From positions 1 through 64,000 of the forward strand of contig NZ_APJI01000015.1 in NCBI RefSeq assembly GCF_000497575.1: a stretch of 64,000 nt of DNA, read 5' to 3'. The position numbers were made by a program, and so were the translations under genes. Positions 1 through 64,000 of this stretch are shown here, one piece after another; positions within the stretch are counted from its first letter, which is position 1; the number at the start of each line of letters is the position of its first letter. Under the pieces are notes generated by a model. It was not told the origin of the DNA and did no database searches. It saw only the letters and a list, made by a program, of their open reading frames with translations. This DNA is from Afipia sp. OHSU_II-C1 (GTDB lineage Bacteria > Pseudomonadota > Alphaproteobacteria > Rhizobiales > Xanthobacteraceae).

Positions 1-46
1 CGGCGGGTCCTGTTAACCCCGCCGGTCCCCACGCGGAGAGCTGACT

Positions 47-3000
47 TTGCGCTCGATCAGAGGCTTCGCGCTGCAAGTGTTTCACATTCGAAGTTCGCTT
101 CGGGCCGCAGCGCTCTCATTACTGCTGAGCTTGACCCTGTTCGCCGCCGCGCAGCCGGCGCATGCGCTCGACGCGATCAGCGTCCGCAGCGACGCGCCTG
201 CAATCGACCTGACCGGCGTGCTTGAATTCCAGCGCAGCGACACCGACCGCATCCAGGTCTCCACCGCGCCCGGCACCGACGGCATCGTCCGGCGCATCGA
301 AGTCCGCGCGCGCGAAGGCGGCCAGAACTGGGTCGTGTTCGCGCTCACCAACAACACCGACGATCAGCTCGACCGCCTGATCGTCGTGCCGCATTACCGC
401 ATCGTCTCGTCGGGACTGCTGTGGCCGGATCTCGGCCTGTCGCGCGTCGCCTCGATCACGCCCTCGACCGGCGACCGTCCCGAGCGCCAGGAGAACCCGA
501 CAGCGGACGTGTTCCGCATCACCCTCGATCCCGGCGCCGTGATCACCTTCGTCGCGGAACTGCGCACCGACAAGATTCCGCAGCTCTATCTGTGGGAGCC
601 GGAAGCCTTCAAGGACAAGGTCAACTCATTCACGCTCTATCAGGGCATCGTCATCGGCATCTCCGGATTGCTCGCGCTGGTGCTGACCATCCTGTTTGTG
701 GTCAAGGGCAGCATCATGTTCCCGGCTGCGGCGGCGCTCGCGTGGGCGGTTCTCGTTTACATCGGCGTCGACTTCGGATTCTGGGGCAAGGTGTTCGACA
801 TGTCCGCCGGTGCGGAGCGCGTATGGCGCGCGTCCGGCGAGGCGATGCTGGCAGCGACGCTGCTGGTGTTTCTGTTTGCCTATCTCAACCTGTCGCGCTG
901 GCATGTGCGCTACTCTCACATCACCATGGGCTGGCTGGTGTTCCTCGGCGCGCTGGTCGCGCTCGCCCTGTTCGATCCCGCCGTCGCATCCGGCATCGCG
1001 CGCATCTCGCTGGCGCTGATTGCGGTGTTCGGCTTCGCGCTGATTGTCTACCTCTCGACCCACGGATTCGACCGCGCGGTGCTGCTGATCCCGACCTGGT
1101 TCCTGCTGATGGTCTGGGTCGCCGCCGCAGGCATGACCATTGCCGGCGCGGTCACCAACGATATCGTCGGACCTGCATTGCTCGGCGGCCTTGTGCTGAT
1201 CGTGATGCTGATCGGCTTCACGGTGATGCAGCATGCCTTCGCAGGCGGCGGCGCCACCAACGGCGTCGTCTCCGACGTGGAGCGCCGCGCGCTGGCGCTG
1301 ACCGGCTCCGGCGATCTGATCTGGGACTGGGATGTATCGGCGGACAAGGTGTTCACCAGTCCCGAAACCGAAGTGCTGCTCGGCCTCAAACGCGGCACGC
1401 TGGAAGGCCCCGCCGCCAAATGGCTCGAGGTGCTTCACCCGTTGGATCAGGACCGCTTCCGCGCCGCGCTCGACAGCGTGCTCGATCAGCGCCGCGGCCG
1501 TCTCGTACAAGACTTCCGGCTGCGCACGCCCGACGGGCACTTCATGTGGTTCGCGCTCAAGGCGCGCCCGGTGGTCGGCTCGGACGGCGAAGTCTCGCGC
1601 GTGGTCGGCACGCTGACCGACGTCACCGAAATCAAGAATTCCGAAGAACGGCTGCTCCACGATTCGGTGCATGACAATCTCACCGGCCTTCCGAACCGGC
1701 AGCTCTTCATCGATCGCCTCGGCGCGGTGTCGATGTTCGCCAAGACCACGCCGAACCTGCGCCCCACCGTGATGGTGATCGATCTCGACCGCTTCAAGCA
1801 GGTCAACGACTCCGTCGGCATCGCTGTCGGCGACTCGATCCTGCTGACGCTGGCGCGCCGTCTCGCCCGCATCCTTAAACCCCAGGACACGCTGGCGCGT
1901 CTGGCCGGCGACCAGTTCGGCCTGATCCTGACCTCGGAGCACGAACCGGCGCGGATCACGGCGTTTGCAGAAACCCTCCGCAAGACGATCCGGGCGCCGA
2001 TCGCTTTCGACGGCCGCGAGATTTTCCTCACCGCATCGATCGGCCTCGCATTGAGCGATCCGCAGGTGCCGCTGACCGAGGAGATCATCAAGGACGCCGA
2101 GCTTGCGATGTATCATTCCAAGCGCATCGGCGGCGACCGCATCGACGTCTACAAACCGGCCATGCGCGCACGCAAGACCGACCGCCTCGCGCTGGAATCC
2201 GAGCTGCGCCGCGCCATCGAGCGGCAGGAAATCACCATTCTCTACCAGCCCATCGTCCGGCTGGAAGACCGCAGCATCGCGGGCTTCGAGGCGCTGGCGC
2301 GCTGGGATCACCCAAAGCTAGGCCGCATGTCGCCGTCGGAATTCATCTCCATCGCGGAAGAGATCGGCCTGATCGTCGAGCTCGGTCTGTTCGTGATGGA
2401 CACCACGGCGAAGCAGCTTGCGATCTGGCAGCGCACCGTGCGCTCGCGCCAGCCGATCTTCGCCAGCGTGAATGTCTCGTCGCGGCAGTTGCTGCGTCAT
2501 GACCTCATCCACGACGTACGCGGCGTGATGTCACGCTCCGCCGTGGCGCGCGGCTCGCTCAAGCTGGAGCTGACCGAATCCCTCGTGATGGAAAATCCCG
2601 AGCACGCCGCGCAGATGCTGCACCGGATCAAGGAGCTCGGCGTCGGCCTGTCGCTGGACGACTTCGGCACCGGCCATTCATCGCTGGCCTATCTGCAACG
2701 CTTCCCGTTCGACACCATCAAGATCGACCAGTCGTTCGTGCGCACCTCGAGCCGCGGCGCGCGTCCGGTGCTGCTCAAGTCGATCATCGCGCTGGCGCAC
2801 GATCTCGACATGGAAGTAGTGGCCGAGGGTGCGGAAACCGATTCCGACGCCGTCGAGCTGTTCCAGCTCGGCTGCGAATACGCGCAGGGCTTTGCCTTCG
2901 GCGAGCCGATGGACGCCGACGCCAGCCTCCGGCTGCTGACCGGTGAAAAGGTTCAGCAGCCGCGCAACCGCCGGCAAAGCATCCGCAACATCACAACGCC

Positions 3001-3061
3001 GACACCGCCGCCCGCGGCAACGACAGCGCCTGCTGCCATGCCCGGACCCGAGACGGCTTAA
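47..3061 (+). CDS. Membrane-bound PAS-GGDEF-EAL c-di-GMP signalling protein
   Basis: A 1004-residue sensor for the second messenger c-di-GMP. In order it shows a signal peptide (about 1-41, ending AHA), an extracytoplasmic domain (about 42-185) like the sensor part of 7TMR-DISM proteins, a run of hydrophobic helices (about 195-400), a PAS domain (about 410-535), GGDEF (about 540-705) and EAL (about 715-965). The GGDEF signature reads AGDQF (residues 620-624), so cyclase activity is doubtful. The EAL motif (748-750) is intact and DDFGTG and IKID are also present, so phosphodiesterase activity is likely. The start is a TTG with gcggagag just upstream. Domain calls are firm; the signal sensed is unknown. 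Confidence 0.9.
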   Translation: MRSIRGFALQVFHIRSSLRAAALSLLLSLTLFAAAQPAHALDAISVRSDAPAIDLTGVLEFQRSDTDRIQVSTAPGTDGIVRRIEVRAREGGQNWVVFALTNNTDDQLDRLIVVPHYRIVSSGLLWPDLGLSRVASITPSTGDRPERQENPTADVFRITLDPGAVITFVAELRTDKIPQLYLWEPEAFKDKVNSFTLYQGIVIGISGLLALVLTILFVVKGSIMFPAAAALAWAVLVYIGVDFGFWGKVFDMSAGAERVWRASGEAMLAATLLVFLFAYLNLSRWHVRYSHITMGWLVFLGALVALALFDPAVASGIARISLALIAVFGFALIVYLSTHGFDRAVLLIPTWFLLMVWVAAAGMTIAGAVTNDIVGPALLGGLVLIVMLIGFTVMQHAFAGGGATNGVVSDVERRALALTGSGDLIWDWDVSADKVFTSPETEVLLGLKRGTLEGPAAKWLEVLHPLDQDRFRAALDSVLDQRRGRLVQDFRLRTPDGHFMWFALKARPVVGSDGEVSRVVGTLTDVTEIKNSEERLLHDSVHDNLTGLPNRQLFIDRLGAVSMFAKTTPNLRPTVMVIDLDRFKQVNDSVGIAVGDSILLTLARRLARILKPQDTLARLAGDQFGLILTSEHEPARITAFAETLRKTIRAPIAFDGREIFLTASIGLALSDPQVPLTEEIIKDAELAMYHSKRIGGDRIDVYKPAMRARKTDRLALESELRRAIERQEITILYQPIVRLEDRSIAGFEALARWDHPKLGRMSPSEFISIAEEIGLIVELGLFVMDTTAKQLAIWQRTVRSRQPIFASVNVSSRQLLRHDLIHDVRGVMSRSAVARGSLKLELTESLVMENPEHAAQMLHRIKELGVGLSLDDFGTGHSSLAYLQRFPFDTIKIDQSFVRTSSRGARPVLLKSIIALAHDLDMEVVAEGAETDSDAVELFQLGCEYAQGFAFGEPMDADASLRLLTGEKVQQPRNRRQSIRNITTPTPPPAATTAPAAMPGPETA

Positions 3062-3073
3062 AGGTTTTCTCGC

Positions 3074-3724
3074 TTAGGCGTGCCCGGCTTCGTTCGACAG
3101 CATCGCCAGATCGATGCCGATCTTTTCGAGCGCGCGTTGATACTTGTCCTCGGCGTCGGGCCCGAAAATCAGATCGGGATCGGCGGGACAGTGCAGCCAG
3201 CCGTTGTGCTGGATCTCGTTCTCTAACTGGCCGGGCGCCCAGCCGGCATAACCCAGCGCCAGAATGGCATGTTTGGGTCCGGCGCCGGCCGCGATGGCCT
3301 TCAAGATGTCGAGCGTGGCGGTAAGGCAGATTCCGTCATCGATCGGCAGCGTCGCATCCTTGATGAAGAAATCGCTCGAATGAAGCACGAAGCCCCGGCC
3401 GGTATCGACCGGGCCGCCTTTCAGGACCTTCATCTCCTCGGCGCTGCCGGGCAGCTTGATCTGATCGGCCTTGTTGATGATGTCGAGCTGCACCAGCAGC
3501 TGCGGAAAATCGATGCTTCCGGCCGGACGATTGACGATAATGCCCATGGCCCCTTCGGACGAATGGGCACACAGGTAGATCACCGAGCGGGCAAAGCGCT
3601 CATCGTCCATCACAGGCATGGCGATCAGCAACTGACCGTCGAGATAACCGGCGCCCGACATCTCGCCTTCGGCCAGGATCTGGCCACCGGCAGTCTTTTC
3701 GGTCTTCTTGCGCGTGGCCTTCAT
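3074..3724 (-). CDS. yqgE: YqgE/AlgH family protein
   Basis: Belongs to the UPF0301 YqgE/AlgH family of small cytosolic proteins with no settled biochemical role. The 216-residue product carries the family core: [12 protein letters not shown], then VNRPAG, then [17 protein letters not shown], and a C-terminal part with [14 protein letters not shown] chose the ATG at 3724 because family members have only 15-25 residues before the GYLDG motif. An in-frame TTG at 3748, preceded by aggatgg, would add eight residues and cannot be excluded. The gene is convergent with the GGDEF/EAL gene, ending 12 bases from it. Confidence 0.9.
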
Positions 3725-3884
3725 CGCAACGACTCTCGTACTGTTCAACCATCCTGATATTGGGTGCCAGTTCTGTCAATCAAGCCGCGCCGGGCGGCTG
3801 CAACATGCAGCATTTGGTCGCGAAAAAGACCGGATCACAGGCAATTCAATGGCTCACAGGGATACCACCCTGTAAGGACGTCTG

Positions 3885-4751
3885 ATGACACTCTTGGTTC
3901 CCGTTCGCACAGCCTCCGGCATTGCTCTCACTGCGATGGCCTGCCTCGCGCCATTATCCGCGCGCGCGGATGACGCCTCGCCATGGATCAAAGACACGTA
4001 TTCGTCCGTCCGGCTGATCGCCGGTTCGCGCAGCGGCAACGTGCTGCTCGGCGGCATCAGCTTCCAGCTCCAGCCGGGCTGGAAAACCTACTGGCGCACG
4101 CCGGGAGATTCCGGCGTGCCGCCGCGGATCGATTTTTCGAAGTCCGACAACATCGACTCCGTCAAAATTCTCTGGCCCGTTCCGATGAAATTCCCCGACG
4201 GCGCCGGAGGAATTTCATTCGGCTACAACAACCAGGTGCTGCTGCCACTGCGGATCATTGCAAAGAGTCCTGACAAGCCGGTGACGCTGCGCGCGACGAT
4301 CAGCTACGCGGTGTGCGAAAAACTTTGCATCCCGGTCGAAGCCAACGCCGAACTTGGATTTGTCAGCGTCGCCAGCACCGAAGACAGCGCCATCGCCGCG
4401 GCGCTCGAAACCGTGCCGAAGCCCGCCAAGGTCGGTGACACGACACCGGTCTCCATCCGCGAGATCCGGCGCGACGGCAAGCTGGTGCTGGTCGATGTGG
4501 CTCTGGACGATAAGAGCGCAACCCACAAGGACAGGGAGGTTCAGCTCTTTGCCGAAGGCCCGACCCCGGACTGGGCGTTGCCGGTGCCGAAGCTGATCAG
4601 GCGCGAGGCGGACGGCCTTCTGCGTTTCGCCTTCGAACTTGACGGGCTTCCTCCGGGTGCGACGCCCGAAGGCGCGATCCTGAAGCTGACGGTCGCGGGA
4701 CCCAGCGGCGCTTACGAGGTCAATGCCCCCTTGCCACCGAAGGCCGACTGA
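3885..4751 (+). CDS. Exported DsbD alpha-like domain protein
   Basis: A 288-residue exported protein with a signal peptide of about 28 residues ending SARA. The rest matches the DsbD N-terminal-like (PF11412, DsbC) family: the segment LQPGWKTYWRTPGDSG followed by a CEKLCIP motif, a pair of cysteines expected to handle a disulfide in the periplasm. Family members are often fused to or beside a DsbD membrane domain, but none is encoded here, so its electron donor is unknown. The ATG is preceded by gtaagga at good spacing. It lies 118 bases before a peroxiredoxin, which hints at a shared redox role but not a proven operon. Confidence 0.8.
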   Translation: MTLLVPVRTASGIALTAMACLAPLSARADDASPWIKDTYSSVRLIAGSRSGNVLLGGISFQLQPGWKTYWRTPGDSGVPPRIDFSKSDNIDSVKILWPVPMKFPDGAGGISFGYNNQVLLPLRIIAKSPDKPVTLRATISYAVCEKLCIPVEANAELGFVSVASTEDSAIAAALETVPKPAKVGDTTPVSIREIRRDGKLVLVDVALDDKSATHKDREVQLFAEGPTPDWALPVPKLIRREADGLLRFAFELDGLPPGATPEGAILKLTVAGPSGAYEVNAPLPPKAD

Positions 4752-4869
4752 GAGCGCACCGCAGCAGGCGCAGTTTACCGACAAATTGCGCGTCTCCCAT
4801 TCGCAAAACCGGTTCCCACCCTTGCGGAAACCGCGCTATGACACTGCACCGATCTCACGGAGAACACCG

Positions 4870-5355
4870 ATGACCATCAAAGTTGGCGACAAGCTGCCAG
4901 AGGCCAAGTTTCGTGTCATGACCGCGGAGGGCCCGCAGGTCAAAACCACCGACGATATTTTCAAGGGCAAGAAGGTCGCGCTGTTCGCCGTCCCCGGCGC
5001 CTACACCGGCACCTGCCACAAGATGCACATGCCGAGCATTTTCCTGAACGCCTATGCCTTGAAGGACAAGGGCGTCGACACCATTGCCGTCGTGTCGGTC
5101 AACGATGCCTTCGTCATGAGCGCCTGGAAGCGCGACACCGACCAGCGCGATGAGGCGATTTTCCTCGCCGACGGCAACGCCGAATTCACCAAGGCGACCG
5201 GCCTTGAGCTCGACGCTTCCGGCAACGGACTCGGCATCCGCTCCAAGCGCTATTCGATGCTGGTGGAAGACGGCACGGTGAAGATTTTCAATCTCGAGAC
5301 GAACCCCGGCAAGGTGGAAGTGTCCGGCGGCGACACCCTGCTGTCGCAGCTTTGA
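4870..5355 (+). CDS. Peroxiredoxin (Prx5-type)
   Basis: A 161-residue thiol peroxidase that reduces hydroperoxides with a cysteine nucleophile. The active-site segment VPGAYTGTCHKMH puts the peroxidatic cysteine at residue 49, with the threonine three before it as in the Prx5/AhpE group (usual form PGAFTPTC). Length and the GLGIRSKRYSMLVEDG segment fit the family. There is no signal peptide, so the protein is cytosolic. The reading frame stays open upstream to 4723, but the family start MTIKVGDKLPEA and the end of the preceding gene at 4751 place the start at 4870. Confidence 0.93.
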   Translation: MTIKVGDKLPEAKFRVMTAEGPQVKTTDDIFKGKKVALFAVPGAYTGTCHKMHMPSIFLNAYALKDKGVDTIAVVSVNDAFVMSAWKRDTDQRDEAIFLADGNAEFTKATGLELDASGNGLGIRSKRYSMLVEDGTVKIFNLETNPGKVEVSGGDTLLSQL

Positions 5356-5394
5356 GGCAAGCGTCTTTCCGCGAGAGCCGAAACACACGAGATG

Positions 5395-5495
5395 TCGTCC
5401 CCGCGAAAGCGGGGACCCATACTTCCTAAGCGGGCTATCAGGATCTGTCTTCGATAACCTTCAGTGGTTATGGGTCCCCGCTTTCGCGGGGACGA
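5395..5495. repeat. Dispersed palindromic repeat (REP-like)
   Basis: Two 27-base arms in perfect inverted orientation (5395-5421 and 5469-5495), each itself containing the smaller palindrome ccccgcgaaagcgggg. The spacer is 47 bases. The same arm occurs in degenerate form at 9174-9294. It sits in the convergent gap between the peroxiredoxin and rnhA and could also act as a bidirectional terminator. Confidence 0.85.
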
Positions 5496-5525
5496 CGCCG
5501 GGAAAAACTACACTTCCCTTGACCC

Positions 5526-5975
5526 TCAACGATTTTCCGCCAGCCCCTCCCGCGCCAACTGGTCCGCGCGCTCGTTCTCGGCGTGGCCAGCATGGCCCTT
5601 GATCCAGTGCCAGCGGACCTTGTGGGCCTTCAGCGCGGCATCGAGCCGCTGCCAGAGATCGGCATTCTTCACCGGCTTCTTGTCGGCGGTCTTCCAGCCG
5701 TTGCGCTTCCAGTTGTGAATCCAGCTTGTGATGCCCTGACGGACATACTGGCTGTCGGTGGTCAGATCCACCGACGCCGGCTTCTTCAATGCCTCAAGCG
5801 CCGAGATCGCCGCCATCAATTCCATGCGGTTGTTGGTGGATGGATTCTCGCCGCCCTTCAATTCCTTCTCGACATCGCCGAAACGGAGGATCGCGCCCCA
5901 GCCGCCCGGCCCCGGATTTCCGGAGCACGCGCCATCGGTGAAGATCGTGACATGCGGAAGTTTTGCGTCGCTCAC
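5526..5975 (-). CDS. rnhA: Ribonuclease HI
   Basis: Cleaves the RNA strand of RNA-DNA hybrids in the cytosol. The 149 residues carry the family opening [16 protein letters not shown] and the full carboxylate set at D14, E52 (in NNRMELMAA), D74 (in TTDSQYV) and D138 (in ENERADQL), plus the histidine of KGHAGH. Length is normal for a bacterial RNase HI without extra domains. Its start overlaps the stop of thrB by four bases, so the two are translated from one message, a common order in alphaproteobacteria. Confidence 0.97.
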
Positions 5976-6952
5976 GCCACCATCCCGGACTGCTCGACGC
6001 CGTAATCGCGCATGCTCTTCACACTCTGGTGGAAACGCAGCTTGCGGACATATTCCAGCGGGTCCTTCGGCTTGACCAGCGCGCCGGGCGGCACGTTGAG
6101 CCAGTCGACAAGGCGCGTCAGCAGGAAACGCATCGCCGCACCCCGCGCCAGCAGCGGCAGCGCGTCCTGTTCCGCGGCCGAGAGCTTGCGCTCCCGGGCA
6201 TAGGCATTAAGGAAAGCCCGCGCCTTGGTGACGTTGAAAGAGTGATCGATCTCGAAGCACCACGCATTGAGGCAAATCGCGACATCGTAGGCGAGCATGT
6301 CGTTGCAGGCGAAATAGAAGTCGATCAGGCCCGACAGCTTGTCACCGAGAAAGAACACGTTGTCCGGAAACAGGTCGGCATGGATCACACCCTTCGGGAG
6401 ATCGCTTGGCCAACGTTTCTCGAGGTGATCGAGTTCGGCACCCAGCAGCGCGCGCAAGCCGTGATGCACATCGTTCGCACGATCAGCAGCCTGATCGAAC
6501 AGCGGCCGCCAGTCCTTCACCGACAGCGCATTGGGGCGCGTCATGGGAAAATCCGCACCGGCCAGATGCATCTTCGCCAGCGCCTGGCCGACGCCGGTGC
6601 AATGCGTCGCACTCGGCCGGCGCGGCCACATCCCTTCAAGGAAGGTGATAATCGCCGCCGGGCGCCCGGCAAGGGTGCCCAGCGCCTCGCCGCTCCTGTT
6701 CAGCACCGGCTGCGGACAGGTGATGTTATGGGCCGCCAGATGGCCCATCAGTCCGAGGAAAAACGGCAGGTCGTTTTTCGCGACGCGCTTCTCGTACAGG
6801 GTCAGGATGTAGGAGCCGCCGCTGGTGTGAACCAGATAGTTGGAATTCTCCACGCCTTCGGCGATGCCCTTGTAGGACAGCAGGTCGCCGATCCCGTATG
6901 GGGTTAGAAAATCCGCAAGCTCTTCGGCGGTGACGTCGGTGTAAACCGCCAT
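5972..6952 (-). CDS. thrB: Homoserine kinase, ThrB type II
   Basis: Phosphorylates homoserine in threonine synthesis. It is the aminoglycoside-phosphotransferase-fold form used by many alphaproteobacteria, not the GHMP-fold ThrB of E. coli. The 326 residues include the catalytic loop HADLFPDN (191-198) and the metal-binding DFY at 211-213. It is the middle gene of ispH-thrB-rnhA: seven bases separate it from ispH and it overlaps rnhA by four, so the three form one operon. Methylthioribose and choline kinases share this fold, but the start MAVYTDV and the rnhA context support ThrB. Confidence 0.93.
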
Positions 6953-6959
6953 GTCACGC

Positions 6960-7931
6960 CTATTCCGCCGCGTCGTTCCGCAGCGGGCGCGGCAGCGGGA
7001 AGAATTCGTTTTCCATCGCCGCCGACACAGTCTCCACCTTCAGATGATAGTGGGCCGCGAACGCATCCATGATTTCCTCGACGATGACCTCCGGCGCCGA
7101 TGCGCCCGCGGTGATGCCAAGGGTCTTGATGCCTTCGAACTTCGACCAGTCGAGTTCCGACGCGCGCTGCACCAGCACGGAGACCTTGCAGCCTTCGCGC
7201 TCGGCAACCTCACGCAGGCGCTGCGAGTTCGACGAGTTCGGCGAGCCAACCACGATCATGGCTTCGACCTGCGGCGCAACCTTCTTCACCGCGAGCTGGC
7301 GGTTGGTGGTGGCGTAGCAGATGTCTTCCTTGTGCGGGCCGTCGATGTCCGGGAAGCGCTCCTTCAGCACGGCGACGATTTCCGCGGTGTCGTCGATCGA
7401 CAGCGTGGTCTGCGTCACGAAGGCGAGCTTGGAGGCATCCTTCGGCTGGAAGGTGCGCGCCGCATCCATGGTTTCGATCAGAACGACCGCGCCCTTCGGC
7501 AACTGGCCGAGAGTGCCGACCACTTCGGGATGACCGGCATGGCCGATCAGGATGATTTCACGGCCGCGCTTGAAATGGATCGCCGCCTCGCGGTGAACCT
7601 TGGTCACCAGCGGACAGGTTGCGTCCAGGGTGAAGAAATTGCGCTTGTCGGCCTCGTTCGGAATGGCCTTCGGCACGCCATGGGCGGAAAACACCACCGG
7701 CGCGCTGGTCTGCGGAATTTCGTCCAGTTCCGCGACGAAAATCGCGCCCTTTTCGCGCAGGCTTTCCACCACATAGCGGTTATGCACGATTTCGTGACGC
7801 ACATAGACCGGCGCGCCGTAAAGCTTCAGGGCGCGTTCCACCGTGTCGATGGCCCGGACCACCCCGGCGCAGAAGCCTCGGGGGGAACAAAGCACGACTG
7901 AAAGCTGCGGTTTTTGAGCGTCAGGGGTCAT
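6960..7931 (-). CDS. ispH: 4-hydroxy-3-methylbut-2-enyl diphosphate reductase
   Basis: Last enzyme of the MEP pathway, reducing HMBPP to isopentenyl and dimethylallyl diphosphate with an iron-sulfur cluster. The three cluster ligands are visible at C21 (GFCAGV), C106 (ATCPLV) and C205 (EDICYAT), with the conserved HAGHPE and SPNSSNS segments. The length of 323 residues is usual. It is the first gene of the ispH-thrB-rnhA operon and is divergent from trcR, sharing a 197-base promoter region. Confidence 0.97.
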
Positions 7932-8015
7932 TTTGAGCCGGAATCAAGGGTTTTCGGAACCGTTAAAGGGGACTTGGGGCTGCCTTCCCCGTTCTGTCAA
8001 GGGCGATCAAAACCA

Positions 8016-8045
8016 TTGAACGGCCTGCCCTCGGCAGACTATATA
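8016..8045 (+). promoter_or_regulatory. Candidate sigma-70 type promoter of trcR
   Basis: TTGAAC at 8016-8021 and TATATA at 8040-8045 with an 18-base spacer, placed about 80 bases before the trcR start and in the only upstream gap of that gene. This is pattern matching only; no transcription start is known from the sequence. Confidence 0.5.
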
Positions 8046-8128
8046 GGGACGAATTCCCGTCATCACCGATGACCAGACGGCTTTACCCCCCAAAAAATCT
8101 GGCGGGCGAAGCGTAAAGGAGATTTGCC

Positions 8129-8830
8129 ATGAGCAATGCACCGCTGATGCCGAAGGCGACTGCCGTGTGGCTGGTTGATAACACCGCGCTGACGTTCGAC
8201 CAGGTGGCCGAGTTCACCAAGATGCATCCGCTCGAAATTCGCGCCATCGCCGACGGCGACGCCGCGCAGGGCATCAAGGGCATGGACCCGATTTCGACCG
8301 GCCAGCTCTCCCGCGAGGAGATCGAGCGCGGCGAGGCCGACCCGGACTATCGCCTCAAGCTCGGCGAATCCAAGGTCATTCTGCCGGAAGCCAAGAAGAA
8401 GAAGGGCCCGCGCTATACGCCGGTCTCACGCCGCCATGAGCGGCCGAGCGCAATCCTGTGGCTGGTGCGCAATCATCCCGAGCTCAAGGACAGCCAGATC
8501 ATGCGCCTTGTCGGCACCACCAAGACGACGATCGCCAGCGTGCGCGACCGCACCCACTGGAACGCCTCGACCCTGACGCCGATGGACCCGGTGACCCTCG
8601 GCCTGTGCTCGCAGATCGAGCTCGATTTCGAGGTTCAGCGCGCGGCCAAGGAAAAGCCCGCCGCCCAGCAATACGGCGGCGCGACCCTGCTGCCGGCTTC
8701 GGAGACAACCCGCAAGGACGCCGAGCACGAAGCCTCGCCGATCTCGGACAAGCAGCGTGACGACATCAATGTCGACGCCGTGTTCGCCAAGCTGAAGACC
8801 ATCGGCGGCAAGAAGGCCGAAGACGAGTAG
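8129..8830 (+). CDS. trcR: TrcR/DUF1013 family transcription regulator
   Basis: A 233-residue member of DUF1013, a family nearly confined to alphaproteobacteria. The Caulobacter member TrcR is reported to travel with RNA polymerase and affect cell-cycle transcription. The N-terminal WLVDNTALTFDQVAEFTKMH and the middle segment RPSAILWLVRNHPELKDSQIMRL, which continues into TTKTTIASVRDRTHWN, look like two helix-turn-helix units; a KKKKG stretch separates them. The C-terminal 60 residues are polar and variable. It has its own promoter-like boxes and a hairpin after the stop, so it appears to be a single-gene unit. The start follows aaaggaga. Confidence 0.88.
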   Translation: MSNAPLMPKATAVWLVDNTALTFDQVAEFTKMHPLEIRAIADGDAAQGIKGMDPISTGQLSREEIERGEADPDYRLKLGESKVILPEAKKKKGPRYTPVSRRHERPSAILWLVRNHPELKDSQIMRLVGTTKTTIASVRDRTHWNASTLTPMDPVTLGLCSQIELDFEVQRAAKEKPAAQQYGGATLLPASETTRKDAEHEASPISDKQRDDINVDAVFAKLKTIGGKKAEDE

Positions 8831-8837
8831 GCTTAAC

Positions 8838-8857
8838 CATGCCCCAAACGGGGCATG
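8838..8857 (+). terminator. Hairpin terminator after trcR
   Basis: An 8-bp perfect stem (catgcccc with ggggcatg) closed by an AAAC loop, starting 8 bases after the trcR stop. Only a weak T-run follows, so efficiency is uncertain. Confidence 0.6.
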
Positions 8858-8890
8858 TTGCAGCCGCCGGATGAGTGGTACAGGAGTGTG

Positions 8891-9142
8891 ATGCGCAGCC
8901 GCGTCACGCTCCTTTTTCTTGTCGCAACCCTGACCGCACTTGGCGGCGCATCGGCGCGCGCCGACAAGATCGTCGATCCCAAAACGGTTGCGCCGGAGTT
9001 TCGCGAAGCCGCCGAGAAGCGCCGCGCCGAACAGGTCAAGCTGATAGAGTGCAACAACGCCGCGAAGGTCGCGAAGATTCAGCGGCGTGATCTGGCGCAG
9101 TTCGTCGCCGAGTGTTTCGACAAGCCCGCTGAGAAGCCGTAG
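8891..9142 (+). CDS. Small exported protein, PsiF-like spacing
   Basis: An 83-residue protein with a signal peptide (about 1-22, ending ARA). The mature part has two cysteines in the pattern ECNNAAK...FVAECFDK, which recalls the spacing of the PsiF repeat, but the resemblance is weak and no function is claimed. I chose the ATG at 8891 because aggag sits four bases before it; an upstream in-frame ATG at 8855 lies inside the trcR terminator. It is transcribed in the same direction as trcR. Confidence 0.65.
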   Translation: MRSRVTLLFLVATLTALGGASARADKIVDPKTVAPEFREAAEKRRAEQVKLIECNNAAKVAKIQRRDLAQFVAECFDKPAEKP

Positions 9143-9173
9143 CAATTGCTCCCAACAAGCTGCGTTTACATCG

Positions 9174-9294
9174 TCGTCCCCGCGAAAGCGGGGACCCAGA
9201 CTCTTCTTTGCATCGGTGCCGACAAGAGCGTCGTTGCTGCATCGCGTAGAATCTGAAAATTCAGGGCTATGGATCCCCGCCTTCGCGGGGATGA
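9174..9294. repeat. Dispersed palindromic repeat, degenerate copy
   Basis: Left arm 9174-9198 and right arm 9268-9294 match the arms of the element at 5395-5495 with a few substitutions (for example gccttcgc for gctttcgc) and a longer spacer. It lies between two convergent genes. Confidence 0.8.
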
Positions 9295-9389
9295 CATCGA
9301 ATGTTTGGCCGCGCTTGTCTTCACACGCCAACAATCTCCACATACCAACACGATCTCGCGGCGCGATTGAACGCGTCCGAGGTGTGATA

Positions 9390-9600
9390 TGCCCCGCGCC
9401 AATGCGCGAAGGCGATGGAGCCTCGGGAGGCGCCGGGGTGCTTGCGAGACACCCGTGAGGCGAACCTTGCGATCGGTCGCCTGCGCAGCCTTGCGAGGGC
9501 CGCGCGCGCCAAATGACTTTGGCGCTGCGCCTCCCGGCGCTCCACCGTCGTCATATTGCGCTCTTCCGCCGCTCATGAGACGGCGGAAGATAACGGAGAT
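9390..9600. other. Non-coding GC-rich stretch with a 10-bp hairpin
   Basis: This gap has short overlapping reading frames rich in Arg, Gly and Ala on both strands, none with a credible start site or family. It ends with a clean hairpin, tcttccgccg (9562-9571) and cggcggaaga (9581-9590) around a nine-base loop. The run of direct GC-rich phrases suggests another dispersed repeat, but only one copy is visible here. Confidence 0.4.
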
Positions 9601-9661
9601 AGGAATATAATCTTAGAGTAAGCTTGTCAAGCCGCAGACGGTCGGCCGCGACAGAAAGGGC

Positions 9662-10333
9662 TCACTTCCCCTTCGCCCCGTCCTTCGCAGCCTTCCTCGC
9701 ATCGGCGATCGCGAGCTTGAACTGCTCCGCGGTCAGGCCGCCGGGGATGCGGAACGTCCCGACGATGAAGACGGGCGTGCCGCGGAAGCCGAACGCCTGC
9801 GCCTGCTCGCTGTTGCGCTTGAGCAGCGCATCGATCGAAGCCTTGTTGGCCGCAAGATCGGCCTTCGCCTTGGCGACATCGACGCCGGCCTGTGTCAGCG
9901 TTTCGTCGATGGCGGCCTCGGTCAGGCGGCCGACCTTGACGATCAGCGCGCGGTGCGCGGCCTCATACTTGTTCTGATACTTCGCAGCCAGCACCAGGCG
10001 CGCGGCATATCCCGACGGATCGCCGAGAATCGGCCAGTCCTTCAGCACCAGCCGCACATTCTTGTCGTCGTTGATCACCTGATCGAGGACCGGCGAGATC
10101 TTCTTGCAGTAGGGGCACTGGTAATCGAAATACTCGACGATGGTGATGTCGCCCTTCGGATTTCCGAGCACGGGATTGTCGGCGTCGCGCAGCACCGCAT
10201 CCTTGCTCAGCACATCGGAGGCAGCGCCCTGCTCCTGCGCCGGCGCGGTTTGCGCGGACTCGAAGGCCAGGAACGTCAGCACGAGCATTGCGGCGGCGAG
10301 GCCGGGAAAATAGCGCTTCGCGAAAATCATCAT
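9662..10333 (-). CDS. Exported DsbA-family thioredoxin-fold protein
   Basis: A 223-residue periplasmic thiol-disulfide oxidoreductase of the DsbA/Com1 type. It has a hydrophobic signal segment (about 8-25), then a thioredoxin fold with the active-site CPYC at 73-76 in EYFDYQCPYCKK and the cis-proline loop GFRGTPVFIVG. It likely introduces or shuffles disulfides in exported proteins; the partner is not encoded nearby. The ribosome site before the ATG pair at 10333 is weak, so the start may shift by one codon. It precedes the PhnA-like gene on the opposite strand order, 25 bases away. Confidence 0.9.
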   Translation of the reverse strand: MMIFAKRYFPGLAAAMLVLTFLAFESAQTAPAQEQGAASDVLSKDAVLRDADNPVLGNPKGDITIVEYFDYQCPYCKKISPVLDQVINDDKNVRLVLKDWPILGDPSGYAARLVLAAKYQNKYEAAHRALIVKVGRLTEAAIDETLTQAGVDVAKAKADLAANKASIDALLKRNSEQAQAFGFRGTPVFIVGTFRIPGGLTAEQFKLAIADARKAAKDGAKGK

Positions 10334-10357
10334 GATCAGCTTTCGAGGCGCGCAGGA

Positions 10358-10570
10358 TCACGCCTTCTTGAGGAATTCCGTGCGCAGCACGAGGCCCTTG
10401 ATCTTGTCGGTGCGGCCTTCGATCTCGTCTTCGTTGTCGGTGAGATGAATGTTCTTCACCGCGGTGCCGCGCTTGATGCCGCTGGACGAGCCTTTGACCT
10501 TCAGATCCTTGATGACGACGACGGTGTCGCCTTCTTTCAGTTCGTTGCCGTTGCTGTCCCTGACTGCCAT
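10358..10570 (-). CDS. PhnA/YjdM C-terminal domain protein
   Basis: A 70-residue protein equal to the C-terminal beta-barrel domain of YjdM (PhnA) with the usual pattern DSNGNELKEGDTVVVIKDLKVKG and a KRGT segment; the N-terminal zinc ribbon of full-length YjdM is absent. The name links it historically to alkylphosphonate use, but the role of the domain is not established. The ATG at 10570 has aagga six bases upstream; the frame stays open to 10621 but without a start signal. Confidence 0.85.
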   Translation of the reverse strand: MAVRDSNGNELKEGDTVVVIKDLKVKGSSSGIKRGTAVKNIHLTDNEDEIEGRTDKIKGLVLRTEFLKKA

Positions 10571-10624
10571 GACGTATCCTTGGTAAAGCGCGGCATCCTG
10601 CGCGCCGCTGATCACCAGCATGCC

Positions 10625-10888
10625 TTAGCGCGGATTGTTGAGCATGTCTTCCGCGAGGTTGCGGTGCGAGCGCTCGATCCGCGAGTTGCTGCCTGCAGCC
10701 CGGCTGCTCTGGACGTCGCGGTTCTTGCGGCAGGCCACATAACCCGGCGAACCGGGTTCACCCTCGGCCCGGCAGAGAGCGTCGTCATCCACCGTTGTCT
10801 GCGGCGAGGTATTGCGTTCGAACTGGGCGCAGCCTCCCAGCAGCAGGGCCGCAGTCACCAAAAAAAGAGTTGGTCCGGTCAGTTTCAT
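10625..10888 (-). CDS. Small lipoprotein
   Basis: An 87-residue predicted lipoprotein: a hydrophobic signal with the lipobox LLGGC, so the mature chain would begin at C20 and be anchored in a membrane. The mature part is short, polar and has two more cysteines (ALCRAEG and VACRKNR). No known domain is recognised; a similar gene is often present in this bacterial group. It lies 54 bases upstream of the PhnA-like gene on the same strand. Confidence 0.7.
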   Translation of the reverse strand: MKLTGPTLFLVTAALLLGGCAQFERNTSPQTTVDDDALCRAEGEPGSPGYVACRKNRDVQSSRAAGSNSRIERSHRNLAEDMLNNPR

Positions 10889-10911
10889 GTGGACGCCAGT
10901 TTGCCATTATT

Positions 10912-11011
10912 CCGTCATGGCCGGACTCGACCCGGCCATCCACGTCTTTGACTGCCACAGTCGGCAAAAGCAAGGCATGGATCGCCGGGATAGGCGAGCG
11001 AAGCGATGCCG
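10912..11011. repeat. Dispersed palindromic repeat, second family
   Basis: Begins ccgtcatggccgg and contains the inverted phrase cggccatccacgtc near the left and gcatggatcgccggga near the right. It resembles the element at 16196-16281. It fills the gap between the lipoprotein gene and the DUF6494 gene. Confidence 0.7.
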
Positions 11012-11019
11012 TTCTTCGC

Positions 11020-11226
11020 CTATCCCAGTTCGATGTCGCCATCGACCGTAAAGGAGAGCGCGACCCCGTCCAGGGTGAGCACCATTTTGGCGGGCAGTTT
11101 CTCGCTGCCCTTCAGGCGGCCTGCAGCAATCGCCTCACGCACCGCTTTTTCAATCTCGCGCTGCGACGTGACGCCGACCTGCTTGAGAAATTTCCGCACG
11201 CTGGTGTTGAAGACGTCTTCGTTCAT
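11020..11226 (-). CDS. DUF6494 family small protein
   Basis: A 68-residue protein that I recognise as DUF6494: it starts MNEDVFNTSVRKFLKQVG, continues with SQREIEKAVREAI and ends with a strand pair (MVLTLDGVALSFTVDGDIELG). No catalytic residues are evident and no function is known. It follows prpE on the same strand with 11 bases between, so it is probably co-transcribed with it. Confidence 0.75.
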   Translation of the reverse strand: MNEDVFNTSVRKFLKQVGVTSQREIEKAVREAIAAGRLKGSEKLPAKMVLTLDGVALSFTVDGDIELG

Positions 11227-11237
11227 TGTCGTCTCCT

Positions 11238-13148
11238 TTATGTCCGTCCCTGCAGCGCAGTTTCGATTTCATTCAGCACCGCCGGGTCCTCGATGGTCGC
11301 GGGCATGGTCCACGGCTCATGGTCGGCGATCTTCTTCATGGTGCCGCGCAGGATTTTTCCCGAGCGGGTTTTCGGCAGCCGCGCCACGGTGATCGCGAGC
11401 TTGAATGCCGCGACGGGGCCGATCTTCTCGCGCACCAGCGCGACGATCTCCTTTTCGATCTCCGCGACCGGCTTCGTCACACCCGCCTTGAGCACGAGGA
11501 AGCCGCACGGCACCTCGCCCTTCACCGAATCCTTAATTCCAAGCACGGCGCATTCGGCGACATCGGGATGCGAGGCCAGCACCTCTTCCATGCCGCCGGT
11601 GGAGAGACGATGCCCGGCGACATTGATGATGTCGTCGGTGCGGCCCATCACGAAGACATAGCCGTCCTCGTCCTTGTAACCGGCGTCGGAGGTTTTGTAG
11701 TAACCGGGAAACTCAGTGAAGTAGGCTTCCTTGCAGCGCTCGTCCTCCTGCCACAGCGTCGGCAGATTGCCGGGCGGCAGCGGCAGCTTGATCACGATCG
11801 AGCCCATGGTGTTCGGCGGCAGCGGCTTCGAGGCTTCGTCGACGACATCGACCTGATAGCCCGGCATCGGCACCGTGGGCGAGCCGTGCTTCACCGGCAG
11901 CGTGCCGAGACCGACAGGATTGCCCGCGATGCACCAGCCGGTTTCCGTCTGCCACCAGTGATCGATCACCGGCACCTTCAATTGCTGCTCGGCCCATTCC
12001 ACCGTCGGCGGATCGGCGCGCTCGCCGGCAAGAAACAACGTGCGGAATTTCGACAGGTCGTACTTGCGGATGAACTCGCCGTTCGGATCTTCCTTCTTGA
12101 TGGCGCGGAATGCGGTCGGCGCGGTGAAGAACGCCACGGCGCCATGCTGCGAGATCACGCGCCAGAATGCGCCCGCGTCCGGCGTGCCGACCGGCTTGCC
12201 CTCGTACATGATCGAGGTCGCGCCGTGGAGCAGCGGACCGTAAATGATGTAGCTGTGGCCGACCACCCAGCCGATGTCGGAGCCGCACCACCACACCTCA
12301 CCCGGCTTCACGCCATAGAGATTGAACATCGACCATTTCAGCGCGACCAGATGCCCGCCATTGTCGCGCACCACGCCCTTCGGCTTTCCGGTCGTGCCTG
12401 ACGTATAAAGAATGTACAGCGGATCGGTCGCCAGCACCGGCACACAGGCCGCCGACTTTTTCGCCTTGATGGCGGCGGCGCGCAATTCGTTCCAGTCGTG
12501 ATCGCGGCCTTTGACGAGATCGCAGGTTTCCTGCGGGCGCTGCAGGATGATGCAGGCCTGCGGCTTCACGCTTGAGAGACTGATCGCCTCATCCAGCAGC
12601 GGCTTGTACTTGACGATGCGGCCGGGCTCGAGGCCGCAGCTTGCGGAAAGAATGAGCTTCGGTGCGGCGTCCTCGATGCGCGTCGCAAGTTCCTTCGCCG
12701 CGAAGCCGCCGAACACCACGGAGTGGATCGCGCCGATCCGCGCGCAGGCCAGCATCGCGACCATCGCCTCGGGCACCATCGGCATGTAGAGAATGACGCG
12801 GTCGCCCTTCACTACGCCGAAGTCCTGCATCACGGCGGCGAGGGTCTGCACCTCGTGCAGGAGTTCAGCGTAGGTGAACCTGGTAACGGTATTGGTCAGC
12901 GGCGAGTCGTGAATCAGCGCGAGCTGATTGGCGCGCCCGCCGGCGACATGACGATCCAGTGCGTTGTAGCAGGTGTTGACCACGCCGCCCGCGAACCAGC
13001 GGCCATAAAGCCCTATCGAGGGATCGAAGACCTTCTTCGCCGGCTCGATCCAGTCGATCTCGCGCGCCGCCTCGGCCCAGAATCCTTCAGGATCGCGCAG
13101 CGAACGCGCATGAACTTCGGCATAGCGGCTGTTGGATATGGCACTCAT
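11238..13148 (-). CDS. prpE: Propionyl-CoA synthetase (AMP-forming)
   Basis: A 636-residue acyl-CoA synthetase of the ANL family that activates propionate (and less well acetate) to the CoA ester. Visible landmarks are the P-loop YTSGTTGKPKG, the DHWWQTETGW core, the hinge region near MGRTDDIINVAGHRLSTG and the C-terminal acetylatable lysine in RSGKILRG. Several features match PrpE rather than Acs: the start SRYAEVHARSLRDPEGFW and the overall length. The ATG at 13148 has aggag upstream; the open frame extends to 13202 without support. DUF6494 follows. Confidence 0.92.
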   Translation of the reverse strand: MSAISNSRYAEVHARSLRDPEGFWAEAAREIDWIEPAKKVFDPSIGLYGRWFAGGVVNTCYNALDRHVAGGRANQLALIHDSPLTNTVTRFTYAELLHEVQTLAAVMQDFGVVKGDRVILYMPMVPEAMVAMLACARIGAIHSVVFGGFAAKELATRIEDAAPKLILSASCGLEPGRIVKYKPLLDEAISLSSVKPQACIILQRPQETCDLVKGRDHDWNELRAAAIKAKKSAACVPVLATDPLYILYTSGTTGKPKGVVRDNGGHLVALKWSMFNLYGVKPGEVWWCGSDIGWVVGHSYIIYGPLLHGATSIMYEGKPVGTPDAGAFWRVISQHGAVAFFTAPTAFRAIKKEDPNGEFIRKYDLSKFRTLFLAGERADPPTVEWAEQQLKVPVIDHWWQTETGWCIAGNPVGLGTLPVKHGSPTVPMPGYQVDVVDEASKPLPPNTMGSIVIKLPLPPGNLPTLWQEDERCKEAYFTEFPGYYKTSDAGYKDEDGYVFVMGRTDDIINVAGHRLSTGGMEEVLASHPDVAECAVLGIKDSVKGEVPCGFLVLKAGVTKPVAEIEKEIVALVREKIGPVAAFKLAITVARLPKTRSGKILRGTMKKIADHEPWTMPATIEDPAVLNEIETALQGRT

Positions 13149-13264
13149 CACGATCACTCCTGGACGCCAAATTGTAGCGGACTTTTCTTGTTGTCGGCAC
13201 AAGCATTGTCAGCCTGATGCCACAAGTTCAAGCGGCAACGGCTGCGACATTATGATGATACGCT

Positions 13265-13310
13265 CCGTCATCCCGAGGTGCGAGCACTTGCGCGCCTCGA
13301 AGGATGACGG
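13265..13310. repeat. Dispersed palindromic repeat, third family
   Basis: A hairpin with outer arms ccgtcatcc and ggatgacgg and inner arms around gaggtgcgag and gcgcctcg. It lies in the gap between the DUF1850 gene and prpE and may also terminate or attenuate transcription. Confidence 0.7.
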
Positions 13311-13318
13311 CACCAACC

Positions 13319-14011
13319 CTATTGCTTCTTGTCCTTTCCGGTCAGCGGCATCTGCGCACCGAGGCGTTCGATCTCGCTGAACAGGCTTTTGCGGTTGGCC
13401 CGCGCGGCTTCATAGTCCGGCTTCAGCTTGAGCGCAGCATCGAAATCCGACAGCGCGCGGCGGCGATCGCCCTTGGCGCGCCAGGCCATGCCGCGGCTGT
13501 TGAGCGCCTCGGCCAGCGCCGGCTCAACTTTCAGCGCCGCATCGTAGTCGGCGATGGCGCGGTCGAGTTCACCCTTGATATTGAAGTCGTCGCCGCGCGC
13601 CAGCAGCGTCTTCGCATCCAGCGCCTTTGTGATCTGATCCGTCTTGCACACGCTCACGGTGGTGACGGCAGTGCCCACCGGACGGCCAAGAATGGCGGAC
13701 AGATCCTGGCAGGCGCCGTCACGGCACAATCGCCACTCGCCGGCCAGTCCCGAATTTCCCAGCGCGACCTCGGGCAGTACCGGAAGCTGCGGCTTCCAGC
13801 GAAACCAGCCGTTCCTGAGAAGTGCTTCAGGCGGCGGCTCCATGCCCGCCCCCGAGCCCTTGACGCGAGCCTCGATGATTTCGAGTCCCAGCGGCGTGAC
13901 GCGCCAGTCCTCCTGCCATTCGACCTTCTCGACCGAATGGGTCCATGACAGCGTGAAGGCTGCAACCACCAGCGACTTCACGACGCCGGCGGTGGCAAGA
14001 CACAGACTCAC
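13319..14011 (-). CDS. DUF1850-TPR fusion protein of the TRAP operon
   Basis: A 230-residue protein with two parts. Residues 1-125 match DUF1850: an N-terminal hydrophobic segment, SVEKVEWQEDWRV, then EARVKGSGAGMEPPP, and RLCRDGACQDL. DUF1850 genes regularly sit beside fused TAXI-TRAP permeases, as here. Residues about 135-215 hold two or three TPR repeats (DFNIKGELDRAIADYDAAL and GMAWRAKGDRRRALSDFDAAL), an addition I do not associate with ordinary DUF1850 proteins. GTG start with gaggt before it. It follows the permease by 23 bases on the same strand. Confidence 0.8.
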   Translation of the reverse strand: MSLCLATAGVVKSLVVAAFTLSWTHSVEKVEWQEDWRVTPLGLEIIEARVKGSGAGMEPPPEALLRNGWFRWKPQLPVLPEVALGNSGLAGEWRLCRDGACQDLSAILGRPVGTAVTTVSVCKTDQITKALDAKTLLARGDDFNIKGELDRAIADYDAALKVEPALAEALNSRGMAWRAKGDRRRALSDFDAALKLKPDYEAARANRKSLFSEIERLGAQMPLTGKDKKQ

Positions 14012-14034
14012 ACCGACACCTCAGAGATTTACGC

Positions 14035-16149
14035 TCAAGCTGCCACCGTAACCGGCACCGGCTTTTTGCGCCATTGCCAGATCACCGCACCAACCGCGAC
14101 GATAAAGCCGATCCAGTCGCTGTACTGGAATTCGCCGAGCAGACACAGGGCCGCAATGAACGACACCACGCGTTCGGTCACCGTCATGCGTGCGAACAGG
14201 AAGCCGATGGCCACCATCCCGAACAGGCCGATGGCGACAACCGCCTTGACGAAGGCATAGGCCACCGCGCCGTAGAAGCCGAACTGCGCCTGCATCGGAT
14301 CGCCGTTCTGCAGCATCAAAGCGGGCGAATAGACCGCGATGAACGGGATCACATAACCGGCGAGTGCAATGCGCATCGCTTCCCAGCCGATCTTGTCAGG
14401 ATTCTCTTTCGCAATCGGCGCGGCGGCCAGCGCGGCGAGAGCCACCGGCGGCGAAAGGTCGGCCATGATGCCGTAGTAGAATGCGAACATGTGGCTGATG
14501 ATCAGCGGCACCCCGAGCTTGGCGAGCGCAGGCGCAGCCAGCGCCGCAACGATGATGTAGGTCGGGATCGTCGGAATGCCGGTGCCGAGCAGGATCGACA
14601 GCAGCATGGTCATGATCAGCGCGAGGAAGAGGCTCTTCTCGCCGAGGCCGATCACCCAGCTTCCGAAAATGGTGCCGACGCCTGTCTGCGTCATCATACC
14701 AATGATGGTGCCGACAATGGCGCAGGCCATGCCGACGGTGAGCGCCGACTTGGCGCTGTCCGCCAGCGAGTCGCGGCAGGCGGTCAGCGTGGCGCGCCCG
14801 CCCCGCGTCAGCGCCGCGATGAGAACGAGCACGCCGACGATGGCCGCAACATAGCGAATGTCCACCGAACTGCCATTGCGGAACAGCGACCCGGCGATCA
14901 GCGCGAGGCCGATCCAGAACACGTAGCGCAGGGCGACATTCGAGAAGCCGAGCACGATGCTGGCGCCGAGGATCAGTGCGACGGTCAGCGCGAGGCCCAT
15001 CGAACCGGCATAGAGCGGCGTGAATCCCTCGAACAGCATGAACACCAGCGCGGCCAGCGGCAACACCAGATACCAGCCGTTGGTGAGCGCCCTGATCGCG
15101 CTCGGGATCTCGTCCTTCTTCATGCCGGTGAGGCCGTATTTGCCGGCCTCGAGATGCACCATCCAGAACGCCGAGGCGAAATACAGGATCGCCGGAATGA
15201 CGGCGGCCTTCACGATCACCGAGTAATCGACACCCAGCGTCTCCGCCATGATGAACGCGACCGCGCCCATCACCGGCGGCATGATCTGGCCGCCCATCGA
15301 GGCTGTGGCCTCGACGCCCGCAGCGAACGCGCGGCGGTAGCCGAACTTGATCATCAGCGGAATCGTGAACTGGCCGACGGTGACGACGTTGGCGACGCCA
15401 GAGCCCGAGATCGTGCCCATCATACCGGACGCGACGACAGCGACCTTGGCCGGACCACCGCGCGTGCCGCCGAACAGGCCGAGCGAGACATCGGTGAACA
15501 GCTTGATCATGCCGGCGCGTTCGAGGAACGAGCCGAACAGGATGAAGAGGAAGATGTAGGTGGCCGACACGTAAATCGGCACGCCGTAGAATCCTTCGGT
15601 GCCGTAGGACAGATGGGTGATAACCTGGTCGAAATCGTAACCGCGATGGTTGAGCGGCGCCGGCAGATACTGCCCGAAGAACCAGTAGAGCAGACACGCG
15701 CCGCACATCAGCGGCAGCGCGAGGCCCATCATCCGCCGCACGCCTTCGAAGATAAGGATCGCGAGCACGGTGCCGATCACGAGATCGAGCCGGGTCGGAT
15801 CGCCGTCGCGCTGGATCAGCTCGGCGTAGAACAGATACTGATAGAGGCCGCAGAAAAATCCGACCCCGCCGATGATCCATCCCACGGCGCGCTGGAAATT
15901 CGTCCTGGCGGTGAAATTGGCGATCAGACCGAACGTCAGCAGCAGCAGAAAGCCGACATGAATACCGCGCACCGCCTGGCTCGGGAGGAAATTCCACGCC
16001 GCGATAATGAGCTGAAACACCGCGAAGGCAATTCCGATGACATAGGCCAGATGGCCCCACATTCCCGGCCCGAAGCCTTCGGGAAAACCGTGCTCGAAAT
16101 TGTCGAGTTCGACTTTGACTTTTTCTTCGGTGCCGTGCTCGTGCAACAT
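14035..16149 (-). CDS. TRAP transporter fused permease (TAXI type)
   Basis: A 704-residue inner-membrane protein uniting the small (DctQ-like) and large (DctM-like) TRAP subunits, as is normal for TAXI-TRAP systems. About 18-20 hydrophobic helices are visible. The DctM part carries GTRGGPAKVAVVASGMMGTISG in full family form and a second inverted half (VGTIIGMMTQTGVG). It would take up an organic acid by sodium or proton symport with the binding protein encoded upstream. The C-terminal helices resemble the DUF3394-like extension. It lies between the binding protein and the DUF1850 gene. Confidence 0.93.
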   Translation of the reverse strand: MLHEHGTEEKVKVELDNFEHGFPEGFGPGMWGHLAYVIGIAFAVFQLIIAAWNFLPSQAVRGIHVGFLLLLTFGLIANFTARTNFQRAVGWIIGGVGFFCGLYQYLFYAELIQRDGDPTRLDLVIGTVLAILIFEGVRRMMGLALPLMCGACLLYWFFGQYLPAPLNHRGYDFDQVITHLSYGTEGFYGVPIYVSATYIFLFILFGSFLERAGMIKLFTDVSLGLFGGTRGGPAKVAVVASGMMGTISGSGVANVVTVGQFTIPLMIKFGYRRAFAAGVEATASMGGQIMPPVMGAVAFIMAETLGVDYSVIVKAAVIPAILYFASAFWMVHLEAGKYGLTGMKKDEIPSAIRALTNGWYLVLPLAALVFMLFEGFTPLYAGSMGLALTVALILGASIVLGFSNVALRYVFWIGLALIAGSLFRNGSSVDIRYVAAIVGVLVLIAALTRGGRATLTACRDSLADSAKSALTVGMACAIVGTIIGMMTQTGVGTIFGSWVIGLGEKSLFLALIMTMLLSILLGTGIPTIPTYIIVAALAAPALAKLGVPLIISHMFAFYYGIMADLSPPVALAALAAAPIAKENPDKIGWEAMRIALAGYVIPFIAVYSPALMLQNGDPMQAQFGFYGAVAYAFVKAVVAIGLFGMVAIGFLFARMTVTERVVSFIAALCLLGEFQYSDWIGFIVAVGAVIWQWRKKPVPVTVAA

Positions 16150-16195
16150 CTCAAATCCCCGCGCCTTACAGCGTCTCAGCCCACCTATCTCAACT

Positions 16196-16281
16196 CGTCA
16201 TGGCCAGCTTGTCCCGGCCATCTACGCCTTGCTGATCGACTTCTTAAGACGTGGATGCCCGGGACAAGCCCGGGCATGACG
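16196..16281. repeat. Dispersed palindromic repeat, second family
   Basis: Outer arms cgtcatggcc and gggcatgacg bracket inner arms around cttgtcccgg and ccgggacaag. The element is the same family as 10912-11011 and sits between the TRAP permease and its binding-protein gene, where it could lower permease expression relative to the binding protein. Confidence 0.85.
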
Positions 16282-16316
16282 TCTTTATCAAATCACCAAT
16301 AGCCGTTCCTGATCGC

Positions 16317-17264
16317 TTACTTGATCAGGCCCTTTTCCTTGTAGTAGCGGATCGCGCCCGGATGCAGCGGCGCCGGGCTTCCGGTCGCAGCCGTCTCCAG
16401 CTTGATGTCCTTGCCGGCGACATGCGCGTTGGCGATTTCCGGCAGCGACTCGAAGATCAGCTTGGTCATCTGATAGGCGAGATCGTCGGACACCGCCGAG
16501 CTGGTGACGAGATAGTTCACCACCGCCGCGGTCGGCACGTCTTCCTTCTGGCCGGTATAGGTTCCCGCCGGGATCACAACGGAAACGAACGGAGGTCCGA
16601 TCTTCTCCACCGTGGCCTTCGGCACCGAGACGACATTGATCTCTGCCGAGCTGGAGAGGTCCTTCAGCGACGCGACGCCGAGGCCCGCCGACTGCAACGT
16701 CGCGTTGAGCTGGCGGTTCTTCATCAGGTCGACGGATTCGGCGAACGGCAGATACTCGACCTTGCCGAGATCCTTGTACTCCATGCCCGCCGCCTTCAGG
16801 ATCGCACGCGCATTGAGTTCGGTTCCGGATTTCGGCGCGCCGACGGAGAGCGTCTTGCCCTTGAGATCGGCGAGCGTCTTGATGCCGCTGTCGGAAATGG
16901 CGACGATCTGGATGTAGTTCGGATAGATCGCGCCGAGGGTGCGCAGCTTGCCGAGCGGCTTCTTGAAGCCGGCTTCCTCGTCGCCATCGACCGCGGCCTT
17001 GAGCGAGTCGCCCAGGGTGAAGGCGAGTTCGCCGCGGCCCTGCTCGATCAGGTTGAGATTTTCGACCGATGCCTTGGTGGCCTGCACCTGTGTCTTCACA
17101 CCGGAAATCTTGTCGCCGTAGATTTTCCCGATCGCGACACCGAGCGGATAGTAAACGCCGGAGGTCCCGCCGGTCAGAATGTTGATGAATTGTTGGGCAT
17201 GGGCAGCCGGCGCAGATAGCGAGACCGCAGCAGCGGCGGCAACAGCGAAGAGTTTCTTTTTCAT
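16317..17264 (-). CDS. TAXI family TRAP solute-binding protein
   Basis: A 315-residue periplasmic binding protein for the fused TRAP permease encoded 167 bases downstream. After the signal peptide (about 1-22, AHA-QQF) it has the TAXI family opening FINILTGGTSGVYYPLGVAIG, the inner SVGAPKSGTELNARAIL segment, and ends LHPGAIRYYKEKGL. The ligand cannot be read from the sequence; glutamate and other carboxylates are known for the family. The ATG at 17264 has agagga six bases upstream; the longer open frame to 17471 has no start signal. Confidence 0.92.
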   Translation of the reverse strand: MKKKLFAVAAAAAVSLSAPAAHAQQFINILTGGTSGVYYPLGVAIGKIYGDKISGVKTQVQATKASVENLNLIEQGRGELAFTLGDSLKAAVDGDEEAGFKKPLGKLRTLGAIYPNYIQIVAISDSGIKTLADLKGKTLSVGAPKSGTELNARAILKAAGMEYKDLGKVEYLPFAESVDLMKNRQLNATLQSAGLGVASLKDLSSSAEINVVSVPKATVEKIGPPFVSVVIPAGTYTGQKEDVPTAAVVNYLVTSSAVSDDLAYQMTKLIFESLPEIANAHVAGKDIKLETAATGSPAPLHPGAIRYYKEKGLIK

Positions 17265-17593
17265 TGGATTCCTCTTTTGAATTAGCGGGAAAGTGGACGG
17301 ATGAGGGGTCGCGGTCAACCCGCGAGACACCAAAGAACCGGCTGCGAAAGCGTCGCCCGGCATAGACGTTCGTCTAGGGAAAACGCCCTTTGCTGCACTG
17401 CGATAAGGAACCGTCACACCGCCGCAATACGATCTGCCAACAAAGCAACATCGCATCGGGGTTGCAGCCATATCCGCTGCGGGCCGCTCACATGGTCAAG
17501 CTGCCCGGCTTGCTCTAGAACGCTGATAGCGCCGAAGCATACGGCGACACAGACAAGGCCCGCACAGGCGGGCGGGATGGAGACTCTGAAGAT

Positions 17594-18613
17594 ATGACCA
17601 AGCGACCGACGTCACCACAGCCTCATTCAGCATCGCGGATCACCCGCCGCAGCGTTCTCGCAGGCGGCGCTGCACTGGCAGCGACCCCATTCCTGAGCGG
17701 CGCCTCGAAGGCCGCCGCGTGGCCGGATCGCCCGGTCAAGTTCGTCGTCCCGTTCGCCGCCGGCGGCACCACCGACATTCTCGGACGTCTCGTTGCGCAG
17801 AAGCTGTCGGAAGAATACGGCCAGCAGTTCATTGTCGAGAACAAGCCGGGCGCAGGCGGCAACATCGCCGCCGATTTTGTCGCAAAGGCCGATCCCGACG
17901 GATACACCTTCATCGTCGGCACACCCGGCACCCACGCGATCAACAAGTATGTTCAGAAGAACATGCCCTACGATCCGATCAAGGACATCCAGCCGGTGAC
18001 CATCATCGCGCGGGTCCCGAATCTGATGTCGGTCAATCCTGAAGTGCCCGCGAAGTCGGTCGCCGAATTCATTGCGCTGGCGAAATCGAAGCCGGGACAA
18101 TTGTTCTACGGCACGCCGGGTCTCGGCAGCACCGCGCATCTGTCCACCGAACTGTTCAAGTCGATGACCGGCGTCGATATCGTGCACGTTCCCTATAAAG
18201 GCAGCGCACCGGCGCTCACGGATCTCGTCGCAGGCCGCGTCCATGTCATGATCGACAACCTCCCGGCGGTGCTGCCCTTCGCCGAGAACAACAACGTGCG
18301 CGCGCTGGCAGTAAGCACCGCGGAGAAATGGCCGCTGCTGCCGAACATCCCAACCATCGGTGAAACCGTGAAGGGCTACGACGCCGCATCATGGTTCACG
18401 GTGGCGGCCCCGGCCAAGGTGTCGAAGGATATCGTGATGAAGCTCAATGCCAGCATCATCAAGCACATCAAGTCGCCTGAAGGGATCGAGCGTATCCGCA
18501 AGCTCGGCGGCGAGCCGATCGGCAACACGCCCGAGGAAATGCAGGCGTTCGTCATCGCGGAGACCGAAAAGTGGGGCAAGGTCGCCGAATTCGCGAAGAT
18601 CAAGCCTGAATAA
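17594..18613 (+). CDS. Tripartite tricarboxylate transporter (Bug) binding protein
   Basis: A 339-residue periplasmic protein of the Bug/TctC family. It has a twin-arginine style leader (TRRSVLAGGAALAATPFL), then WPDRPVKFVVPFAAGGTTDI and the ENKPGAGGNIAADFVAKADPDGYT signature. Family members bind carboxylates and work with TctA/TctB membrane proteins. None is encoded beside it, so it is an orphan that may use a permease elsewhere or act as a sensor. It is transcribed away from the TAXI-TRAP operon and is followed by a strong hairpin. Confidence 0.92.
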   Translation: MTKRPTSPQPHSASRITRRSVLAGGAALAATPFLSGASKAAAWPDRPVKFVVPFAAGGTTDILGRLVAQKLSEEYGQQFIVENKPGAGGNIAADFVAKADPDGYTFIVGTPGTHAINKYVQKNMPYDPIKDIQPVTIIARVPNLMSVNPEVPAKSVAEFIALAKSKPGQLFYGTPGLGSTAHLSTELFKSMTGVDIVHVPYKGSAPALTDLVAGRVHVMIDNLPAVLPFAENNNVRALAVSTAEKWPLLPNIPTIGETVKGYDAASWFTVAAPAKVSKDIVMKLNASIIKHIKSPEGIERIRKLGGEPIGNTPEEMQAFVIAETEKWGKVAEFAKIKPE

Positions 18614-18621
18614 TCGTTCTA

Positions 18622-18662
18622 TCCGGACGCTGCCGCGGATTTGATCCGCCGCGGCGTCCGGG
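18622..18662 (+). terminator. Hairpin terminator after the Bug gene
   Basis: A long GC-rich stem formed by ccggacgc plus gccgcggat against atccgccgcggc plus gtccgg, starting 9 bases after the stop at 18613. There is no clear T-run. Confidence 0.6.
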
Positions 18663-18692
18663 AACATCCCGCCGGCGATGCGAGTGATCCGG

Positions 18693-18740
18693 TCTGACAT
18701 TCGTATCACACTTAGCGCGGGCACTTTTACGAATGTCAGA
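18693..18740. promoter_or_regulatory. 13-bp inverted repeat, candidate operator
   Basis: Perfect inverted repeat tctgacattcgta (18693-18705) and tacgaatgtcaga (18728-18740), spaced by 22 bases, 33 bases before the favoured start of the next gene. Half-site spacing centre to centre is about 35 bases, three to four helical turns, which fits binding by two dimers or looping. The regulator is unknown. Confidence 0.5.
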
Positions 18741-18773
18741 ATCAAAGGATCACGGGACACTGGTATCGAATTC

Positions 18774-19208
18774 ATGCCGCAACCGGACCGAACAGAGGCT
18801 GTCAGGCGTCCCCGGCTGATCTGGCCGGTTCTAAGCGGCATCGTCCTTGTCGCGCTGCTCGCAGCCGCCGCGATCCTGATGTCCTATAAAATCGAGCCGC
18901 CTCCAGACAACGCCAAGGTCATCGTGGACGAGCAGCGGATGACCTACGCCAGCACGCCATGTGTGGTGTTCAACACGCTGGACCGGGAACTGATCGCCAA
19001 CCGCGCCGAAATCAGCGACTCGTCCAAGCCGCTCCAGCTCTATTCCTACGCGAGCGAGAAGACCTTCGCGGACGTCAGAGACGACGCGAAATGGAAGCGC
19101 GACAAGGCCTGCGACTATGTGACCGGGTTCGATCAGATCGTCACCCGCTGGATGCGCCTCGCCGGCCACCGCTCGCGCTGGACCGCCGACGGGCAGTGGC
19201 GCTGGTAG
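18774..19208 (+). CDS. Hypothetical single-pass membrane protein
   Basis: About 144 residues: a short cytosolic start, one transmembrane helix (about residues 16-37, LIWPVLSGIVLVALLAAAAI) and an exported domain of about 105 residues with two cysteines (TPCVVF and KACDYV). I recognise no family. The start is uncertain: I favour 18774 because it keeps the inverted repeat at 18693-18740 outside the gene, but no good ribosome site precedes it and an in-frame ATG exists at 18678. It precedes the MFS gene by 98 bases. Confidence 0.55.
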   Translation: MPQPDRTEAVRRPRLIWPVLSGIVLVALLAAAAILMSYKIEPPPDNAKVIVDEQRMTYASTPCVVFNTLDRELIANRAEISDSSKPLQLYSYASEKTFADVRDDAKWKRDKACDYVTGFDQIVTRWMRLAGHRSRWTADGQWRW

Positions 19209-19306
19209 GAAATCCCTGTTCAAGCCCCCTTATTGGACCACATTCCAGCTTCATATCGCGCGCCTGCCGGTCCATTAATGATCCAGCTGTTTCGAGGATT
19301 CCTGTC

Positions 19307-21007
19307 TTGAATACGACGACCGACAAGCCCGCCAAACGATCGCTGCTGTCGGCCGACGGTATCGCAGCGCCGTTGAAGCACGCGGTGTTCCGGCGGATCT
19401 GGCTGGCGAGCCTGCTCACCAACCTCGGCCTGATGATCAACGGCGTCGGCGCCGCCTGGGCCATGACCCAGATGACCTCGTCGGCCAGCATGGTGGCGCT
19501 GGTCCAGACCGCTCTGATGCTGCCGATCATGCTGCTGTCACTGGCGGCGGGCGCCATCGCCGACATGTACGACCGCCGCATCGTCGGCCTTGTCGCGCTG
19601 TCGGTTGGGTTCCTCGGCGGCGTGACCTTGGCCGTCCTCGCCTATCTCAATGCGGTCACGCCCAACAGCCTGCTGCTGTTCTGCTTCATGATCGGCAGCG
19701 GCATGGCGCTGTTCGGCCCAGCGTGGCAGGCCTCCGTCAGCGAACAGGTGCCCGCAGAGACGCTGCCCTCGGCGGTCGCGCTGAACGGCATCAGCTACAA
19801 CATCGCCCGCAGTTTCGGTCCGGCGCTGGGCGGCATCATCGTCGCAGCGGCGGGCGCAGTGGCCGCGTTCATCTGCAACGTGCTGCTTTATATCCCGCTG
19901 ATCGTCGTGCTCTATCTCTGGCAGCGCACGCTGGAGCCATCGCGGCTGCCGCCGGAGCGGCTGCGCCGCGCCGTGGTTTCGGGCGTGCGCTATATCATCC
20001 ACTCGCCGCCAATCCGCATCGTGCTCTACCGCACACTGGTGACGGGCATTGCGGGCGGTTCGGTGCTGGCGCTGCTGCCGCTGGTCGCGCGCGACATCCT
20101 GCATGGCGGCGCCCAGACCTACGGCATCATGCTTGGCTGTTTCGGCATGGGCGGTGTGCTCGGCGCGCTCAACATTTCCAGCGTGCGTGCGCATCTCAGC
20201 GGCGAACACGCGGTTCGCCTGTGCGCGCTGACCATGGGCCTTGCGATCGGCGTCCTTGCGCTCAGCCGCTGGCCCGCACTGACTGGAGCCGCACTTGTGG
20301 TGGCCGGCGCGTCATGGATGATCGCTGTCACACTGTTCAACATCGGAGTGCAGCTCTCGACGCCGCGCTGGGTCGCGGGCCGCGCGCTGGCGGCGTATCA
20401 GGCGGCAATCGCCGGTGGCGTCGCGATCGGTAGCTGGCTGTGGGGCTATGTCGCCAACGGCGTCGGCGTGGACAAAGGGCTGCTGATTGCAGGCGCGGTG
20501 ATGTTCGTTTCGCCGGTGCTCGCGATCTGGCTGCGCATGCCGGCGACCGAAGGCGCCAACAACGACGCCGTCGATGCGCTGGAAGAGCCGGAGGTGAATC
20601 TTTCGATCTCGCAGCGGAGCGGACCGATCGTGGTCGAAATCGAGTATCGCGTCAGCCAGCAGAAGGCCCGCGCGTTCTACACCACGATGCTGCAGCTCCA
20701 GGCCATCCGCCAGCGCAACGGCGCCTATGACTGGTCGATCGCGCGCGACATAGCCGATCCCGAACTGTGGATCGAACGTTATCACTGTCCCACCTGGCTG
20801 GACTATCTGCGTCAGCGCAACCGCTCGACCCAGTCCGAGCGCGAGATCCAGCTCAAGGCCATCGCGTTTCACCTGGGGCCGGAGCCGATCAAGGTTCATC
20901 GCATGCTGGAGCGGCCGCTGGGGTCGGTGCGGTGGAAGGACGAAACGCCGGATCGCACAAAGACAACAGACGTGCCGATCGAAACGCCCGCCAGCAGCGG
21001 CGTGTAA
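19307..21007 (+). CDS. MFS transporter with C-terminal soluble domain
   Basis: A 566-residue permease of the MFS_3/EntS-like group (PF05977), usually exporting siderophores or drugs. Ten to twelve hydrophobic helices span about residues 25-420, with the family loop DMYDRRIVGLVAL between helices 2 and 3. The final 140 residues are soluble and contain a ferredoxin-like ABM type stretch (VVEIEYRVSQQKARAFYTTM), which is normal for this subgroup. The start is TTG with gagga eight bases ahead; longer in-frame options upstream lie in the preceding gene. Confidence 0.87.
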   Translation: MNTTTDKPAKRSLLSADGIAAPLKHAVFRRIWLASLLTNLGLMINGVGAAWAMTQMTSSASMVALVQTALMLPIMLLSLAAGAIADMYDRRIVGLVALSVGFLGGVTLAVLAYLNAVTPNSLLLFCFMIGSGMALFGPAWQASVSEQVPAETLPSAVALNGISYNIARSFGPALGGIIVAAAGAVAAFICNVLLYIPLIVVLYLWQRTLEPSRLPPERLRRAVVSGVRYIIHSPPIRIVLYRTLVTGIAGGSVLALLPLVARDILHGGAQTYGIMLGCFGMGGVLGALNISSVRAHLSGEHAVRLCALTMGLAIGVLALSRWPALTGAALVVAGASWMIAVTLFNIGVQLSTPRWVAGRALAAYQAAIAGGVAIGSWLWGYVANGVGVDKGLLIAGAVMFVSPVLAIWLRMPATEGANNDAVDALEEPEVNLSISQRSGPIVVEIEYRVSQQKARAFYTTMLQLQAIRQRNGAYDWSIARDIADPELWIERYHCPTWLDYLRQRNRSTQSEREIQLKAIAFHLGPEPIKVHRMLERPLGSVRWKDETPDRTKTTDVPIETPASSGV

Positions 21008-21046
21008 GCGCGGCAACGCTTTCAGATCGGCATGATCCTAAAGATA

Positions 21047-21268
21047 TCAGTCGTCGGACGACGATGGCTTGCCTTCATGCCATCGGTTGGCGCGGTCGAA
21101 CATGCGCCAGTGAATGATTTCGGTTTCTGCGAATTTTTCCGGGCTAAGCCACGGCTTGAGCGCCTTGAGTGTCTTTTCCCACTCGGCGCGATCCGGCTTG
21201 GGTACATCGCCGAACAGCTTCGACAACTCGTTCGAAATAAAACCCTTCGGCGAAACAATTTTGTTCAT
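21047..21268 (-). CDS. Hypothetical protein
   Basis: A 73-residue soluble protein, MNKIVSPKGFISNELSKLFG at the start, rich in Lys, Trp and charged residues with no membrane segment. I recognise no family. The ATG at 21268 has ggggcga upstream. Composition and codon use match neighbouring core genes, which supports it being real. Confidence 0.5.
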   Translation of the reverse strand: MNKIVSPKGFISNELSKLFGDVPKPDRAEWEKTLKALKPWLSPEKFAETEIIHWRMFDRANRWHEGKPSSSDD

Positions 21269-21548
21269 GATCGTCGCCCCGCACGCGAACGCCACAGTCA
21301 CGCAAGCGTCATAGTTGAAACCAACTCGTATCGCGAAGCGAGAATGATTCGAAAGAGTCGCTCAATCGCCTGTTGATAACTTGATTCGGTCAGCTTTACT
21401 GACTGATTGAGTCTGCGGTGAGTCCGCGCCAAGTTCCACGGGGCCGCGCGATCAGCGATCATCCACAATCATGGCTGCCATGATCGTGGTTATTGTGCAT
21501 CGCACAGGTATATCTGCGGAAACGGATTTCAGGAGCAGGCGCAGCACC

Positions 21549-22337
21549 ATGATCGATTTCACCGCATTGATGGACACCATAACGGTCAGCGGCGAGACCT
21601 GTTCAGTCACGGCGACAGAGGACTGGCTTCAAGGCCGCACCATCTATGGCGGTCTGTCCGCGGCCTTCTGCCTCGAAAGCGTGGCGCGCCAGTTCGGCGA
21701 GCTGCCGCCGTTGCGCTCTGCACAATTCGGGTTCGTCGGCCCGGCAACCGGCACGGTCACGATCAAGCCGACCGTTCTGCGCAAGGGCAAGTCGACGATC
21801 TTCGTCGGCGTCGACCTTTTCGGCGAAGCCGGTCTCGCGACCCGGGCCACGCTTTGCTACGCCACAGCCCGTCCGTCGGCCGCCGCATACAGCAGCCTGG
21901 CAGCGCCCGTGGTGCCGGAACCGGATACGTGTCCGCCGTTTTTCCGCAAGATTCCCGGATTGAACTTCATCCAGCACTTCGAGGGACGTTTCGCCGGAGG
22001 CAACCCTCCGTTCAGCCAGAGCCAGCAGCCGAACTTTTCGATCTGGCTGCGGCATCAGGACGAAGCGAAACCGGCGTCGATCGCGGCTCTGGTCGCGCTC
22101 ACCGATGCGCCGCCGCCCGCGGCCCTGGTGCTGTTCGAGCGGCCAGGACCGATGAGCACCATGACCTGGACCATCGATCTGCTGACCGACATGCCGCAGA
22201 CCAGAGACGGCTGGTGGTTGCTCCAGACCAAGGCTGAAAACGTGGTGGGCGGATACTCCAGTCAGGCGACGACTCTCTGGAATGCTGATAGACAACCCGT
22301 ATTGGTCAGCCGGCAGAACGTTGCGGTGTTTATGTGA
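21549..22337 (+). CDS. Acyl-CoA thioesterase family protein
   Basis: A 262-residue protein with the double hot-dog form of the TesB/4HBT_3 family, which hydrolyses acyl-CoA. Visible segments are QGRTIYGGLSAAFCLESVAR, typical of the first hot dog, and the second-half end AENVVGGYSSQATTLWNADRQ, where the usual DGR of related enzymes reads ADR. The ATG at 21549 is preceded by aggag at a rather long 13 bases. The stop overlaps the next gene by four bases, so the two are probably translationally coupled. Confidence 0.8.
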   Translation: MIDFTALMDTITVSGETCSVTATEDWLQGRTIYGGLSAAFCLESVARQFGELPPLRSAQFGFVGPATGTVTIKPTVLRKGKSTIFVGVDLFGEAGLATRATLCYATARPSAAAYSSLAAPVVPEPDTCPPFFRKIPGLNFIQHFEGRFAGGNPPFSQSQQPNFSIWLRHQDEAKPASIAALVALTDAPPPAALVLFERPGPMSTMTWTIDLLTDMPQTRDGWWLLQTKAENVVGGYSSQATTLWNADRQPVLVSRQNVAVFM

Positions 22338-23479
22338 GACCTCTCCGGCGGACGATGTCATGGATTTCCATCGCCCTGCTCGCGGCGACACTGTCGTCCG
22401 TTTCCGTCGCACAGACGCCGCAGGCGATGGCGGAGTATCGCCGCAAGCTTGCCGAATACAATGCGGTGCGCCAGCCGTTCGACGAACAGGCCGCGGCCTA
22501 CTGGACATCGATCAGCGACAAACGGCGGGCGCGGAACGCCAAGCGGCGCAGCGGCGAGACCCTTGTCGCCGAGGATTATGTGCTAACCCAACCGCCGGTC
22601 TATAGCGGGCCGCCAAAGCCAATCGATCCCTCGGCGCCGGCCAAGCCGCCGTCGGAGCGCAAGCCGATCCCCGTGGTGGCGGATTTTCTGAGCAATGCGC
22701 AGGAGCACTTCCAGTTCACACCGCGCAAACCCGCCTCTGAGATCGACTACAAGCGCGCCTACGCGCAGGTGGCATCGAGCTTCGGCCTGACCCGCGATCA
22801 GGCGGTGCGGATCTACAGCTTCGAATCCGGCGGCAACGGCAAGTACGATGTGCAGGCCGGGCTGGAAGGCACCCGCCCCGGCGCCCGCGCGATCTCCACC
22901 GCGCTCGGCTACAATCAGCTTCTCACCACCAACACCATCGACCTGCTCGCAGAGCATGGCGGCCTGATCCTCAAATCGCTTGGCGAAAAGATCCGTCAGG
23001 CATCGGGACCGCAAAGAGCCGCGCTGGAGCGCAAGACCGCCATCGTCCAGCAGATGATCGCATTCTGCAAAACCGTGCCCAACGAATGGGGGGCGCATGA
23101 AAAGCTCGGCGTTACGCCGCGCGGCATGGCCGTACATGCGCTCAACCTCGACATCGATGTCGGGCCGCTGTTGCAGACGCTGAAGCTGATGGATTCAGTC
23201 AACTTCGCCAAGCGCAAGGGCTACACCGCGCCGCTCACCGCCGCCGAGCTCGAGATGATGAACCTGACCGGCGACGGCAACGGATTCGACATGGTGTCGA
23301 TGCCGCAGGCGATGCGCACTATCGTCCCGACGTCGAATTTCTTCCAGCGCAACGGCTATGAGCGCAATCCAGTGGCGATCCGCAACAACACCGTCGCCAA
23401 ACTGCTGGCGGCGACGGATGCGCGGATGGACAACCAGGTCAATCTTCAGGGCGCCAAGGATCTGGCCGCGGCATTTTGA
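22334..23479 (+). CDS. Exported protein with lytic-transglycosylase-like motif
   Basis: A 381-residue exported protein (signal peptide ending about residue 26, VSVAQ). A proline-rich stretch follows (about 95-120), then a helical domain with FESGGNGKYDVQAGLEG and later ALGYNQLL. This is the order of the E-S-G-G-N and G-x-x-Q elements of lysozyme-like SLT domains, so cell-wall cleavage is possible but unproven; most of the C-terminus is unfamiliar. The GTG start overlaps the thioesterase stop; an ATG at 22355 is an alternative. Confidence 0.65.
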   Translation: MRPLRRTMSWISIALLAATLSSVSVAQTPQAMAEYRRKLAEYNAVRQPFDEQAAAYWTSISDKRRARNAKRRSGETLVAEDYVLTQPPVYSGPPKPIDPSAPAKPPSERKPIPVVADFLSNAQEHFQFTPRKPASEIDYKRAYAQVASSFGLTRDQAVRIYSFESGGNGKYDVQAGLEGTRPGARAISTALGYNQLLTTNTIDLLAEHGGLILKSLGEKIRQASGPQRAALERKTAIVQQMIAFCKTVPNEWGAHEKLGVTPRGMAVHALNLDIDVGPLLQTLKLMDSVNFAKRKGYTAPLTAAELEMMNLTGDGNGFDMVSMPQAMRTIVPTSNFFQRNGYERNPVAIRNNTVAKLLAATDARMDNQVNLQGAKDLAAAF

Positions 23480-23489
23480 ATGCGGCCGC

Positions 23490-24311
23490 CTAGACACCAT
23501 CCAGAATGATCACCGTCGGCTTCTTCGGCAGCGTGTCGCGCGAGACCGACAGCGACCGCGCCGGCCGGATGTCCATCTCGAACTGCCCGTTCATCCGCGC
23601 GATGAAATCGCTCAGCGGCGTTGCGAAGCGGTGCATCGGCAGCACGATCGACGAACGCAGCCGCCGCGTGATCTCCGACATGCCGTCGAGCGACAGCGTG
23701 TACGTTCCGTCGATCGGCACCATGACAATGTCGAGACGGCCGATCGCGGCATAATGCGTCTCGTCGAGCGGATGATGCAGATGGCCGAGATGGCCGATGC
23801 AGAGGCCCGCCACCTCGAAGATGAAAATCGAATTGCCGTCCTTCTGCATCACGGTGTCGGGACCGGAACGCCAGCCGCCGCGAATATCGGTCGGCACGTT
23901 GCGGATCAGGGTATCGCCGACGGTCAGCGCATGACGCGCCGGGCCTTCGCCGTCGTTCCAGCCGCGCAGCACATGGGCGATGCGCGGATCGGGGTTGAGC
24001 GTGTAGTGGGTCGAATGCGCCCGGTTCATGGTGACGACATTGGGCGATTTGCCCGCGGTGTAGGCGCCGCTGAAATCGGTGGCGATGGTGACATTGCCGG
24101 GCGTCTCGATGATATAGGTCGAGTGTCCGGCATAGGTGATCGTTACCTCGCCCTTCTCCGCCGCAACGGCCGACAGGCTCGCGAACATGACGCGGGGGAT
24201 GGATTGCGCCATCGCAAGACACTCGCTCGGCGGCGCCTTGACCTGCGCAGTGGCGATATCGACCGACAGAATGATGCCGATCAATGCGACAATCAGGCGC
24301 AATCGAAACAT
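23490..24311 (-). CDS. Exported metallo-beta-lactamase-fold protein
   Basis: A 273-residue exported protein of the MBL-fold group related to YcbL/UlaG-type hydrolases. It has a signal peptide (about 1-23), then TITYAGHSTYIIETPGNVTIATD, the usual first strands, and a metal-site-like GHLGHLHHP. The classical HxHxDH reads only as AHSTHY, so metal binding may be altered. It is convergent with the SLT-like gene, ending 10 bases from it. The ATG at 24311 has gggag upstream. Confidence 0.75.
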   Translation of the reverse strand: MFRLRLIVALIGIILSVDIATAQVKAPPSECLAMAQSIPRVMFASLSAVAAEKGEVTITYAGHSTYIIETPGNVTIATDFSGAYTAGKSPNVVTMNRAHSTHYTLNPDPRIAHVLRGWNDGEGPARHALTVGDTLIRNVPTDIRGGWRSGPDTVMQKDGNSIFIFEVAGLCIGHLGHLHHPLDETHYAAIGRLDIVMVPIDGTYTLSLDGMSEITRRLRSSIVLPMHRFATPLSDFIARMNGQFEMDIRPARSLSVSRDTLPKKPTVIILDGV

Positions 24312-24415
24312 CGAAAGGCTCCCGTCGAAATGACGCGCGATGCGCCACCGATCGAGTATACACACACCGGCCGGTGACTTGAAAATCCCGTCATGGATGT
24401 TTAAGTCTGGTGCTG

Positions 24416-24476
24416 CGTGCGGGACGACCCGTATTGCTGAAGCTTCGTCGGGGACGGCCCTACATCTCCCGGAGAG
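24416..24476 (+). promoter_or_regulatory. Candidate guanidine-II (mini-ykkC) riboswitch 1
   Basis: Two small hairpins each closed by an ACGR loop: cggg-ACGA-cccg (24420-24431, extended by wobble pairs outward) and ggg-ACGG-ccc (24451-24460), linked by about 19 bases. That is the full consensus of the guanidine-II class. A ribosome site GGAGAG at 24471-24476 is caught in a further hairpin (acatctc with gagatgt), a plausible expression platform. The first ATG in range, 24485, is in frame with the atpB-like gene. Confidence 0.75.
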
Positions 24477-24580
24477 ATGTCGGGATGGCCGTTCCGGTTG
24501 GGAAGCCTTCCCCTCGTCATGCTCCGTTCAGATCGCTCCGTGCCAGCGGACGCGATTCTTTTGCATGCGACAGGGGCATC

Positions 24581-25330
24581 ATGGCCGGACCGATTGAACA
24601 GTTCGAAATCAAGCCGATCCTGAAACTCGGCGAGATCGCCGGGCAGCAGATCAATATCACCAATTCGACCGTGTACATGTTTGTTGCGGTCGGCATCATC
24701 AGCCTCTTCATGCTGCTTTCGGCGCGGCGACGCAGCCTCGGGCCGGGGCGCTGGCAGTCGGCTTCGGAGTTTCTATTCGAGTTTGTCGCCAGAACCGTGC
24801 GCGAAAACGCGGGCGAAGAAGGCATGCGATTCTTTCCGCTGGTGTTTTCGCTGTTCAGCTTCATCCTGGTGGCGAACCTGCTCGGCATGTTCCCCTATGC
24901 CTTCACGGTCACCAGCCATCTCGCCGTGACTTTCATGATGGCGATGATGGTGTTCCTGACCGTCACCATTTACGGCATTGCCCGCAACGGGTTCGGTTTC
25001 CTGCGGCTTTTCCTGCCCTCGGGCATTCCACCGTACATCGCGGTGTTCATCGTTCCGATCGAGGTGATTTCATATCTGTCGCGGCCTGTGAGCCATTCGG
25101 TGCGGCTGTTCGCGGTGATGCTTGCGGGGCATATCACGCTGAAGGTGTTCGCGGGTTTCGTCGTCGGTCTCGGCGGTCTCGGGACACTGGGCATTCTCGG
25201 TGCGGCAATGCCGTTTCTGATGGTGCTTGCGCTGACCGCACTGGAACTGCTGATGTGCGTCATCCAGGCCTACGTCTTCACCATGCTCACCTGCATGTAC
25301 CTCAACGACGCCCTGCATCCTGGGCACTAG
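24581..25330 (+). CDS. atpB: Solitary F0F1 ATP synthase subunit a-like protein
   Basis: A 249-residue membrane protein matching subunit a of the proton channel, with about five to six helices and the C-terminal [20 protein letters not shown] of alphaproteobacterial AtpB. The essential arginine is kept in [11 protein letters not shown], but the usual asparagine of RLFANM is valine. It stands alone: no atpI, atpE, or atpF follow, only sugE. So it is probably a second copy, the complete operon being elsewhere. The ATG at 24581 has aggggc five bases ahead; an in-frame ATG at 24485, right after the riboswitch ribosome site, would add 32 residues. Confidence 0.85.
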
Positions 25331-25352
25331 GTGCAGGCGCCGCATTCAAGTC

Positions 25353-25413
25353 CAGAGGAACGACCTCCCCATTTTCGGGCGCAATGACCGGGACGGCCCG
25401 GCCCTATGGAGAG
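25353..25413 (+). promoter_or_regulatory. Candidate guanidine-II (mini-ykkC) riboswitch 2
   Basis: Hairpin gagg-AACGA-cctc (25355-25367; the loop has one extra A) and hairpin ccggg-ACGG-cccgg (25388-25401), separated by 20 bases. The second hairpin is followed within seven bases by the ribosome site GGAGAG at 25408-25413, six bases before the sugE ATG. This is the expected placement for control of a guanidinium exporter. Confidence 0.82.
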
Positions 25414-25419
25414 TTGGAA

Positions 25420-25740
25420 ATGGCATGGATCTATCTCGCAGCGGCCGGCATTCTTGAAATCGTCTGGGCCTATGCGATGAAGCAGTCGGAAGGATTCACG
25501 AAGCCCGGTCCGAGCACGATCACCATTGTGATGATGATCGGCAGCTTCGCACTCCTGTCGATCGCCATGAGAACGCTTCCGCTCGGCACCGCCTATACGA
25601 TCTGGACGGGGATCGGCGCCGTCGGCGTGTTCCTGGTCGGAATTATCGTTCTCGGCGAGGCGGCGACACTGACGCGCCTTGCGGCCGCAGCCCTGATTGT
25701 TTCCGGTCTCGTGATGATGAAGCTTTCGACGCCGGCTTAA
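25420..25740 (+). CDS. sugE: Guanidinium exporter, SMR family (SugE/Gdx)
   Basis: A 106-residue four-helix small multidrug resistance protein. The first helix MAWIYLAAAGILEIVWAYAM holds the proton/substrate glutamate at residue 13 and the W16 typical of the Gdx branch. The loop PLGTAYTIWTGIGAVG is diagnostic of SugE/Gdx rather than EmrE. Gdx proteins export guanidinium in exchange for protons. The upstream ACGR hairpins support this assignment and indicate induction by guanidine. It follows the atpB-like gene by 89 bases. Confidence 0.93.
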   Translation: MAWIYLAAAGILEIVWAYAMKQSEGFTKPGPSTITIVMMIGSFALLSIAMRTLPLGTAYTIWTGIGAVGVFLVGIIVLGEAATLTRLAAAALIVSGLVMMKLSTPA

Positions 25741-25741
25741 G

Positions 25742-26026
25742 TCATGCGTCCAGGCCATCCAGCCACGCCTGCAAACAGCGCTGTCCGTGCCGGCTGGCTG
25801 CCGGCGCGAGGCGCTTCGTTTCGCTGCGCAGCGCCTGAGGAAGCAACCCGGCATGAGACAGTTCGGATGCATGGCCGATCAGGTAGCGCTCAAAACTGCC
25901 GCCATCCGCGTCGGGATGAAACTGGAAGGCAAGCACGTTCGCGCCAATGGCGAACGCCTGATTGCTGCACACCTGCGTGGACGCGAGCCGTTCCGATCCT
26001 GCGGGAAGATCAAAGGTGTCGCCATG
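25742..26026 (-). pseudogene. Glutamine amidotransferase, 5'-truncated
   Basis: On this strand the frame reads HGDTFDLPAGSERLAST, then CSNQAFAIG and VLAFQFHPDADGG, the second half of a class I glutamine amidotransferase including the catalytic histidine (QFHPD). Immediately before HGDTF is an in-frame TAG, and the nucleophile half (with the GxCxG elbow) is absent, so only the last 94 codons survive. The break at 26026/26027 is abrupt. The stop lies two bases beyond the sugE stop. The sequence beyond the break is unrelated. Confidence 0.8.
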
Positions 26027-26341
26027 CTAGTGCTTTATCAGTTCATCGTTGGGATGCCCCTGCGGAAGATTTCTTCCAGTACGGAAGGCGTCCCGGCACA
26101 TCAACCACGAGAAAACTCAACCCGCTGTGCAGAAATGTTCGCTGGGCGATGCGCACCCGCGGGCGCGTTTTAAACGCGTAACGCACGCCGGAGCAGCAAA
26201 GCTGATGTCGCGCGGGATTTTCAGTCGTCAAATCGAATAAGGGTCAGCATCTTCGCTGACGCAACTCAGCTCATCCCTACCAAAGAGTGCGCCCGTGCTT
26301 TATGAGTTTCAGCAAGGAAACACCCATGGGAGAAACTTTGT
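26027..26341. other. Unassigned gap at a rearrangement junction
   Basis: Begins exactly where the amidotransferase homology ends and runs to the acyl-CoA dehydrogenase gene. Short frames exist on both strands, but none has a credible start or a recognisable family. A small inverted phrase gggcgcgttttaaacgcg occurs near 26161. No insertion-sequence end could be identified. Confidence 0.4.
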
Positions 26342-27622
26342 ATGAAACAAGCTCACGCGTACGTTCCGCGAACGACGAATTACAGCCTCAATCCGGGCGA
26401 TGAACTGAACGATCTGCGCATGTCGGATCAGGTTCGCCCGCTCTTTGAACACGTCAAGAAATTCATCCGGGACACCGTCGATCCGATGCTCGTCGAATAC
26501 ACCCGGCACGGTGAGGGCAAGAAGGACCGCTGGAGCTTCACACCCGGACAGATCGAGGTGCTGGAGAAAGCGAAAGCGAAAGCCAAGCAAGAAGGCCTCT
26601 GGAACTTCTTTCTTCCCGACAGCGAAACCGGCGAAGGCCTGAAGAACCTCGATTACGCCTACATCGCAGTCGAGCTCGCGAAGAATCCGCTGGCATCTGA
26701 AACCATGAACTGCTCTGCGCCGGACACCGGCAACATGGAGGTGCTGGAGCGCGTCGGCACGAAAGAGCAGAAGGAGAAGTGGCTAAAGCCGCTGCTGAAC
26801 GGCGAAATCCGCTCGGCCTACGCAATGACCGAACCGAACGTTGCGTCTTCCGACGCCAAGAACATTGCGACCACGGCGAAGCTCGTCGGCGACGAATGGG
26901 TCATCAATGGCGAAAAGTATTACATCTCCGGCCTGGGCGATCCGCGTTGTAAAATCATGATCGCCATGGTGCAGACCAATCCCGATGCACCGCGGGGTAA
27001 GCAGCAATCCCAGATTCTGGTGCCGGTCGACACACCCGGCGTTGAAATCATCGGGCCGATGCATGTGTTCGGCGCCGACCACGCGCCGCGCGGCCACATG
27101 CATATGCGCTTCAACAATGTCCGCGTGCCGAAGGAGAACATCCTGCTCGGCGAAGGCCGTGGCTTCGAGATTTCACAGGTCCGGCTCGGGCCGGGCCGCA
27201 TCCATCACTGCATGCGCACGATCGGCAAGGCGGAGAAGGCGCTCGACCTGATGGTGTCGCGCGGCCTGACGCGGGAAGCCTTCGGCAAGCAGATCGCGCA
27301 TCTCGGCGGCAATCTCCAGATCATCGCGCAGGCGCGCTGTGAGATCGAAGCGATGCGGCTGATGGTGCTGAAGGCAGCCAAGGCCATGGATGTGCTCGGG
27401 AACAAGGAAGCCCGCGTCTGGGTCAGCATGGTCAAGGCCATGGTGCCGGAGCGCACCTGCAAGATCATCGATCAGGCGATCCAGATTCACGGTGCAACCG
27501 GCATTTCCGAATGGACGCCGCTCGCCGACATGTACGCCGACGTCCGGCACCTGCGCTTTGCCGACGGTCCGGATGAGGTGCACTGGATGGTGGTCGGCCG
27601 GCATGAACTGAGCATGGCGTAA
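26342..27622 (+). CDS. Acyl-CoA dehydrogenase family protein
   Basis: A 426-residue flavoenzyme of the ACAD10/11-like branch, expected to introduce a double bond into an acyl-CoA. Visible parts are the N-terminal helical domain, the YAMTEPNVASSDAKNI middle segment that contacts FAD, and the C-terminal IHGATGISEWTPLADMYADVR. The substrate cannot be read from the sequence. It is a single gene with its own upstream gap, convergent with the binding-protein gene at 27760. Confidence 0.9.
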   Translation: MKQAHAYVPRTTNYSLNPGDELNDLRMSDQVRPLFEHVKKFIRDTVDPMLVEYTRHGEGKKDRWSFTPGQIEVLEKAKAKAKQEGLWNFFLPDSETGEGLKNLDYAYIAVELAKNPLASETMNCSAPDTGNMEVLERVGTKEQKEKWLKPLLNGEIRSAYAMTEPNVASSDAKNIATTAKLVGDEWVINGEKYYISGLGDPRCKIMIAMVQTNPDAPRGKQQSQILVPVDTPGVEIIGPMHVFGADHAPRGHMHMRFNNVRVPKENILLGEGRGFEISQVRLGPGRIHHCMRTIGKAEKALDLMVSRGLTREAFGKQIAHLGGNLQIIAQARCEIEAMRLMVLKAAKAMDVLGNKEARVWVSMVKAMVPERTCKIIDQAIQIHGATGISEWTPLADMYADVRHLRFADGPDEVHWMVVGRHELSMA

Positions 27623-27759
27623 GCCGGGATCGGAGCGCGGTATTTCACCGTTATCGCGCTCCTCGCTTGCGGCGTTTGCGCAGGAGCGCAAATGCCGTTC
27701 TTCCGATCGGCGGACAAGACCGCTCAATCCCGGTCGGGACGGGACCAAGCGCCGATCAA

Positions 27760-28725
27760 TCAGCTGATCTTCGAAGCCAGATCGATCCAGACCGGCGATT
27801 CCCGTGCATACAGCGCACGGGTGGCCGCAAGGTCCATCGCGCCTTCATCGATGCCAAACATCTTGAACATCTCGAGAGCCTTCTCGCTCTTTCCGCCCTG
27901 AACGAGAATCTGGGACAGGCGCTCAATGACCTCTTGCGGCGTTCCCTTGGGAACGGCGCAGCACTGATACGTCGTGAGATCGAACAGCGGAGCGGTCGCC
28001 CCCTGCTCCTTGAATGTCTTGACGTCGGGAAGAACGGTCAACCGTTTGCGCGGCACCGCGATCGCAACTCCCGCGCCGCTCTGAAGAACGGATTGGGCGC
28101 CGATATAACTTCCGATGCCGCCGTCGATGACCTGCCCGACGATATCGGTAAACATCGGAGCTTCGCCGCGATAGTGAACCGGCTCGATCTTAAGATCGTA
28201 CTGCTTGTTGAGTTCGATGATCGTCAGGTGCCCCGGAGATCCGACGCCGAACGTGCCAAGGCTGACGCGGGGCGCGGACTTCGCATACTGAACAAACTCA
28301 CCGAGTGTTTTGACCCCGAGCTTGCTGCTCGCGAACATCGGAAGACCACCGGTCGGCATCGCGGCCACCAGTTCGAAATCGCGGTCCGTATCGTAGGCAA
28401 TATCCTTGATCAGAACTCGGTTCACCGTCATCGCGCCGGAGGTATTGAAGAGCAGCGTGTATCCATCCGCCGCGGCACGCTTGACCTCCGTTGCAGCCAG
28501 CGCCCCCAAGGCTCCGGTTTTATTTTCGACAACGACCGACGCGCCGGTCTGCTTGCCGAGGAATTCGCCGTAGGTTCTCGCGAAAATGTCGGTCTGTCCT
28601 CCCGGAGCAAACCCGACAACGATCCGGATGGCCCGCTCCGGCCATTGAGGCGCCGCATAAGCAGCAGCCGGCAGCAGAACGGAAGCTGCGCCAGCGCGCA
28701 GGATTTGACGGCGATTGAACTGCAA
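27760..28725 (-). CDS. Tripartite tricarboxylate transporter (Bug) binding protein
   Basis: A 321-residue Bug/TctC-family periplasmic protein: an RR-type leader (NRRQILRAGAASVLLPA), WPERAIRIVVGFAPGGQTDIFA, and VENKTGALGALAATEVKRAAADGYT in full family order. I set the start at the TTG at 28725, where ggagg lies seven bases upstream; a longer frame to 28755 has no ribosome site. As with the other Bug protein at 17594, no TctA/TctB genes are nearby. Confidence 0.9.
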   Translation of the reverse strand: MQFNRRQILRAGAASVLLPAAAYAAPQWPERAIRIVVGFAPGGQTDIFARTYGEFLGKQTGASVVVENKTGALGALAATEVKRAAADGYTLLFNTSGAMTVNRVLIKDIAYDTDRDFELVAAMPTGGLPMFASSKLGVKTLGEFVQYAKSAPRVSLGTFGVGSPGHLTIIELNKQYDLKIEPVHYRGEAPMFTDIVGQVIDGGIGSYIGAQSVLQSGAGVAIAVPRKRLTVLPDVKTFKEQGATAPLFDLTTYQCCAVPKGTPQEVIERLSQILVQGGKSEKALEMFKMFGIDEGAMDLAATRALYARESPVWIDLASKIS

Positions 28726-28998
28726 GACGTGTCCTCCGTGACAACACATTATCATTAAGTTCTTTTATAGAACTATATGATGTTGCATAACAACCGCCGC
28801 GGCAACGAACACCTGATGCAATATGCCGCATGCGTCGAGGCCACTCGTCACGAGCCAGTATTGAAAAGGAATGGGTGCGGACCGTCCGTTGCGGCGGCGG
28901 GATGACGGCTTATTGTGTTGATGATCCGGAACGGAAGCGGGATGCTCCTCACGGAAGCCACCTGAGCAGCGGTCGCAGATGTCCCGACGGAGGTCCGC

Positions 28999-29352
28999 AT
29001 GCGAGCATTCGTGACGCAAGCAATGGCGATCGCACTGTCCCTTGCGCCGGTCCATGCAGCTCCGCCCGACAATGCGGACCCGGCACTGGCGCCCTGGTTC
29101 AAGGGTTTGAGACAGCCGGGAACGGGCGCGGAATGCTGCTCGATCGCCGATTGCCGCGCCGCCGAGGTGCGGCGGGATGCCCAGGGCTATGAGGTCAAGG
29201 TTGACCACAAGTGGCACATCTCGTCAGCCTTCTGGATCCGGGTCCCGGCCGAGAGAATTCTCGCCGAGCGTCACAACCCGACCGGCGGCGCCGTGTTGTG
29301 CTACACGCCCGAGGCGGGCATCCTCTGCTTCGTTCCGCCTCCCGAAAGCTGA
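28999..29352 (+). CDS. Small exported cysteine-containing protein
   Basis: A 117-residue exported protein, signal peptide about 1-20 (VHA-AP). The mature chain begins PDNADPALAPWF and has four cysteines in the pattern CCSIADC ... LCYTPEAGILC, likely two disulfides. I recall similar uncharacterised proteins in Bradyrhizobium; no function is known. It is followed by the aldehyde dehydrogenase gene after 17 bases, suggesting one transcript. Confidence 0.7.
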   Translation: MRAFVTQAMAIALSLAPVHAAPPDNADPALAPWFKGLRQPGTGAECCSIADCRAAEVRRDAQGYEVKVDHKWHISSAFWIRVPAERILAERHNPTGGAVLCYTPEAGILCFVPPPES

Positions 29353-29369
29353 GATTCCCGGAGCACGGC

Positions 29370-30887
29370 ATGACTCTCGCAACCGATGTCGATTCGCTTC
29401 TTCAGAAGCTCGGCGTTCCGCGCAATCTGTACACTCAGGGCTCACGCACGGCGCGCTCGCCGCTCACCGGCGAAACGATCGCCAGCGTGCAGGATGCAAA
29501 CACTGGCAGCGCGACCGAAGCGATCGCACGGGCGCAAGCTGCATTCCTTGCATGGAGAACCGTTCCCGCGCCGCAGCGCGGCGAACTCGTTCGCGTTCTT
29601 GGCAACGAACTGCGCGGCGCCAAGGCTGAGCTCGGACGCCTGGTCACCATCGAGGCCGGAAAAATCCAGTCGGAGGGACAAGGCGAGGTTCAGGAGATGA
29701 TCGACATCTGCGATTTCGCAGTCGGTCTCTCGCGCCAGCTCTACGGCCTCACCATCGCGAGCGAACGGCCCAACCACCGGATGATGGAGCAATGGCATCC
29801 GCTTGGCCCTGTCGGCGTCATCACGTCTTTCAATTTTCCCGTCGCGGTGTGGTCGTGGAACGCCGCCCTCGCCCTTGTCTGCGGCAACCCTGTGATCTGG
29901 AAGCCATCGGAAAAAACACCGTTGACGGCACTCGCCGTTCAGGCGCTGTTCGAGCGCGCGGCGGCGAAGATCGATGGCATCCCGGCGGACCTCTCAACGC
30001 TGCTGATCGGCGGGCGGGATATCGGTGAGTTGCTGGTGGATGATCCGCGCATCCCGCTGGTTTCGGCGACCGGGTCCACCGCCATGGGGCGCATGGTCGG
30101 TCCACGTCTTGCCGCGCGTTTTGCCCGGAGCATTCTGGAACTTGGCGGCAACAACGCCTCGATCGTGTGCCCGTCGGCGAACCTCGACCTCGCTGTTCGC
30201 GCCATCGCCTTCGCGGCCATCGGTACCGCCGGCCAGCGCTGCACGTCGCTTCGCAGGCTGCTGGTTCATCACAGCGTTTACGATGCATTCGTCGGACGAC
30301 TGAAGCAGGTCTATGGATCGGTCCGGATCGGCAATCCTCTCGCGGTGAATGACGTCCTCGTCGGCCCGCTGATCGACGAGATGGCCTTCCGGAAAATGCA
30401 GAAAGCGTTGGCGGAGGCGCGGACGTCTGGCGGTGAGGTTTTTGGCGGCGCGCGCGTCGAGGACAAACAAAACCCTGCCGCGTATTATGTCACGCCCGCC
30501 CTCGTCGAAATGCCGGCGCAGACCGGGCCGGTGCTGCGCGAGACGTTCGCACCGATTCTTTATGTCATGAAGTATTCGGAATTCGGCGAAGCGATGGAGA
30601 TGCACAACAGCGTGCCGCAAGGGCTGTCATCGTCGATCTTCTCGACCGACATGCACGAGGTGGAAGAATTTCTCTCGGCCAGAGGCTCCGACTGCGGGAT
30701 CGCCAATGTCAACATCGGCCCGTCCGGCGCGGAGATCGGCGGCGCATTCGGCGGCGAAAAGGAAACCGGCGGCGGGCGCGAGGCCGGATCGGATTCATGG
30801 AAGGCCTATATGCGCCGGGTCACCAGCACCATCAATTTCGGCCACGACCTACCGCTCGCGCAAGGCGTGAAGTTTGATATCGATTGA
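29370..30887 (+). CDS. amaB: Aldehyde dehydrogenase, ALDH7/AmaB type
   Basis: A 505-residue NAD-dependent dehydrogenase of the ALDH7 branch, which oxidises 2-aminoadipate semialdehyde (piperideine-6-carboxylate) in lysine breakdown. Key residues are the general base in ILELGGNNASIV, the nucleophile in AGQRCTSLRR, and the C-terminal GAFGGEKETGGGREAGSDSWKAYMRR, which is characteristic of ALDH7. The ATG at 29370 has ggag upstream; the frame extends to 29211 but overlaps the preceding gene. No other lysine-catabolic gene is adjacent. Confidence 0.88.
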   Translation: MTLATDVDSLLQKLGVPRNLYTQGSRTARSPLTGETIASVQDANTGSATEAIARAQAAFLAWRTVPAPQRGELVRVLGNELRGAKAELGRLVTIEAGKIQSEGQGEVQEMIDICDFAVGLSRQLYGLTIASERPNHRMMEQWHPLGPVGVITSFNFPVAVWSWNAALALVCGNPVIWKPSEKTPLTALAVQALFERAAAKIDGIPADLSTLLIGGRDIGELLVDDPRIPLVSATGSTAMGRMVGPRLAARFARSILELGGNNASIVCPSANLDLAVRAIAFAAIGTAGQRCTSLRRLLVHHSVYDAFVGRLKQVYGSVRIGNPLAVNDVLVGPLIDEMAFRKMQKALAEARTSGGEVFGGARVEDKQNPAAYYVTPALVEMPAQTGPVLRETFAPILYVMKYSEFGEAMEMHNSVPQGLSSSIFSTDMHEVEEFLSARGSDCGIANVNIGPSGAEIGGAFGGEKETGGGREAGSDSWKAYMRRVTSTINFGHDLPLAQGVKFDID

Positions 30888-30991
30888 TTTATCCATTTGA
30901 CGCATACGGGCAAAGTGAAGTCACATAGCGAACGACAGACATCTGCTCGCACGGTCTGTTCTGGTACGTCTCATCGAAACGGAGGGGCACT

Positions 30992-31258
30992 ATGAAAAAG
31001 CTTTTCACCGCTGCGGCTCTGGGGGCATCCATTTTCCTGGCATCCTCGTCGGCGTTCGCCGTGTCCTGCACCCAGCAGGGAGAATCTTGCAAAGTCTGGG
31101 CCAGCGGCCAGGGCGCCCAGGCCGCCACCTATGCTGCGAAATGCACGCGCGAAGTCTCCGCATGCACCAGCCGCTGCAAAAAGGGCACCAAAGTCTTCAT
31201 CGGAGTTTACGGCGGTTCCGGCGGCGGCCAGCACTATCCGATCGACGAGTGCAGGTAA
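30992..31258 (+). CDS. Small exported cysteine-rich protein
   Basis: An 88-residue exported protein with a clear signal peptide (about 1-23, AFA-VS). The mature 65 residues contain six cysteines, spaced SCTQQGESCKVW ... KCTREVSACTSRC ... DECR, likely three disulfides, and a short Gly-rich loop. No family is recognised. A strong ggaggggc ribosome site precedes the ATG. It is the last gene before the change in base composition. Confidence 0.7.
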   Translation: MKKLFTAAALGASIFLASSSAFAVSCTQQGESCKVWASGQGAQAATYAAKCTREVSACTSRCKKGTKVFIGVYGGSGGGQHYPIDECR

Positions 31259-31468
31259 CGCATAGCGGCGGTTACGACGCCGGTTTGGTCTTGCTGCCTG
31301 CCGGATTCCTGTCCGGTTGAGAGTCGCTTGTGACTCTTCACCGTGCTCGGCTTCATCTCATCTGGTGCGAGAGCGGCTTGTCATATGCCAGCTTAAATCG
31401 CCGGGCCCGCAACTCACGCCAAATATCATTTAGCGACCGGCTTCCACTCCGTGATCGCTGTTTCGAAC

Positions 31469-32443
31469 TCAAGGAATTAGAACAGTCGAACCGACCGTCT
31501 TGCTGCCTTCGAGGGCACGATGAGCATCCGCAGCATCCTTCAGCGGGAAAGTCTGTGCGATCTCCGCCTTAACCTTACCACTGGCCATAGCGTCAAACAG
31601 ATCAGCGGCGGTGGCTTGAAGATCGTCGGGCTTGGCAGTGTAAGTTGCGAGGGCCGGCCGCGTCACAAACAGTGAGCCCTTGGCTGCGAGCTGGCCGATG
31701 TTGACCGGTGGAACAGGCCCGGATGTATTGCCGAAGCTCACCATTAGACCCAGGGGCTGCAAACACGACAGAGAATCTTCCCACGTCACCTTGCCAACCG
31801 AGTCATAAACGACCGGCACACCGGCTCCATTCGTAAGTTCACGAACGCGCTCTGCAAAATTCTCCTTGGTATAAAGAACCGTGTGAGTGCAACCGTTCGC
31901 CTTGGCGAGAGCCGCCTTCTCTTCGTTACTCACGGTGCCGATGACTGTTACGCCCAACGCTTTGAGCCACTGGCAGGCAATGAGGCCAACACCACCCGCT
32001 GCCGCATGCAGCAGAACGGTTTCACCTGCCTTCACCTTATAGGTACGGCGAATCAGGAATTGAACGGTCATGCCCTTCAGCAGCAGCGCCGCAGCCTGCT
32101 GATCGGAAACGTTGTCTGGAAGCTTCACCAGAGGAATTGCCGGCATCACGCGCGTTTCCGCGTAAGCACCGGGAGGACCACCGGCATACGCAACGCGATC
32201 GCCTATCTTGACATGACTTACGCCTGAACCGACAGCCTCGATCACGCCTGCAGCTTCAAGCCCAAGGCCGCCCGGCATCGGGATGGGATACAAGCCAGAG
32301 CGCATATAGACGTCAATGTAATTCAGGCCAATTGCCGTATGCCGGATACGAACCTGCCCTTCACCTGGTTCACCGACTTGAATGTCTTTCCACTGCAGCG
32401 CATCCGGTCCGCCTGTCTTGTCAATAACGATAGCTTTAGTCAC
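31469..32443 (-). CDS. NADPH:quinone reductase (Qor-type)
   Basis: A 324-residue zinc-free medium-chain dehydrogenase that reduces quinones or enones with NADPH. It shows the quinone-reductase start (QVGEPGEGQVRIRHTAIGLNYIDVY), the nucleotide-binding AAAGGVGLIACQWLKALG and the C-terminal KAEIAQTFPLKDAADAHRALE. Zinc-ligand cysteines of alcohol dehydrogenases are absent. It is the leftmost gene of the lower-G+C island and is transcribed toward the boundary. Confidence 0.9.
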   Translation of the reverse strand: MTKAIVIDKTGGPDALQWKDIQVGEPGEGQVRIRHTAIGLNYIDVYMRSGLYPIPMPGGLGLEAAGVIEAVGSGVSHVKIGDRVAYAGGPPGAYAETRVMPAIPLVKLPDNVSDQQAAALLLKGMTVQFLIRRTYKVKAGETVLLHAAAGGVGLIACQWLKALGVTVIGTVSNEEKAALAKANGCTHTVLYTKENFAERVRELTNGAGVPVVYDSVGKVTWEDSLSCLQPLGLMVSFGNTSGPVPPVNIGQLAAKGSLFVTRPALATYTAKPDDLQATAADLFDAMASGKVKAEIAQTFPLKDAADAHRALEGSKTVGSTVLIP

Positions 32444-32565
32444 TTTTGCCTCGATTGATGTGATGGAGAATTACAAGCAACAACTGCCTGGCGCGTCGCG
32501 CAGACCACCTGCTTACGACTGACCACGCATGCACTTCTTCGTGCTTATTCGAATTATCGCAATCT

Positions 32566-33285
32566 TCAGACTTCGCCCGCAGCCTCAATATCCTTCAGAT
32601 GCTGACGAAAACCGTAACTTGGCTCGCGCTGCCTCCGCGCGAGGTACTCGCTGAACTGCGTCTGGGAACGATAGCCACGGCCTTCCTTCATGCCTTTGAG
32701 TTGGCGAGCCTCAGTCTCCCGATAGGCAATCGCAGCAGCAACGATATCCTCAAGCCGATCTTCCGGCAGGAAGAGAACCCCATTGGCATCGCCCACGACG
32801 AAATCTTTGGATGTAATGACGTGCGTACCGATGATTGCCTGGCTGAGGATGTCCGGCGGCCGCACATGCAAACGCTGTGGCCCGGTTGGCAACGATCCCA
32901 TACTGAATACCGGAAAGCCGATATCGCTGAGTTCTGCACTGTCGCGATGCAGCCCCCAGACGACAAAGCCTGAGATTCCGGCCGCCTTGGCCTCAAGAAC
33001 AACGATATCGCCGATACACGCCTCATCCATACGTGCGCCATTATCGATAACGAAGACATCGCCGGCCGAGGAACTCTCAAGAGCTTCGAAGAAAATGTCG
33101 ATGCTCCCCACATGCCGAATCGGCCGCGCACGTCCCGCGCACCGCATATTGTTCGCAAGTGGACGCAACCCCACCGGTGCGAAGCGAATCGGAACACCTG
33201 TTCTCAGACAACCATCAGCGAGATAGGGGGTCGTAAGCGTGTTTAGCTGATCGACCAAAAGCTGGCTCAAGATGTCCATCTCCAT
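32566..33285 (-). CDS. RraA family / HMG-type aldolase
   Basis: A protein of about 240 residues with the RraA fold: GDVFVIDNGARMDEACIGD and EAKAAGISGFVVWGLHRD, where the usual GxxRD active-site arginine reads HRD. Members act as 4-hydroxy-4-methyl-2-oxoglutarate aldolases in aromatic breakdown or as RNase E regulators; the catabolic setting favours an aldolase. The start is uncertain: I use the ATG at 33285, with ATG 33279 and a TTG at 33348 as alternatives, none with a clear ribosome site. It is divergent from the LysR gene at 33407. Confidence 0.75.
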   Translation of the reverse strand: MEMDILSQLLVDQLNTLTTPYLADGCLRTGVPIRFAPVGLRPLANNMRCAGRARPIRHVGSIDIFFEALESSSAGDVFVIDNGARMDEACIGDIVVLEAKAAGISGFVVWGLHRDSAELSDIGFPVFSMGSLPTGPQRLHVRPPDILSQAIIGTHVITSKDFVVGDANGVLFLPEDRLEDIVAAAIAYRETEARQLKGMKEGRGYRSQTQFSEYLARRQREPSYGFRQHLKDIEAAGEV

Positions 33286-33406
33286 GCATAGGTGGAGCCC
33301 GCCCGATCGCGTTCCGCGAAATCGGTTGCTCGACCTAGACATTAGCAATGGATGATAATTTCGAATATCATATAGTTAGGAAATCACAATTCTGGAATTC
33401 GAAAGT

Positions 33407-34300
33407 ATGAAACCCAACTTCGATATGGACGCTTTGCGCACGATGGTCTTGGGGCTCGAGCTTGGAAGTTTCGCCCGGGCCGCGTCGCAACTGGGGCGCT
33501 CACAATCCGCCATTAGCATGCAGCTAAAGAAGCTTGAGGAACAAGCGGGACAATCGCTGTTTCGTCGCAACGGCCGCGGTCTTGTCCCGACTGAAGCTGG
33601 CGACTCCCTTCTCATGTATGCCAGACGCATCATCGCCCTGAATGACGAAGCTGCAGCGTCTGTCGGCGCGGCGACGGCTGCTGCGTCAGTGCGCATGGGA
33701 CTTCCTCAAGATTTCTTCGAAGACGTGATGCCCGATGCACTTAAACAATTTTCACGGAAGCGCCCCGCAGTCCACGTTGAAGTCCGTGCTGGCCGTAATT
33801 ATTCACTCGAGGAAGATATAAACTCTGGGCGCCTCGATGTTGCTCTGGCTTTCTTCAAACCTAATTCCTCTAACCGCGGTACTTTGATCGCCTCGTTGCC
33901 AATGATGTGGTTCGGCGGAAAGGGAGTGAACGGATCAGAAGCAAGCGATCGGATCCCGCTTGTCGTTTTCGATCATCCATGCCTCTTTCGTCAGGCGGCA
34001 CTTCAAGTCCTGGAACGAAACAGGGTTCGTTGGCGCTTATCACTCACAACGCCAAGCCTGCCAGGTGTTTGGGCGGCCTTGCAATCGGGATACGGTATAT
34101 CGCCAAGAACGTCCCATTGCGTGCCCTCGGGCATTCGAGATGTGGGCACAGAGTTCGCCCTTCCATCCCTACCAGCGATCGAGCTACGGATGCTGTATGC
34201 AGCTGAGTTGTCTCCTGCTGCGTCCGATCTACGGGAGATTCTTCATCTCGTTGTACAAAAGCGAGTGAACGGGGCGATAATCAAACCGCAAAAACGCTGA
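33407..34300 (+). CDS. LysR-family transcription regulator
   Basis: A 297-residue LysR regulator: winged helix-turn-helix at about 8-65 (ELGSFARAASQLGRSQSAISMQLKKLE) and a periplasmic-binding-type effector domain from about 90 on. It is divergent from the RraA-like gene across a 121-base gap holding an imperfect inverted repeat (atttcgaat near 33358 and attcgaaag near 33397), a plausible LysR site. It likely controls that gene and itself. Confidence 0.9.
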   Translation: MKPNFDMDALRTMVLGLELGSFARAASQLGRSQSAISMQLKKLEEQAGQSLFRRNGRGLVPTEAGDSLLMYARRIIALNDEAAASVGAATAAASVRMGLPQDFFEDVMPDALKQFSRKRPAVHVEVRAGRNYSLEEDINSGRLDVALAFFKPNSSNRGTLIASLPMMWFGGKGVNGSEASDRIPLVVFDHPCLFRQAALQVLERNRVRWRLSLTTPSLPGVWAALQSGYGISPRTSHCVPSGIRDVGTEFALPSLPAIELRMLYAAELSPAASDLREILHLVVQKRVNGAIIKPQKR

Positions 34301-34483
34301 ATGAGCTCTCGAGTTCGCTTACGTCCCGCAACAACCGGTTTTACTCCCCTGTGCCGACCCACGTCGGCCCAACATGTTTCGACGTACTCATACTTTAACC
34401 GACATTCGCGACGAAACACCGATACGCCGAAGTGAGGCAGCAGGAAAAGGCATAAGATAAGAGGCGGCACATTAGTAGGTGTA

Positions 34484-35389
34484 TTACGCTGTCTCGCGAA
34501 GAAACCTCTTCAACAGCTCTTCAAACCATTCCGGGTCTTCAATTTCCGGAAAGTGACCAATGCCTTTACGCTCAACGTATTGAGCGTGCGGCGCGATGGT
34601 CAGCAGAGAGCGTTTATCGCTACGCCGATGGGAAGGATCACCTGCACCCCAAACCGCAAGAGCGGGCTGGCTGAAAGAAGGAAAAACTGGATCGGCAGCA
34701 CCACGACCGAACCAGGCCTGGATCAATGAAGCCAGGCAAAAATTCGCACCATGAGCGAAACACTCGCAGGATTGATTTAGAAATGACCCCGCGAGATCGG
34801 ACGAACCAAGCGCATTAGGATACCATGTCTTCGGCGCACTCGCGCGCATCTTATAGCTAACCTCCTGCCCAAGAAACGGCCTAGCCAAGTCGCCAGCAGG
34901 ATCAACGATCTTACTCGTCCATATCTTCTCCTGCTCCCAGCTGAGCGCCTGCATCAGTATCAGGTGGCTTACCAGTTCGGGACGCCTGGCGGCTATCAGC
35001 GCCGAGGGGTAAACGTTGGTACAGGTTGGGCAAAGCACAAACGGGCCGTCTAACGATGACAGCAATTCAGCGTAGCCATCCGTGAACGCTTCAAGTGTAA
35101 AATCGAAGCTCGGCTTAGGCGTCGAAAAGCCAAATCCTGGCGGATCAACAACAATAACACGCATCGACCTCGTAAGCCGATCGAAGACCGGATCATGATG
35201 CTCAAGCGCGTTCGGCCCGTCCGCGAAAAAAACAACGGAAAGATCGCCTAGTCCACCCTCACGAATGCGAAAGTGAATAGATTCGGTTTCGACATAACGC
35301 ACGCCAGAACGTGAAGCACTTCCCCACTTGCTATGTCTGGCAGACTGAACCGGCGATAGGGGATGAGTGTCCAGCATACTTGCGCGCAT
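34484..35389 (-). CDS. Alpha/beta hydrolase with cysteine at the nucleophile position
   Basis: A 301-residue alpha/beta hydrolase with the fold landmarks VVDPPGFGFS, the elbow region, an acid in VWGAGDPSH and the histidine in GIGHFPEIEDPEWFEELLKRF. At the elbow, where GHSMGG is usual, this protein reads CPTCTN; alignment by distance to ARRPELV puts C123 at the nucleophile position. A Cys-His-Asp triad, as in dienelactone hydrolase, is therefore possible, or the protein may be inactive. The ATG at 35389 has ggagg four bases upstream, better than the ORF start at 35416. Confidence 0.82.
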   Translation of the reverse strand: MRASMLDTHPLSPVQSARHSKWGSASRSGVRYVETESIHFRIREGGLGDLSVVFFADGPNALEHHDPVFDRLTRSMRVIVVDPPGFGFSTPKPSFDFTLEAFTDGYAELLSSLDGPFVLCPTCTNVYPSALIAARRPELVSHLILMQALSWEQEKIWTSKIVDPAGDLARPFLGQEVSYKMRASAPKTWYPNALGSSDLAGSFLNQSCECFAHGANFCLASLIQAWFGRGAADPVFPSFSQPALAVWGAGDPSHRRSDKRSLLTIAPHAQYVERKGIGHFPEIEDPEWFEELLKRFLRETA

Positions 35390-35774
35390 AAAACCTCCGT
35401 GGCGCAAGACGATCATCGCGCCCTATGAGCCTGATGCAGATAGCAATGCGCCAAGCATCACCCTAACGCAAACGCGTCATCTGCAAGTGAGGCATACCTG
35501 TCAGTGATATAGCCCCGCGATTAAGTCTCATGAGAGACCTACGGAGAAACTCTCCTCAACCTGTCTCGATTTTCAGCAAGTGATATATTTTCAATCGCTG
35601 GCAAATTTTTCTCATGCATTGGATTTTGCACTCCTATGTCAATTTTACTCTCACACGACAAGTCGAATGACGTTCTGATTGAATCTTGCACTGAGATCAA
35701 ATGGACCAAGACCAAATTCCGATTTCCGAAAGTGATTCAACAATAAGCATCTACTTAATCTCCGGAGATTCTGC
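35390..35774. other. AT-rich intergenic region
   Basis: A 385-base gap between two divergent genes, among the most AT-rich stretches here. It holds no credible gene. A 14-base palindrome gtctcatgagagac lies at 35525-35538. The serine acetyltransferase start is preceded by ggag (about 35762). Confidence 0.5.
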
Positions 35775-36563
35775 ATGAGCTCAGGGCCGCCTACTGACGT
35801 CTCGATATGGCATACGATTCGGCGTCAAGCAGTTGCGGTCGCGAAAGCTGAGCCAATACTGGCTGCCTGGTTACATGAAGCAGTACTTAATCATATCAAT
35901 TTTGAACACTCGCTGTCGCATCTCATCGCCAAAGCAACCAGGGGAAGCCGGAATGACAAAGCACTCATCCGTCAAACTGCGCAGCGCATTTACTGCGACG
36001 ACCCCTCTTTGATCGACACAGCAATCCGCGATCTTAATGCACCACTGCAACGCGATCCGGCTTGCTCTGGGCCACTTCACGTTCTTCTTCACTTCAAGGG
36101 CTATATCGCGTTGGAGGCGTATAGGATCTCGAATCACCTCTGGCGGGAAAGACAATATGACCTTGCTAAAACACTTCACCACTCCATCTCTCACGCTTTG
36201 CATGTCAGCATCCATCCGTCTGCAGTCATTGGAGACTCTCTATTCATCGACCATGGCACGGGCGTCACAGTGGGAAGAGACGTCGTTATCGAGCAAGACG
36301 TATCGATGCTTCAGGGGGTTACGCTTGGCAGCTTGCTGGACGGCTCAGTCGGCGCTCCGCGAATAGGTCGCGGCGTACTGTTATCAGCAGGAGCGACAGT
36401 GCTCGGTAATGTAGAGATTGGAGACTTCGCCAAGATTGGCGCTGGCTCATTGGTCCTAACATCAATTCCATCGGGATGTACCGCAGTCGGCGTCCCAGCT
36501 CGATTGGCTGGCTGCACACCAGACCCTCAACCGGCACTCAGCATGGCACAATCGCTGCCATAG
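35775..36563 (+). CDS. cysE: Serine O-acetyltransferase
   Basis: A 262-residue enzyme that acetylates serine with acetyl-CoA in cysteine synthesis. It shows the helical N-terminal domain with EPILAAWLHEAVLNHINFEHSLSHLI and the left-handed beta helix of hexapeptide repeats with HPSAVIGDSLFIDHGTGVTVG. Its presence in a low-G+C island, away from cysK, suggests an accessory copy, perhaps tied to sulfur or selenium compounds. It is divergent from the hydrolase gene. Confidence 0.92.
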   Translation: MSSGPPTDVSIWHTIRRQAVAVAKAEPILAAWLHEAVLNHINFEHSLSHLIAKATRGSRNDKALIRQTAQRIYCDDPSLIDTAIRDLNAPLQRDPACSGPLHVLLHFKGYIALEAYRISNHLWRERQYDLAKTLHHSISHALHVSIHPSAVIGDSLFIDHGTGVTVGRDVVIEQDVSMLQGVTLGSLLDGSVGAPRIGRGVLLSAGATVLGNVEIGDFAKIGAGSLVLTSIPSGCTAVGVPARLAGCTPDPQPALSMAQSLP

Positions 36564-36740
36564 GTGACCTCTCGCAAGCCTCGATGCCGAACGTATCTCA
36601 CTTGTGCAAACACGGCATCGGCCGATTTACCGAAACCGGTTCCTACATTCGACAGATGAATGAAGGCCGTGCAACGAAATAACGCATTTCGATCTGGCCG
36701 ATCGCATCTAAAAGTAAATAGGCAATTATGGGATAAATGA

Positions 36741-37010
36741 ATGAGTTACGTTCTTATTATTCACGCTGTTAAAGACTACCAGGCTTGGAAGTCAATTTTT
36801 GATGCCGCTTCCGATATGCGTAAAATTGCTGGAGAGCAGAGCTACCATCTTCTGAGAGAGGAGCATGACTCCAAAACGATCGTTCACTTTTCCAGTTGGA
36901 GTTCTCTTGCAAAGGCACGATCATTTTTTGAGTCTGAACAGCTAGTGGAAATTCGCCGACAAGCTGGCGTTGAAGAACCGCAATTTATGTATCTACATGC
37001 TCTGGAATAG
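36741..37010 (+). CDS. ABM-fold small protein (antibiotic biosynthesis monooxygenase-like)
   Basis: An 89-residue single ferredoxin-like domain. The segment MSYVLIIHAVKDYQAWKSIF, with HFSSWSSLAKARSFFESEQ, matches dimeric alpha-beta barrel (ABM-like) proteins that act as monooxygenases or lyases without cofactors. The specific reaction is unknown. It is the first of three ABM-fold proteins in the island and precedes the LysR gene by 79 bases in the same direction. Confidence 0.75.
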   Translation: MSYVLIIHAVKDYQAWKSIFDAASDMRKIAGEQSYHLLREEHDSKTIVHFSSWSSLAKARSFFESEQLVEIRRQAGVEEPQFMYLHALE

Positions 37011-37089
37011 GGGACGCTTTAGCTTGCTAAAGGCTCTGCAGGCTTGTGGCTCAACCTATTATGGGCGAGGTAGTGGCAAGGATCGGAGC

Positions 37090-37995
37090 ATGGGCCCCAG
37101 AAACCTTCTTGAAATTGAAGCGTTTGTGGCCGTGGCCGAAACAGGATCGGTGAACCGAGCGGCCATTCGCCTAAACTTGACTCAGCCGGCGACCACGCGA
37201 CGAATTCAGAATTTTGAATCCGCCATGGGTTCTACACCTCTTTTCGATCGAACGGTCAAACCTGCAGTACTGACCGCATTTGGTGCTCATGTTCTCGAGC
37301 ATTGCCGCCGAGTATTGGCTGCAGTGGCTGAACTAGAAACTTGCGGAAGCTTAAGAGAGGATATTTCCGGCGTTCTAAAAGCCGGAATCGCGTTTGGACT
37401 TGAAGAGACATTGTTGAGCTCTCCATTCAATATGCTTAGACGAACATTCAACAGGATCAAACTAGAAGTCACCTCGGATTGGTCTAAGGAGTTGATAGAA
37501 GATGTACAAACAGGAGCGCTCGACTGTGCAATCGGGCTCCTAATGCCTGATCAAGCAGGTTCGCTCCATTTGCTACAGACTCCAATCGGAACCGAGCGAA
37601 TACTCGTTGTTACCAAGGCGCACCAACACAATCTTGCGGACGAAAGATCTTATCGCCTTAGTGATCTATCCCATCAGCCCTGGTTTCTAAACCCAGTAGG
37701 TTGCGGCTGTCGCGCCGCTCTTCTCAGTACATTTGATCGGTTAGAGTTACCTATACAGATTGCCGCAGAAGTCTTTGGAGAAGATCTCCAACTGTCCTTG
37801 CTTGCTCAAAGCGGCGGGCTCGCTCTCGCGCCCCAGCGGCAATTCGAGAACAGCCCCTATAGAGAGGCGCTAGAAGTGCTCGACGTGAGTGACTTTGATC
37901 TTTGCGCCACAATATCTTTGATGCGCCACCCAATTCCGGGGCGATTCAATACTGCCCTCAATCTCATGATCGAGGAATTGCAGTCAGCGATTTAA
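37090..37995 (+). CDS. LysR-family transcription regulator
   Basis: A 301-residue LysR protein with helix-turn-helix at about residues 5-60 (ETGSVNRAAIRLNLTQPATTRRIQNFE) and an effector domain from about 90 on. The ATG at 37090 has aaggat and cggag upstream; the longer frame from 36970 overlaps the ABM gene in another frame. Same strand as the ABM genes on either side, so it may control one of them. Confidence 0.9.
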   Translation: MGPRNLLEIEAFVAVAETGSVNRAAIRLNLTQPATTRRIQNFESAMGSTPLFDRTVKPAVLTAFGAHVLEHCRRVLAAVAELETCGSLREDISGVLKAGIAFGLEETLLSSPFNMLRRTFNRIKLEVTSDWSKELIEDVQTGALDCAIGLLMPDQAGSLHLLQTPIGTERILVVTKAHQHNLADERSYRLSDLSHQPWFLNPVGCGCRAALLSTFDRLELPIQIAAEVFGEDLQLSLLAQSGGLALAPQRQFENSPYREALEVLDVSDFDLCATISLMRHPIPGRFNTALNLMIEELQSAI

Positions 37996-38116
37996 TTTTT
38001 TTGCATAATGATCATAGATGAAAAGCATTTGAAAACCCGGCGCGACGCCAACAGTATGACACGACCTTAATGACGCGCTGAAAAGCGACGTAGAGCACAA
38101 TCAAGGAACAATACTC

Positions 38117-38539
38117 ATGATTCTTTCCGTTCTTCGTTCTCGGCTTAAGCCGAATATCCAAGATGAATATGCGCCTTTATCAAAGCGCATGAGCGAACTC
38201 GCTCCAACTATCGCAGGCTACATTTCTCACAAAGGATTTGTCGCTGAGGATGGCGAACGAATAACCATTGTCGAATTCGACTCCGAAGAAGCACTGGAGA
38301 AGTGGCGGACTCATCCCGAACATGTCGACGCAAAACGGCGCGGCTATAGAGAGTTCTATACCTTCTTCAGCTACCAGATTTGCTCAGTAATGCACGCCAG
38401 GTCGTGGACAGCACGTGGCGAACCGAGGGCGAACAGCGATGCAAGCGAGATCGTGGCAAGAACACCTCGCACCAAGGGCGGACAAATACTTGGGAGAATA
38501 TTCAGATTGCGGAATCTTTATCGGTTCAACGCATTTTAG
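38117..38539 (+). CDS. ABM-fold protein with unusual C-terminal tail
   Basis: A 140-residue protein. Residues 1-95 match the ABM domain (MILSVLRSRLKPNIQDEY, then SELAPTIAGYISHKGF and EDGERITIVEFDSEEALEKWRTHPEH, ending YREFYTFFSYQICSV). Family members stop about here; the remaining 45 residues are Arg- and Ser-rich and unlike the family, which suggests loss of the original stop by a small indel or mutation. A strong terminator follows. Substrate unknown. Confidence 0.8.
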   Translation: MILSVLRSRLKPNIQDEYAPLSKRMSELAPTIAGYISHKGFVAEDGERITIVEFDSEEALEKWRTHPEHVDAKRRGYREFYTFFSYQICSVMHARSWTARGEPRANSDASEIVARTPRTKGGQILGRIFRLRNLYRFNAF

Positions 38540-38574
38540 GGATAATCGCTCGGGCAATTAGTACCGCGGGCGTT

Positions 38575-38615
38575 GCGATGCAAGTCGCTTCTCACTATTG
38601 AAAGCGACTTGCATC
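38575..38615. terminator. Bidirectional hairpin terminator
   Basis: A perfect 15-bp stem (cgatgcaagtcgctt at 38575-38589 with its complement at 38601-38615) and an 11-base loop, between two convergent genes that end at 38539 and 38641. It can serve both strands. Confidence 0.75.
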
Positions 38616-38640
38616 GGCACGCCAATTAAACTTAAAGATG

Positions 38641-39729
38641 TTATTCGGAACAAGCCCCAAGCTGGTTCATTCTAAGTATCGCTTCATCCGCCAAGGCCCT
38701 CGTTAGATCTCCGGCGGGCAACTCTCGTCCCAACTTTATCGATTGTCCCGCCCAAAGATTTGTGTAGTCAACCTTTCCAAGCTTCTCCGCTCCAGTTTTC
38801 AAGGGAGCAAGCGCAGTGGCTGAGTGTGGGAAAGCCGGCGCTAAACCAGACATGGGACCGACTTCTCTCATAATCCTATTAAATACGCCGCGCGCGGGGC
38901 GTCCGGTCATGACATTTGTTATGACGGTCGATTCATCCGTAGCATCGGCAAATGCTATTTTTGCAGCAGATATTGCCTTGGATTCGCGGCATCTCAGGTA
39001 CGCACTGCCAACTTGAACTCCAGAAGCCCCTAAAGCGAACGCTGCCGCTATTCCACGCCCATCCGCAATCCCTCCGGCAGCAATCACAGGCAAGCCAACC
39101 GCATCGGCCACTTGCGGCACCAAAGAAAAGGTTCCTGGCTGAGTGAAAATGTCATCTGTAAGGAACATTCCGCGATGCCCTCCAGCTTCAGCCCCTTGGG
39201 CAATGATGACATCCGCCCCATTCTCTTCCAGCCAAATCGCTTCTCTGACGATCGTGGCGGACGCCATTACAACGCACCCAGCCGACTTCACTCGCCTGAG
39301 TAAAGATTCAGTTGGAAGGCCGAAATGAAAGCTGACGACTTCAGGTCGCAATTCCTCAATGAGATCGCACATCTTGCTATCAAACGGAGCACGATTGGCA
39401 AAATGAACAGGAGCCTCAGGGTCTAAGCCAAGTTCAGCATAGTATGGCGCTAACCGGCGCTTCCAACTGGCCTCACTGAGTGGATCAGCATCGACAGCTT
39501 CATGACAGAAAAAATTGAGATTGATTGGCGCTGAAACGCGAGAGCGAATTCTTGCAACCTGTTCACGCACCTGCTCTACGGAAAGGGCTGCGCAGGCTAA
39601 CGATCCCAGACCTCCTGCCAAACAAACGGCCGTCGCCATCTCGGCATCCTGCACCGCGACCATCGGTGCCAGAACTATCGGGATTTCAATCCTCAGGAGA
39701 TCCAGCAATCTTCGATCAGACCACACCAC
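38641..39729 (-). CDS. Nitronate monooxygenase family protein (first)
   Basis: A 362-residue FMN-dependent TIM-barrel enzyme of the NMO/2-nitropropane dioxygenase family, which oxidises nitronates to carbonyl compounds and nitrite; some relatives are enoyl reductases. The sequence shows IPIVLAPMVAVQDAEMATAV, the flavin-contact QGAEAGGHRG and VIAAGGIADGRGIAAAFALGASG. I place the start at a GTG (39729) with gggagg six bases ahead; the frame runs on to 39849 without support. It is the last gene of a run of six same-strand genes that begins with the tautomerase. Confidence 0.9.
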   Translation of the reverse strand: MVWSDRRLLDLLRIEIPIVLAPMVAVQDAEMATAVCLAGGLGSLACAALSVEQVREQVARIRSRVSAPINLNFFCHEAVDADPLSEASWKRRLAPYYAELGLDPEAPVHFANRAPFDSKMCDLIEELRPEVVSFHFGLPTESLLRRVKSAGCVVMASATIVREAIWLEENGADVIIAQGAEAGGHRGMFLTDDIFTQPGTFSLVPQVADAVGLPVIAAGGIADGRGIAAAFALGASGVQVGSAYLRCRESKAISAAKIAFADATDESTVITNVMTGRPARGVFNRIMREVGPMSGLAPAFPHSATALAPLKTGAEKLGKVDYTNLWAGQSIKLGRELPAGDLTRALADEAILRMNQLGACSE

Positions 39730-39872
39730 ACATTTCCTCCCGTGCCGAAAACAAGATGAGATCATCTTCATCTCACCCGGATTACCTAATGGCGACGGAG
39801 TTGATCTAGTGATCCCCGCAACCGCCAAAGGCACCGATGCTATGCTCAAGTCTCATGCTAGATTCTTCCAGA

Positions 39873-40226
39873 TCAAGCGTGAGCTTCGCGGCTGTCTGAC
39901 GGCGCTTGCTCACGTTCGTTCATGCCGTAGTCGCGTATTACCGCTGCGACGCGCAGCCGATAATTAAGAAATACATCCTTGCGGCTATTCGATTGGACGT
40001 TGCGATGAACATCCCAGTTGCGGAAGGCATCGACCGCAGCCTCATCACGCCAGATGGACAGAGCGAGAAGCTTGGTTGGGTCTGTAACGCTCTGAAACCT
40101 CTCGATTGAAATGAAGCCGTCGATTTTTTCGAGCTGGGGACCCAACCTTGCTCCCATATCGAGATAGGTCTGCATTTTTCCCGGTGCGGGCCACGACTCG
40201 AAGATAACTGCAATCATTTTGTTCAT
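39873..40226 (-). CDS. ABM-fold small protein (third)
   Basis: A 117-residue protein: MIAVIFESWPAPGKMQTYLD, then DGFISIERFQSVTDPTKLLALSIWRDEAAVDAFRN, matches the ABM-fold in full, followed by a charged tail. Starts at 40226 (or 40217), both weakly supplied with ribosome sites. It lies between the PEP-mutase-like gene and the nitronate monooxygenase gene on the same strand, which suggests a role in the same pathway. Confidence 0.8.
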   Translation of the reverse strand: MNKMIAVIFESWPAPGKMQTYLDMGARLGPQLEKIDGFISIERFQSVTDPTKLLALSIWRDEAAVDAFRNWDVHRNVQSNSRKDVFLNYRLRVAAVIRDYGMNEREQAPSDSREAHA

Positions 40227-40282
40227 CCAATTCTGTCTATCAGAGGTATTCTGAGTATCGACGTTAGGAACTACCGCGGGGA

Positions 40283-41050
40283 CTAACTCCGCAGCGGAAG
40301 CCGACCCTCTTGGAAAAGCATTCTTGCTGCAACATCGAAACCTTTCCATGCAGCAGCCGCGAGCGATGCACCTATACTGACTCGGCGGACCCCAATCGCA
40401 GCCAGCTCCGATACGGCAGGGCTAGGACCAGTAATCATCACATTCACAGGTTTGGGCTGGACCGCGGCCACGATGCTCGCAATCTCCGACAGATCGGTAA
40501 TACCTGGAGCATAAAGACAGTCTGCGCCGGCTTCGGAATAGGCAACCAGACGGGCAATCGTCGCCGCAAGATCCGGCTTCCCGATAAAGTGCCCTTCTGA
40601 TCGTCCAACCAAGAGAACATTCTCGCCAGACTGGTCGATTGCGCTACGTGCAGCACGCACACGCTTCACCGCTTCGCCAAAATCCAGAAGATCATTATCC
40701 TTGCGATCTTCGATGGACAAACCAGCGACGCCCGTATCGATCGCCTTCAACACGTTTGTAAAGACGCCATCCGCATTGTCGGCATAGCCGGTTTCAAAAT
40801 CCGCATTCACTGGGAGAGATGTGGCACTGCATAGCGTCCGCAAATGAGCCAACGCTTCGTCCAAGGTGAGCTGCTGATCTTGACGTCCCAGCGACCAAGC
40901 ATAGCCCGCGCCTGTGGACGCCAGCGCCTTAAAGCCGAGCTTTTCAAGACGGCGCGCGCTGCCAACGTCCCATGGGTTTGGAATAACGAAACATCCGCTC
41001 TGATGCAGAGCGCGGAAAGCCACACGTCTTTCCGCATATTGACCAGCCAT
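40283..41050 (-). CDS. Isocitrate lyase/PEP mutase superfamily protein
   Basis: A 255-residue TIM-barrel enzyme that makes or breaks C-C or C-P bonds next to a carboxylate (oxaloacetate hydrolase, dimethylmalate lyase and PEP mutase are members). It shows FVIPNPWDVGSARRLEKLGF, STGAGYAWSLG and ADFETGYADNADGV with the metal-binding acids, and GLSIEDRKDND. The usual KKCGH lyase motif of isocitrate lyase is absent, so a lyase or hydrolase of a small acid is likely. The ATG at 41050 is preceded by aaaggga. Confidence 0.85.
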   Translation of the reverse strand: MAGQYAERRVAFRALHQSGCFVIPNPWDVGSARRLEKLGFKALASTGAGYAWSLGRQDQQLTLDEALAHLRTLCSATSLPVNADFETGYADNADGVFTNVLKAIDTGVAGLSIEDRKDNDLLDFGEAVKRVRAARSAIDQSGENVLLVGRSEGHFIGKPDLAATIARLVAYSEAGADCLYAPGITDLSEIASIVAAVQPKPVNVMITGPSPAVSELAAIGVRRVSIGASLAAAAWKGFDVAARMLFQEGRLPLRS

Positions 41051-41199
41051 ATTTCCCTTTCTCGGCATCTGATCAGGCCGGCAAGAAAAGGACACGCCAC
41101 CTGCAAGTCAAAATCTGGTCCAGAATGAAATAGGTAGCCAACCACGGCAAATGAGTAATAGTACGTCGCGCATGAATCGGGGTCACGTCCGAAGAGACC

Positions 41200-42084
41200 T
41201 CAAGCCAGATCGACCTTAACCTCGTCGAGGATCCAGGAACGAAACGCAATGATGCGCGGATCATCTGCGCGGCTTTCCGCACCTATCAGCCAATACGACG
41301 TATTGCTGTTTACCGTCTCCCACACCTCGACCAAGCTACCGGCCTCGAGTTCGGAGTTGACCAGCGGCTTTCGCCCGATGGCAACACCGAGACCCTGGCT
41401 GGCTGCTTCGAATGCCATTTGGATCGTGTCGAAGTGCAATCCTTTCGCCAGGTCCGGTGCAGGGCGCCCGCACCCGAGGGCCCACGCGGCCCAATCCTCG
41501 CTCACCGTAGTGACATGAATCAGCGGCGATTGCTCGATATCCTTTAGCTCTCGCACGCGCTCGAGAATAGCCGGGGCGCATACAGGCACCATGGCCTCAT
41601 TTAAGAGCTTATCTGCAATGAAGCCGTGCCAATTTCCACGTCCCATGCGAATGGCAAGATCCACCCCGACATCGGACAACTCGCTGCGTTCGTGCGAGGT
41701 GTCAATGACGATGCGAATGTCTGGATGACGCTCACGAAACCTGTGAAGCCGCGGAAGCAACCATTTTGCTGCAAACGTAGGGGCCATACTTATTGCGAGC
41801 TGCCCTAATCCCTGCTGGTTGGCAATATTCGCGCTGCCGTTGGCAAGTAGCTCCAACGCTTGCCGTACCACCGGAATGTAAGCGGTGCCTGCTTCGGAGA
41901 GCACAATCCCCTTGGTCGTGCGAAGGAATAATGGTGTACCAAGCCAATCTTCCAGAGACTGGATACCATGGCTGACTGCGCTCGGCGTCAGCAGAAGCTC
42001 CTCTGCTGCATTCTTGAAGCTTAGAAGACGGGCAGACGCCTCAAACAGGCGAAGCGAATTTAGTGGGGGCAATCGATGGCGCAT
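41200..42084 (-). CDS. LysR-family transcription regulator (GcvA-like)
   Basis: A 294-residue LysR protein: helix-turn-helix in about 5-65 (RLPPLNSLRLFEASARLLSF and TPSAVSHGIQSLEDWLG) and the GcvA-branch effector domain (LPRLHRFRERHPDIRIVIDTS). The ATG at 42084 has aagga eight bases ahead. It sits in the middle of a run of same-strand catabolic genes, which points to it as their pathway regulator. Confidence 0.92.
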   Translation of the reverse strand: MRHRLPPLNSLRLFEASARLLSFKNAAEELLLTPSAVSHGIQSLEDWLGTPLFLRTTKGIVLSEAGTAYIPVVRQALELLANGSANIANQQGLGQLAISMAPTFAAKWLLPRLHRFRERHPDIRIVIDTSHERSELSDVGVDLAIRMGRGNWHGFIADKLLNEAMVPVCAPAILERVRELKDIEQSPLIHVTTVSEDWAAWALGCGRPAPDLAKGLHFDTIQMAFEAASQGLGVAIGRKPLVNSELEAGSLVEVWETVNSNTSYWLIGAESRADDPRIIAFRSWILDEVKVDLA

Positions 42085-42207
42085 CACGTGCTCCTTCCTT
42101 AACGCGCTTGTAGCACGGCGGAACTGTCGTGAGCGACCGAACTGAAGGATTTTCATGCGCTATTGAACGTCATCAACCTGTTTGGAATTCCAGACGCACG
42201 CTCCTCA

Positions 42208-43023
42208 TCACTTCAGCCGACGCTTAAAGAAAGCCAGGATCTCATCGCGCGCAGCAATTGTCGGCTGCCCCGCTTCGTCGATCAAATGAGCCGTCACCAC
42301 GCTATGGGGGGTCGTCACATGGGTTGCGAAGAAAGGCGGAAGGTTCGTACTGGCCGCACTGTCCGGCAGCACCCGCGCGACAAAGCGGTCGCCAAGTGCC
42401 TCCGAAAACGCGGCAAACCGTTGAGCCTTACAGAACTTGTCGCCCGCGAAACGGTAGGCCATCACCGTAAGATCTTCCCGATCAAGACGCTCGCGCACAG
42501 CAGCAAGCTCTTCGGGTGCCATCGCCATTCCGGCCGGATCGTTAAGCGGTAACGATGGCTGCGATACGACCGGCGCTAGCATGGACGGTTCAAGCATCAT
42601 CGAAAGCGCAAAATTCCCGGTGAAGCACATGCCGATCGCCCCCACACCAAGACCGCCGCATTCCTCATGTGCGAATTTCGCCAGTGCACGAAGCCATACA
42701 GTCACGGGACTGGATTCATTGGCAGCAAACGCACGGAACTCGGCGCTGACACATGCCCGCTGCATCACCGCAACTCCCTCTTCTGCACTGACAAGAGCTC
42801 CATCGCGCCCGAATAGCGAAGGCATGTAAACCGTGAATCCGGCATCGCGTACCCAGCGGCTAAATCGCGCCACGTGAGGACTGATGCCGGGCATTTCGGT
42901 CATCACGATCACGGCCGGTCCACTTCCTGATACAAGTACTCTTTTTGTGATGCCGATAAGCGTGATCTCACGGGCAACAAAATCCTCAAGTGCGTCGTCC
43001 CTGTCTACAGGCCGCGTCAGCAT
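42208..43023 (-). CDS. Dienelactone hydrolase family protein
   Basis: A 271-residue alpha/beta hydrolase of the DLH branch, which opens lactones in aromatic ring cleavage. The nucleophile is C133 in GAIGMCFTGNFAL (G-x-C-x-G), with the acid in AYRFAGDKFC and the histidine in THVTTPHSVVT. Segments AVIVMTEMPGISPHVARFSRW are typical. It lies 97 bases downstream of the tautomerase gene and on the same strand. Confidence 0.9.
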   Translation of the reverse strand: MLTRPVDRDDALEDFVAREITLIGITKRVLVSGSGPAVIVMTEMPGISPHVARFSRWVRDAGFTVYMPSLFGRDGALVSAEEGVAVMQRACVSAEFRAFAANESSPVTVWLRALAKFAHEECGGLGVGAIGMCFTGNFALSMMLEPSMLAPVVSQPSLPLNDPAGMAMAPEELAAVRERLDREDLTVMAYRFAGDKFCKAQRFAAFSEALGDRFVARVLPDSAASTNLPPFFATHVTTPHSVVTAHLIDEAGQPTIAARDEILAFFKRRLK

Positions 43024-43120
43024 CGATTGGCTCCTTGTGATGCGCTAAATGGATCGCTCGCAGGCGATGTGATTGCCAGCGTGGCTTCCTGCACGTCGTA
43101 GTGCGAGAACGTCACCGGTC

Positions 43121-43576
43121 TCAGCTGGCGACGACAAGATGTTGCAGATGCCTGTAGCCGGACGCCGTTGCGTGCTCTCGCAGGCTCCAGAGACGTCCGT
43201 TAACACCCCACATGCCGTCTTCGATTTCATTGAACAGAAAGGAACTTGAGATCCGGCGCGTCTCTCCGGGTAACGCCTCGGCAACAGCCTTGTGGCCAAG
43301 CTCGGCAAAACGAGCCCGGCTTTGCTCGTCAAGAACCCCCTTAGCGACAGTAACTGTCGCGATAAACGACACCACCGTGCCGGACAGATCATTGCCACCG
43401 AAGGTCCAGCTTCCGGCGCCTCCCTCCTCGATCATGACCACGCACAAACCACGCTTGCTCGGCTCATCTGGGATTTGCTCGCACTCCACCGCAACATTCA
43501 CGAGATTTCTGGAAAGAGCAGCTTTGGACTGATCATTCAGAACGCCCGCCGGCGCCTTGACAGAGATAAGCGGCAT
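43121..43576 (-). CDS. Tautomerase family protein
   Basis: A 151-residue protein starting MPLISVKAPAGVLNDQSKAAL, so P2 can act as the N-terminal proline base of the 4-oxalocrotonate tautomerase group. Two beta-alpha-beta units appear, each near 60 residues, as in the longer double-domain members. It is the first gene of the same-strand run down to 38641 and is divergent from hxlR, with aaaggaag as ribosome site. Confidence 0.85.
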   Translation of the reverse strand: MPLISVKAPAGVLNDQSKAALSRNLVNVAVECEQIPDEPSKRGLCVVMIEEGGAGSWTFGGNDLSGTVVSFIATVTVAKGVLDEQSRARFAELGHKAVAEALPGETRRISSSFLFNEIEDGMWGVNGRLWSLREHATASGYRHLQHLVVAS

Positions 43577-43586
43577 CGCACTTCCT

Positions 43587-43609
43587 TTAGGTCCATTTAT
43601 TGGACTTAG
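43587..43609. promoter_or_regulatory. Palindrome between tautomerase and hxlR, candidate operator
   Basis: GTCCA (43591-43595) and TGGAC (43601-43605) around TTTAT, extended to 7 of 9 matching positions per arm. It lies 11-33 bases before the tautomerase start and 56 before hxlR, the place expected for an HxlR site. Confidence 0.5.
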
Positions 43610-43664
43610 GCTTGTAGCAAGCTAAATCCATTTTGGCAACTCAGATAATGTGTATAATGCCGTG

Positions 43665-44156
43665 ATGACCGACACCCCTCCGATTCGCCGCTCTCCAGTA
43701 CCGCCCAACGATTGCAACCTCTGGAAAGCATTCGAAGTGATCGGGGATCGCTGGATTCTCGTGATCCTGCGATCGGCCCTGTATGGGGTGCGACGCTTCG
43801 ACGACTTCCGGAATGAATTGGATATCCCTCGCAGCGTACTGAGCAATCGGCTTGCCCGGTTGGTCGAGAGCGGCCTGATGGAACAGCGGGAGTATCGCGA
43901 GGAGGGACAGCGGACGCGGATCGAATATCCGCTGACGAAGATGGGACAGTCGCTAGGTCTGTCTTTCACAGCGCTGACGGAGTGGAGCGATCACTGGATC
44001 GGGAAAGGCTCGGGGCCTTTGTCTCTCCGCTCGAAAGCAACGGGACAAAAGCTAACCGTTGCCCTGGTCGATGAACAGGGTAAACCTGCGAGGAAAGACG
44101 ACGTTGAAACTGTTATTAGTCTTCCTTCGCGCTCCTCCAGACAGCCGCGAAAGTAG
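43665..44156 (+). CDS. HxlR-family transcription regulator
   Basis: A 163-residue DUF24/HxlR winged-helix regulator. The family core is plain: CNLWKAFEVIGDRWILVILRSAL, GVRRFDDFRNELDIPRSVLSNRLARLVESGLMEQREY and the wing. Members often sense aldehydes, thiol stress or quinones through a cysteine; C21-like CNLW is in the usual place. The start is the ATG at 43665, with TATAAT at 43653-43658. It is divergent from the tautomerase run. Confidence 0.92.
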   Translation: MTDTPPIRRSPVPPNDCNLWKAFEVIGDRWILVILRSALYGVRRFDDFRNELDIPRSVLSNRLARLVESGLMEQREYREEGQRTRIEYPLTKMGQSLGLSFTALTEWSDHWIGKGSGPLSLRSKATGQKLTVALVDEQGKPARKDDVETVISLPSRSSRQPRK

Positions 44157-44239
44157 CGATCTCCGGGCGGCCAATTTTGCAGAACGAGATGCGCCAGTGG
44201 ACAAGAGGTCATTGGTGCCCAGAAAAACACGTGAAAGCA

Positions 44240-44722
44240 TCAGTACGGGTTTCCGTCCTTATGCGTAAACAACCAACCCGAGGCTCCGAGGTTTGCAACC
44301 AAGTCATCGTGAGGATAACTCGCACTGTCGCCCGGCGTTCTATCCCCGATCTCCAGATAGACCACCCTTTCGTCTGACCGATTGACCAAATGATGAGCAA
44401 GGCCCGCCGCAGGAAACCCTGCACACATTCCCGGCGCCAACTCTATTTCCCCTCGGTCAGTTACCAAAGTTGGTCTTCCGCTCACAATATATACAAACTC
44501 ATCCTGCTTACTGTGGCAGTGCATGATTGACGATTCCCCGCCAGGCAGAAGCTCCGTTAGGTTCACGCCGAAATTTTTGATACCAAAAAGATCCCCCAGC
44601 GGCCGTTTTACGCGTTTGGACATACGCGAGCGAAACGGCTCGGGGTAACATGATAGCTTCCTGCGCTCTTCTGCATCACTTGCAAATAGCGCAAGAGGAC
44701 TGCGTTCCGACGTCTCGTTCAT
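44240..44722 (-). CDS. Cupin domain protein
   Basis: A 160-residue one-domain cupin. The metal site reads HCHSKQDEFVYIVSG (motif 1) and GLAHHLVNRSDERVVYLEIG (motif 2), so metal binding is likely. Relatives are dioxygenases or sugar isomerases; I cannot say which. It ends 83 bases from hxlR and is divergent from the enoyl-CoA hydratase gene across 238 bases. Confidence 0.85.
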   Translation of the reverse strand: MNETSERSPLALFASDAEERRKLSCYPEPFRSRMSKRVKRPLGDLFGIKNFGVNLTELLPGGESSIMHCHSKQDEFVYIVSGRPTLVTDRGEIELAPGMCAGFPAAGLAHHLVNRSDERVVYLEIGDRTPGDSASYPHDDLVANLGASGWLFTHKDGNPY

Positions 44723-44960
44723 TTCGTTACCGGATCCCTAGATCAAGATCGATAGTGTAAGTAACCGATTGGCTTTTGACTCCTACGAAAAATCGAAAGC
44801 TTGACTTCAATTTTCTTGAGCCATTCTGACGGTCAAGATTATCAGACCCTCTCCCCTCGCCACAAAATGAAGAATTTTCATGCGCTGGCGAGGATTATGA
44901 GTTTGTTTGACTAAGTCGACACCGGCAATTTTCTCCTAACCTGCTAGCAAGGAGATTATT

Positions 44961-45755
44961 ATGACCGTTGACCAACCCGTGCTCATGAGTGTGGAAGGCA
45001 ATATCGCGACACTCACCCTCAACCGCCCTGAGAAGCTGAACGCACTTAGTTATGCTCTCATCGACACTTTCCAGCAGCACCTGGATGCCATAGAGCGAGA
45101 CGACTCGATCAGAGTCGTCATCCTTACCGGATCTGGTAAAGCATTCAGCGCAGGTGCCGATATCGCTGGGTTCTCGTCGAGTGTCGCGGCCGGCGTAAAC
45201 ATTGCCATGCGCGAATTCGTTGGACGCGGCCAGGCGTTCACAAAGCGGGTTGAAAACTTCCCAAAACCCATCATCGCTGCAGTGAACGGGTTGGCCTTCG
45301 GCGGCGGATGCGAGGTAGTTGAGGCATGTCCGCTAGCCATCTCAAGTGACGAAGCCCGTTTCGCCAAACCAGAGATCAACTTGGGGTTTCCTCCTCCGTT
45401 CGGTGGAACACAGCGCCTTCCGCGCCATATTGGGCGTAAGCGTGCCTTGCAGCTTATTCTGACTGGTGACTCGATCTCAGCGCAGGAAGCCGCACGTATC
45501 GGTCTGATCAATGAAGTTGTATCTGCCTCGCAGCTCATGATGCGCGCCCGCGAACTCGCGGCCAGAATCATTGAGAAGCCGCCTGCTGCGGTCAGAGCGA
45601 GTCTTGCGAGCGTCACCCGCGGCATCAATCTGTCGATCGATGAAGGGCTTGCCGTCGAAGCCAATCAATTTGCGCAGATGGTTCCCACGCGCGACATCCG
45701 AGAGGGGATCGATGCATTTCTTGAGCGTCGTCCTGCTCATTTCAACGGGCAATAA
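44961..45755 (+). CDS. Enoyl-CoA hydratase/isomerase family protein
   Basis: A 264-residue crotonase-fold protein: TLTLNRPEKLNALSYALIDTF, the oxyanion-hole segment SAGADIAGFS, GGGCEVVEACPLAISSDEARFAKPEINLGF and GGTQRLPR. The usual PGAGGTQ reads PPPFGGTQ, and the catalytic-site glutamates (in GCE and PEI) are kept, so hydratase activity is plausible. It is followed by the DUF1330 gene after 48 bases. Confidence 0.9.
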   Translation: MTVDQPVLMSVEGNIATLTLNRPEKLNALSYALIDTFQQHLDAIERDDSIRVVILTGSGKAFSAGADIAGFSSSVAAGVNIAMREFVGRGQAFTKRVENFPKPIIAAVNGLAFGGGCEVVEACPLAISSDEARFAKPEINLGFPPPFGGTQRLPRHIGRKRALQLILTGDSISAQEAARIGLINEVVSASQLMMRARELAARIIEKPPAAVRASLASVTRGINLSIDEGLAVEANQFAQMVPTRDIREGIDAFLERRPAHFNGQ

Positions 45756-45803
45756 AAACCTTGAATCACACGGATTTACAGCACTTACATACGTGGAAAA
45801 GAA

Positions 45804-46229
45804 ATGACCGGACATGTTGACCTGACTAAAGAGCGCTTCATCGCTCATCGAGACAACCAGCGCGACGGCAAGGCCCACTTGCTTAACCTCATTCGGCTAC
45901 GCGAACATGCGAACTATCCGGACGGCCATGCCTCAACCGGAGTCGAGGCTTATCGAACTTATGGACGTATCAGCGAGCCGGTCCTCGCACGACTAGGCGT
46001 AAAGATTGTATGGGAAGGCCGTTTCGAGAACATGCTGATCGGCCCGGATGAGGAGAATTGGGACCTAAGCTTTGTTGCAGAGTACCCAAGCCTGGCAGCC
46101 TTTAACGAAATTCTCCGTGATCCCGTTTATCGAGAAGCTGCGGCGCACCGAAGAGCTGCAGCTCTGGATTCTCGCCTCATCCGTCTTGCTGCTTTGCCTC
46201 AAGGGACCAGATTCGGACAATTCATTTGA
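45804..46229 (+). CDS. DUF1330 family protein
   Basis: A 141-residue protein with the DUF1330 ferredoxin-like fold: KAHLLNLIRLREHANYPDGHAS, YGRISEPVLARLGVKIVWEGRFENMLIG and the SLAAFNEILRDPVYREAAAHR ending. No reaction is established for the family. Same strand as the enoyl-CoA hydratase and probably co-transcribed. Confidence 0.82.
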   Translation: MTGHVDLTKERFIAHRDNQRDGKAHLLNLIRLREHANYPDGHASTGVEAYRTYGRISEPVLARLGVKIVWEGRFENMLIGPDEENWDLSFVAEYPSLAAFNEILRDPVYREAAAHRRAAALDSRLIRLAALPQGTRFGQFI

Positions 46230-46507
46230 GTATTCAGCAAGCGGACCTATCGCGAGCCTAGGGGAATGAGTCGATTCATGGAATTCTCATGAGCTGAACC
46301 AATTCCAAGCGGTTACTCGCCCGACATGACGTTGCTATCACCAATTGCCTAAAGTCGCGTTGGGGATAGCCGCGTTGCTAACGTAAATTCCGTTACAACA
46401 ATCGGAACGATTATCCGGTCTTACTGCTATCCGTGACTAGGTTTCTGGCTTTACTAATGCAGCCAGAATGACGATTAGAACGTATGCCGTCGACCTCCGG
46501 ATAGATT

Positions 46508-46951
46508 TCACAAATTGATGTTGAAGCGCATCTTAACTTGCGAAAAAGCACCTTCGCGCAAGTAAAAGGCAACTCCTCGCTCATTCCATTCCGGTGTCTG
46601 CCATTCAAGTTGATCCGCACCGAGCCTTCTAGCTACGGCTATCGCCTCAGCCAATAGGCCTGCACCGACACCTTTGCCTCGCTCGTTGGTTGTCACATAC
46701 AAACAATCAAGATGCGCCCAGATATGGTCTCGCCAGAGAGAGTAGTCGATCGTCAGAGAGAAGTATTCAAGAAGCTCTCCTTGTCGAGACGCGACAAAGA
46801 TATGCGCACGGGCACCTTCGCCGGTCACGAGAGATAATAGGCCCCGTCTGGAGATAGTTGCCTCGTTTCTCTCGTAGTTAGCGTGATCGCGGATCATGGC
46901 CAGCAAGTCGTCACAATCGGACGACTCGGCTGGCCTGATGACCATCGGCAT
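46508..46951 (-). CDS. GNAT family N-acetyltransferase
   Basis: A 147-residue GNAT protein. The acetyl-CoA loop is in ERGKGVGAGLLAEAIAVARR, preceded by LDCLYVTTNERG, and the final strand ends FYLREGAF. The substrate is unknown; the size fits small-molecule or amino-group acetylators. Its start (ATG at 46951) shares one base with the rhodanese stop, so the two are coupled. Confidence 0.87.
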   Translation of the reverse strand: MPMVIRPAESSDCDDLLAMIRDHANYERNEATISRRGLLSLVTGEGARAHIFVASRQGELLEYFSLTIDYSLWRDHIWAHLDCLYVTTNERGKGVGAGLLAEAIAVARRLGADQLEWQTPEWNERGVAFYLREGAFSQVKMRFNINL

Positions 46952-47349
46952 CAACTTTGATCGGACTGGAGAGAAAAGCCCTCATCAAGCCAGCCGGTGA
47001 TCCCGCCGGTCATGATCTTAACGGGACGGCCGAGCTCCGCCAAACGTAAGGCTCCACGCGCCGCGCCGTTGCAATGAGGCCCGGCGCAATAAGTCACAAA
47101 AACCGTCTCATCGCTCCATTGTGCCATCCTCGATGCCACGATCTTTCCATGCGGCAAATTAATAGCTCCAGCGACATGCCCCTGCGCGAATAGAGCTGGA
47201 CTTCGTACATCGAGCAAAACGAAGTCCGCACCCTTCGACAGAGCGTCGTGAACGTCCCAACAGTCGGTCTCGAATGCAAATTCAGCAGCAAAGTGCTCCT
47301 TTGCAAGATCGCTTGCGGCCGGAGCTACAGCAGTAACGGCACTTGGCAT
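46951..47349 (-). CDS. Rhodanese-like domain protein
   Basis: A 132-residue single-domain rhodanese: DFVLLDVRSPALFAQGHVAGAINLPHG, and the active loop YCAGPHCNGAARGALRLAELG with its catalytic cysteine. It transfers sulfur to cyanide or a protein thiol. Divergent from the FtrA-like gene; E. coli FtrA is described as an activator of rhodanese-related genes, which fits this pairing. aaggag lies eight bases before its ATG. Confidence 0.88.
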   Translation of the reverse strand: MPSAVTAVAPAASDLAKEHFAAEFAFETDCWDVHDALSKGADFVLLDVRSPALFAQGHVAGAINLPHGKIVASRMAQWSDETVFVTYCAGPHCNGAARGALRLAELGRPVKIMTGGITGWLDEGFSLQSDQS

Positions 47350-47399
47350 GAGAAATCTCCTTTCCCTGCAACAGTGCTATGCCGCAGTTTCACTTGCCA

Positions 47400-47417
47400 T
47401 TGGCGCAAATGACAATG
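47400..47417. promoter_or_regulatory. Shared motif before GlxA/FtrA-type regulator (copy 1)
   Basis: TTGGCGCAAATGACAAT lies 30 bases before the favoured start of the FtrA-like gene and in the divergent gap with rhodanese. The same phrase with two changes, TTGGCAGAAATGACAAT, occurs at 50339 before the second regulator of this type. Confidence 0.5.
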
Positions 47418-47429
47418 AACGTAAACATC

Positions 47430-48452
47430 ATGCCAAATATGCAAGGTCCATTAGTTGCCGCTCTACTCTATGATGGATTGTGCACGTTCGAATTTGGAAT
47501 CGCTGCGGAAATTTTCGGTCTTCCGCGCCCGGAAATGGGTTCAGGCTGGTATCGCTTCGCAAGCTGCGCAATTGAACCCGGACCATTGCGTGCACATGGC
47601 GGCTTCAGCATTCTACCAGACGGCGGGGCCGATCTTCTTGAGCAAGCGGATCTTATTATCATCCCTGGTTGGAAGGGCTCTGATATTCCTGTCCCTCAAA
47701 GCCTGACAAATGCTCTAAGACGCGCAAGATCAAAGGGCGCAAGATTAGCTTCGATATGCTCCGGAGCTTTTGTCCTGGCAGAGGCCGGATTTCTTGACGG
47801 CTCGATAGCCACCACCCACTGGCGCTACGCTGACGCCTTGCGCGAAAGATTTCCGGCTATAGAAGTCGATGACACCTCGCTCTACCGTGGCGCCAACGGT
47901 ATCTATACGTCGGCAGGCAGCGCGGCCGGCATAGACTTGATGATAGAAATTGTGCGGCAGGATTTCGGTGCACTGGCCGCCAACTCAGTCGCTCGCCGAA
48001 TTGTCATGCCTGCCCATCGCGGAGGCGGTCAGGCGCAATTTCTGGAACGCCCGGTTGCTTTACGGGTAAGCGCCAGTATAGCCCCGGTATTCGAATATAT
48101 TAGACAGCACATTCATCACCAATGGTCCGTCAGCGAGATGGCGAGCAAAGCGAGAATGAGCAAACGTACTTTCGAACGCCGTTTTATGGAAGCCACCGGT
48201 GAATGGCCAGGCCAATGGCTCATCAACGAAAGACTTGAAGCGGCAAAGGAAATACTTGCTCAGACAAATCAGCCCATGGAGAAAGTCGCGGAGGCTGTTG
48301 GCTTTGGAAGCTCACATGCACTCCGTCATCACTTCCGTCGCCTCGTCAGGCTCAGCCCCAGCGATTATCGCCGTCAATTCTCGAAGGTGCCGATGAATAA
48401 AGTCGCGTCCGAGGCTAATGCTCAAAATACACTAAAGGGCAGGACTGCTTAA
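47430..48452 (+). CDS. ftrA: GlxA/FtrA-type AraC regulator
   Basis: A 340-residue regulator with a DJ-1/PfpI-like domain (SICSGAFVLAEAGFLDG) and an AraC helix-turn-helix pair (MASKARMSKRTFERRFMEATGE and EKVAEAVGFGSSHALRHHFRR). It resembles FtrA. The start at 47430 is chosen by comparison with the second regulator: both begin MP[NK]MQ, after the shared motif. The frame extends to 47379 but would put the motif inside the gene. It is divergent from the rhodanese-GNAT pair. Confidence 0.87.
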   Translation: MPNMQGPLVAALLYDGLCTFEFGIAAEIFGLPRPEMGSGWYRFASCAIEPGPLRAHGGFSILPDGGADLLEQADLIIIPGWKGSDIPVPQSLTNALRRARSKGARLASICSGAFVLAEAGFLDGSIATTHWRYADALRERFPAIEVDDTSLYRGANGIYTSAGSAAGIDLMIEIVRQDFGALAANSVARRIVMPAHRGGGQAQFLERPVALRVSASIAPVFEYIRQHIHHQWSVSEMASKARMSKRTFERRFMEATGEWPGQWLINERLEAAKEILAQTNQPMEKVAEAVGFGSSHALRHHFRRLVRLSPSDYRRQFSKVPMNKVASEANAQNTLKGRTA

Positions 48453-48481
48453 GACGAGCAACACTCCAAGACGAGTTACAG

Positions 48482-49492
48482 TTACACGCGCAAGTAGCTC
48501 ACATTTTTCCGCAAGGCGGTTTCAGCTTCGTCATCGATCTGAGCTAGCAATTCTCCCACAGGCCTAACCGCCTGGATGAGCGTCGCTGACATGCCAGCAT
48601 AAAGCGGTCCTGCTTCCCAATCGCCGTCCATTGTCGCCCAAGGCGTCGCCACATTGTAACGAAGCATTGGAACACCTTCCGAGAATTGCCCGATTGCTTC
48701 TCCTTCTCCCGGCCGTGATCCATTTGATGGATAGCCCGCATCCTTCCAGTTCTTGTAGGTCGAGTTGGCAATTACTCGATGAGGTGAATTTGGCCATCCA
48801 CCATCGAACAACGTTGTCTCGACCAAGTCTGATAATCCGCAATCCACGATCATTTGTTTGTGCCCAGGATGACTGCCACTTTCGGCCGATGCAACAAATC
48901 GTGTCCCCATCCATGCCCCACATGCACCGAGCGATAATGCGGCTGCCAGGCCTCGTCCATCAGCTATGCCGCCAGCTGCCACCACTGGAACACCACGCGC
49001 AGAATCAACAATCGTCGGCAACAAGGTCATAAGCGGCGCCTCGCCGGTAAGATGACCGCCGGCCTCTCGCCCTTGCGCCACGATAAAGTCCACTCCGCAG
49101 TCAGCTGCTCGTTTGGCTTCTTCGGATCCCGACACAGTCCAAAATACTGTCGCCCCCTTATCCTTTGCACGCCGAACATACGGTGCCGGATCGCCACGCA
49201 AGAACGAAACAACTCGGCAACCAGCATCAAGAGCGGTTTCAAGCCGCTGCATCTGGTCCGCAATCAAAACAAAATTGACGCCAAACCGACCAGCACCGCC
49301 AGCAGACGCGATGTAACCAGAAAGTGTCTGACGCAGTTCAGCCTGAGGAATGTGGCCCAGCGCGACAAACCCCAGAGCACCCGCATTTGCGAGAGCTCCG
49401 AGGAATTCAGGAGTCGATCCGCGGCCGAGTGGAGCCGCCACGACGGGATGGCGCAGATTCAATCCATCCGTCAGCGCAGTCTTAAAACCCAT
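48482..49492 (-). CDS. Nitronate monooxygenase family protein (second)
   Basis: A 336-residue FMN enzyme of the NMO family: HPVVAAPLGRGSTPEFLGALANAG, QGREAGGHLTG and PVVAAGGIADGRGLAAALSLGACG. It differs clearly from the first copy at 38641, so it may act on another substrate. It follows the nitrilase-family gene by 16 bases on the same strand, forming a two-gene operon. Confidence 0.9.
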   Translation of the reverse strand: MGFKTALTDGLNLRHPVVAAPLGRGSTPEFLGALANAGALGFVALGHIPQAELRQTLSGYIASAGGAGRFGVNFVLIADQMQRLETALDAGCRVVSFLRGDPAPYVRRAKDKGATVFWTVSGSEEAKRAADCGVDFIVAQGREAGGHLTGEAPLMTLLPTIVDSARGVPVVAAGGIADGRGLAAALSLGACGAWMGTRFVASAESGSHPGHKQMIVDCGLSDLVETTLFDGGWPNSPHRVIANSTYKNWKDAGYPSNGSRPGEGEAIGQFSEGVPMLRYNVATPWATMDGDWEAGPLYAGMSATLIQAVRPVGELLAQIDDEAETALRKNVSYLRV

Positions 49493-49508
49493 TTCGAACT
49501 CCGATCAC

Positions 49509-50291
49509 TCAGCTGACCGATGGCGCGAAGTAGGCGCGCTGCATATCGCGCGGATATGTCTCCTTGGCACGCTCCGCGACGGCGAGATCGATTTCTGTCG
49601 TGACGAATGGTCGAGCTACAGAGGTTTCAGCAAGCAAAGCCGCTTCAGGCGAGAACAGCCAACTAGACCCGGAAAACAGATCTCGGTCATACGACCGGCG
49701 ATTGGCAGAGGCGAGATAACACCCCGAAATCACCGCAGAAAGCTCACAAGCAGCACGCCATCGTCGTCCTACTCCTCCCGCCCGCGGATGAGAAATAAGA
49801 TGAGCCCCAGCAATACCGATTTCCCTCGCATGCTCTGGAAACATGATCTCACTGCAGAGCTGGAAGCCAACACGCAAAGTGTCATTCGTGACAGGGGCGA
49901 ACTTTCGATCACCCTGGGAAAACCACAGCGTCTCGCGCGCTATCGGGACATCTGGCAAATACCACTTGCGCCGAACAGCCTGATAACCTGAAGCCTTCGA
50001 CCAGAGAAAAGCCTCGTTGTACCGATGGCCATCGCGCTCTATCGGCCTGGAGGTCATCACGGTCTTGCAGGAAAGTGCGCCGAATTGATCGATCATCCGA
50101 TCGTGATCTCGAAGCGCCTTCCGCCACGACTCATCATCAACCCGATCTCCGACAAATATCCATTCGCAAAACGGCATTTCCGGCAAAACAACGATGTCAG
50201 GCCTATCAACCCCAGCTTGCGCGACAAGACTTTCCCATGCCGCCTTCTTTCGCGACGCTTCATCCGGAAATTCGCAAACCATAATTTTCAT
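49509..50291 (-). CDS. Carbon-nitrogen hydrolase (nitrilase superfamily)
   Basis: A 260-residue C-N hydrolase with the Glu-Lys-Cys triad: E38 (VVLPEMPF), K109 (RRKWYLPD) and C146 (FQLCSEIMFPE). It cleaves an amide or nitrile; the ligand is unknown. The ATG at 50291 has aggtga ahead. It is in an operon with the second nitronate monooxygenase and divergent from a GlxA-type regulator, which together form a self-contained unit. Confidence 0.9.
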   Translation of the reverse strand: MKIMVCEFPDEASRKKAAWESLVAQAGVDRPDIVVLPEMPFCEWIFVGDRVDDESWRKALRDHDRMIDQFGALSCKTVMTSRPIERDGHRYNEAFLWSKASGYQAVRRKWYLPDVPIARETLWFSQGDRKFAPVTNDTLRVGFQLCSEIMFPEHAREIGIAGAHLISHPRAGGVGRRWRAACELSAVISGCYLASANRRSYDRDLFSGSSWLFSPEAALLAETSVARPFVTTEIDLAVAERAKETYPRDMQRAYFAPSVS

Positions 50292-50338
50292 ACTGATCAC
50301 CTATTGGACTGCTTTCCGAAAAATTAGCGGAACCAACG

Positions 50339-50375
50339 TTGGCAGAAATGACAATCTCATGATATTTTCTGCCAA
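50339..50375. promoter_or_regulatory. Shared motif and 10-bp inverted repeat before second regulator
   Basis: TTGGCAGAAATGACAAT at 50339-50355 is the same phrase as at 47400. Its first ten bases, ttggcagaaa (50339-50348), form a perfect inverted repeat with tttctgccaa (50366-50375) across 17 bases. It lies between the divergent nitrilase and regulator genes, where a shared operator is expected. Confidence 0.6.
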
Positions 50376-51352
50376 TGCCCAAAATGCAAAAAACCGTGCT
50401 GTTCGCTTTCGATGGATGCCAACTGCTCGACATTGCTGGCCCCTCCTCTGTATTCGGAATTGCAAACAACATTGCTGGCCAAGAGATCTACAATGTCTCG
50501 GTGATCTCACCGTCCGGCGGCCTAGTTGCAACGTCCTGCGGTATCTCGATCGCAACGGAAGCGCCGACTTCTCTCGCACCTAAAATGGTAAAGACCTTGC
50601 TTGTCGCAGGCGGCGGGCAGACAACCATGCACAAAGCCATAGCGCTGCCCAGCACGCAAACATGGCTGCAGCGCTGTATCGAGGCGGCACCGCGCTTTGG
50701 TTCGGTGTGCTCGGGCGCCTACATACTAGCCGAGCTTGGAAAATTGGATGGTTTACGCGTGGCCACGCATTGGGCCGACTGCGTTGACCTTGGGATGCGT
50801 TATCCTAGTCTGTCGGTCGATAAGAATGCGCTTTTTATCGTAAGTGGTAAGGCCTGGACATCCGCTGGAATTTCAACCGGCATAGACATGGCTTTGGCGA
50901 TGGTCGAGCAAGACACCAGCCGACAAGTTGCAGATAAGGTCGCAAAGTTCATGGTGCTCTATGCACGAAGACCGGGTTATCAATCTCAGTTTAGCGAGAT
51001 GCTCAATGCGCAAATCTCTGCCGGAGAGCCATTTGCCAACTTGATCAGTTGGATGGAATCCCGAATCTCTCATCCCATCGGAATCACAACGCTGGCCAAT
51101 CGCTCGGGGCTCTCAGAGCGATCATTCTATCGAAAATTCGTAGCCGCAATCGGTCAAACTCCCGCACAGTTCGTTCTTCAAATGAGATTGGAAAAGGCGC
51201 GAACCCTGCTAGCGACAAACCTGCCGCTGAAAGTTATTGCCAGGCGAACTGGCATGAGCTCTGCGAGCCATCTCAATCTCGCATTCGAACGTAAGTTCGG
51301 CCTTTCACCATCGACATTCCGAAAGGTACATCACGTTGGCGCTCATGAATGA
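50375..51352 (+). CDS. GlxA/FtrA-type AraC regulator (second)
   Basis: A 325-residue regulator with the DJ-1/PfpI-like domain (VCSGAYILAELGKLDG) and a C-terminal AraC pair (LANRSGLSERSFYRKFVAAIGQ and VIARRTGMSSASHLNLAFERKFG). It is divergent from the nitrilase-NMO pair and probably controls it. Its start MPKMQKTVLFAFDG aligns with the FtrA-like gene start. Confidence 0.9.
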   Translation: MPKMQKTVLFAFDGCQLLDIAGPSSVFGIANNIAGQEIYNVSVISPSGGLVATSCGISIATEAPTSLAPKMVKTLLVAGGGQTTMHKAIALPSTQTWLQRCIEAAPRFGSVCSGAYILAELGKLDGLRVATHWADCVDLGMRYPSLSVDKNALFIVSGKAWTSAGISTGIDMALAMVEQDTSRQVADKVAKFMVLYARRPGYQSQFSEMLNAQISAGEPFANLISWMESRISHPIGITTLANRSGLSERSFYRKFVAAIGQTPAQFVLQMRLEKARTLLATNLPLKVIARRTGMSSASHLNLAFERKFGLSPSTFRKVHHVGAHE

Positions 51353-51838
51353 CCCTATCGACAACTGAGAATTGTGCTCCATCTAGCTAGAACCATTGGC
51401 TCGCCGCTCGCAGGTTGGACGACGGTAAGGCGATAGGATTCTGATGGAGCAAGTCGTCCGATAGCAATCTGGGCGATCGGATTGTTTTGGCCCTCTGTAC
51501 TCATATTTGCGCTACTTCACAAACCCGTCGCGCTTGATTTCCCATCACTTCACAACGCAGGATCTAATCACCGAAACTTGCAGAGGTCCGTTCAGGCGCC
51601 GACGGCACAGCCGTAATCTTGGGCCCTTTTGATTGCTGTGCGCGCCCATCTGAAGAAACAGCGCAGAAGGCGACGACATAACCCAGGCCAAGCTGGCCAT
51701 CTGAATTTAAGAACACGTCACTATTCAATCCGGTTTCGCTATTGATAGACTTCAAATCTTTTGATGAGTCCGCCTTGGATGGCATGATAACTATCATGGA
51801 CAATCCACGTCGAGTTTCTTCGTCCACAAGGAGTGTGC
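51353..51838. other. 486-base gap with a doubtful small ORF
   Basis: No convincing gene. A small minus-strand frame at 51564-51827 (about 78-87 residues) has a mild hydrophobic segment but no recognised family and a poor ribosome site. Its overlap with the promoter region of the next gene makes it less likely to be real. Confidence 0.4.
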
Positions 51839-52255
51839 ATGTCTACTACTGTAACCGCGCACGGGCTTATTGATCGTGCTTACGCCAACGACCTGCTTGA
51901 TGCTGTTCAGAAGTATTTTGATCTGATGTACGACTGCGATACGTCTCGCTTTAATCAGGTTTTCGCGCCAACCGTCCAACTGCACGGATTCCGTGAAGGA
52001 AAGATGGTTGCTTGGCCTGCACCGGTCTACCGGGATATCCTGGATAAGCGCCAGTCGCCTAAATCTGCGAACTCACCCCGCGCTGATGAAGTACTGTTAA
52101 TCGATTTTTCCTCCCAAACACAGGCTTTCACAAAGGTTCGCGTGAGGGTCAACACGATGGTATTCGTGGACTATCTGACGTGGCATTTAATCGATGGCAC
52201 TTGGCTGATTACATCGAAAGGCTTTCACGTCGAATCGAATGACGGTGAAATCTAA
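51839..52255 (+). CDS. NTF2-like/putative lumazine-binding family protein
   Basis: A 138-residue protein of the NTF2-like cone fold; the segments AVQKYFDLMYDCDTSRFNQVFAPTVQLHGF and the C-terminal TMVFVDYLTWHLIDGTWLITSKGFH fit the putative lumazine-binding (PF12893) group. Such proteins bind small hydrophobic ligands or act as isomerases. The ATG at 51839 has aaggag five bases ahead; a hairpin follows the stop. Confidence 0.8.
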   Translation: MSTTVTAHGLIDRAYANDLLDAVQKYFDLMYDCDTSRFNQVFAPTVQLHGFREGKMVAWPAPVYRDILDKRQSPKSANSPRADEVLLIDFSSQTQAFTKVRVRVNTMVFVDYLTWHLIDGTWLITSKGFHVESNDGEI

Positions 52256-52268
52256 GATTAGAGACCAA

Positions 52269-52298
52269 CTACAGGCAGATTTATCGAGCTGCCTGTAG
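52269..52298. terminator. Hairpin terminator after NTF2-like gene
   Basis: Perfect 10-bp stem ctacaggcag with ctgcctgtag and a ten-base loop, 13 bases after the stop at 52255. No T-run follows. Confidence 0.6.
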
Positions 52299-52335
52299 GC
52301 GATTGCCTGCTAGTAGCGACTGCTAACGGAAGTGT

Positions 52336-52510
52336 TCAGCACGCGATCAAGAAGCAGCCGTGGAGAGTTTGTGACGCCAGCCCAGTATACACTATGATCG
52401 GGATGCCCCGTTCCGCCAGAAATTCGATGGTATCGGCCATCCGCGCCCCCAAGGAATTCCGATCAGGATGACGTCACAAAAATCGTCGACGACGCGGGCC
52501 GTGTAGATGG
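52336..52510 (-). pseudogene. Response-regulator receiver fragment, frameshifted
   Basis: Reading this strand gives VDDFCDVILIG in one frame and then LGARMADTIEFLAERGIPIIVYTG in another, together matching the last half of a CheY-like receiver domain (D-V-I-L-I-D-x-N-L-G ... FLAERGIPIIVYTG). A frameshift separates the two near 52455 and the phosphoacceptor half is missing. It lies between a terminator and the broken alcohol dehydrogenase. Support is moderate because only about 55 codons remain. Confidence 0.5.
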
Positions 52511-52598
52511 GGTGTGAGTATCACGATCTTGCCGTCCGCCGCTTTACGGCCCCGGATCTCCGGCGCGGTTATCGGCCTCACTCTGGGCTTGGCTGACG

Positions 52599-53630
52599 CT
52601 ACGCGACGGCTTCTCGCATGAGGATCAGCTTGGTCGGCGGATTCGCGAGCGCGTCGATCGCCTCGTCCCATCGCGCCACCGTGTGGATACGCTGCACAGG
52701 TACTTTTCGTTGAGCCAGCAGATCGAGCACCTTGGGCATCAGCGCCTGAATGTTCGCCCACCCGATCGTAAAGCGCACGCCCTGAGCGTACATCGCACCG
52801 ACAGGTAGCGAAGCCGAGCCGTGTTAGACGCCGCAACTGGTGCATCGACCATAGGGTGCGGTGGACCGCAGCGTGGCCGAAAGCCATTCACCGGACGGGA
52901 CGCCGCTGGCGTCAACTGTCACCGGATAACTTCCATGGCGGGATGGCGCTTTACGCATCTCGATCGCATTGGCTCCCACAGATTCGGCGATGGCCAGGCG
53001 GGCGGGATCGTTGTCAATGAAATCCACCTGTTCAGCACCAAGTGCGCGTGCGAGTGCCGCGGCATACAGACTGATCGATGGGGCACCACCGCCGCCGACC
53101 ACAAGCACCGGTGCTCCGGGTTCTTCGAGCAGTCCCTCGGCGACACATCGGAAGGCATCAGAAAGATTGTCGCCGACGCTGGCCGCATCGACGGCCGACA
53201 CGCCCTCAGGCAACTTGGCCATCATGGTATCGGCGTAAGGCACGCGCACGACGTCGCTGGCGGCACCACCCCAATTGCCGAAGATTCCGAATCCGTAGGC
53301 GGAATTTCGCGGCACCGTGGTGCAGGCGGCTGGAAAGCCACGCTTGCAACGATTGCATTTGCCGCATGCGACCAGAAACGACACCACGACGCGATCGCCG
53401 GGGACGAACGCGGTCACACCGTCGCCGATTTCGATCACATCGGCCACAAATTCGTGGCCAAAGCAAAATTCATCACGCGCTGGAAGCCCGCCCCTGAGGT
53501 AGGCGGTGTCCGCATCGCAGATCGAAAGGGCAACAGGACGGACCAGCGCGTCGTTGGCGTGCAGCAATTTCGGTGCAGGCGTCTCACGCCACTCCAGCCG
53601 CCGATCGCTCCGCATCATTAGTTGTCGCAT
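52599..53630 (-). pseudogene. Zinc alcohol dehydrogenase interrupted by a stop codon
   Basis: A 343-codon frame of a zinc-dependent medium-chain alcohol dehydrogenase, open except for one TAA at 52824-52826. Before it the frame shows CFGHEFVADVIEIGDGV, GDRVVVSFLVACGKCNRCKRG with the structural zinc cysteines, and VLVVGGGGAPSISLYAAALARALG. After it, in the same frame, come HGSASLPVGAMYAQGVRFTIG and the normal C-terminus. The position usually holds a tyrosine, so a single base change explains it. The ATG at 53630 has gagaggg upstream. It could also be a sequencing error. Confidence 0.85.
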
Positions 53631-53736
53631 AGGACCCTCTCGTTCATGATCAAATAATTCGACGGGCGGCGGCAGGACAAACAAATAAAACTGTAAGCCA
53701 GATGATCCCAATTCATTTCATCGATCGATGGACTAC

Positions 53737-53902
53737 GTCATTCCTGGATCACGGGTCGAGCGATGGCTGAATCGATTGATCTCTTCGATCGGGAGCGCAT
53801 CCATATCGGCGCGAAGTCCGATCAAGCGCGTGAAATCCTCAACCGCCAAGCGACCATCGTCTCCTCGAATGCCTTGATCTGATTCAGCACCCGCATGACC
53901 AT
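53737..53902 (-). pseudogene. M20 peptidase/amidohydrolase remnant
   Basis: The start MVMRVLNQIKAFEETMVAWRL is the N-terminus of M20 hydrolases (x-AF-x-E-M-x-x-WR), with ggaagg before the ATG. After a large deletion and frameshift it resumes as RLIGLRADMDALPIEEIN followed by HRST and PGM, the metal-site region. Only about 50 codons remain and no product is expected. It lies directly after the alpha/beta hydrolase gene on the same strand, with which it was probably once an operon. Confidence 0.7.
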
Positions 53903-53903
53903 C

Positions 53904-54875
53904 TTACCTTCCCGTTGCCGTATGTTCTTGATCTGAAAGCTGCCGCTCATTCCAGAAGCTGCGTGACTCCCTGATCAAAGCAGCGGGATTGTCCTCCTGG
54001 ACGTTGTGTCCCGCGTCGGAAATCTCGACGAAGCGTCCGTCGTGGAACCGGCTGGCGAATTCAGCGGCCGCCGACGCCGGCATGGACCTGCTGCGACCGC
54101 CGCGGACCATCAGAAAAGGCGCACTAAACGCGCCGACGCGGCCAGCCAATCCCTCGATATGCGCAAGAATATGCGAGTAGTCGACCATGCGCCGGGAGTC
54201 GCGGCGCCACTCCCACGCACCGTCACATCTCTCCCGCAGAAGGGCTCTCATCCGGTAGGCGACCCGATCCCGATCACTTCCCGGGCTTGTTCGCAACGCG
54301 GCGTCGATTACCGCTTCAATAGATGGTGCAGAGATCATTCCGTTGATGAATCTTCGCATTCGCGCGGTCCCCTCGAATTCGACACCGGGCGCTACGTCCA
54401 CCATCGTGAGACTCTTCACCAGACTCGGTGTGGTGAGAGCTAGCTCGGCGGCCACTACGCCGCCCAGCGACATGCCTACGAGATGCAACCGCTCAATGCC
54501 GAGCTCGGAGGCCGCTTCCGCCGCGTCCGCTGCCAGTCGCCCTATGCTGTAATCGTCGGATCGGGAACTCTCGCCATGGCCCCGCATATCCAGCGCTATC
54601 AATCGAAATTCGGAGCGCAGGCCTGCGCAAACATAGTCCCAGGTTTGGGCCGTGAGTGCTCCGCCGTGCAACAGCAGCACCGGTGCCCCGGTGCCACCCC
54701 AATCGAGGGCACGCAGACATACGTGTTCGGCAACGTCGAGCCAAAGCGTGCGTGGCGCGGAAACATCGCCGGCGATGCCGAGGCGGTGAATGATCGCTCG
54801 CAGTTCATCGGGGCGCCAGGGATCGTCTCCCGTACTCGGCAACATCCGGTCTAACGCCCACCCAATCTGTTTCAC
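53904..54875 (-). CDS. Alpha/beta hydrolase
   Basis: A 323-residue hydrolase with LDWGGTGAPVLLLHGGALTAQTW, RGHGESS, the nucleophile serine in HLVGMSLGGVVAAELAL and the histidine in SDAGHNVQEDNP. Sequence and length fit the esterase/epoxide-hydrolase group; substrate unknown. The tetR gene ends 7 bases before its start, and the M20 and alcohol dehydrogenase remnants follow, so an old catabolic operon has partly decayed. Confidence 0.87.
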   Translation of the reverse strand: MKQIGWALDRMLPSTGDDPWRPDELRAIIHRLGIAGDVSAPRTLWLDVAEHVCLRALDWGGTGAPVLLLHGGALTAQTWDYVCAGLRSEFRLIALDMRGHGESSRSDDYSIGRLAADAAEAASELGIERLHLVGMSLGGVVAAELALTTPSLVKSLTMVDVAPGVEFEGTARMRRFINGMISAPSIEAVIDAALRTSPGSDRDRVAYRMRALLRERCDGAWEWRRDSRRMVDYSHILAHIEGLAGRVGAFSAPFLMVRGGRSRSMPASAAAEFASRFHDGRFVEISDAGHNVQEDNPAALIRESRSFWNERQLSDQEHTATGR

Positions 54876-54881
54876 GTCCCT

Positions 54882-55541
54882 TCAGCTCCTGACCAGAAGT
54901 CCCCGGTGATCCCGAGACTCGACTGACAAAAGTACTCGCAAGATCGAGCCCCAGAGTTTCTTCTTCTGATCCCGGAATGGCTCCTCAGATCGCGCCATGC
55001 CGGCGCTCCGCCGAAACTCGGACCCGAACAGAGGATCGAGCGCGATTGCCTGGTGCATCAGGCCGACGATGAACCGGGTTTCGGAAATCGGCGGACCGGA
55101 TTTTCCGGCCGCAGCGAACGCCTTCAGGCGCATATCGTGAAGCGCTTCGACGACCGGGCTCAGCAGCCCCACCCCGCGGTCTCGCCAGCCGGACAGATGC
55201 AGCCTCAGCGCAAGCGCTGCATAGTCGCCGTCCGCATAGAGATCGGCGATGATATCGACCAGCCGCTCGACGGAGTGATCCGTCTTCTGCCATCGCACCA
55301 GTCCAGCGTTCAGCTCGTCTTTCAGTCGCCGCCCGCCATGGCGCAGCAGTGCTTCGAGAAGTTTCTGCCGCGTGCCGAAATGGTGGTTAACCGCCGCGTC
55401 CGTCAGCCCCACCTTCGCCGCCACGGCGCGCACGTTGACGGCGTCCGACCCGGACTGCCGCAGCAGGGCTTCGGCCGCATCGAGAATCAACTGCCTCGAT
55501 TCGTCCTTGCTCCGTCGAACTCGCGATTTCGTCGTCGTCAT
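54882..55541 (-). CDS. TetR-family transcription regulator
   Basis: A 219-residue TetR protein. Helix-turn-helix lies at about 15-60 (RQLILDAAEALLRQSGSDAVNVRAVAAKVGLTDAAVNHHFGTRQKLLEALL) and a helical ligand domain follows. The start is the ATG at 55541 near the helix-turn-helix; an upstream frame to 55580 has no ribosome site. It is upstream of, and in the same direction as, the alpha/beta hydrolase. Confidence 0.85.
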   Translation of the reverse strand: MTTTKSRVRRSKDESRQLILDAAEALLRQSGSDAVNVRAVAAKVGLTDAAVNHHFGTRQKLLEALLRHGGRRLKDELNAGLVRWQKTDHSVERLVDIIADLYADGDYAALALRLHLSGWRDRGVGLLSPVVEALHDMRLKAFAAAGKSGPPISETRFIVGLMHQAIALDPLFGSEFRRSAGMARSEEPFRDQKKKLWGSILRVLLSVESRDHRGLLVRS

Positions 55542-55729
55542 GCGCGCAAGCTCAGACGTAACTGGCATTGAGGCCGGCACCCCATCGGGTCATCCATTGC
55601 TCGTACTTGGCGGCATCGCCCACATCGAAGCGCTCTCATGAAATAACCCAGCGCGTTCTCCCAGCCAGCAAGAGCATCTAGACGCACCAACCCGACCGCA
55701 TTTCTCGCCTCGGGTTCGTGGGCAGAATT

Positions 55730-56176
55730 TCATCCCTTCAAGTTGACCGTGTATTCGCTTACGAGGTCGGCACCGACGGACAGCGGTGTGTACCGGGTGC
55801 CAGTCAGCGTGCCATCTCCTTCCGCACCATCGAAGCGCCCCTTACCGCCGAGAACGGTGAGAGTTCCGACAAACCGCGTTTTTGCCCCGTCAACCATTCC
55901 CGTGCCGGTCGATTTAAGCCAAAGCGCCGATCCGTCTTCGAAAGCAAGAATTGGGAAAAGAGTGAAGGTGCCAGCGCCATTTGTGTAGTCGGCCAGACTC
56001 GCGAAATGGACGGTTGCAATCGTGCCGTCGGCGAGAAACGCCAGTCCGGAGAAGCGGGTCAGCGATGCCGTATGACCATCCACATCGCCGACATCCAACG
56101 ATTGTGCCGATGTCACGTGGGTAACCATGCGAAATTTGAGCACTTCGTCAGTTCTTGTCGTGCGCCGCTCCGTCAT
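55730..56176 (-). CDS. Beta-barrel protein, allene-oxide-cyclase-like
   Basis: A 148-residue protein without a signal peptide, rich in beta strands and Gly. The segment TLTVLGGKGRFDGAEGDGTLTGTRY resembles allene oxide cyclase-like and dirigent barrels, where a GGTG(R/K)F...A.G repeat is typical. No reaction is proposed. I use the ATG at 56176, which has ggaaga upstream; a frame from 56197 is less supported. Confidence 0.65.
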   Translation of the reverse strand: MTERRTTRTDEVLKFRMVTHVTSAQSLDVGDVDGHTASLTRFSGLAFLADGTIATVHFASLADYTNGAGTFTLFPILAFEDGSALWLKSTGTGMVDGAKTRFVGTLTVLGGKGRFDGAEGDGTLTGTRYTPLSVGADLVSEYTVNLKG

Positions 56177-56490
56177 CGTATTTTCTTCCATTGGCATTGC
56201 CGAGGGAGGGCGAGACGCGAATCCAGCGTCGTTTGAAACGTCTGACGCCTTCGATATGACCTGCGCACTCTCAGCGCGAACGAAATTATCTCTCCTTCAA
56301 ATGAGAATGATTGAGTCTGCTTAAGCCGCCAGGCTTCCCCCAAAGCTCGCCGTGAGGAGGGCCTTCAGGGCCCGTCTTCTCTTGCAACATGCTGCGGCCA
56401 AGCATTCCGGCACAACGACATATGAGTTTAATGTTCGAACGCACCAACGCATTTATCGACGGTTCGGCCTGCGCGTCGCCTTCGAGCGCC
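56177..56490. other. Unassigned gap between barrel gene and integrase remnant
   Basis: About 310 bases with short overlapping frames on both strands, none with a recognised family. A hairpin-like phrase gagggccttcagggcccgtc occurs near 56356. It lies where the rest of the integrase gene should have been, so it is likely replaced sequence. Confidence 0.4.
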
Positions 56491-56926
56491 TTAGCGCGGC
56501 ACCAGTTCTCCGCATTCGATTTTCGTCTGACGTTCCTGAAGGTGCGATCTGACTTGCTCAGTCATGCAGGTGTTGCCGTGGACCACCTCCCCTTTCCACA
56601 TCGCCTCCCCTAAGCTGGTCGGCCAGGTTTGCTCGGCGGGATTATCTCGGTGCAGCTCAATCCAACGGTCTTGCCACGCCGCGGCGATCGCGTGAGCTTC
56701 AGCTTCGCTTAATGAACGAGGGCCTTGGCGTAGATTCGCACACCGCGCTTCGACCTCGGAGAGCAATTGAGCGTGGCGCTGTTTCGTCAGCGCGGCATCT
56801 TTGGTCTTGAGACTTTGTTTCTCTTCCCGCTTGCCAAAAAGCTCGCGGAGATCCGCAGGCACAGCTCTGCGAAACCAATAGACCGCTATCAGGATGCTTC
56901 CACGGACGTGACATAGCCAAGGGCAT
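56491..56926 (-). pseudogene. Tyrosine integrase, frameshifted and truncated
   Basis: The ATG at 56926 starts MPLAMSRPWKHPDSG, the usual opening of DUF6538 phage-type integrases, then the frame is lost at about 56882 and the family sequence resumes one frame over as VYWFRRAVPADLRELFGKREE, SLKTKDAALTKQRHAQ and LRQGPRSLSEAEAHAIAA. The shift is explained by loss of two bases. The product would stop at 56491, without the catalytic R-H-R-Y half. It lies 85 bases from the tRNA-Phe 3' end in the same orientation, the standard tRNA-integrase layout. Confidence 0.85.
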
Positions 56927-57011
56927 TTGTACCAGCCTTTTGTACCAAGCCGGTAGCAGTAAGCATCTGATTTTGCATTAGTTTTGTGGAAACAACCGCT
57001 TAGGAAAGCGA

Positions 57012-57087
57012 TGGTGCCCAGGGGCGGGATCGAACCACCGACACTGCGATTTTCAGTCGCATGCTCTACCAACTGAGCTACCTGGGC
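57012..57087 (-). tRNA. tRNA-Phe (anticodon GAA)
   Basis: A 76-base cloverleaf on the minus strand. Acceptor arms GCCCAGG and CCTGGGC pair fully, the D arm AGCTCAGTTGGTAGAGC and T arm GTGGTTCGATCCCGC are standard, and the anticodon loop CTGAAAA gives GAA for phenylalanine. CCA is encoded. Its 3' end faces the island and the integrase remnant, so it is the probable integration site. Confidence 0.97.
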
Positions 57088-57262
57088 GCCGCCCCGAACG
57101 CTGCCAAAACAGCTTGGAGGGAGAGCGCCGGTTTATAGTGAGACGCGGCGGCGCTGTCCAGCCATCGGGCGAATTTTGCGGGGACCGCTGTGTCAAGCGG
57201 CGGCGTCTTAAAATCCTCCCGGATTCAAGGGCTTCGGGGGAGCCGGGAAACGCCCGAATGGG

Positions 57263-57457
57263 CTATTTCGGCTCGTCCGGGTCGTCCTCGTTGTCGCTCT
57301 CGCGCGCGGGGATGGCGTAGGACCCCGACAGCCAGCGATTCAGGTCGACATCGCGGCAGCGTTCCGAACAGAACGGCCTGGACGCCTCGACCGGTGGCTT
57401 GCCGCAGATCGGGCATGGCTTCGCGCGGGGCGTGGATTTCACGCCCTCAGCTGGCAT
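57263..57457 (-). CDS. yacG: DNA gyrase inhibitor YacG
   Basis: A 64-residue zinc protein with CPICGKP and CSERCRDVD, giving a C-x2-C and C-x3-C zinc site. E. coli YacG binds GyrB and inhibits gyrase. The C-terminus is acidic as usual. It overlaps the end of the maf gene by 11 bases, so the two are translationally linked, and it follows tRNA-Phe toward the core chromosome. Confidence 0.92.
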
Positions 57458-58070
57458 TCAGCCAGCCGAAGCGGACCGGAAAACCTTCACCGCCGAGCAG
57501 CGCGGTCGATTCATACAGCGGCAGTCCGACCACGTTGGAATAGGAGCCGACCATCTTCACTACGAACGAGCCCGCGATGCCCTGCACTGCGTAGCCGCCG
57601 GCCTTGCCGCGCCATTCGCCGGAGCCGATATACGCCTGGATATCGTCCTCGCTCAGCCGCTTGAACCGCACCCGCGTTTCCACCAGCCGCTGACGGAATG
57701 TTTCCTTCGGCGTCACGAGGCAGATCGCGGTGTAGACACGATGATTGCGGCCCGACAGCAGCCGCAGGCATTGCGAGGCCTCATCCACCAGTTCCGCCTT
57801 CGGCAGGATGCGGCGACCGACCGCGACCACGGTGTCGGCGGCGAGAATGTAGGATCCGCGGAGATCATCATCGAGCTGCACGGACTTGAGTGCCGCGTCG
57901 GCCTTGGCGCGCGCCAGACGGTTGGCGCAGGCGCGCGGCAGCTCGCCGCGCTTGGGCGTCTCGTCGACATCGGCGGGACGCAACGCGTCAGGCTCGATAC
58001 CGGCCTGATTCAGCAGGCTGAGTCGCCGCGGCGAACCGGAGGCAAGGACAAATTTGGGACGGCCTAACAT
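57447..58070 (-). CDS. maf: Maf family nucleoside triphosphate pyrophosphatase
   Basis: A 207-residue protein that hydrolyses non-canonical or canonical nucleotides (dTTP, UTP or m7GTP types). It has the opening [17 protein letters not shown], the acid in AADTVV, and the conserved [18 protein letters not shown] and [12 protein letters not shown]. It is in an operon with yacG; the low-molecular-weight phosphatase gene lies upstream on the same strand. Confidence 0.93.
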
Positions 58071-58181
58071 GCGAGACTTGTCGATTTCGGTCAGGGGTCA
58101 ATGGGCGCGGAAACTATCCGAAGGGCGTGGTCCCGACAACAGCGCGGCAGCGCGTCCGGGCTCGATTTATAACGATTTTTC

Positions 58182-58634
58182 CTACTCGTTCCTGATAGCC
58201 GCCGGCGCGAACCGTTCACGAATACGCCGCTGCAGGCTGTCCCGGACATGACGGTAAGCGTCGAGCTGCAATTCGCGGCGGCCTTCGACACCCACCGGAT
58301 CAGGCGTCGGCCAGTATTCGACTTCGGTTGCCGAGGTCGCGGTCAACTCAAGCGCCTTGTGATGCGCCTCCGGCGACAGCGTGACGATCAGATCGAAGTT
58401 CAGGCCTTCCCAGTCTTCCAGATCGGCGACCGTCCACGGCTTGTGATTGGAAATATCGAGACCGATCTCCTTCATCACCGCCACCGCGAACGGATCGAGA
58501 TCGGCCTTACTGACGCCGGCCGATTGCACATACAGCCCGCGCGGAACGAGATGGCGCAGCAGACAGGCCGCCGTCGGAGAACGAACGCTGTTCTGCCCGC
58601 ACATGAACAAGACAGCCTGCGGAGAACGCGCCAT
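58182..58634 (-). CDS. Low-molecular-weight phosphatase / ArsC-like protein
   Basis: A 150-residue protein with the P-loop CGQNSVRSP (C12 to R18, C-x5-R) and a later DP that supplies the acid (PDPVGVEG). This fold covers low-molecular-weight tyrosine phosphatases and thioredoxin-linked arsenate reductases. There are no ars genes nearby and it sits in a core cluster, so a protein phosphatase role is as likely as arsenate reduction. Confidence 0.83.
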   Translation of the reverse strand: MARSPQAVLFMCGQNSVRSPTAACLLRHLVPRGLYVQSAGVSKADLDPFAVAVMKEIGLDISNHKPWTVADLEDWEGLNFDLIVTLSPEAHHKALELTATSATEVEYWPTPDPVGVEGRRELQLDAYRHVRDSLQRRIRERFAPAAIRNE

Positions 58635-58678
58635 GCGTCAGGCTCGCCCGCTGATTTTGCACAGGGCACGTTTCGGGA

Positions 58679-59185
58679 TCATGTGCTGCCCTCGCCCTTC
58701 CAGTGCAGCACCGAGATCAGCGTGAACAGCCGGCGCGAGGTCTCGAAATCGACACGCACCTTGCCTTCAAGGCGCTCCATCAAGGTCCGCGAGCCTTCGT
58801 CATGGACACCCTTGCGGCCCATGTCGATGGCTTCGATCTTGTCGGGCGTCGCGGTGCGGATCGCCTGATAGTAGCTGTCGCAGATCATGAAGTAGTCCTT
58901 CACGATCCGGCGGAACGGCGTCAGCGACAACAGATGCACCACGCAGGGCGTCCCGTCCGCGCGCTTGATGTCGAACATCAGCCGATTGCCGGTGATGCCG
59001 ATGTGCAGGGTGAACGGTCCGGTATGGCCGCCTTCCGGCGCAAACAGATTCTGCTCGACGAGATCGTAGATCGCGATCGCGCGCTCGTGCTCGATGTCCG
59101 GCCCCGAGCGCCCGATCGATTCCTCATCGAGCGTCACCGCGACAACGCGGTTGTTCGGGTCCTCGTTTGGCGGCGGCTTTGTCAT
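58679..59185 (-). CDS. UPF0262 family protein
   Basis: A 168-residue protein of UPF0262, a family confined mainly to alphaproteobacteria and usually encoded next to hisD, as here. Recognisable segments are [17 protein letters not shown] and the very conserved [21 protein letters not shown]. No activity is established. The ATG at 59185 overlaps the hisD stop by four bases. Confidence 0.9.
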
Positions 59186-60477
59186 GAGAGATTGAGCCGC
59201 AATCCGACCGAGCGCGCATGGGCATCCAGCCCTTCGGCCTTGCCGAGAGTCATCGCCGCCGGGCCCAGCGCACGAAGCTGATCCGGTCCGCACTTGAGGA
59301 TCGAGGTCCGCTTCATGAAATCGAGCACGCCGAGACCCGAGGAAAAACGCGCCGAGCGTGCCGTCGGCAGGACGTGATTCGAGCCGCCGACATAATCGCC
59401 GATTGCTTCCGGGGTATGGCCGCCGAGAAAAATCGCGCCGGCGTTGCGGATGCGCGCGCTCAAGGCCTCGGGATCGGCCGTAATGATTTCCAGATGCTCG
59501 GCGGCAATGGCATCGGCAAGCGCGACTGACTCATCAAGAGTCTTGACCAGAATGATCGCACCGAAATCGTTCCACGACGCGCGCGCGATGTCAGCGCGCG
59601 GCAGCGTGGTCAACTGTGCTTCGACGGCACGCGCGACATCATTCGCCAGCGTCTCGTCATCGGTGATCAGGATCGACTGCGCGTTGGCGTCGTGCTCGGC
59701 TTGCGCCAGAAGATCGGCCGCGATCCAGTCGGGATTCGCGGTGCGGTCGGCGATCACCAACACTTCGGACGGTCCGGCGATCATGTCGATACCGACCTTG
59801 CCGAACACCAGACGCTTGGCGGCAGCCACGTAAGCATTGCCGGGACCGACGATCTTCGCCACCGGCTTGATAGTCGCCGTGCCATAGGCCAGCGCCGCAA
59901 CGGCCTGCGCGCCGCCGACGCGGTAGATTTCCGACACGCCGCCGAGCTGCGCTGCCGCCAGCACCAGCGGATTGAGCTTGCCGTCCGGAGACGGCACCAC
60001 CATCACCACGCGCCCCACCCCGGCGACCTTCGCCGGCACCGCGTTCATCAGCACGGACGACGGATAGGCCGCGGTGCCGCCCGGCACATACAGGCCGACC
60101 GCCTCAATGGCGCTCCAGCGCCAGCCGAGTTCAACACCCGCGGCGTCCGTGAAACGCTCGTCCTTCGGCAACTGCCGCTTGTGAAAAACCTCGATGCGGT
60201 CACGCGCGAACTTCAGGGCATCGAGCGTCGCGGTATCGCAAGCCTTCACCGCACCTTCGAGTTCTGCAAGCGTGATCCGCAATCCGCCTGCCGCCACATC
60301 GAGCCGGTCAAACTTCTTCGTCGCCGCGATCAGCGCCGCATCGCCATGCTTCGCCACATCGTCGACGATGGCGCGCGCGGACGCGTCGATATCGGCGGAA
60401 ACCTCCCGCTTCATGTCGAGAAAGGCGTTGAAGCGCTCGGTGAAATCTGCGCTGTGACTGGTGAGACGGATCGGCAT
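59182..60477 (-). CDS. hisD: Histidinol dehydrogenase
   Basis: Last enzyme of histidine synthesis: oxidises histidinol to histidine in two NAD-dependent steps, with zinc. The 431 residues contain [10 protein letters not shown], the zinc-site region [14 protein letters not shown], the EHLEI segment and FMKRTSIL near the end. Length is normal. It is followed by UPF0262 with a four-base overlap. Confidence 0.97.
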
Positions 60478-60618
60478 TGCAGGGTCCGGCAGGGGATCAA
60501 TTGAAGGCGTGGTCAGTGGCGCGATGCCAGATCACCGTCAACCCATAACATTCTCAGGATGAAACCGCGAGCGGGGACCGCGCGGATTGGTTGCTAAATG
60601 TCTGTGTCCGCAGGCAGA

Positions 60619-61086
60619 TTAGGTGACTGCGGCATGGTCCGCCGGATCAGCGTCCAGATTGTCCGGACCGAGATCGGCCAGTTCGCACTCGAGGCACTCA
60701 ACCTCGAGCCGCAGCACCCCGCCGCTGGCGAACAGCAGCAGCACCTGGCCGCCGGGTTTCTTGCCGGGATGGAATTCCAGCCCGAGCAGGGTCAGCGGGA
60801 GCTCCGGGGCGGTCATGTCGATCTCGCGCGACTGGCACGACAATACGCGGTCGAAGCGCAGCGCCGAGATCAGGCGGCGCGGAACGCAATCGCCCGCGAG
60901 GATGTCCTCGCAATCCATCCGCCGCATGGCGACGACCAGACGCTTCTCGCTTTGCCGCCAGAGAATGTCGCCCGCGACCACCGCCGCATCCTGGATGTGG
61001 GCGGAAATCACCGCGAGATCGTCTTCATCCAGCGCGGCCATTTTGCGCCGGGATGAATTTTGCTGAGCCGCTTTGTTCTGAGACAT
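60619..61086 (-). CDS. DUF2948 family protein
   Basis: A 155-residue protein of DUF2948: LDEDDLAVISAHIQDAAVVAGDI near the start, then MRRMDCED and RFDRVLSCQSREIDM, and the C-terminal LRLEVECLECELADLG. The family is alphaproteobacterial and its function is unknown. The ATG at 61086 follows a ggggg stretch. It lies between murA and hisD, a usual order. Confidence 0.85.
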   Translation of the reverse strand: MSQNKAAQQNSSRRKMAALDEDDLAVISAHIQDAAVVAGDILWRQSEKRLVVAMRRMDCEDILAGDCVPRRLISALRFDRVLSCQSREIDMTAPELPLTLLGLEFHPGKKPGGQVLLLFASGGVLRLEVECLECELADLGPDNLDADPADHAAVT

Positions 61087-61161
61087 GGCCCCCGCCGTTA
61101 TTTCAATTGGGTATGATCTTTTCCGAAAACCGGCTTCCACTTTTCGGGATCATGCCCTGGG

Positions 61162-62451
<1,290 letters not shown>

Positions 62452-62625
62452 GCCAAACCTGCCCTGTTGCGGATTAAAGTGGCTTTTAGCGCGTTTCAGA
62501 GGGGGAGGAAACCGCGCGCCGGATGCCCCAAAGCCCCGGCACTCCAGCTTAATACCCGAAAAATCGCTCGAATTGTGTCGGCTGGGCGTGTGACTGCGGA
62601 CTTTCCAGCCGTCCGGCCCCGGCGT

Positions 62626-63291
62626 TCAGGCCCCGGCCTTATGGATGTCTTCCATTTCAAGGATCGGCCTGGGATAGCCGCGCTTGGCCACGCTCAGCAT
62701 GGCGCGGCCGACCTCCTCGGTGGTGGTGACAAAGTTCGGCGCGACCTGATGCAGGAAACTCAGCAAAGGCCCGGTCATGACATAGATCGCCTGGACCCAG
62801 GCGGTTTTCGACCGCACCCCGCGCAGCGGCTGGATCGCACCGGGACGGAACATGTAAGCGGCCTTGAACGGCAGCTTGAGCAGATCGTTCTCGGTCTTGC
62901 CTTTGATTCGCGCCCACATCACACGGCCCTGCTCGGTGCTGTCGGTACTTGCGCCGGTGACATACACGAAGGTCATGCCGGGGTTGAGCCGCGCCAGCGG
63001 CCGCGCCGCCGCCAGCGTGATGTCGTAAGTCAGATGGCGGTAGCGCTCCGCGTCCATTCCGATCGAGGACACACCGAGACAGAAGAAGCAGGCGTCATAG
63101 CCTGTGATGTCCTTCTCGATAGTCGAGAAGTCGAGAAAGTCCTTATGCACGAGTTCGCGCAGCTTCGGATGCGGCTGACCGGTGGCACTGCGGCCGACGG
63201 TCAGAACCTCCGTCACATCGCCATCGCGCAGGCATTCACGCAGAACGCCCTGCCCCACCATGCCGGTCGCGCCGAAGACAATGACTTTCAT
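62626..63291 (-). CDS. NAD(P)-binding atypical SDR protein
   Basis: A 221-residue protein with the Rossmann opening VIVFGATGMVGQGVLRECL (GxxGxxG) and a VYVTGAS segment; it resembles the HTATIP2/epimerase-like proteins in which a short C-terminal region replaces the YxxxK motif. Reaction unknown. It is 25 bases upstream of nothing obvious; the membrane protein gene lies on the same strand, ahead of it. Confidence 0.8.
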   Translation of the reverse strand: MKVIVFGATGMVGQGVLRECLRDGDVTEVLTVGRSATGQPHPKLRELVHKDFLDFSTIEKDITGYDACFFCLGVSSIGMDAERYRHLTYDITLAAARPLARLNPGMTFVYVTGASTDSTEQGRVMWARIKGKTENDLLKLPFKAAYMFRPGAIQPLRGVRSKTAWVQAIYVMTGPLLSFLHQVAPNFVTTTEEVGRAMLSVAKRGYPRPILEMEDIHKAGA

Positions 63292-63316
63292 CGACGCTCC
63301 CGCTCTCCAGTTGGTC

Positions 63317-63802
63317 TCAGGCTGTCTTGAATCGCCTGATGCCGAGGACGATCAAGCCGATGAAAAACACCAGCACGATGCCCTGGGTGATCGCAAACGG
63401 CGGCTCGGCGCTGGTGGGCGCGTAGACATTCAGCAATGCGACCTTCTGGAACGACTGAGCGATCAGAACGAACACATTGAACCAGAGCGCGAGCAGCGCG
63501 GTGACCACATAGACCGTGCGCCAGATGCCGGCGAGGCCTTTGCCATAGAGCGCGTAAACCGCGATCGCCAGCAGCGCCAGCGAGATCAGCGCGACGATGT
63601 GTGACGGCAGCAGCTTGGTGAAGGGAAACAGAAAGCCGGTCGCGCTGGTGAGGATGGTCAGCACGAGAAACCACAGCGTCCAGCCCGGCAGCCTGTTCGA
63701 CGCGAGCATCCCGCCCGCCACCACGAAGCCCAGACCGATGGCGATCATGCTGATGATGAGATGAAGGACCGTGAAACCCGCTAACGACATGCCTAAAATC
63801 AT
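63317..63802 (-). CDS. Four-helix membrane protein
   Basis: A 161-residue integral membrane protein with about five hydrophobic helices (near 5-30, 42-62, 68-88, 94-115 and 136-155) and a charged end (IRRFKTA). I know no function. The ATG at 63802 has aggggc upstream. It is transcribed in the same direction as the SDR gene, 25 bases before it, so they likely share a message. Confidence 0.75.
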   Translation of the reverse strand: MILGMSLAGFTVLHLIISMIAIGLGFVVAGGMLASNRLPGWTLWFLVLTILTSATGFLFPFTKLLPSHIVALISLALLAIAVYALYGKGLAGIWRTVYVVTALLALWFNVFVLIAQSFQKVALLNVYAPTSAEPPFAITQGIVLVFFIGLIVLGIRRFKTA

Positions 63803-63912
63803 GATGCGCCCCTGTTTAGAATGAATCCAAGGCTACATCATACGCATGGCAGCGCAACAGAAGTTCCGTTTCCGCGCGCTCAGCTCCCGCAAATTTTTTG
63901 TGAGTCGCGCGA

Positions 63913-64000
63913 TCAACGATTGAGAAAATCCACCAGCTTCGGAATCACCTGTCCGGGCGCTTCCTCCATCAGCCAGTGCCCCGAGCCCTTGACGATCACC
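63913..64000 (-). CDS. Alpha/beta hydrolase, C-terminal end only
   Basis: The window cuts this gene. The visible last 28 codons read VIVKGSGHWLMEEAPGQVIPKLVDFLNR, with the catalytic histidine in GSGHW and the closing helix usual for alpha/beta hydrolases. The 5' part lies beyond 64000. Confidence 0.7.
   Translation of the reverse strand, partial: VIVKGSGHWLMEEAPGQVIPKLVDFLNR

Follow-up and report, generated by a model that had tools for sequence, protein, structure and literature searches.

The N-ATPase is encoded by a whole operon. Like the locus reported here, this alternate F1Fo enzyme adds further ATPase genes beside the main set, as far as the descriptions available to us go; its subunit a is divergent (altF1_A), whereas here subunit a alone is duplicated. 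The nearest precedent is the Na+-I riboswitch found upstream of Na+-driven ATP synthase genes, which, in the available text of its description (PMC9971707), shares with our locus the placement of a cation riboswitch on ATP synthase genes. The ligand of Na+-I is the coupling ion, whereas here it would be a cation that is toxic, and control would extend to a single paralogous stator subunit. Guanidine-II (mini-ykkC, RF01068) riboswitches control sugE/gdx or guanidine carboxylase genes and resemble the element described below in their two ACGR hairpins, in their position and in a translational ON mode, which is their known mode according to the accessible part of a review (PMC12186494) and is predicted here. 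The guanidine-riboswitch genes named in that part export, import or degrade guanidine, with no ATP synthase subunit among them, and the toxicity of guanidine is attributed there to protein denaturation. No link between guanidine and ATP synthase appears in the accessible portions of five papers (PMC2864571, PMC7266159, PMC9971707, PMC12335538 and PMC12342949), and our literature search, which drew on partial texts and could have overlooked an entry in a gene table, turned up no description of an ATP synthase gene behind a guanidine riboswitch. The RNA is of a familiar type; what seems new is that it serves a paralogous stator subunit.

The window, by which we mean the whole 64,000-nucleotide stretch of DNA analysed here, carries on its forward strand a predicted guanidine-II riboswitch (24416-24462), a gene for a second Fo subunit a, here called atpB2 (24581-25330, 249 amino acids), a guanidine-II-like element (25351-25401) and sugE (25420-25740), a classical guanidine-II target. 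A preliminary description of this DNA had placed an ATP synthase subunit a gene behind the first switch, and this assignment holds: AtpB2 exceeds the curated cut-offs of Fo subunit a both for the NCBIfam equivalog NF004482 (357.4 bits, cut-off 225) and for PF00119 (216.5 bits, cut-off 33.9), and falls below that of the N-ATPase subunit a profile (TIGR03306, altF1_A; 78.7 bits, cut-off 302.1). It shares family, length, fold, the essential Arg and half-channel residues with alphaproteobacterial F-type AtpB, and differs from the canonical protein in being an additional copy encoded behind a riboswitch, whose residues at a214, a248 and a251 (E. coli numbering) are V, M and I. The gene had also been called solitary, which does not apply to the genome, since the same contig holds a second, housekeeping atpB, 63% identical to atpB2, at a distance of about 59 kb (G000:C15:84206-84952). 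The dN/dS values between the window atpB2 and five relatives range from 0.085 to 0.135, and atpB2 is therefore under purifying selection. The structure model of AtpB2 reaches a pLDDT of only 69 and a pTM of 0.60; channel geometry is argued below from sequence mapping to E. coli AtpB and published E. coli work.

The hairpin pair proposed earlier at 24420-24460 is present, with P1 at 24418-24433 (loop ACGA) and P2 at 24450-24461 (loop ACGG). The Rfam covariance model, a check that had been called for, matches 24416-24462 with 32.8 bits (gathering 32; E-value 0.0093 over the whole window, 1.7e-4 over 1.2 kb). Since this score alone is barely above the cut-off, the case depends on conservation. 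In an alignment of 48 related leaders, from which L108 was left out as the same DNA as L077, 62 cells were changed on both sides of a pair, 47 of them in P1, compared to 26.1 in shuffled alignments, and none of 500 shuffles reached 62. Two of the five covariation measures fail to exceed the shuffles, namely the number of pairs with two-sided change (7 versus 6.6) and of further pair types (21 versus 22.0). The score and the two covarying ACGR hairpins make this element a predicted guanidine-II riboswitch.

Each hairpin pair had been described as followed by GGAGAG and an ATG; the GGAGAG motifs are found at 24471-24476 and 25408-25413, but the ATG at 24477 is probably not the start of atpB2. 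The likely start is 24581, because homology (MAGPIEQF...) and an AGGGG of its own indicate this position. An N-terminal extension of the protein from the ATG at 24485 was considered and rejected: the frame is open in the window, yet sister leaders differ in length (120 or 122 nt) and the residues are unconserved.

The same arrangement, whose search in related genomes had been recommended, recurs in eight orthologues with 93 to 65% identity, which come from several genera and include one on a plasmid. A guanidine-II element precedes atpB2 in the window and in all eight; of these nine elements eight score over gathering, and that of G013 reaches 31.6 bits. In the genus, 5 of 29 genomes, the window's included, carry atpB2 (90-100% identity), and two weaker matches (G022, G001) have the canonical Asn motif. 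A close form of the window's sugE (88-100%) is present in the same five genomes and only those, indicating that both genes come and go together in the genus, and the flanking genes of the locus are identical in kind in three of four genus relatives. More distant orthologues occur in other genera (81, 72 and 65%) and on the Phyllobacterium plasmid pT1293b (67.5%). The window's sugE had no match at two of the nine loci (L081 and L073), around each of which 16-17 kb were taken.

A degenerate-pattern scan of 84,980 species genomes for the N-to-V change described below gave 101 stretches, of which 80 were fetched. All 80 encode AtpB, 77 of the alphaproteobacterial type and three from Nocardiopsidaceae. 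Seventy-five of the 77 are labelled Rhizobiaceae, Phyllobacteriaceae, Brucellaceae, Devosiaceae, Nitrobacteraceae, Kaistiaceae, Reyranellaceae or unplaced Hyphomicrobiales; one of the remaining two has no placing and the other is labelled Bacillus subtilis. Rfam was run on 72 of the 77 loci, and four with fewer than 280 upstream bases (L096, L119, L121, L154) were set aside. A guanidine-II element over gathering lies on the same strand, within 400 nt upstream of atpB2, in 59 of the 68 testable loci; six further upstream regions (L093, L099, L116, L124, L156, L161) are below score and show both ACGR hairpins by eye, and the remaining three lack a riboswitch (L107, L140 Pseudochrobactrum, L120 Shinella daejeonensis). 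There are likewise no hairpins in the 256 upstream bases of L154.

A simple test for a double ACGR hairpin was positive in 67 of 78 paralogue upstream regions, 4 of the 11 misses exceeding Rfam's score, compared to 0 of 47 regions upstream of canonical atpB and 0 of 3 actinobacterial ones; as controls, 4000 windows placed at random in these loci, genuine elements not removed, gave 59 positives, and 1560 first-order shuffles gave one. Among 397 genomes drawn evenly from the order there were six atpB2 matches, including the window, and all five other loci show the hairpins (two are the same DNA as L138 and L163, three are new), while the window was the only match in a draw of 385 genomes of the class. 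Judging from these sequence comparisons, which tie the riboswitch to atpB2, the gene is rare and patchy and its link to the switch is tight. Two pairs of loci are the same DNA (L096 and L076; L108 and L077): the latter pair is counted twice in the residue table, tree, double-hairpin test, leader-frame count and leader folds, and both pairs in the 85-locus neighbour survey. L125 is included in the double-hairpin test and neighbour survey and absent from the leader analyses.

Two observations concern individual loci. In L114, L153 and L159 (Brucella cytisi, B. oryzae and another Rhizobiales), the atpB2 frame is interrupted and the riboswitch kept, which reflects decay or sequencing error. The locus labelled Bacillus subtilis SK6B4 (L154, JAHREI010000002.1) has atpB2 and canonical atpB genes that score like those of Pseudochrobactrum (G273, G250), and the record is probably mislabelled or contaminated.

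AtpB2 is distinguished from canonical copies by a set of residues, several of which map to the proton path. The motif RLFAVM is present in all nine first AtpB2 sequences (the window and eight orthologues); of 24 canonical rows compared, 23 have Asn instead of this Val, and the motif was not found in one. This residue, Val179 (25115-25117), aligns with E. coli aN214, one helical turn past the essential aR210, which corresponds to Arg175 (25103-25105). We then compared 76 paralogue rows, two of which are identical, with 47 canonical rows. Val179 occurs in 76/76 paralogues and in no canonical row (N 45, S 2); most of the paralogue rows were retrieved by searching for this residue, a bias that does not affect the first nine rows or the other diagnostic positions. 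Met225 (25253-25255; a248) is likewise found in 76/76 paralogues and no canonical row (V 46, I 1), and Ile228 (a251) in 71 and none (L 46, V 1). Tyr165 (a200) is present in 74 paralogues (canonical F 46, Y 1), Ala107 (a140) in 70 (canonical F 30, T 14, A 1), Thr129 (a162) in 74 and Met235 (a258) in 75; positions 3 and 76 also differ cleanly between the two sets. AtpB2 keeps R175, H184, E222 and Q229 as canonical copies do, and Arg210 and the equivalents of 219, 245 and 252 are kept as in relatives.

In published simulations, within the text accessible to us, aN214 is located in the inlet half-channel, with aH245 on one side and aQ252/cD61 on the other, and passes protons towards cD61; aR140 is at the gate (see also PMC10532555). 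Position 248, between 245 and 252, would lie on the same helix face, judging from helix periodicity. According to the available part of PMC11121307, the E. coli N214V substitution lowers ATP-coupled proton conductance. A simulation of N214L reported there predicts an interrupted proton path; a nonpolar residue at 214 may therefore cost much proton flow, which counts against the isoform switch favoured below. Altered proton flow through AtpB2 would fit the N-to-V change in the proton path. The paralogue offers a natural experiment on a residue near the stator arginine that has long been studied by mutation in E. coli.

Of the 80 loci, 45 had their genomes searched. All 42 alphaproteobacterial genomes among these contain a second, canonical-type atpB, and 34 of these second copies, together with 13 others, form the 47 canonical rows. 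In a tree of the 76 paralogue and 47 canonical rows the two sets are split across one branch (SH-aLRT 87, branch not starred). A c subunit beside canonical atpB was detected by regular expression at 40 of 49 loci. Second Fo clusters on plasmids were also considered and set aside: among plasmid records 79 of 80 matched at less than 60% identity, and in the minority of them followed further the Sphingomonas plasmid match (L088) is an ordinary atpI-B-E-like cluster. Separately, the three Nocardiopsidaceae (L101, L132, L142) have Val at the aN214 position in their sole AtpB match and no hairpins upstream. Val at this position thus seems compatible with what is apparently the only AtpB of a cell, and Val alone is not specific to guanidine.

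The leaders of atpB2 fall into two types among the 78 analysed, short (21) and long (57, the window included). In the short type, 16-24 nt separate P2 from the start codon, and the last bases of P2 are able to pair with the ribosome-binding site, which is mostly paired in 15 of 21 predicted folds. In the long type, P2 is usually followed by a third hairpin (TCTC/GAGA), with a stem of at least 5 in 53 of 57 leaders (shuffles: mean 27.3, maximum 33). In ligand-free folds of the window and four relatives, the 5' strand of P2 pairs beyond this hairpin; in the window, the predicted OFF hairpin (24451-24495) pairs 24451-24459 with 24487-24495 and encloses hairpin 3 (24462-24480), which contains the GGAGAG at 24471-24476. 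P2 is disrupted in 78/78 leaders folded with their real downstream sequence and in 9/78 when the sequence is cut after the aptamer; shuffled downstream sequence disrupts it in 443 of 780 folds, a considerable background. P1 remains intact in 74 of the 78. This predicted behaviour fits a translational ON switch.

In the window, a leader frame of 48 codons (24477-24623) overlaps the atpB2 start. Of the 57 long leaders, 42 have a frame that ends between 20 nt before and 50 nt after the start of atpB2 (13.9 on average and at most 20 in shuffles), making translational coupling of the leader frame to atpB2 likely. A conserved leader peptide was considered and rejected: the frames are enriched near the atpB2 start, but the peptides they encode resemble each other in close relatives only. 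In L104 (Devosia), a 57-codon frame with membrane-like sequence is located between riboswitch and atpB2.

Taken with the residues described above, these features lead us to favour, with some reserve, an isoform switch in subunit a of the ATP synthase stator, which guanidine would induce. A guanidine-II riboswitch, predicted from sequence and comparison, precedes a dedicated subunit a paralogue kept beside canonical atpB. In the ligand-free state, the P2 strand would pair downstream and hide the ribosome-binding site of atpB2 or of the overlapping leader frame; guanidinium would stabilise P1-P2 and translation would be opened. AtpB2 would then replace AtpB in FoF1, an entry suggested by its retention of R175, H184, E222 and Q229 and by the fact that atpB2 in the window stands alone beside sugE. 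We infer both this exchange and its benefit. The bottleneck of the AtpB2 inlet half-channel would be less polar and bulkier (a214 N to V, a248 V of canonical relatives to M, a251 L to I), and guanidinium, which is weakly hydrated according to the accessible part of PMC13064478, might be unable to reach or block the Arg-carboxylate site or to leak through. Proton-coupled ATP synthesis would continue, perhaps slower, while Gdx-type exporters, spending protons, clear the cation.

Guanidinium is similar to the side chain of the stator's essential arginine, and may enter or inhibit Fo. That it poisons the proton path of Fo directly and is answered by a riboswitch-made spare subunit a that passes protons and not guanidinium, we put forward tentatively, and hold for less probable than the isoform switch itself. 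A conserved spare subunit a under a guanidine switch suggests that guanidine has an additional target, either ATP synthase or the proton-motive force. If AtpB2 enters FoF1 on demand, this would be a small-molecule-controlled exchange of a rotary motor subunit; if target replacement is true, a metabolite would control which isoform of a subunit the rotary ATP synthase carries, and the toxicity of guanidine would have a named molecular target. The data suggest that cells may refit their energy-making rotor when toxic guanidinium appears.

Neighbouring genes were surveyed at 85 loci of 8-17 kb, some of them cut near atpB2, by a search that detects only fairly close homologues. sugE lies directly downstream of atpB2 in 32 and a ChaA-like cation/H+ antiporter directly upstream in 12, while neither was found within 1 kb at 41. 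The neighbours, where found, are proton-coupled antiporters. The ChaA-like protein, a CaCA antiporter (L127, L144, L148, L151, L170 and seven more loci), has its own guanidine-II element over gathering in the five named loci out of nine scanned, and may be another guanidinium exporter.

These antiporters, and the two protons that Gdx imports per guanidinium (in the accessible part of PMC12186494), would also suit a different benefit, in which AtpB2 is a low-conductance FoF1 subunit that reduces proton leak or flux and saves proton-motive force for Gdx and other antiporters, guanidinium itself having no action on Fo. The lowered conductance of E. coli N214V argues for this reading as well, but it is set against the 41 of 85 loci where neither antiporter was found within 1 kb, and against the 24 of 29 genus genomes that have no atpB2, most of them with a SugE-family gene; we consider it rather unlikely. 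Its guanidine switch and frequent place beside exporters would equally allow AtpB2 to act outside FoF1, as a separate guanidinium or proton transport protein derived from subunit a, which we regard as improbable; the kept residues named above speak for FoF1.

Two further readings concern the element itself. Its weak score in the window (32.8 bits), with guanidine binding being a prediction, could suggest a variant that binds another ligand, but its ACGA and ACGG loops are those of the family, the elements before atpB2 in relatives score up to 46.9 bits (L152), and nearby copies serve sugE, which makes this very improbable. Still less credit can be given to a relic or hitch-hiker, once meant for an exporter and now before atpB by chance, as the preliminary description had offered in one of its two explanations. 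The sugE gene with its own switch-like element just downstream would agree with such a history, but dozens of species retain the pairing, including at loci where no neighbouring sugE was found, and P1 carries compensatory changes; as far as sequences can tell, the switch before atpB2 is not borrowed from sugE. The other explanation offered, that atpB is part of the guanidinium response, is the one the comparison decides for, through conservation of the pair across families, the diagnostic residues and purifying selection.

The hairpin pair reported ahead of sugE, at 25355-25401, is also present, with P1 at 25355-25367 and P2 at 25388-25401. The Rfam model aligns there (25351-25401), but its 20.3 bits (E-value 0.17) are under gathering. 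The element has the same form in the window and four relatives, and its 5-base P1 loop, AACGA, is identical in the window and the four other atpB2-bearing genomes of the genus (L076-L079); in more distant relatives the sugE-side P1 loop is ACGG or ACGA, unlike this one. The 5-base-loop P1 marks a variant or a decaying aptamer. The GGAGAG at 25408-25413 is the probable ribosome-binding site of sugE, which encodes a 106-residue transporter of the small multidrug resistance family, of the sugE/gdx type, a predicted guanidinium/H+ antiporter (PF00893, 97.0 bits, cut-off 23.7; best NCBIfam model SugE, 112.5 bits, equivalog cut-off 126). The same genome has two SugE-family genes besides that of the window, and a guanidine-II element of 39.3 bits (C3:2263-2310, L014) precedes another sugE that is 51% identical to the window's.
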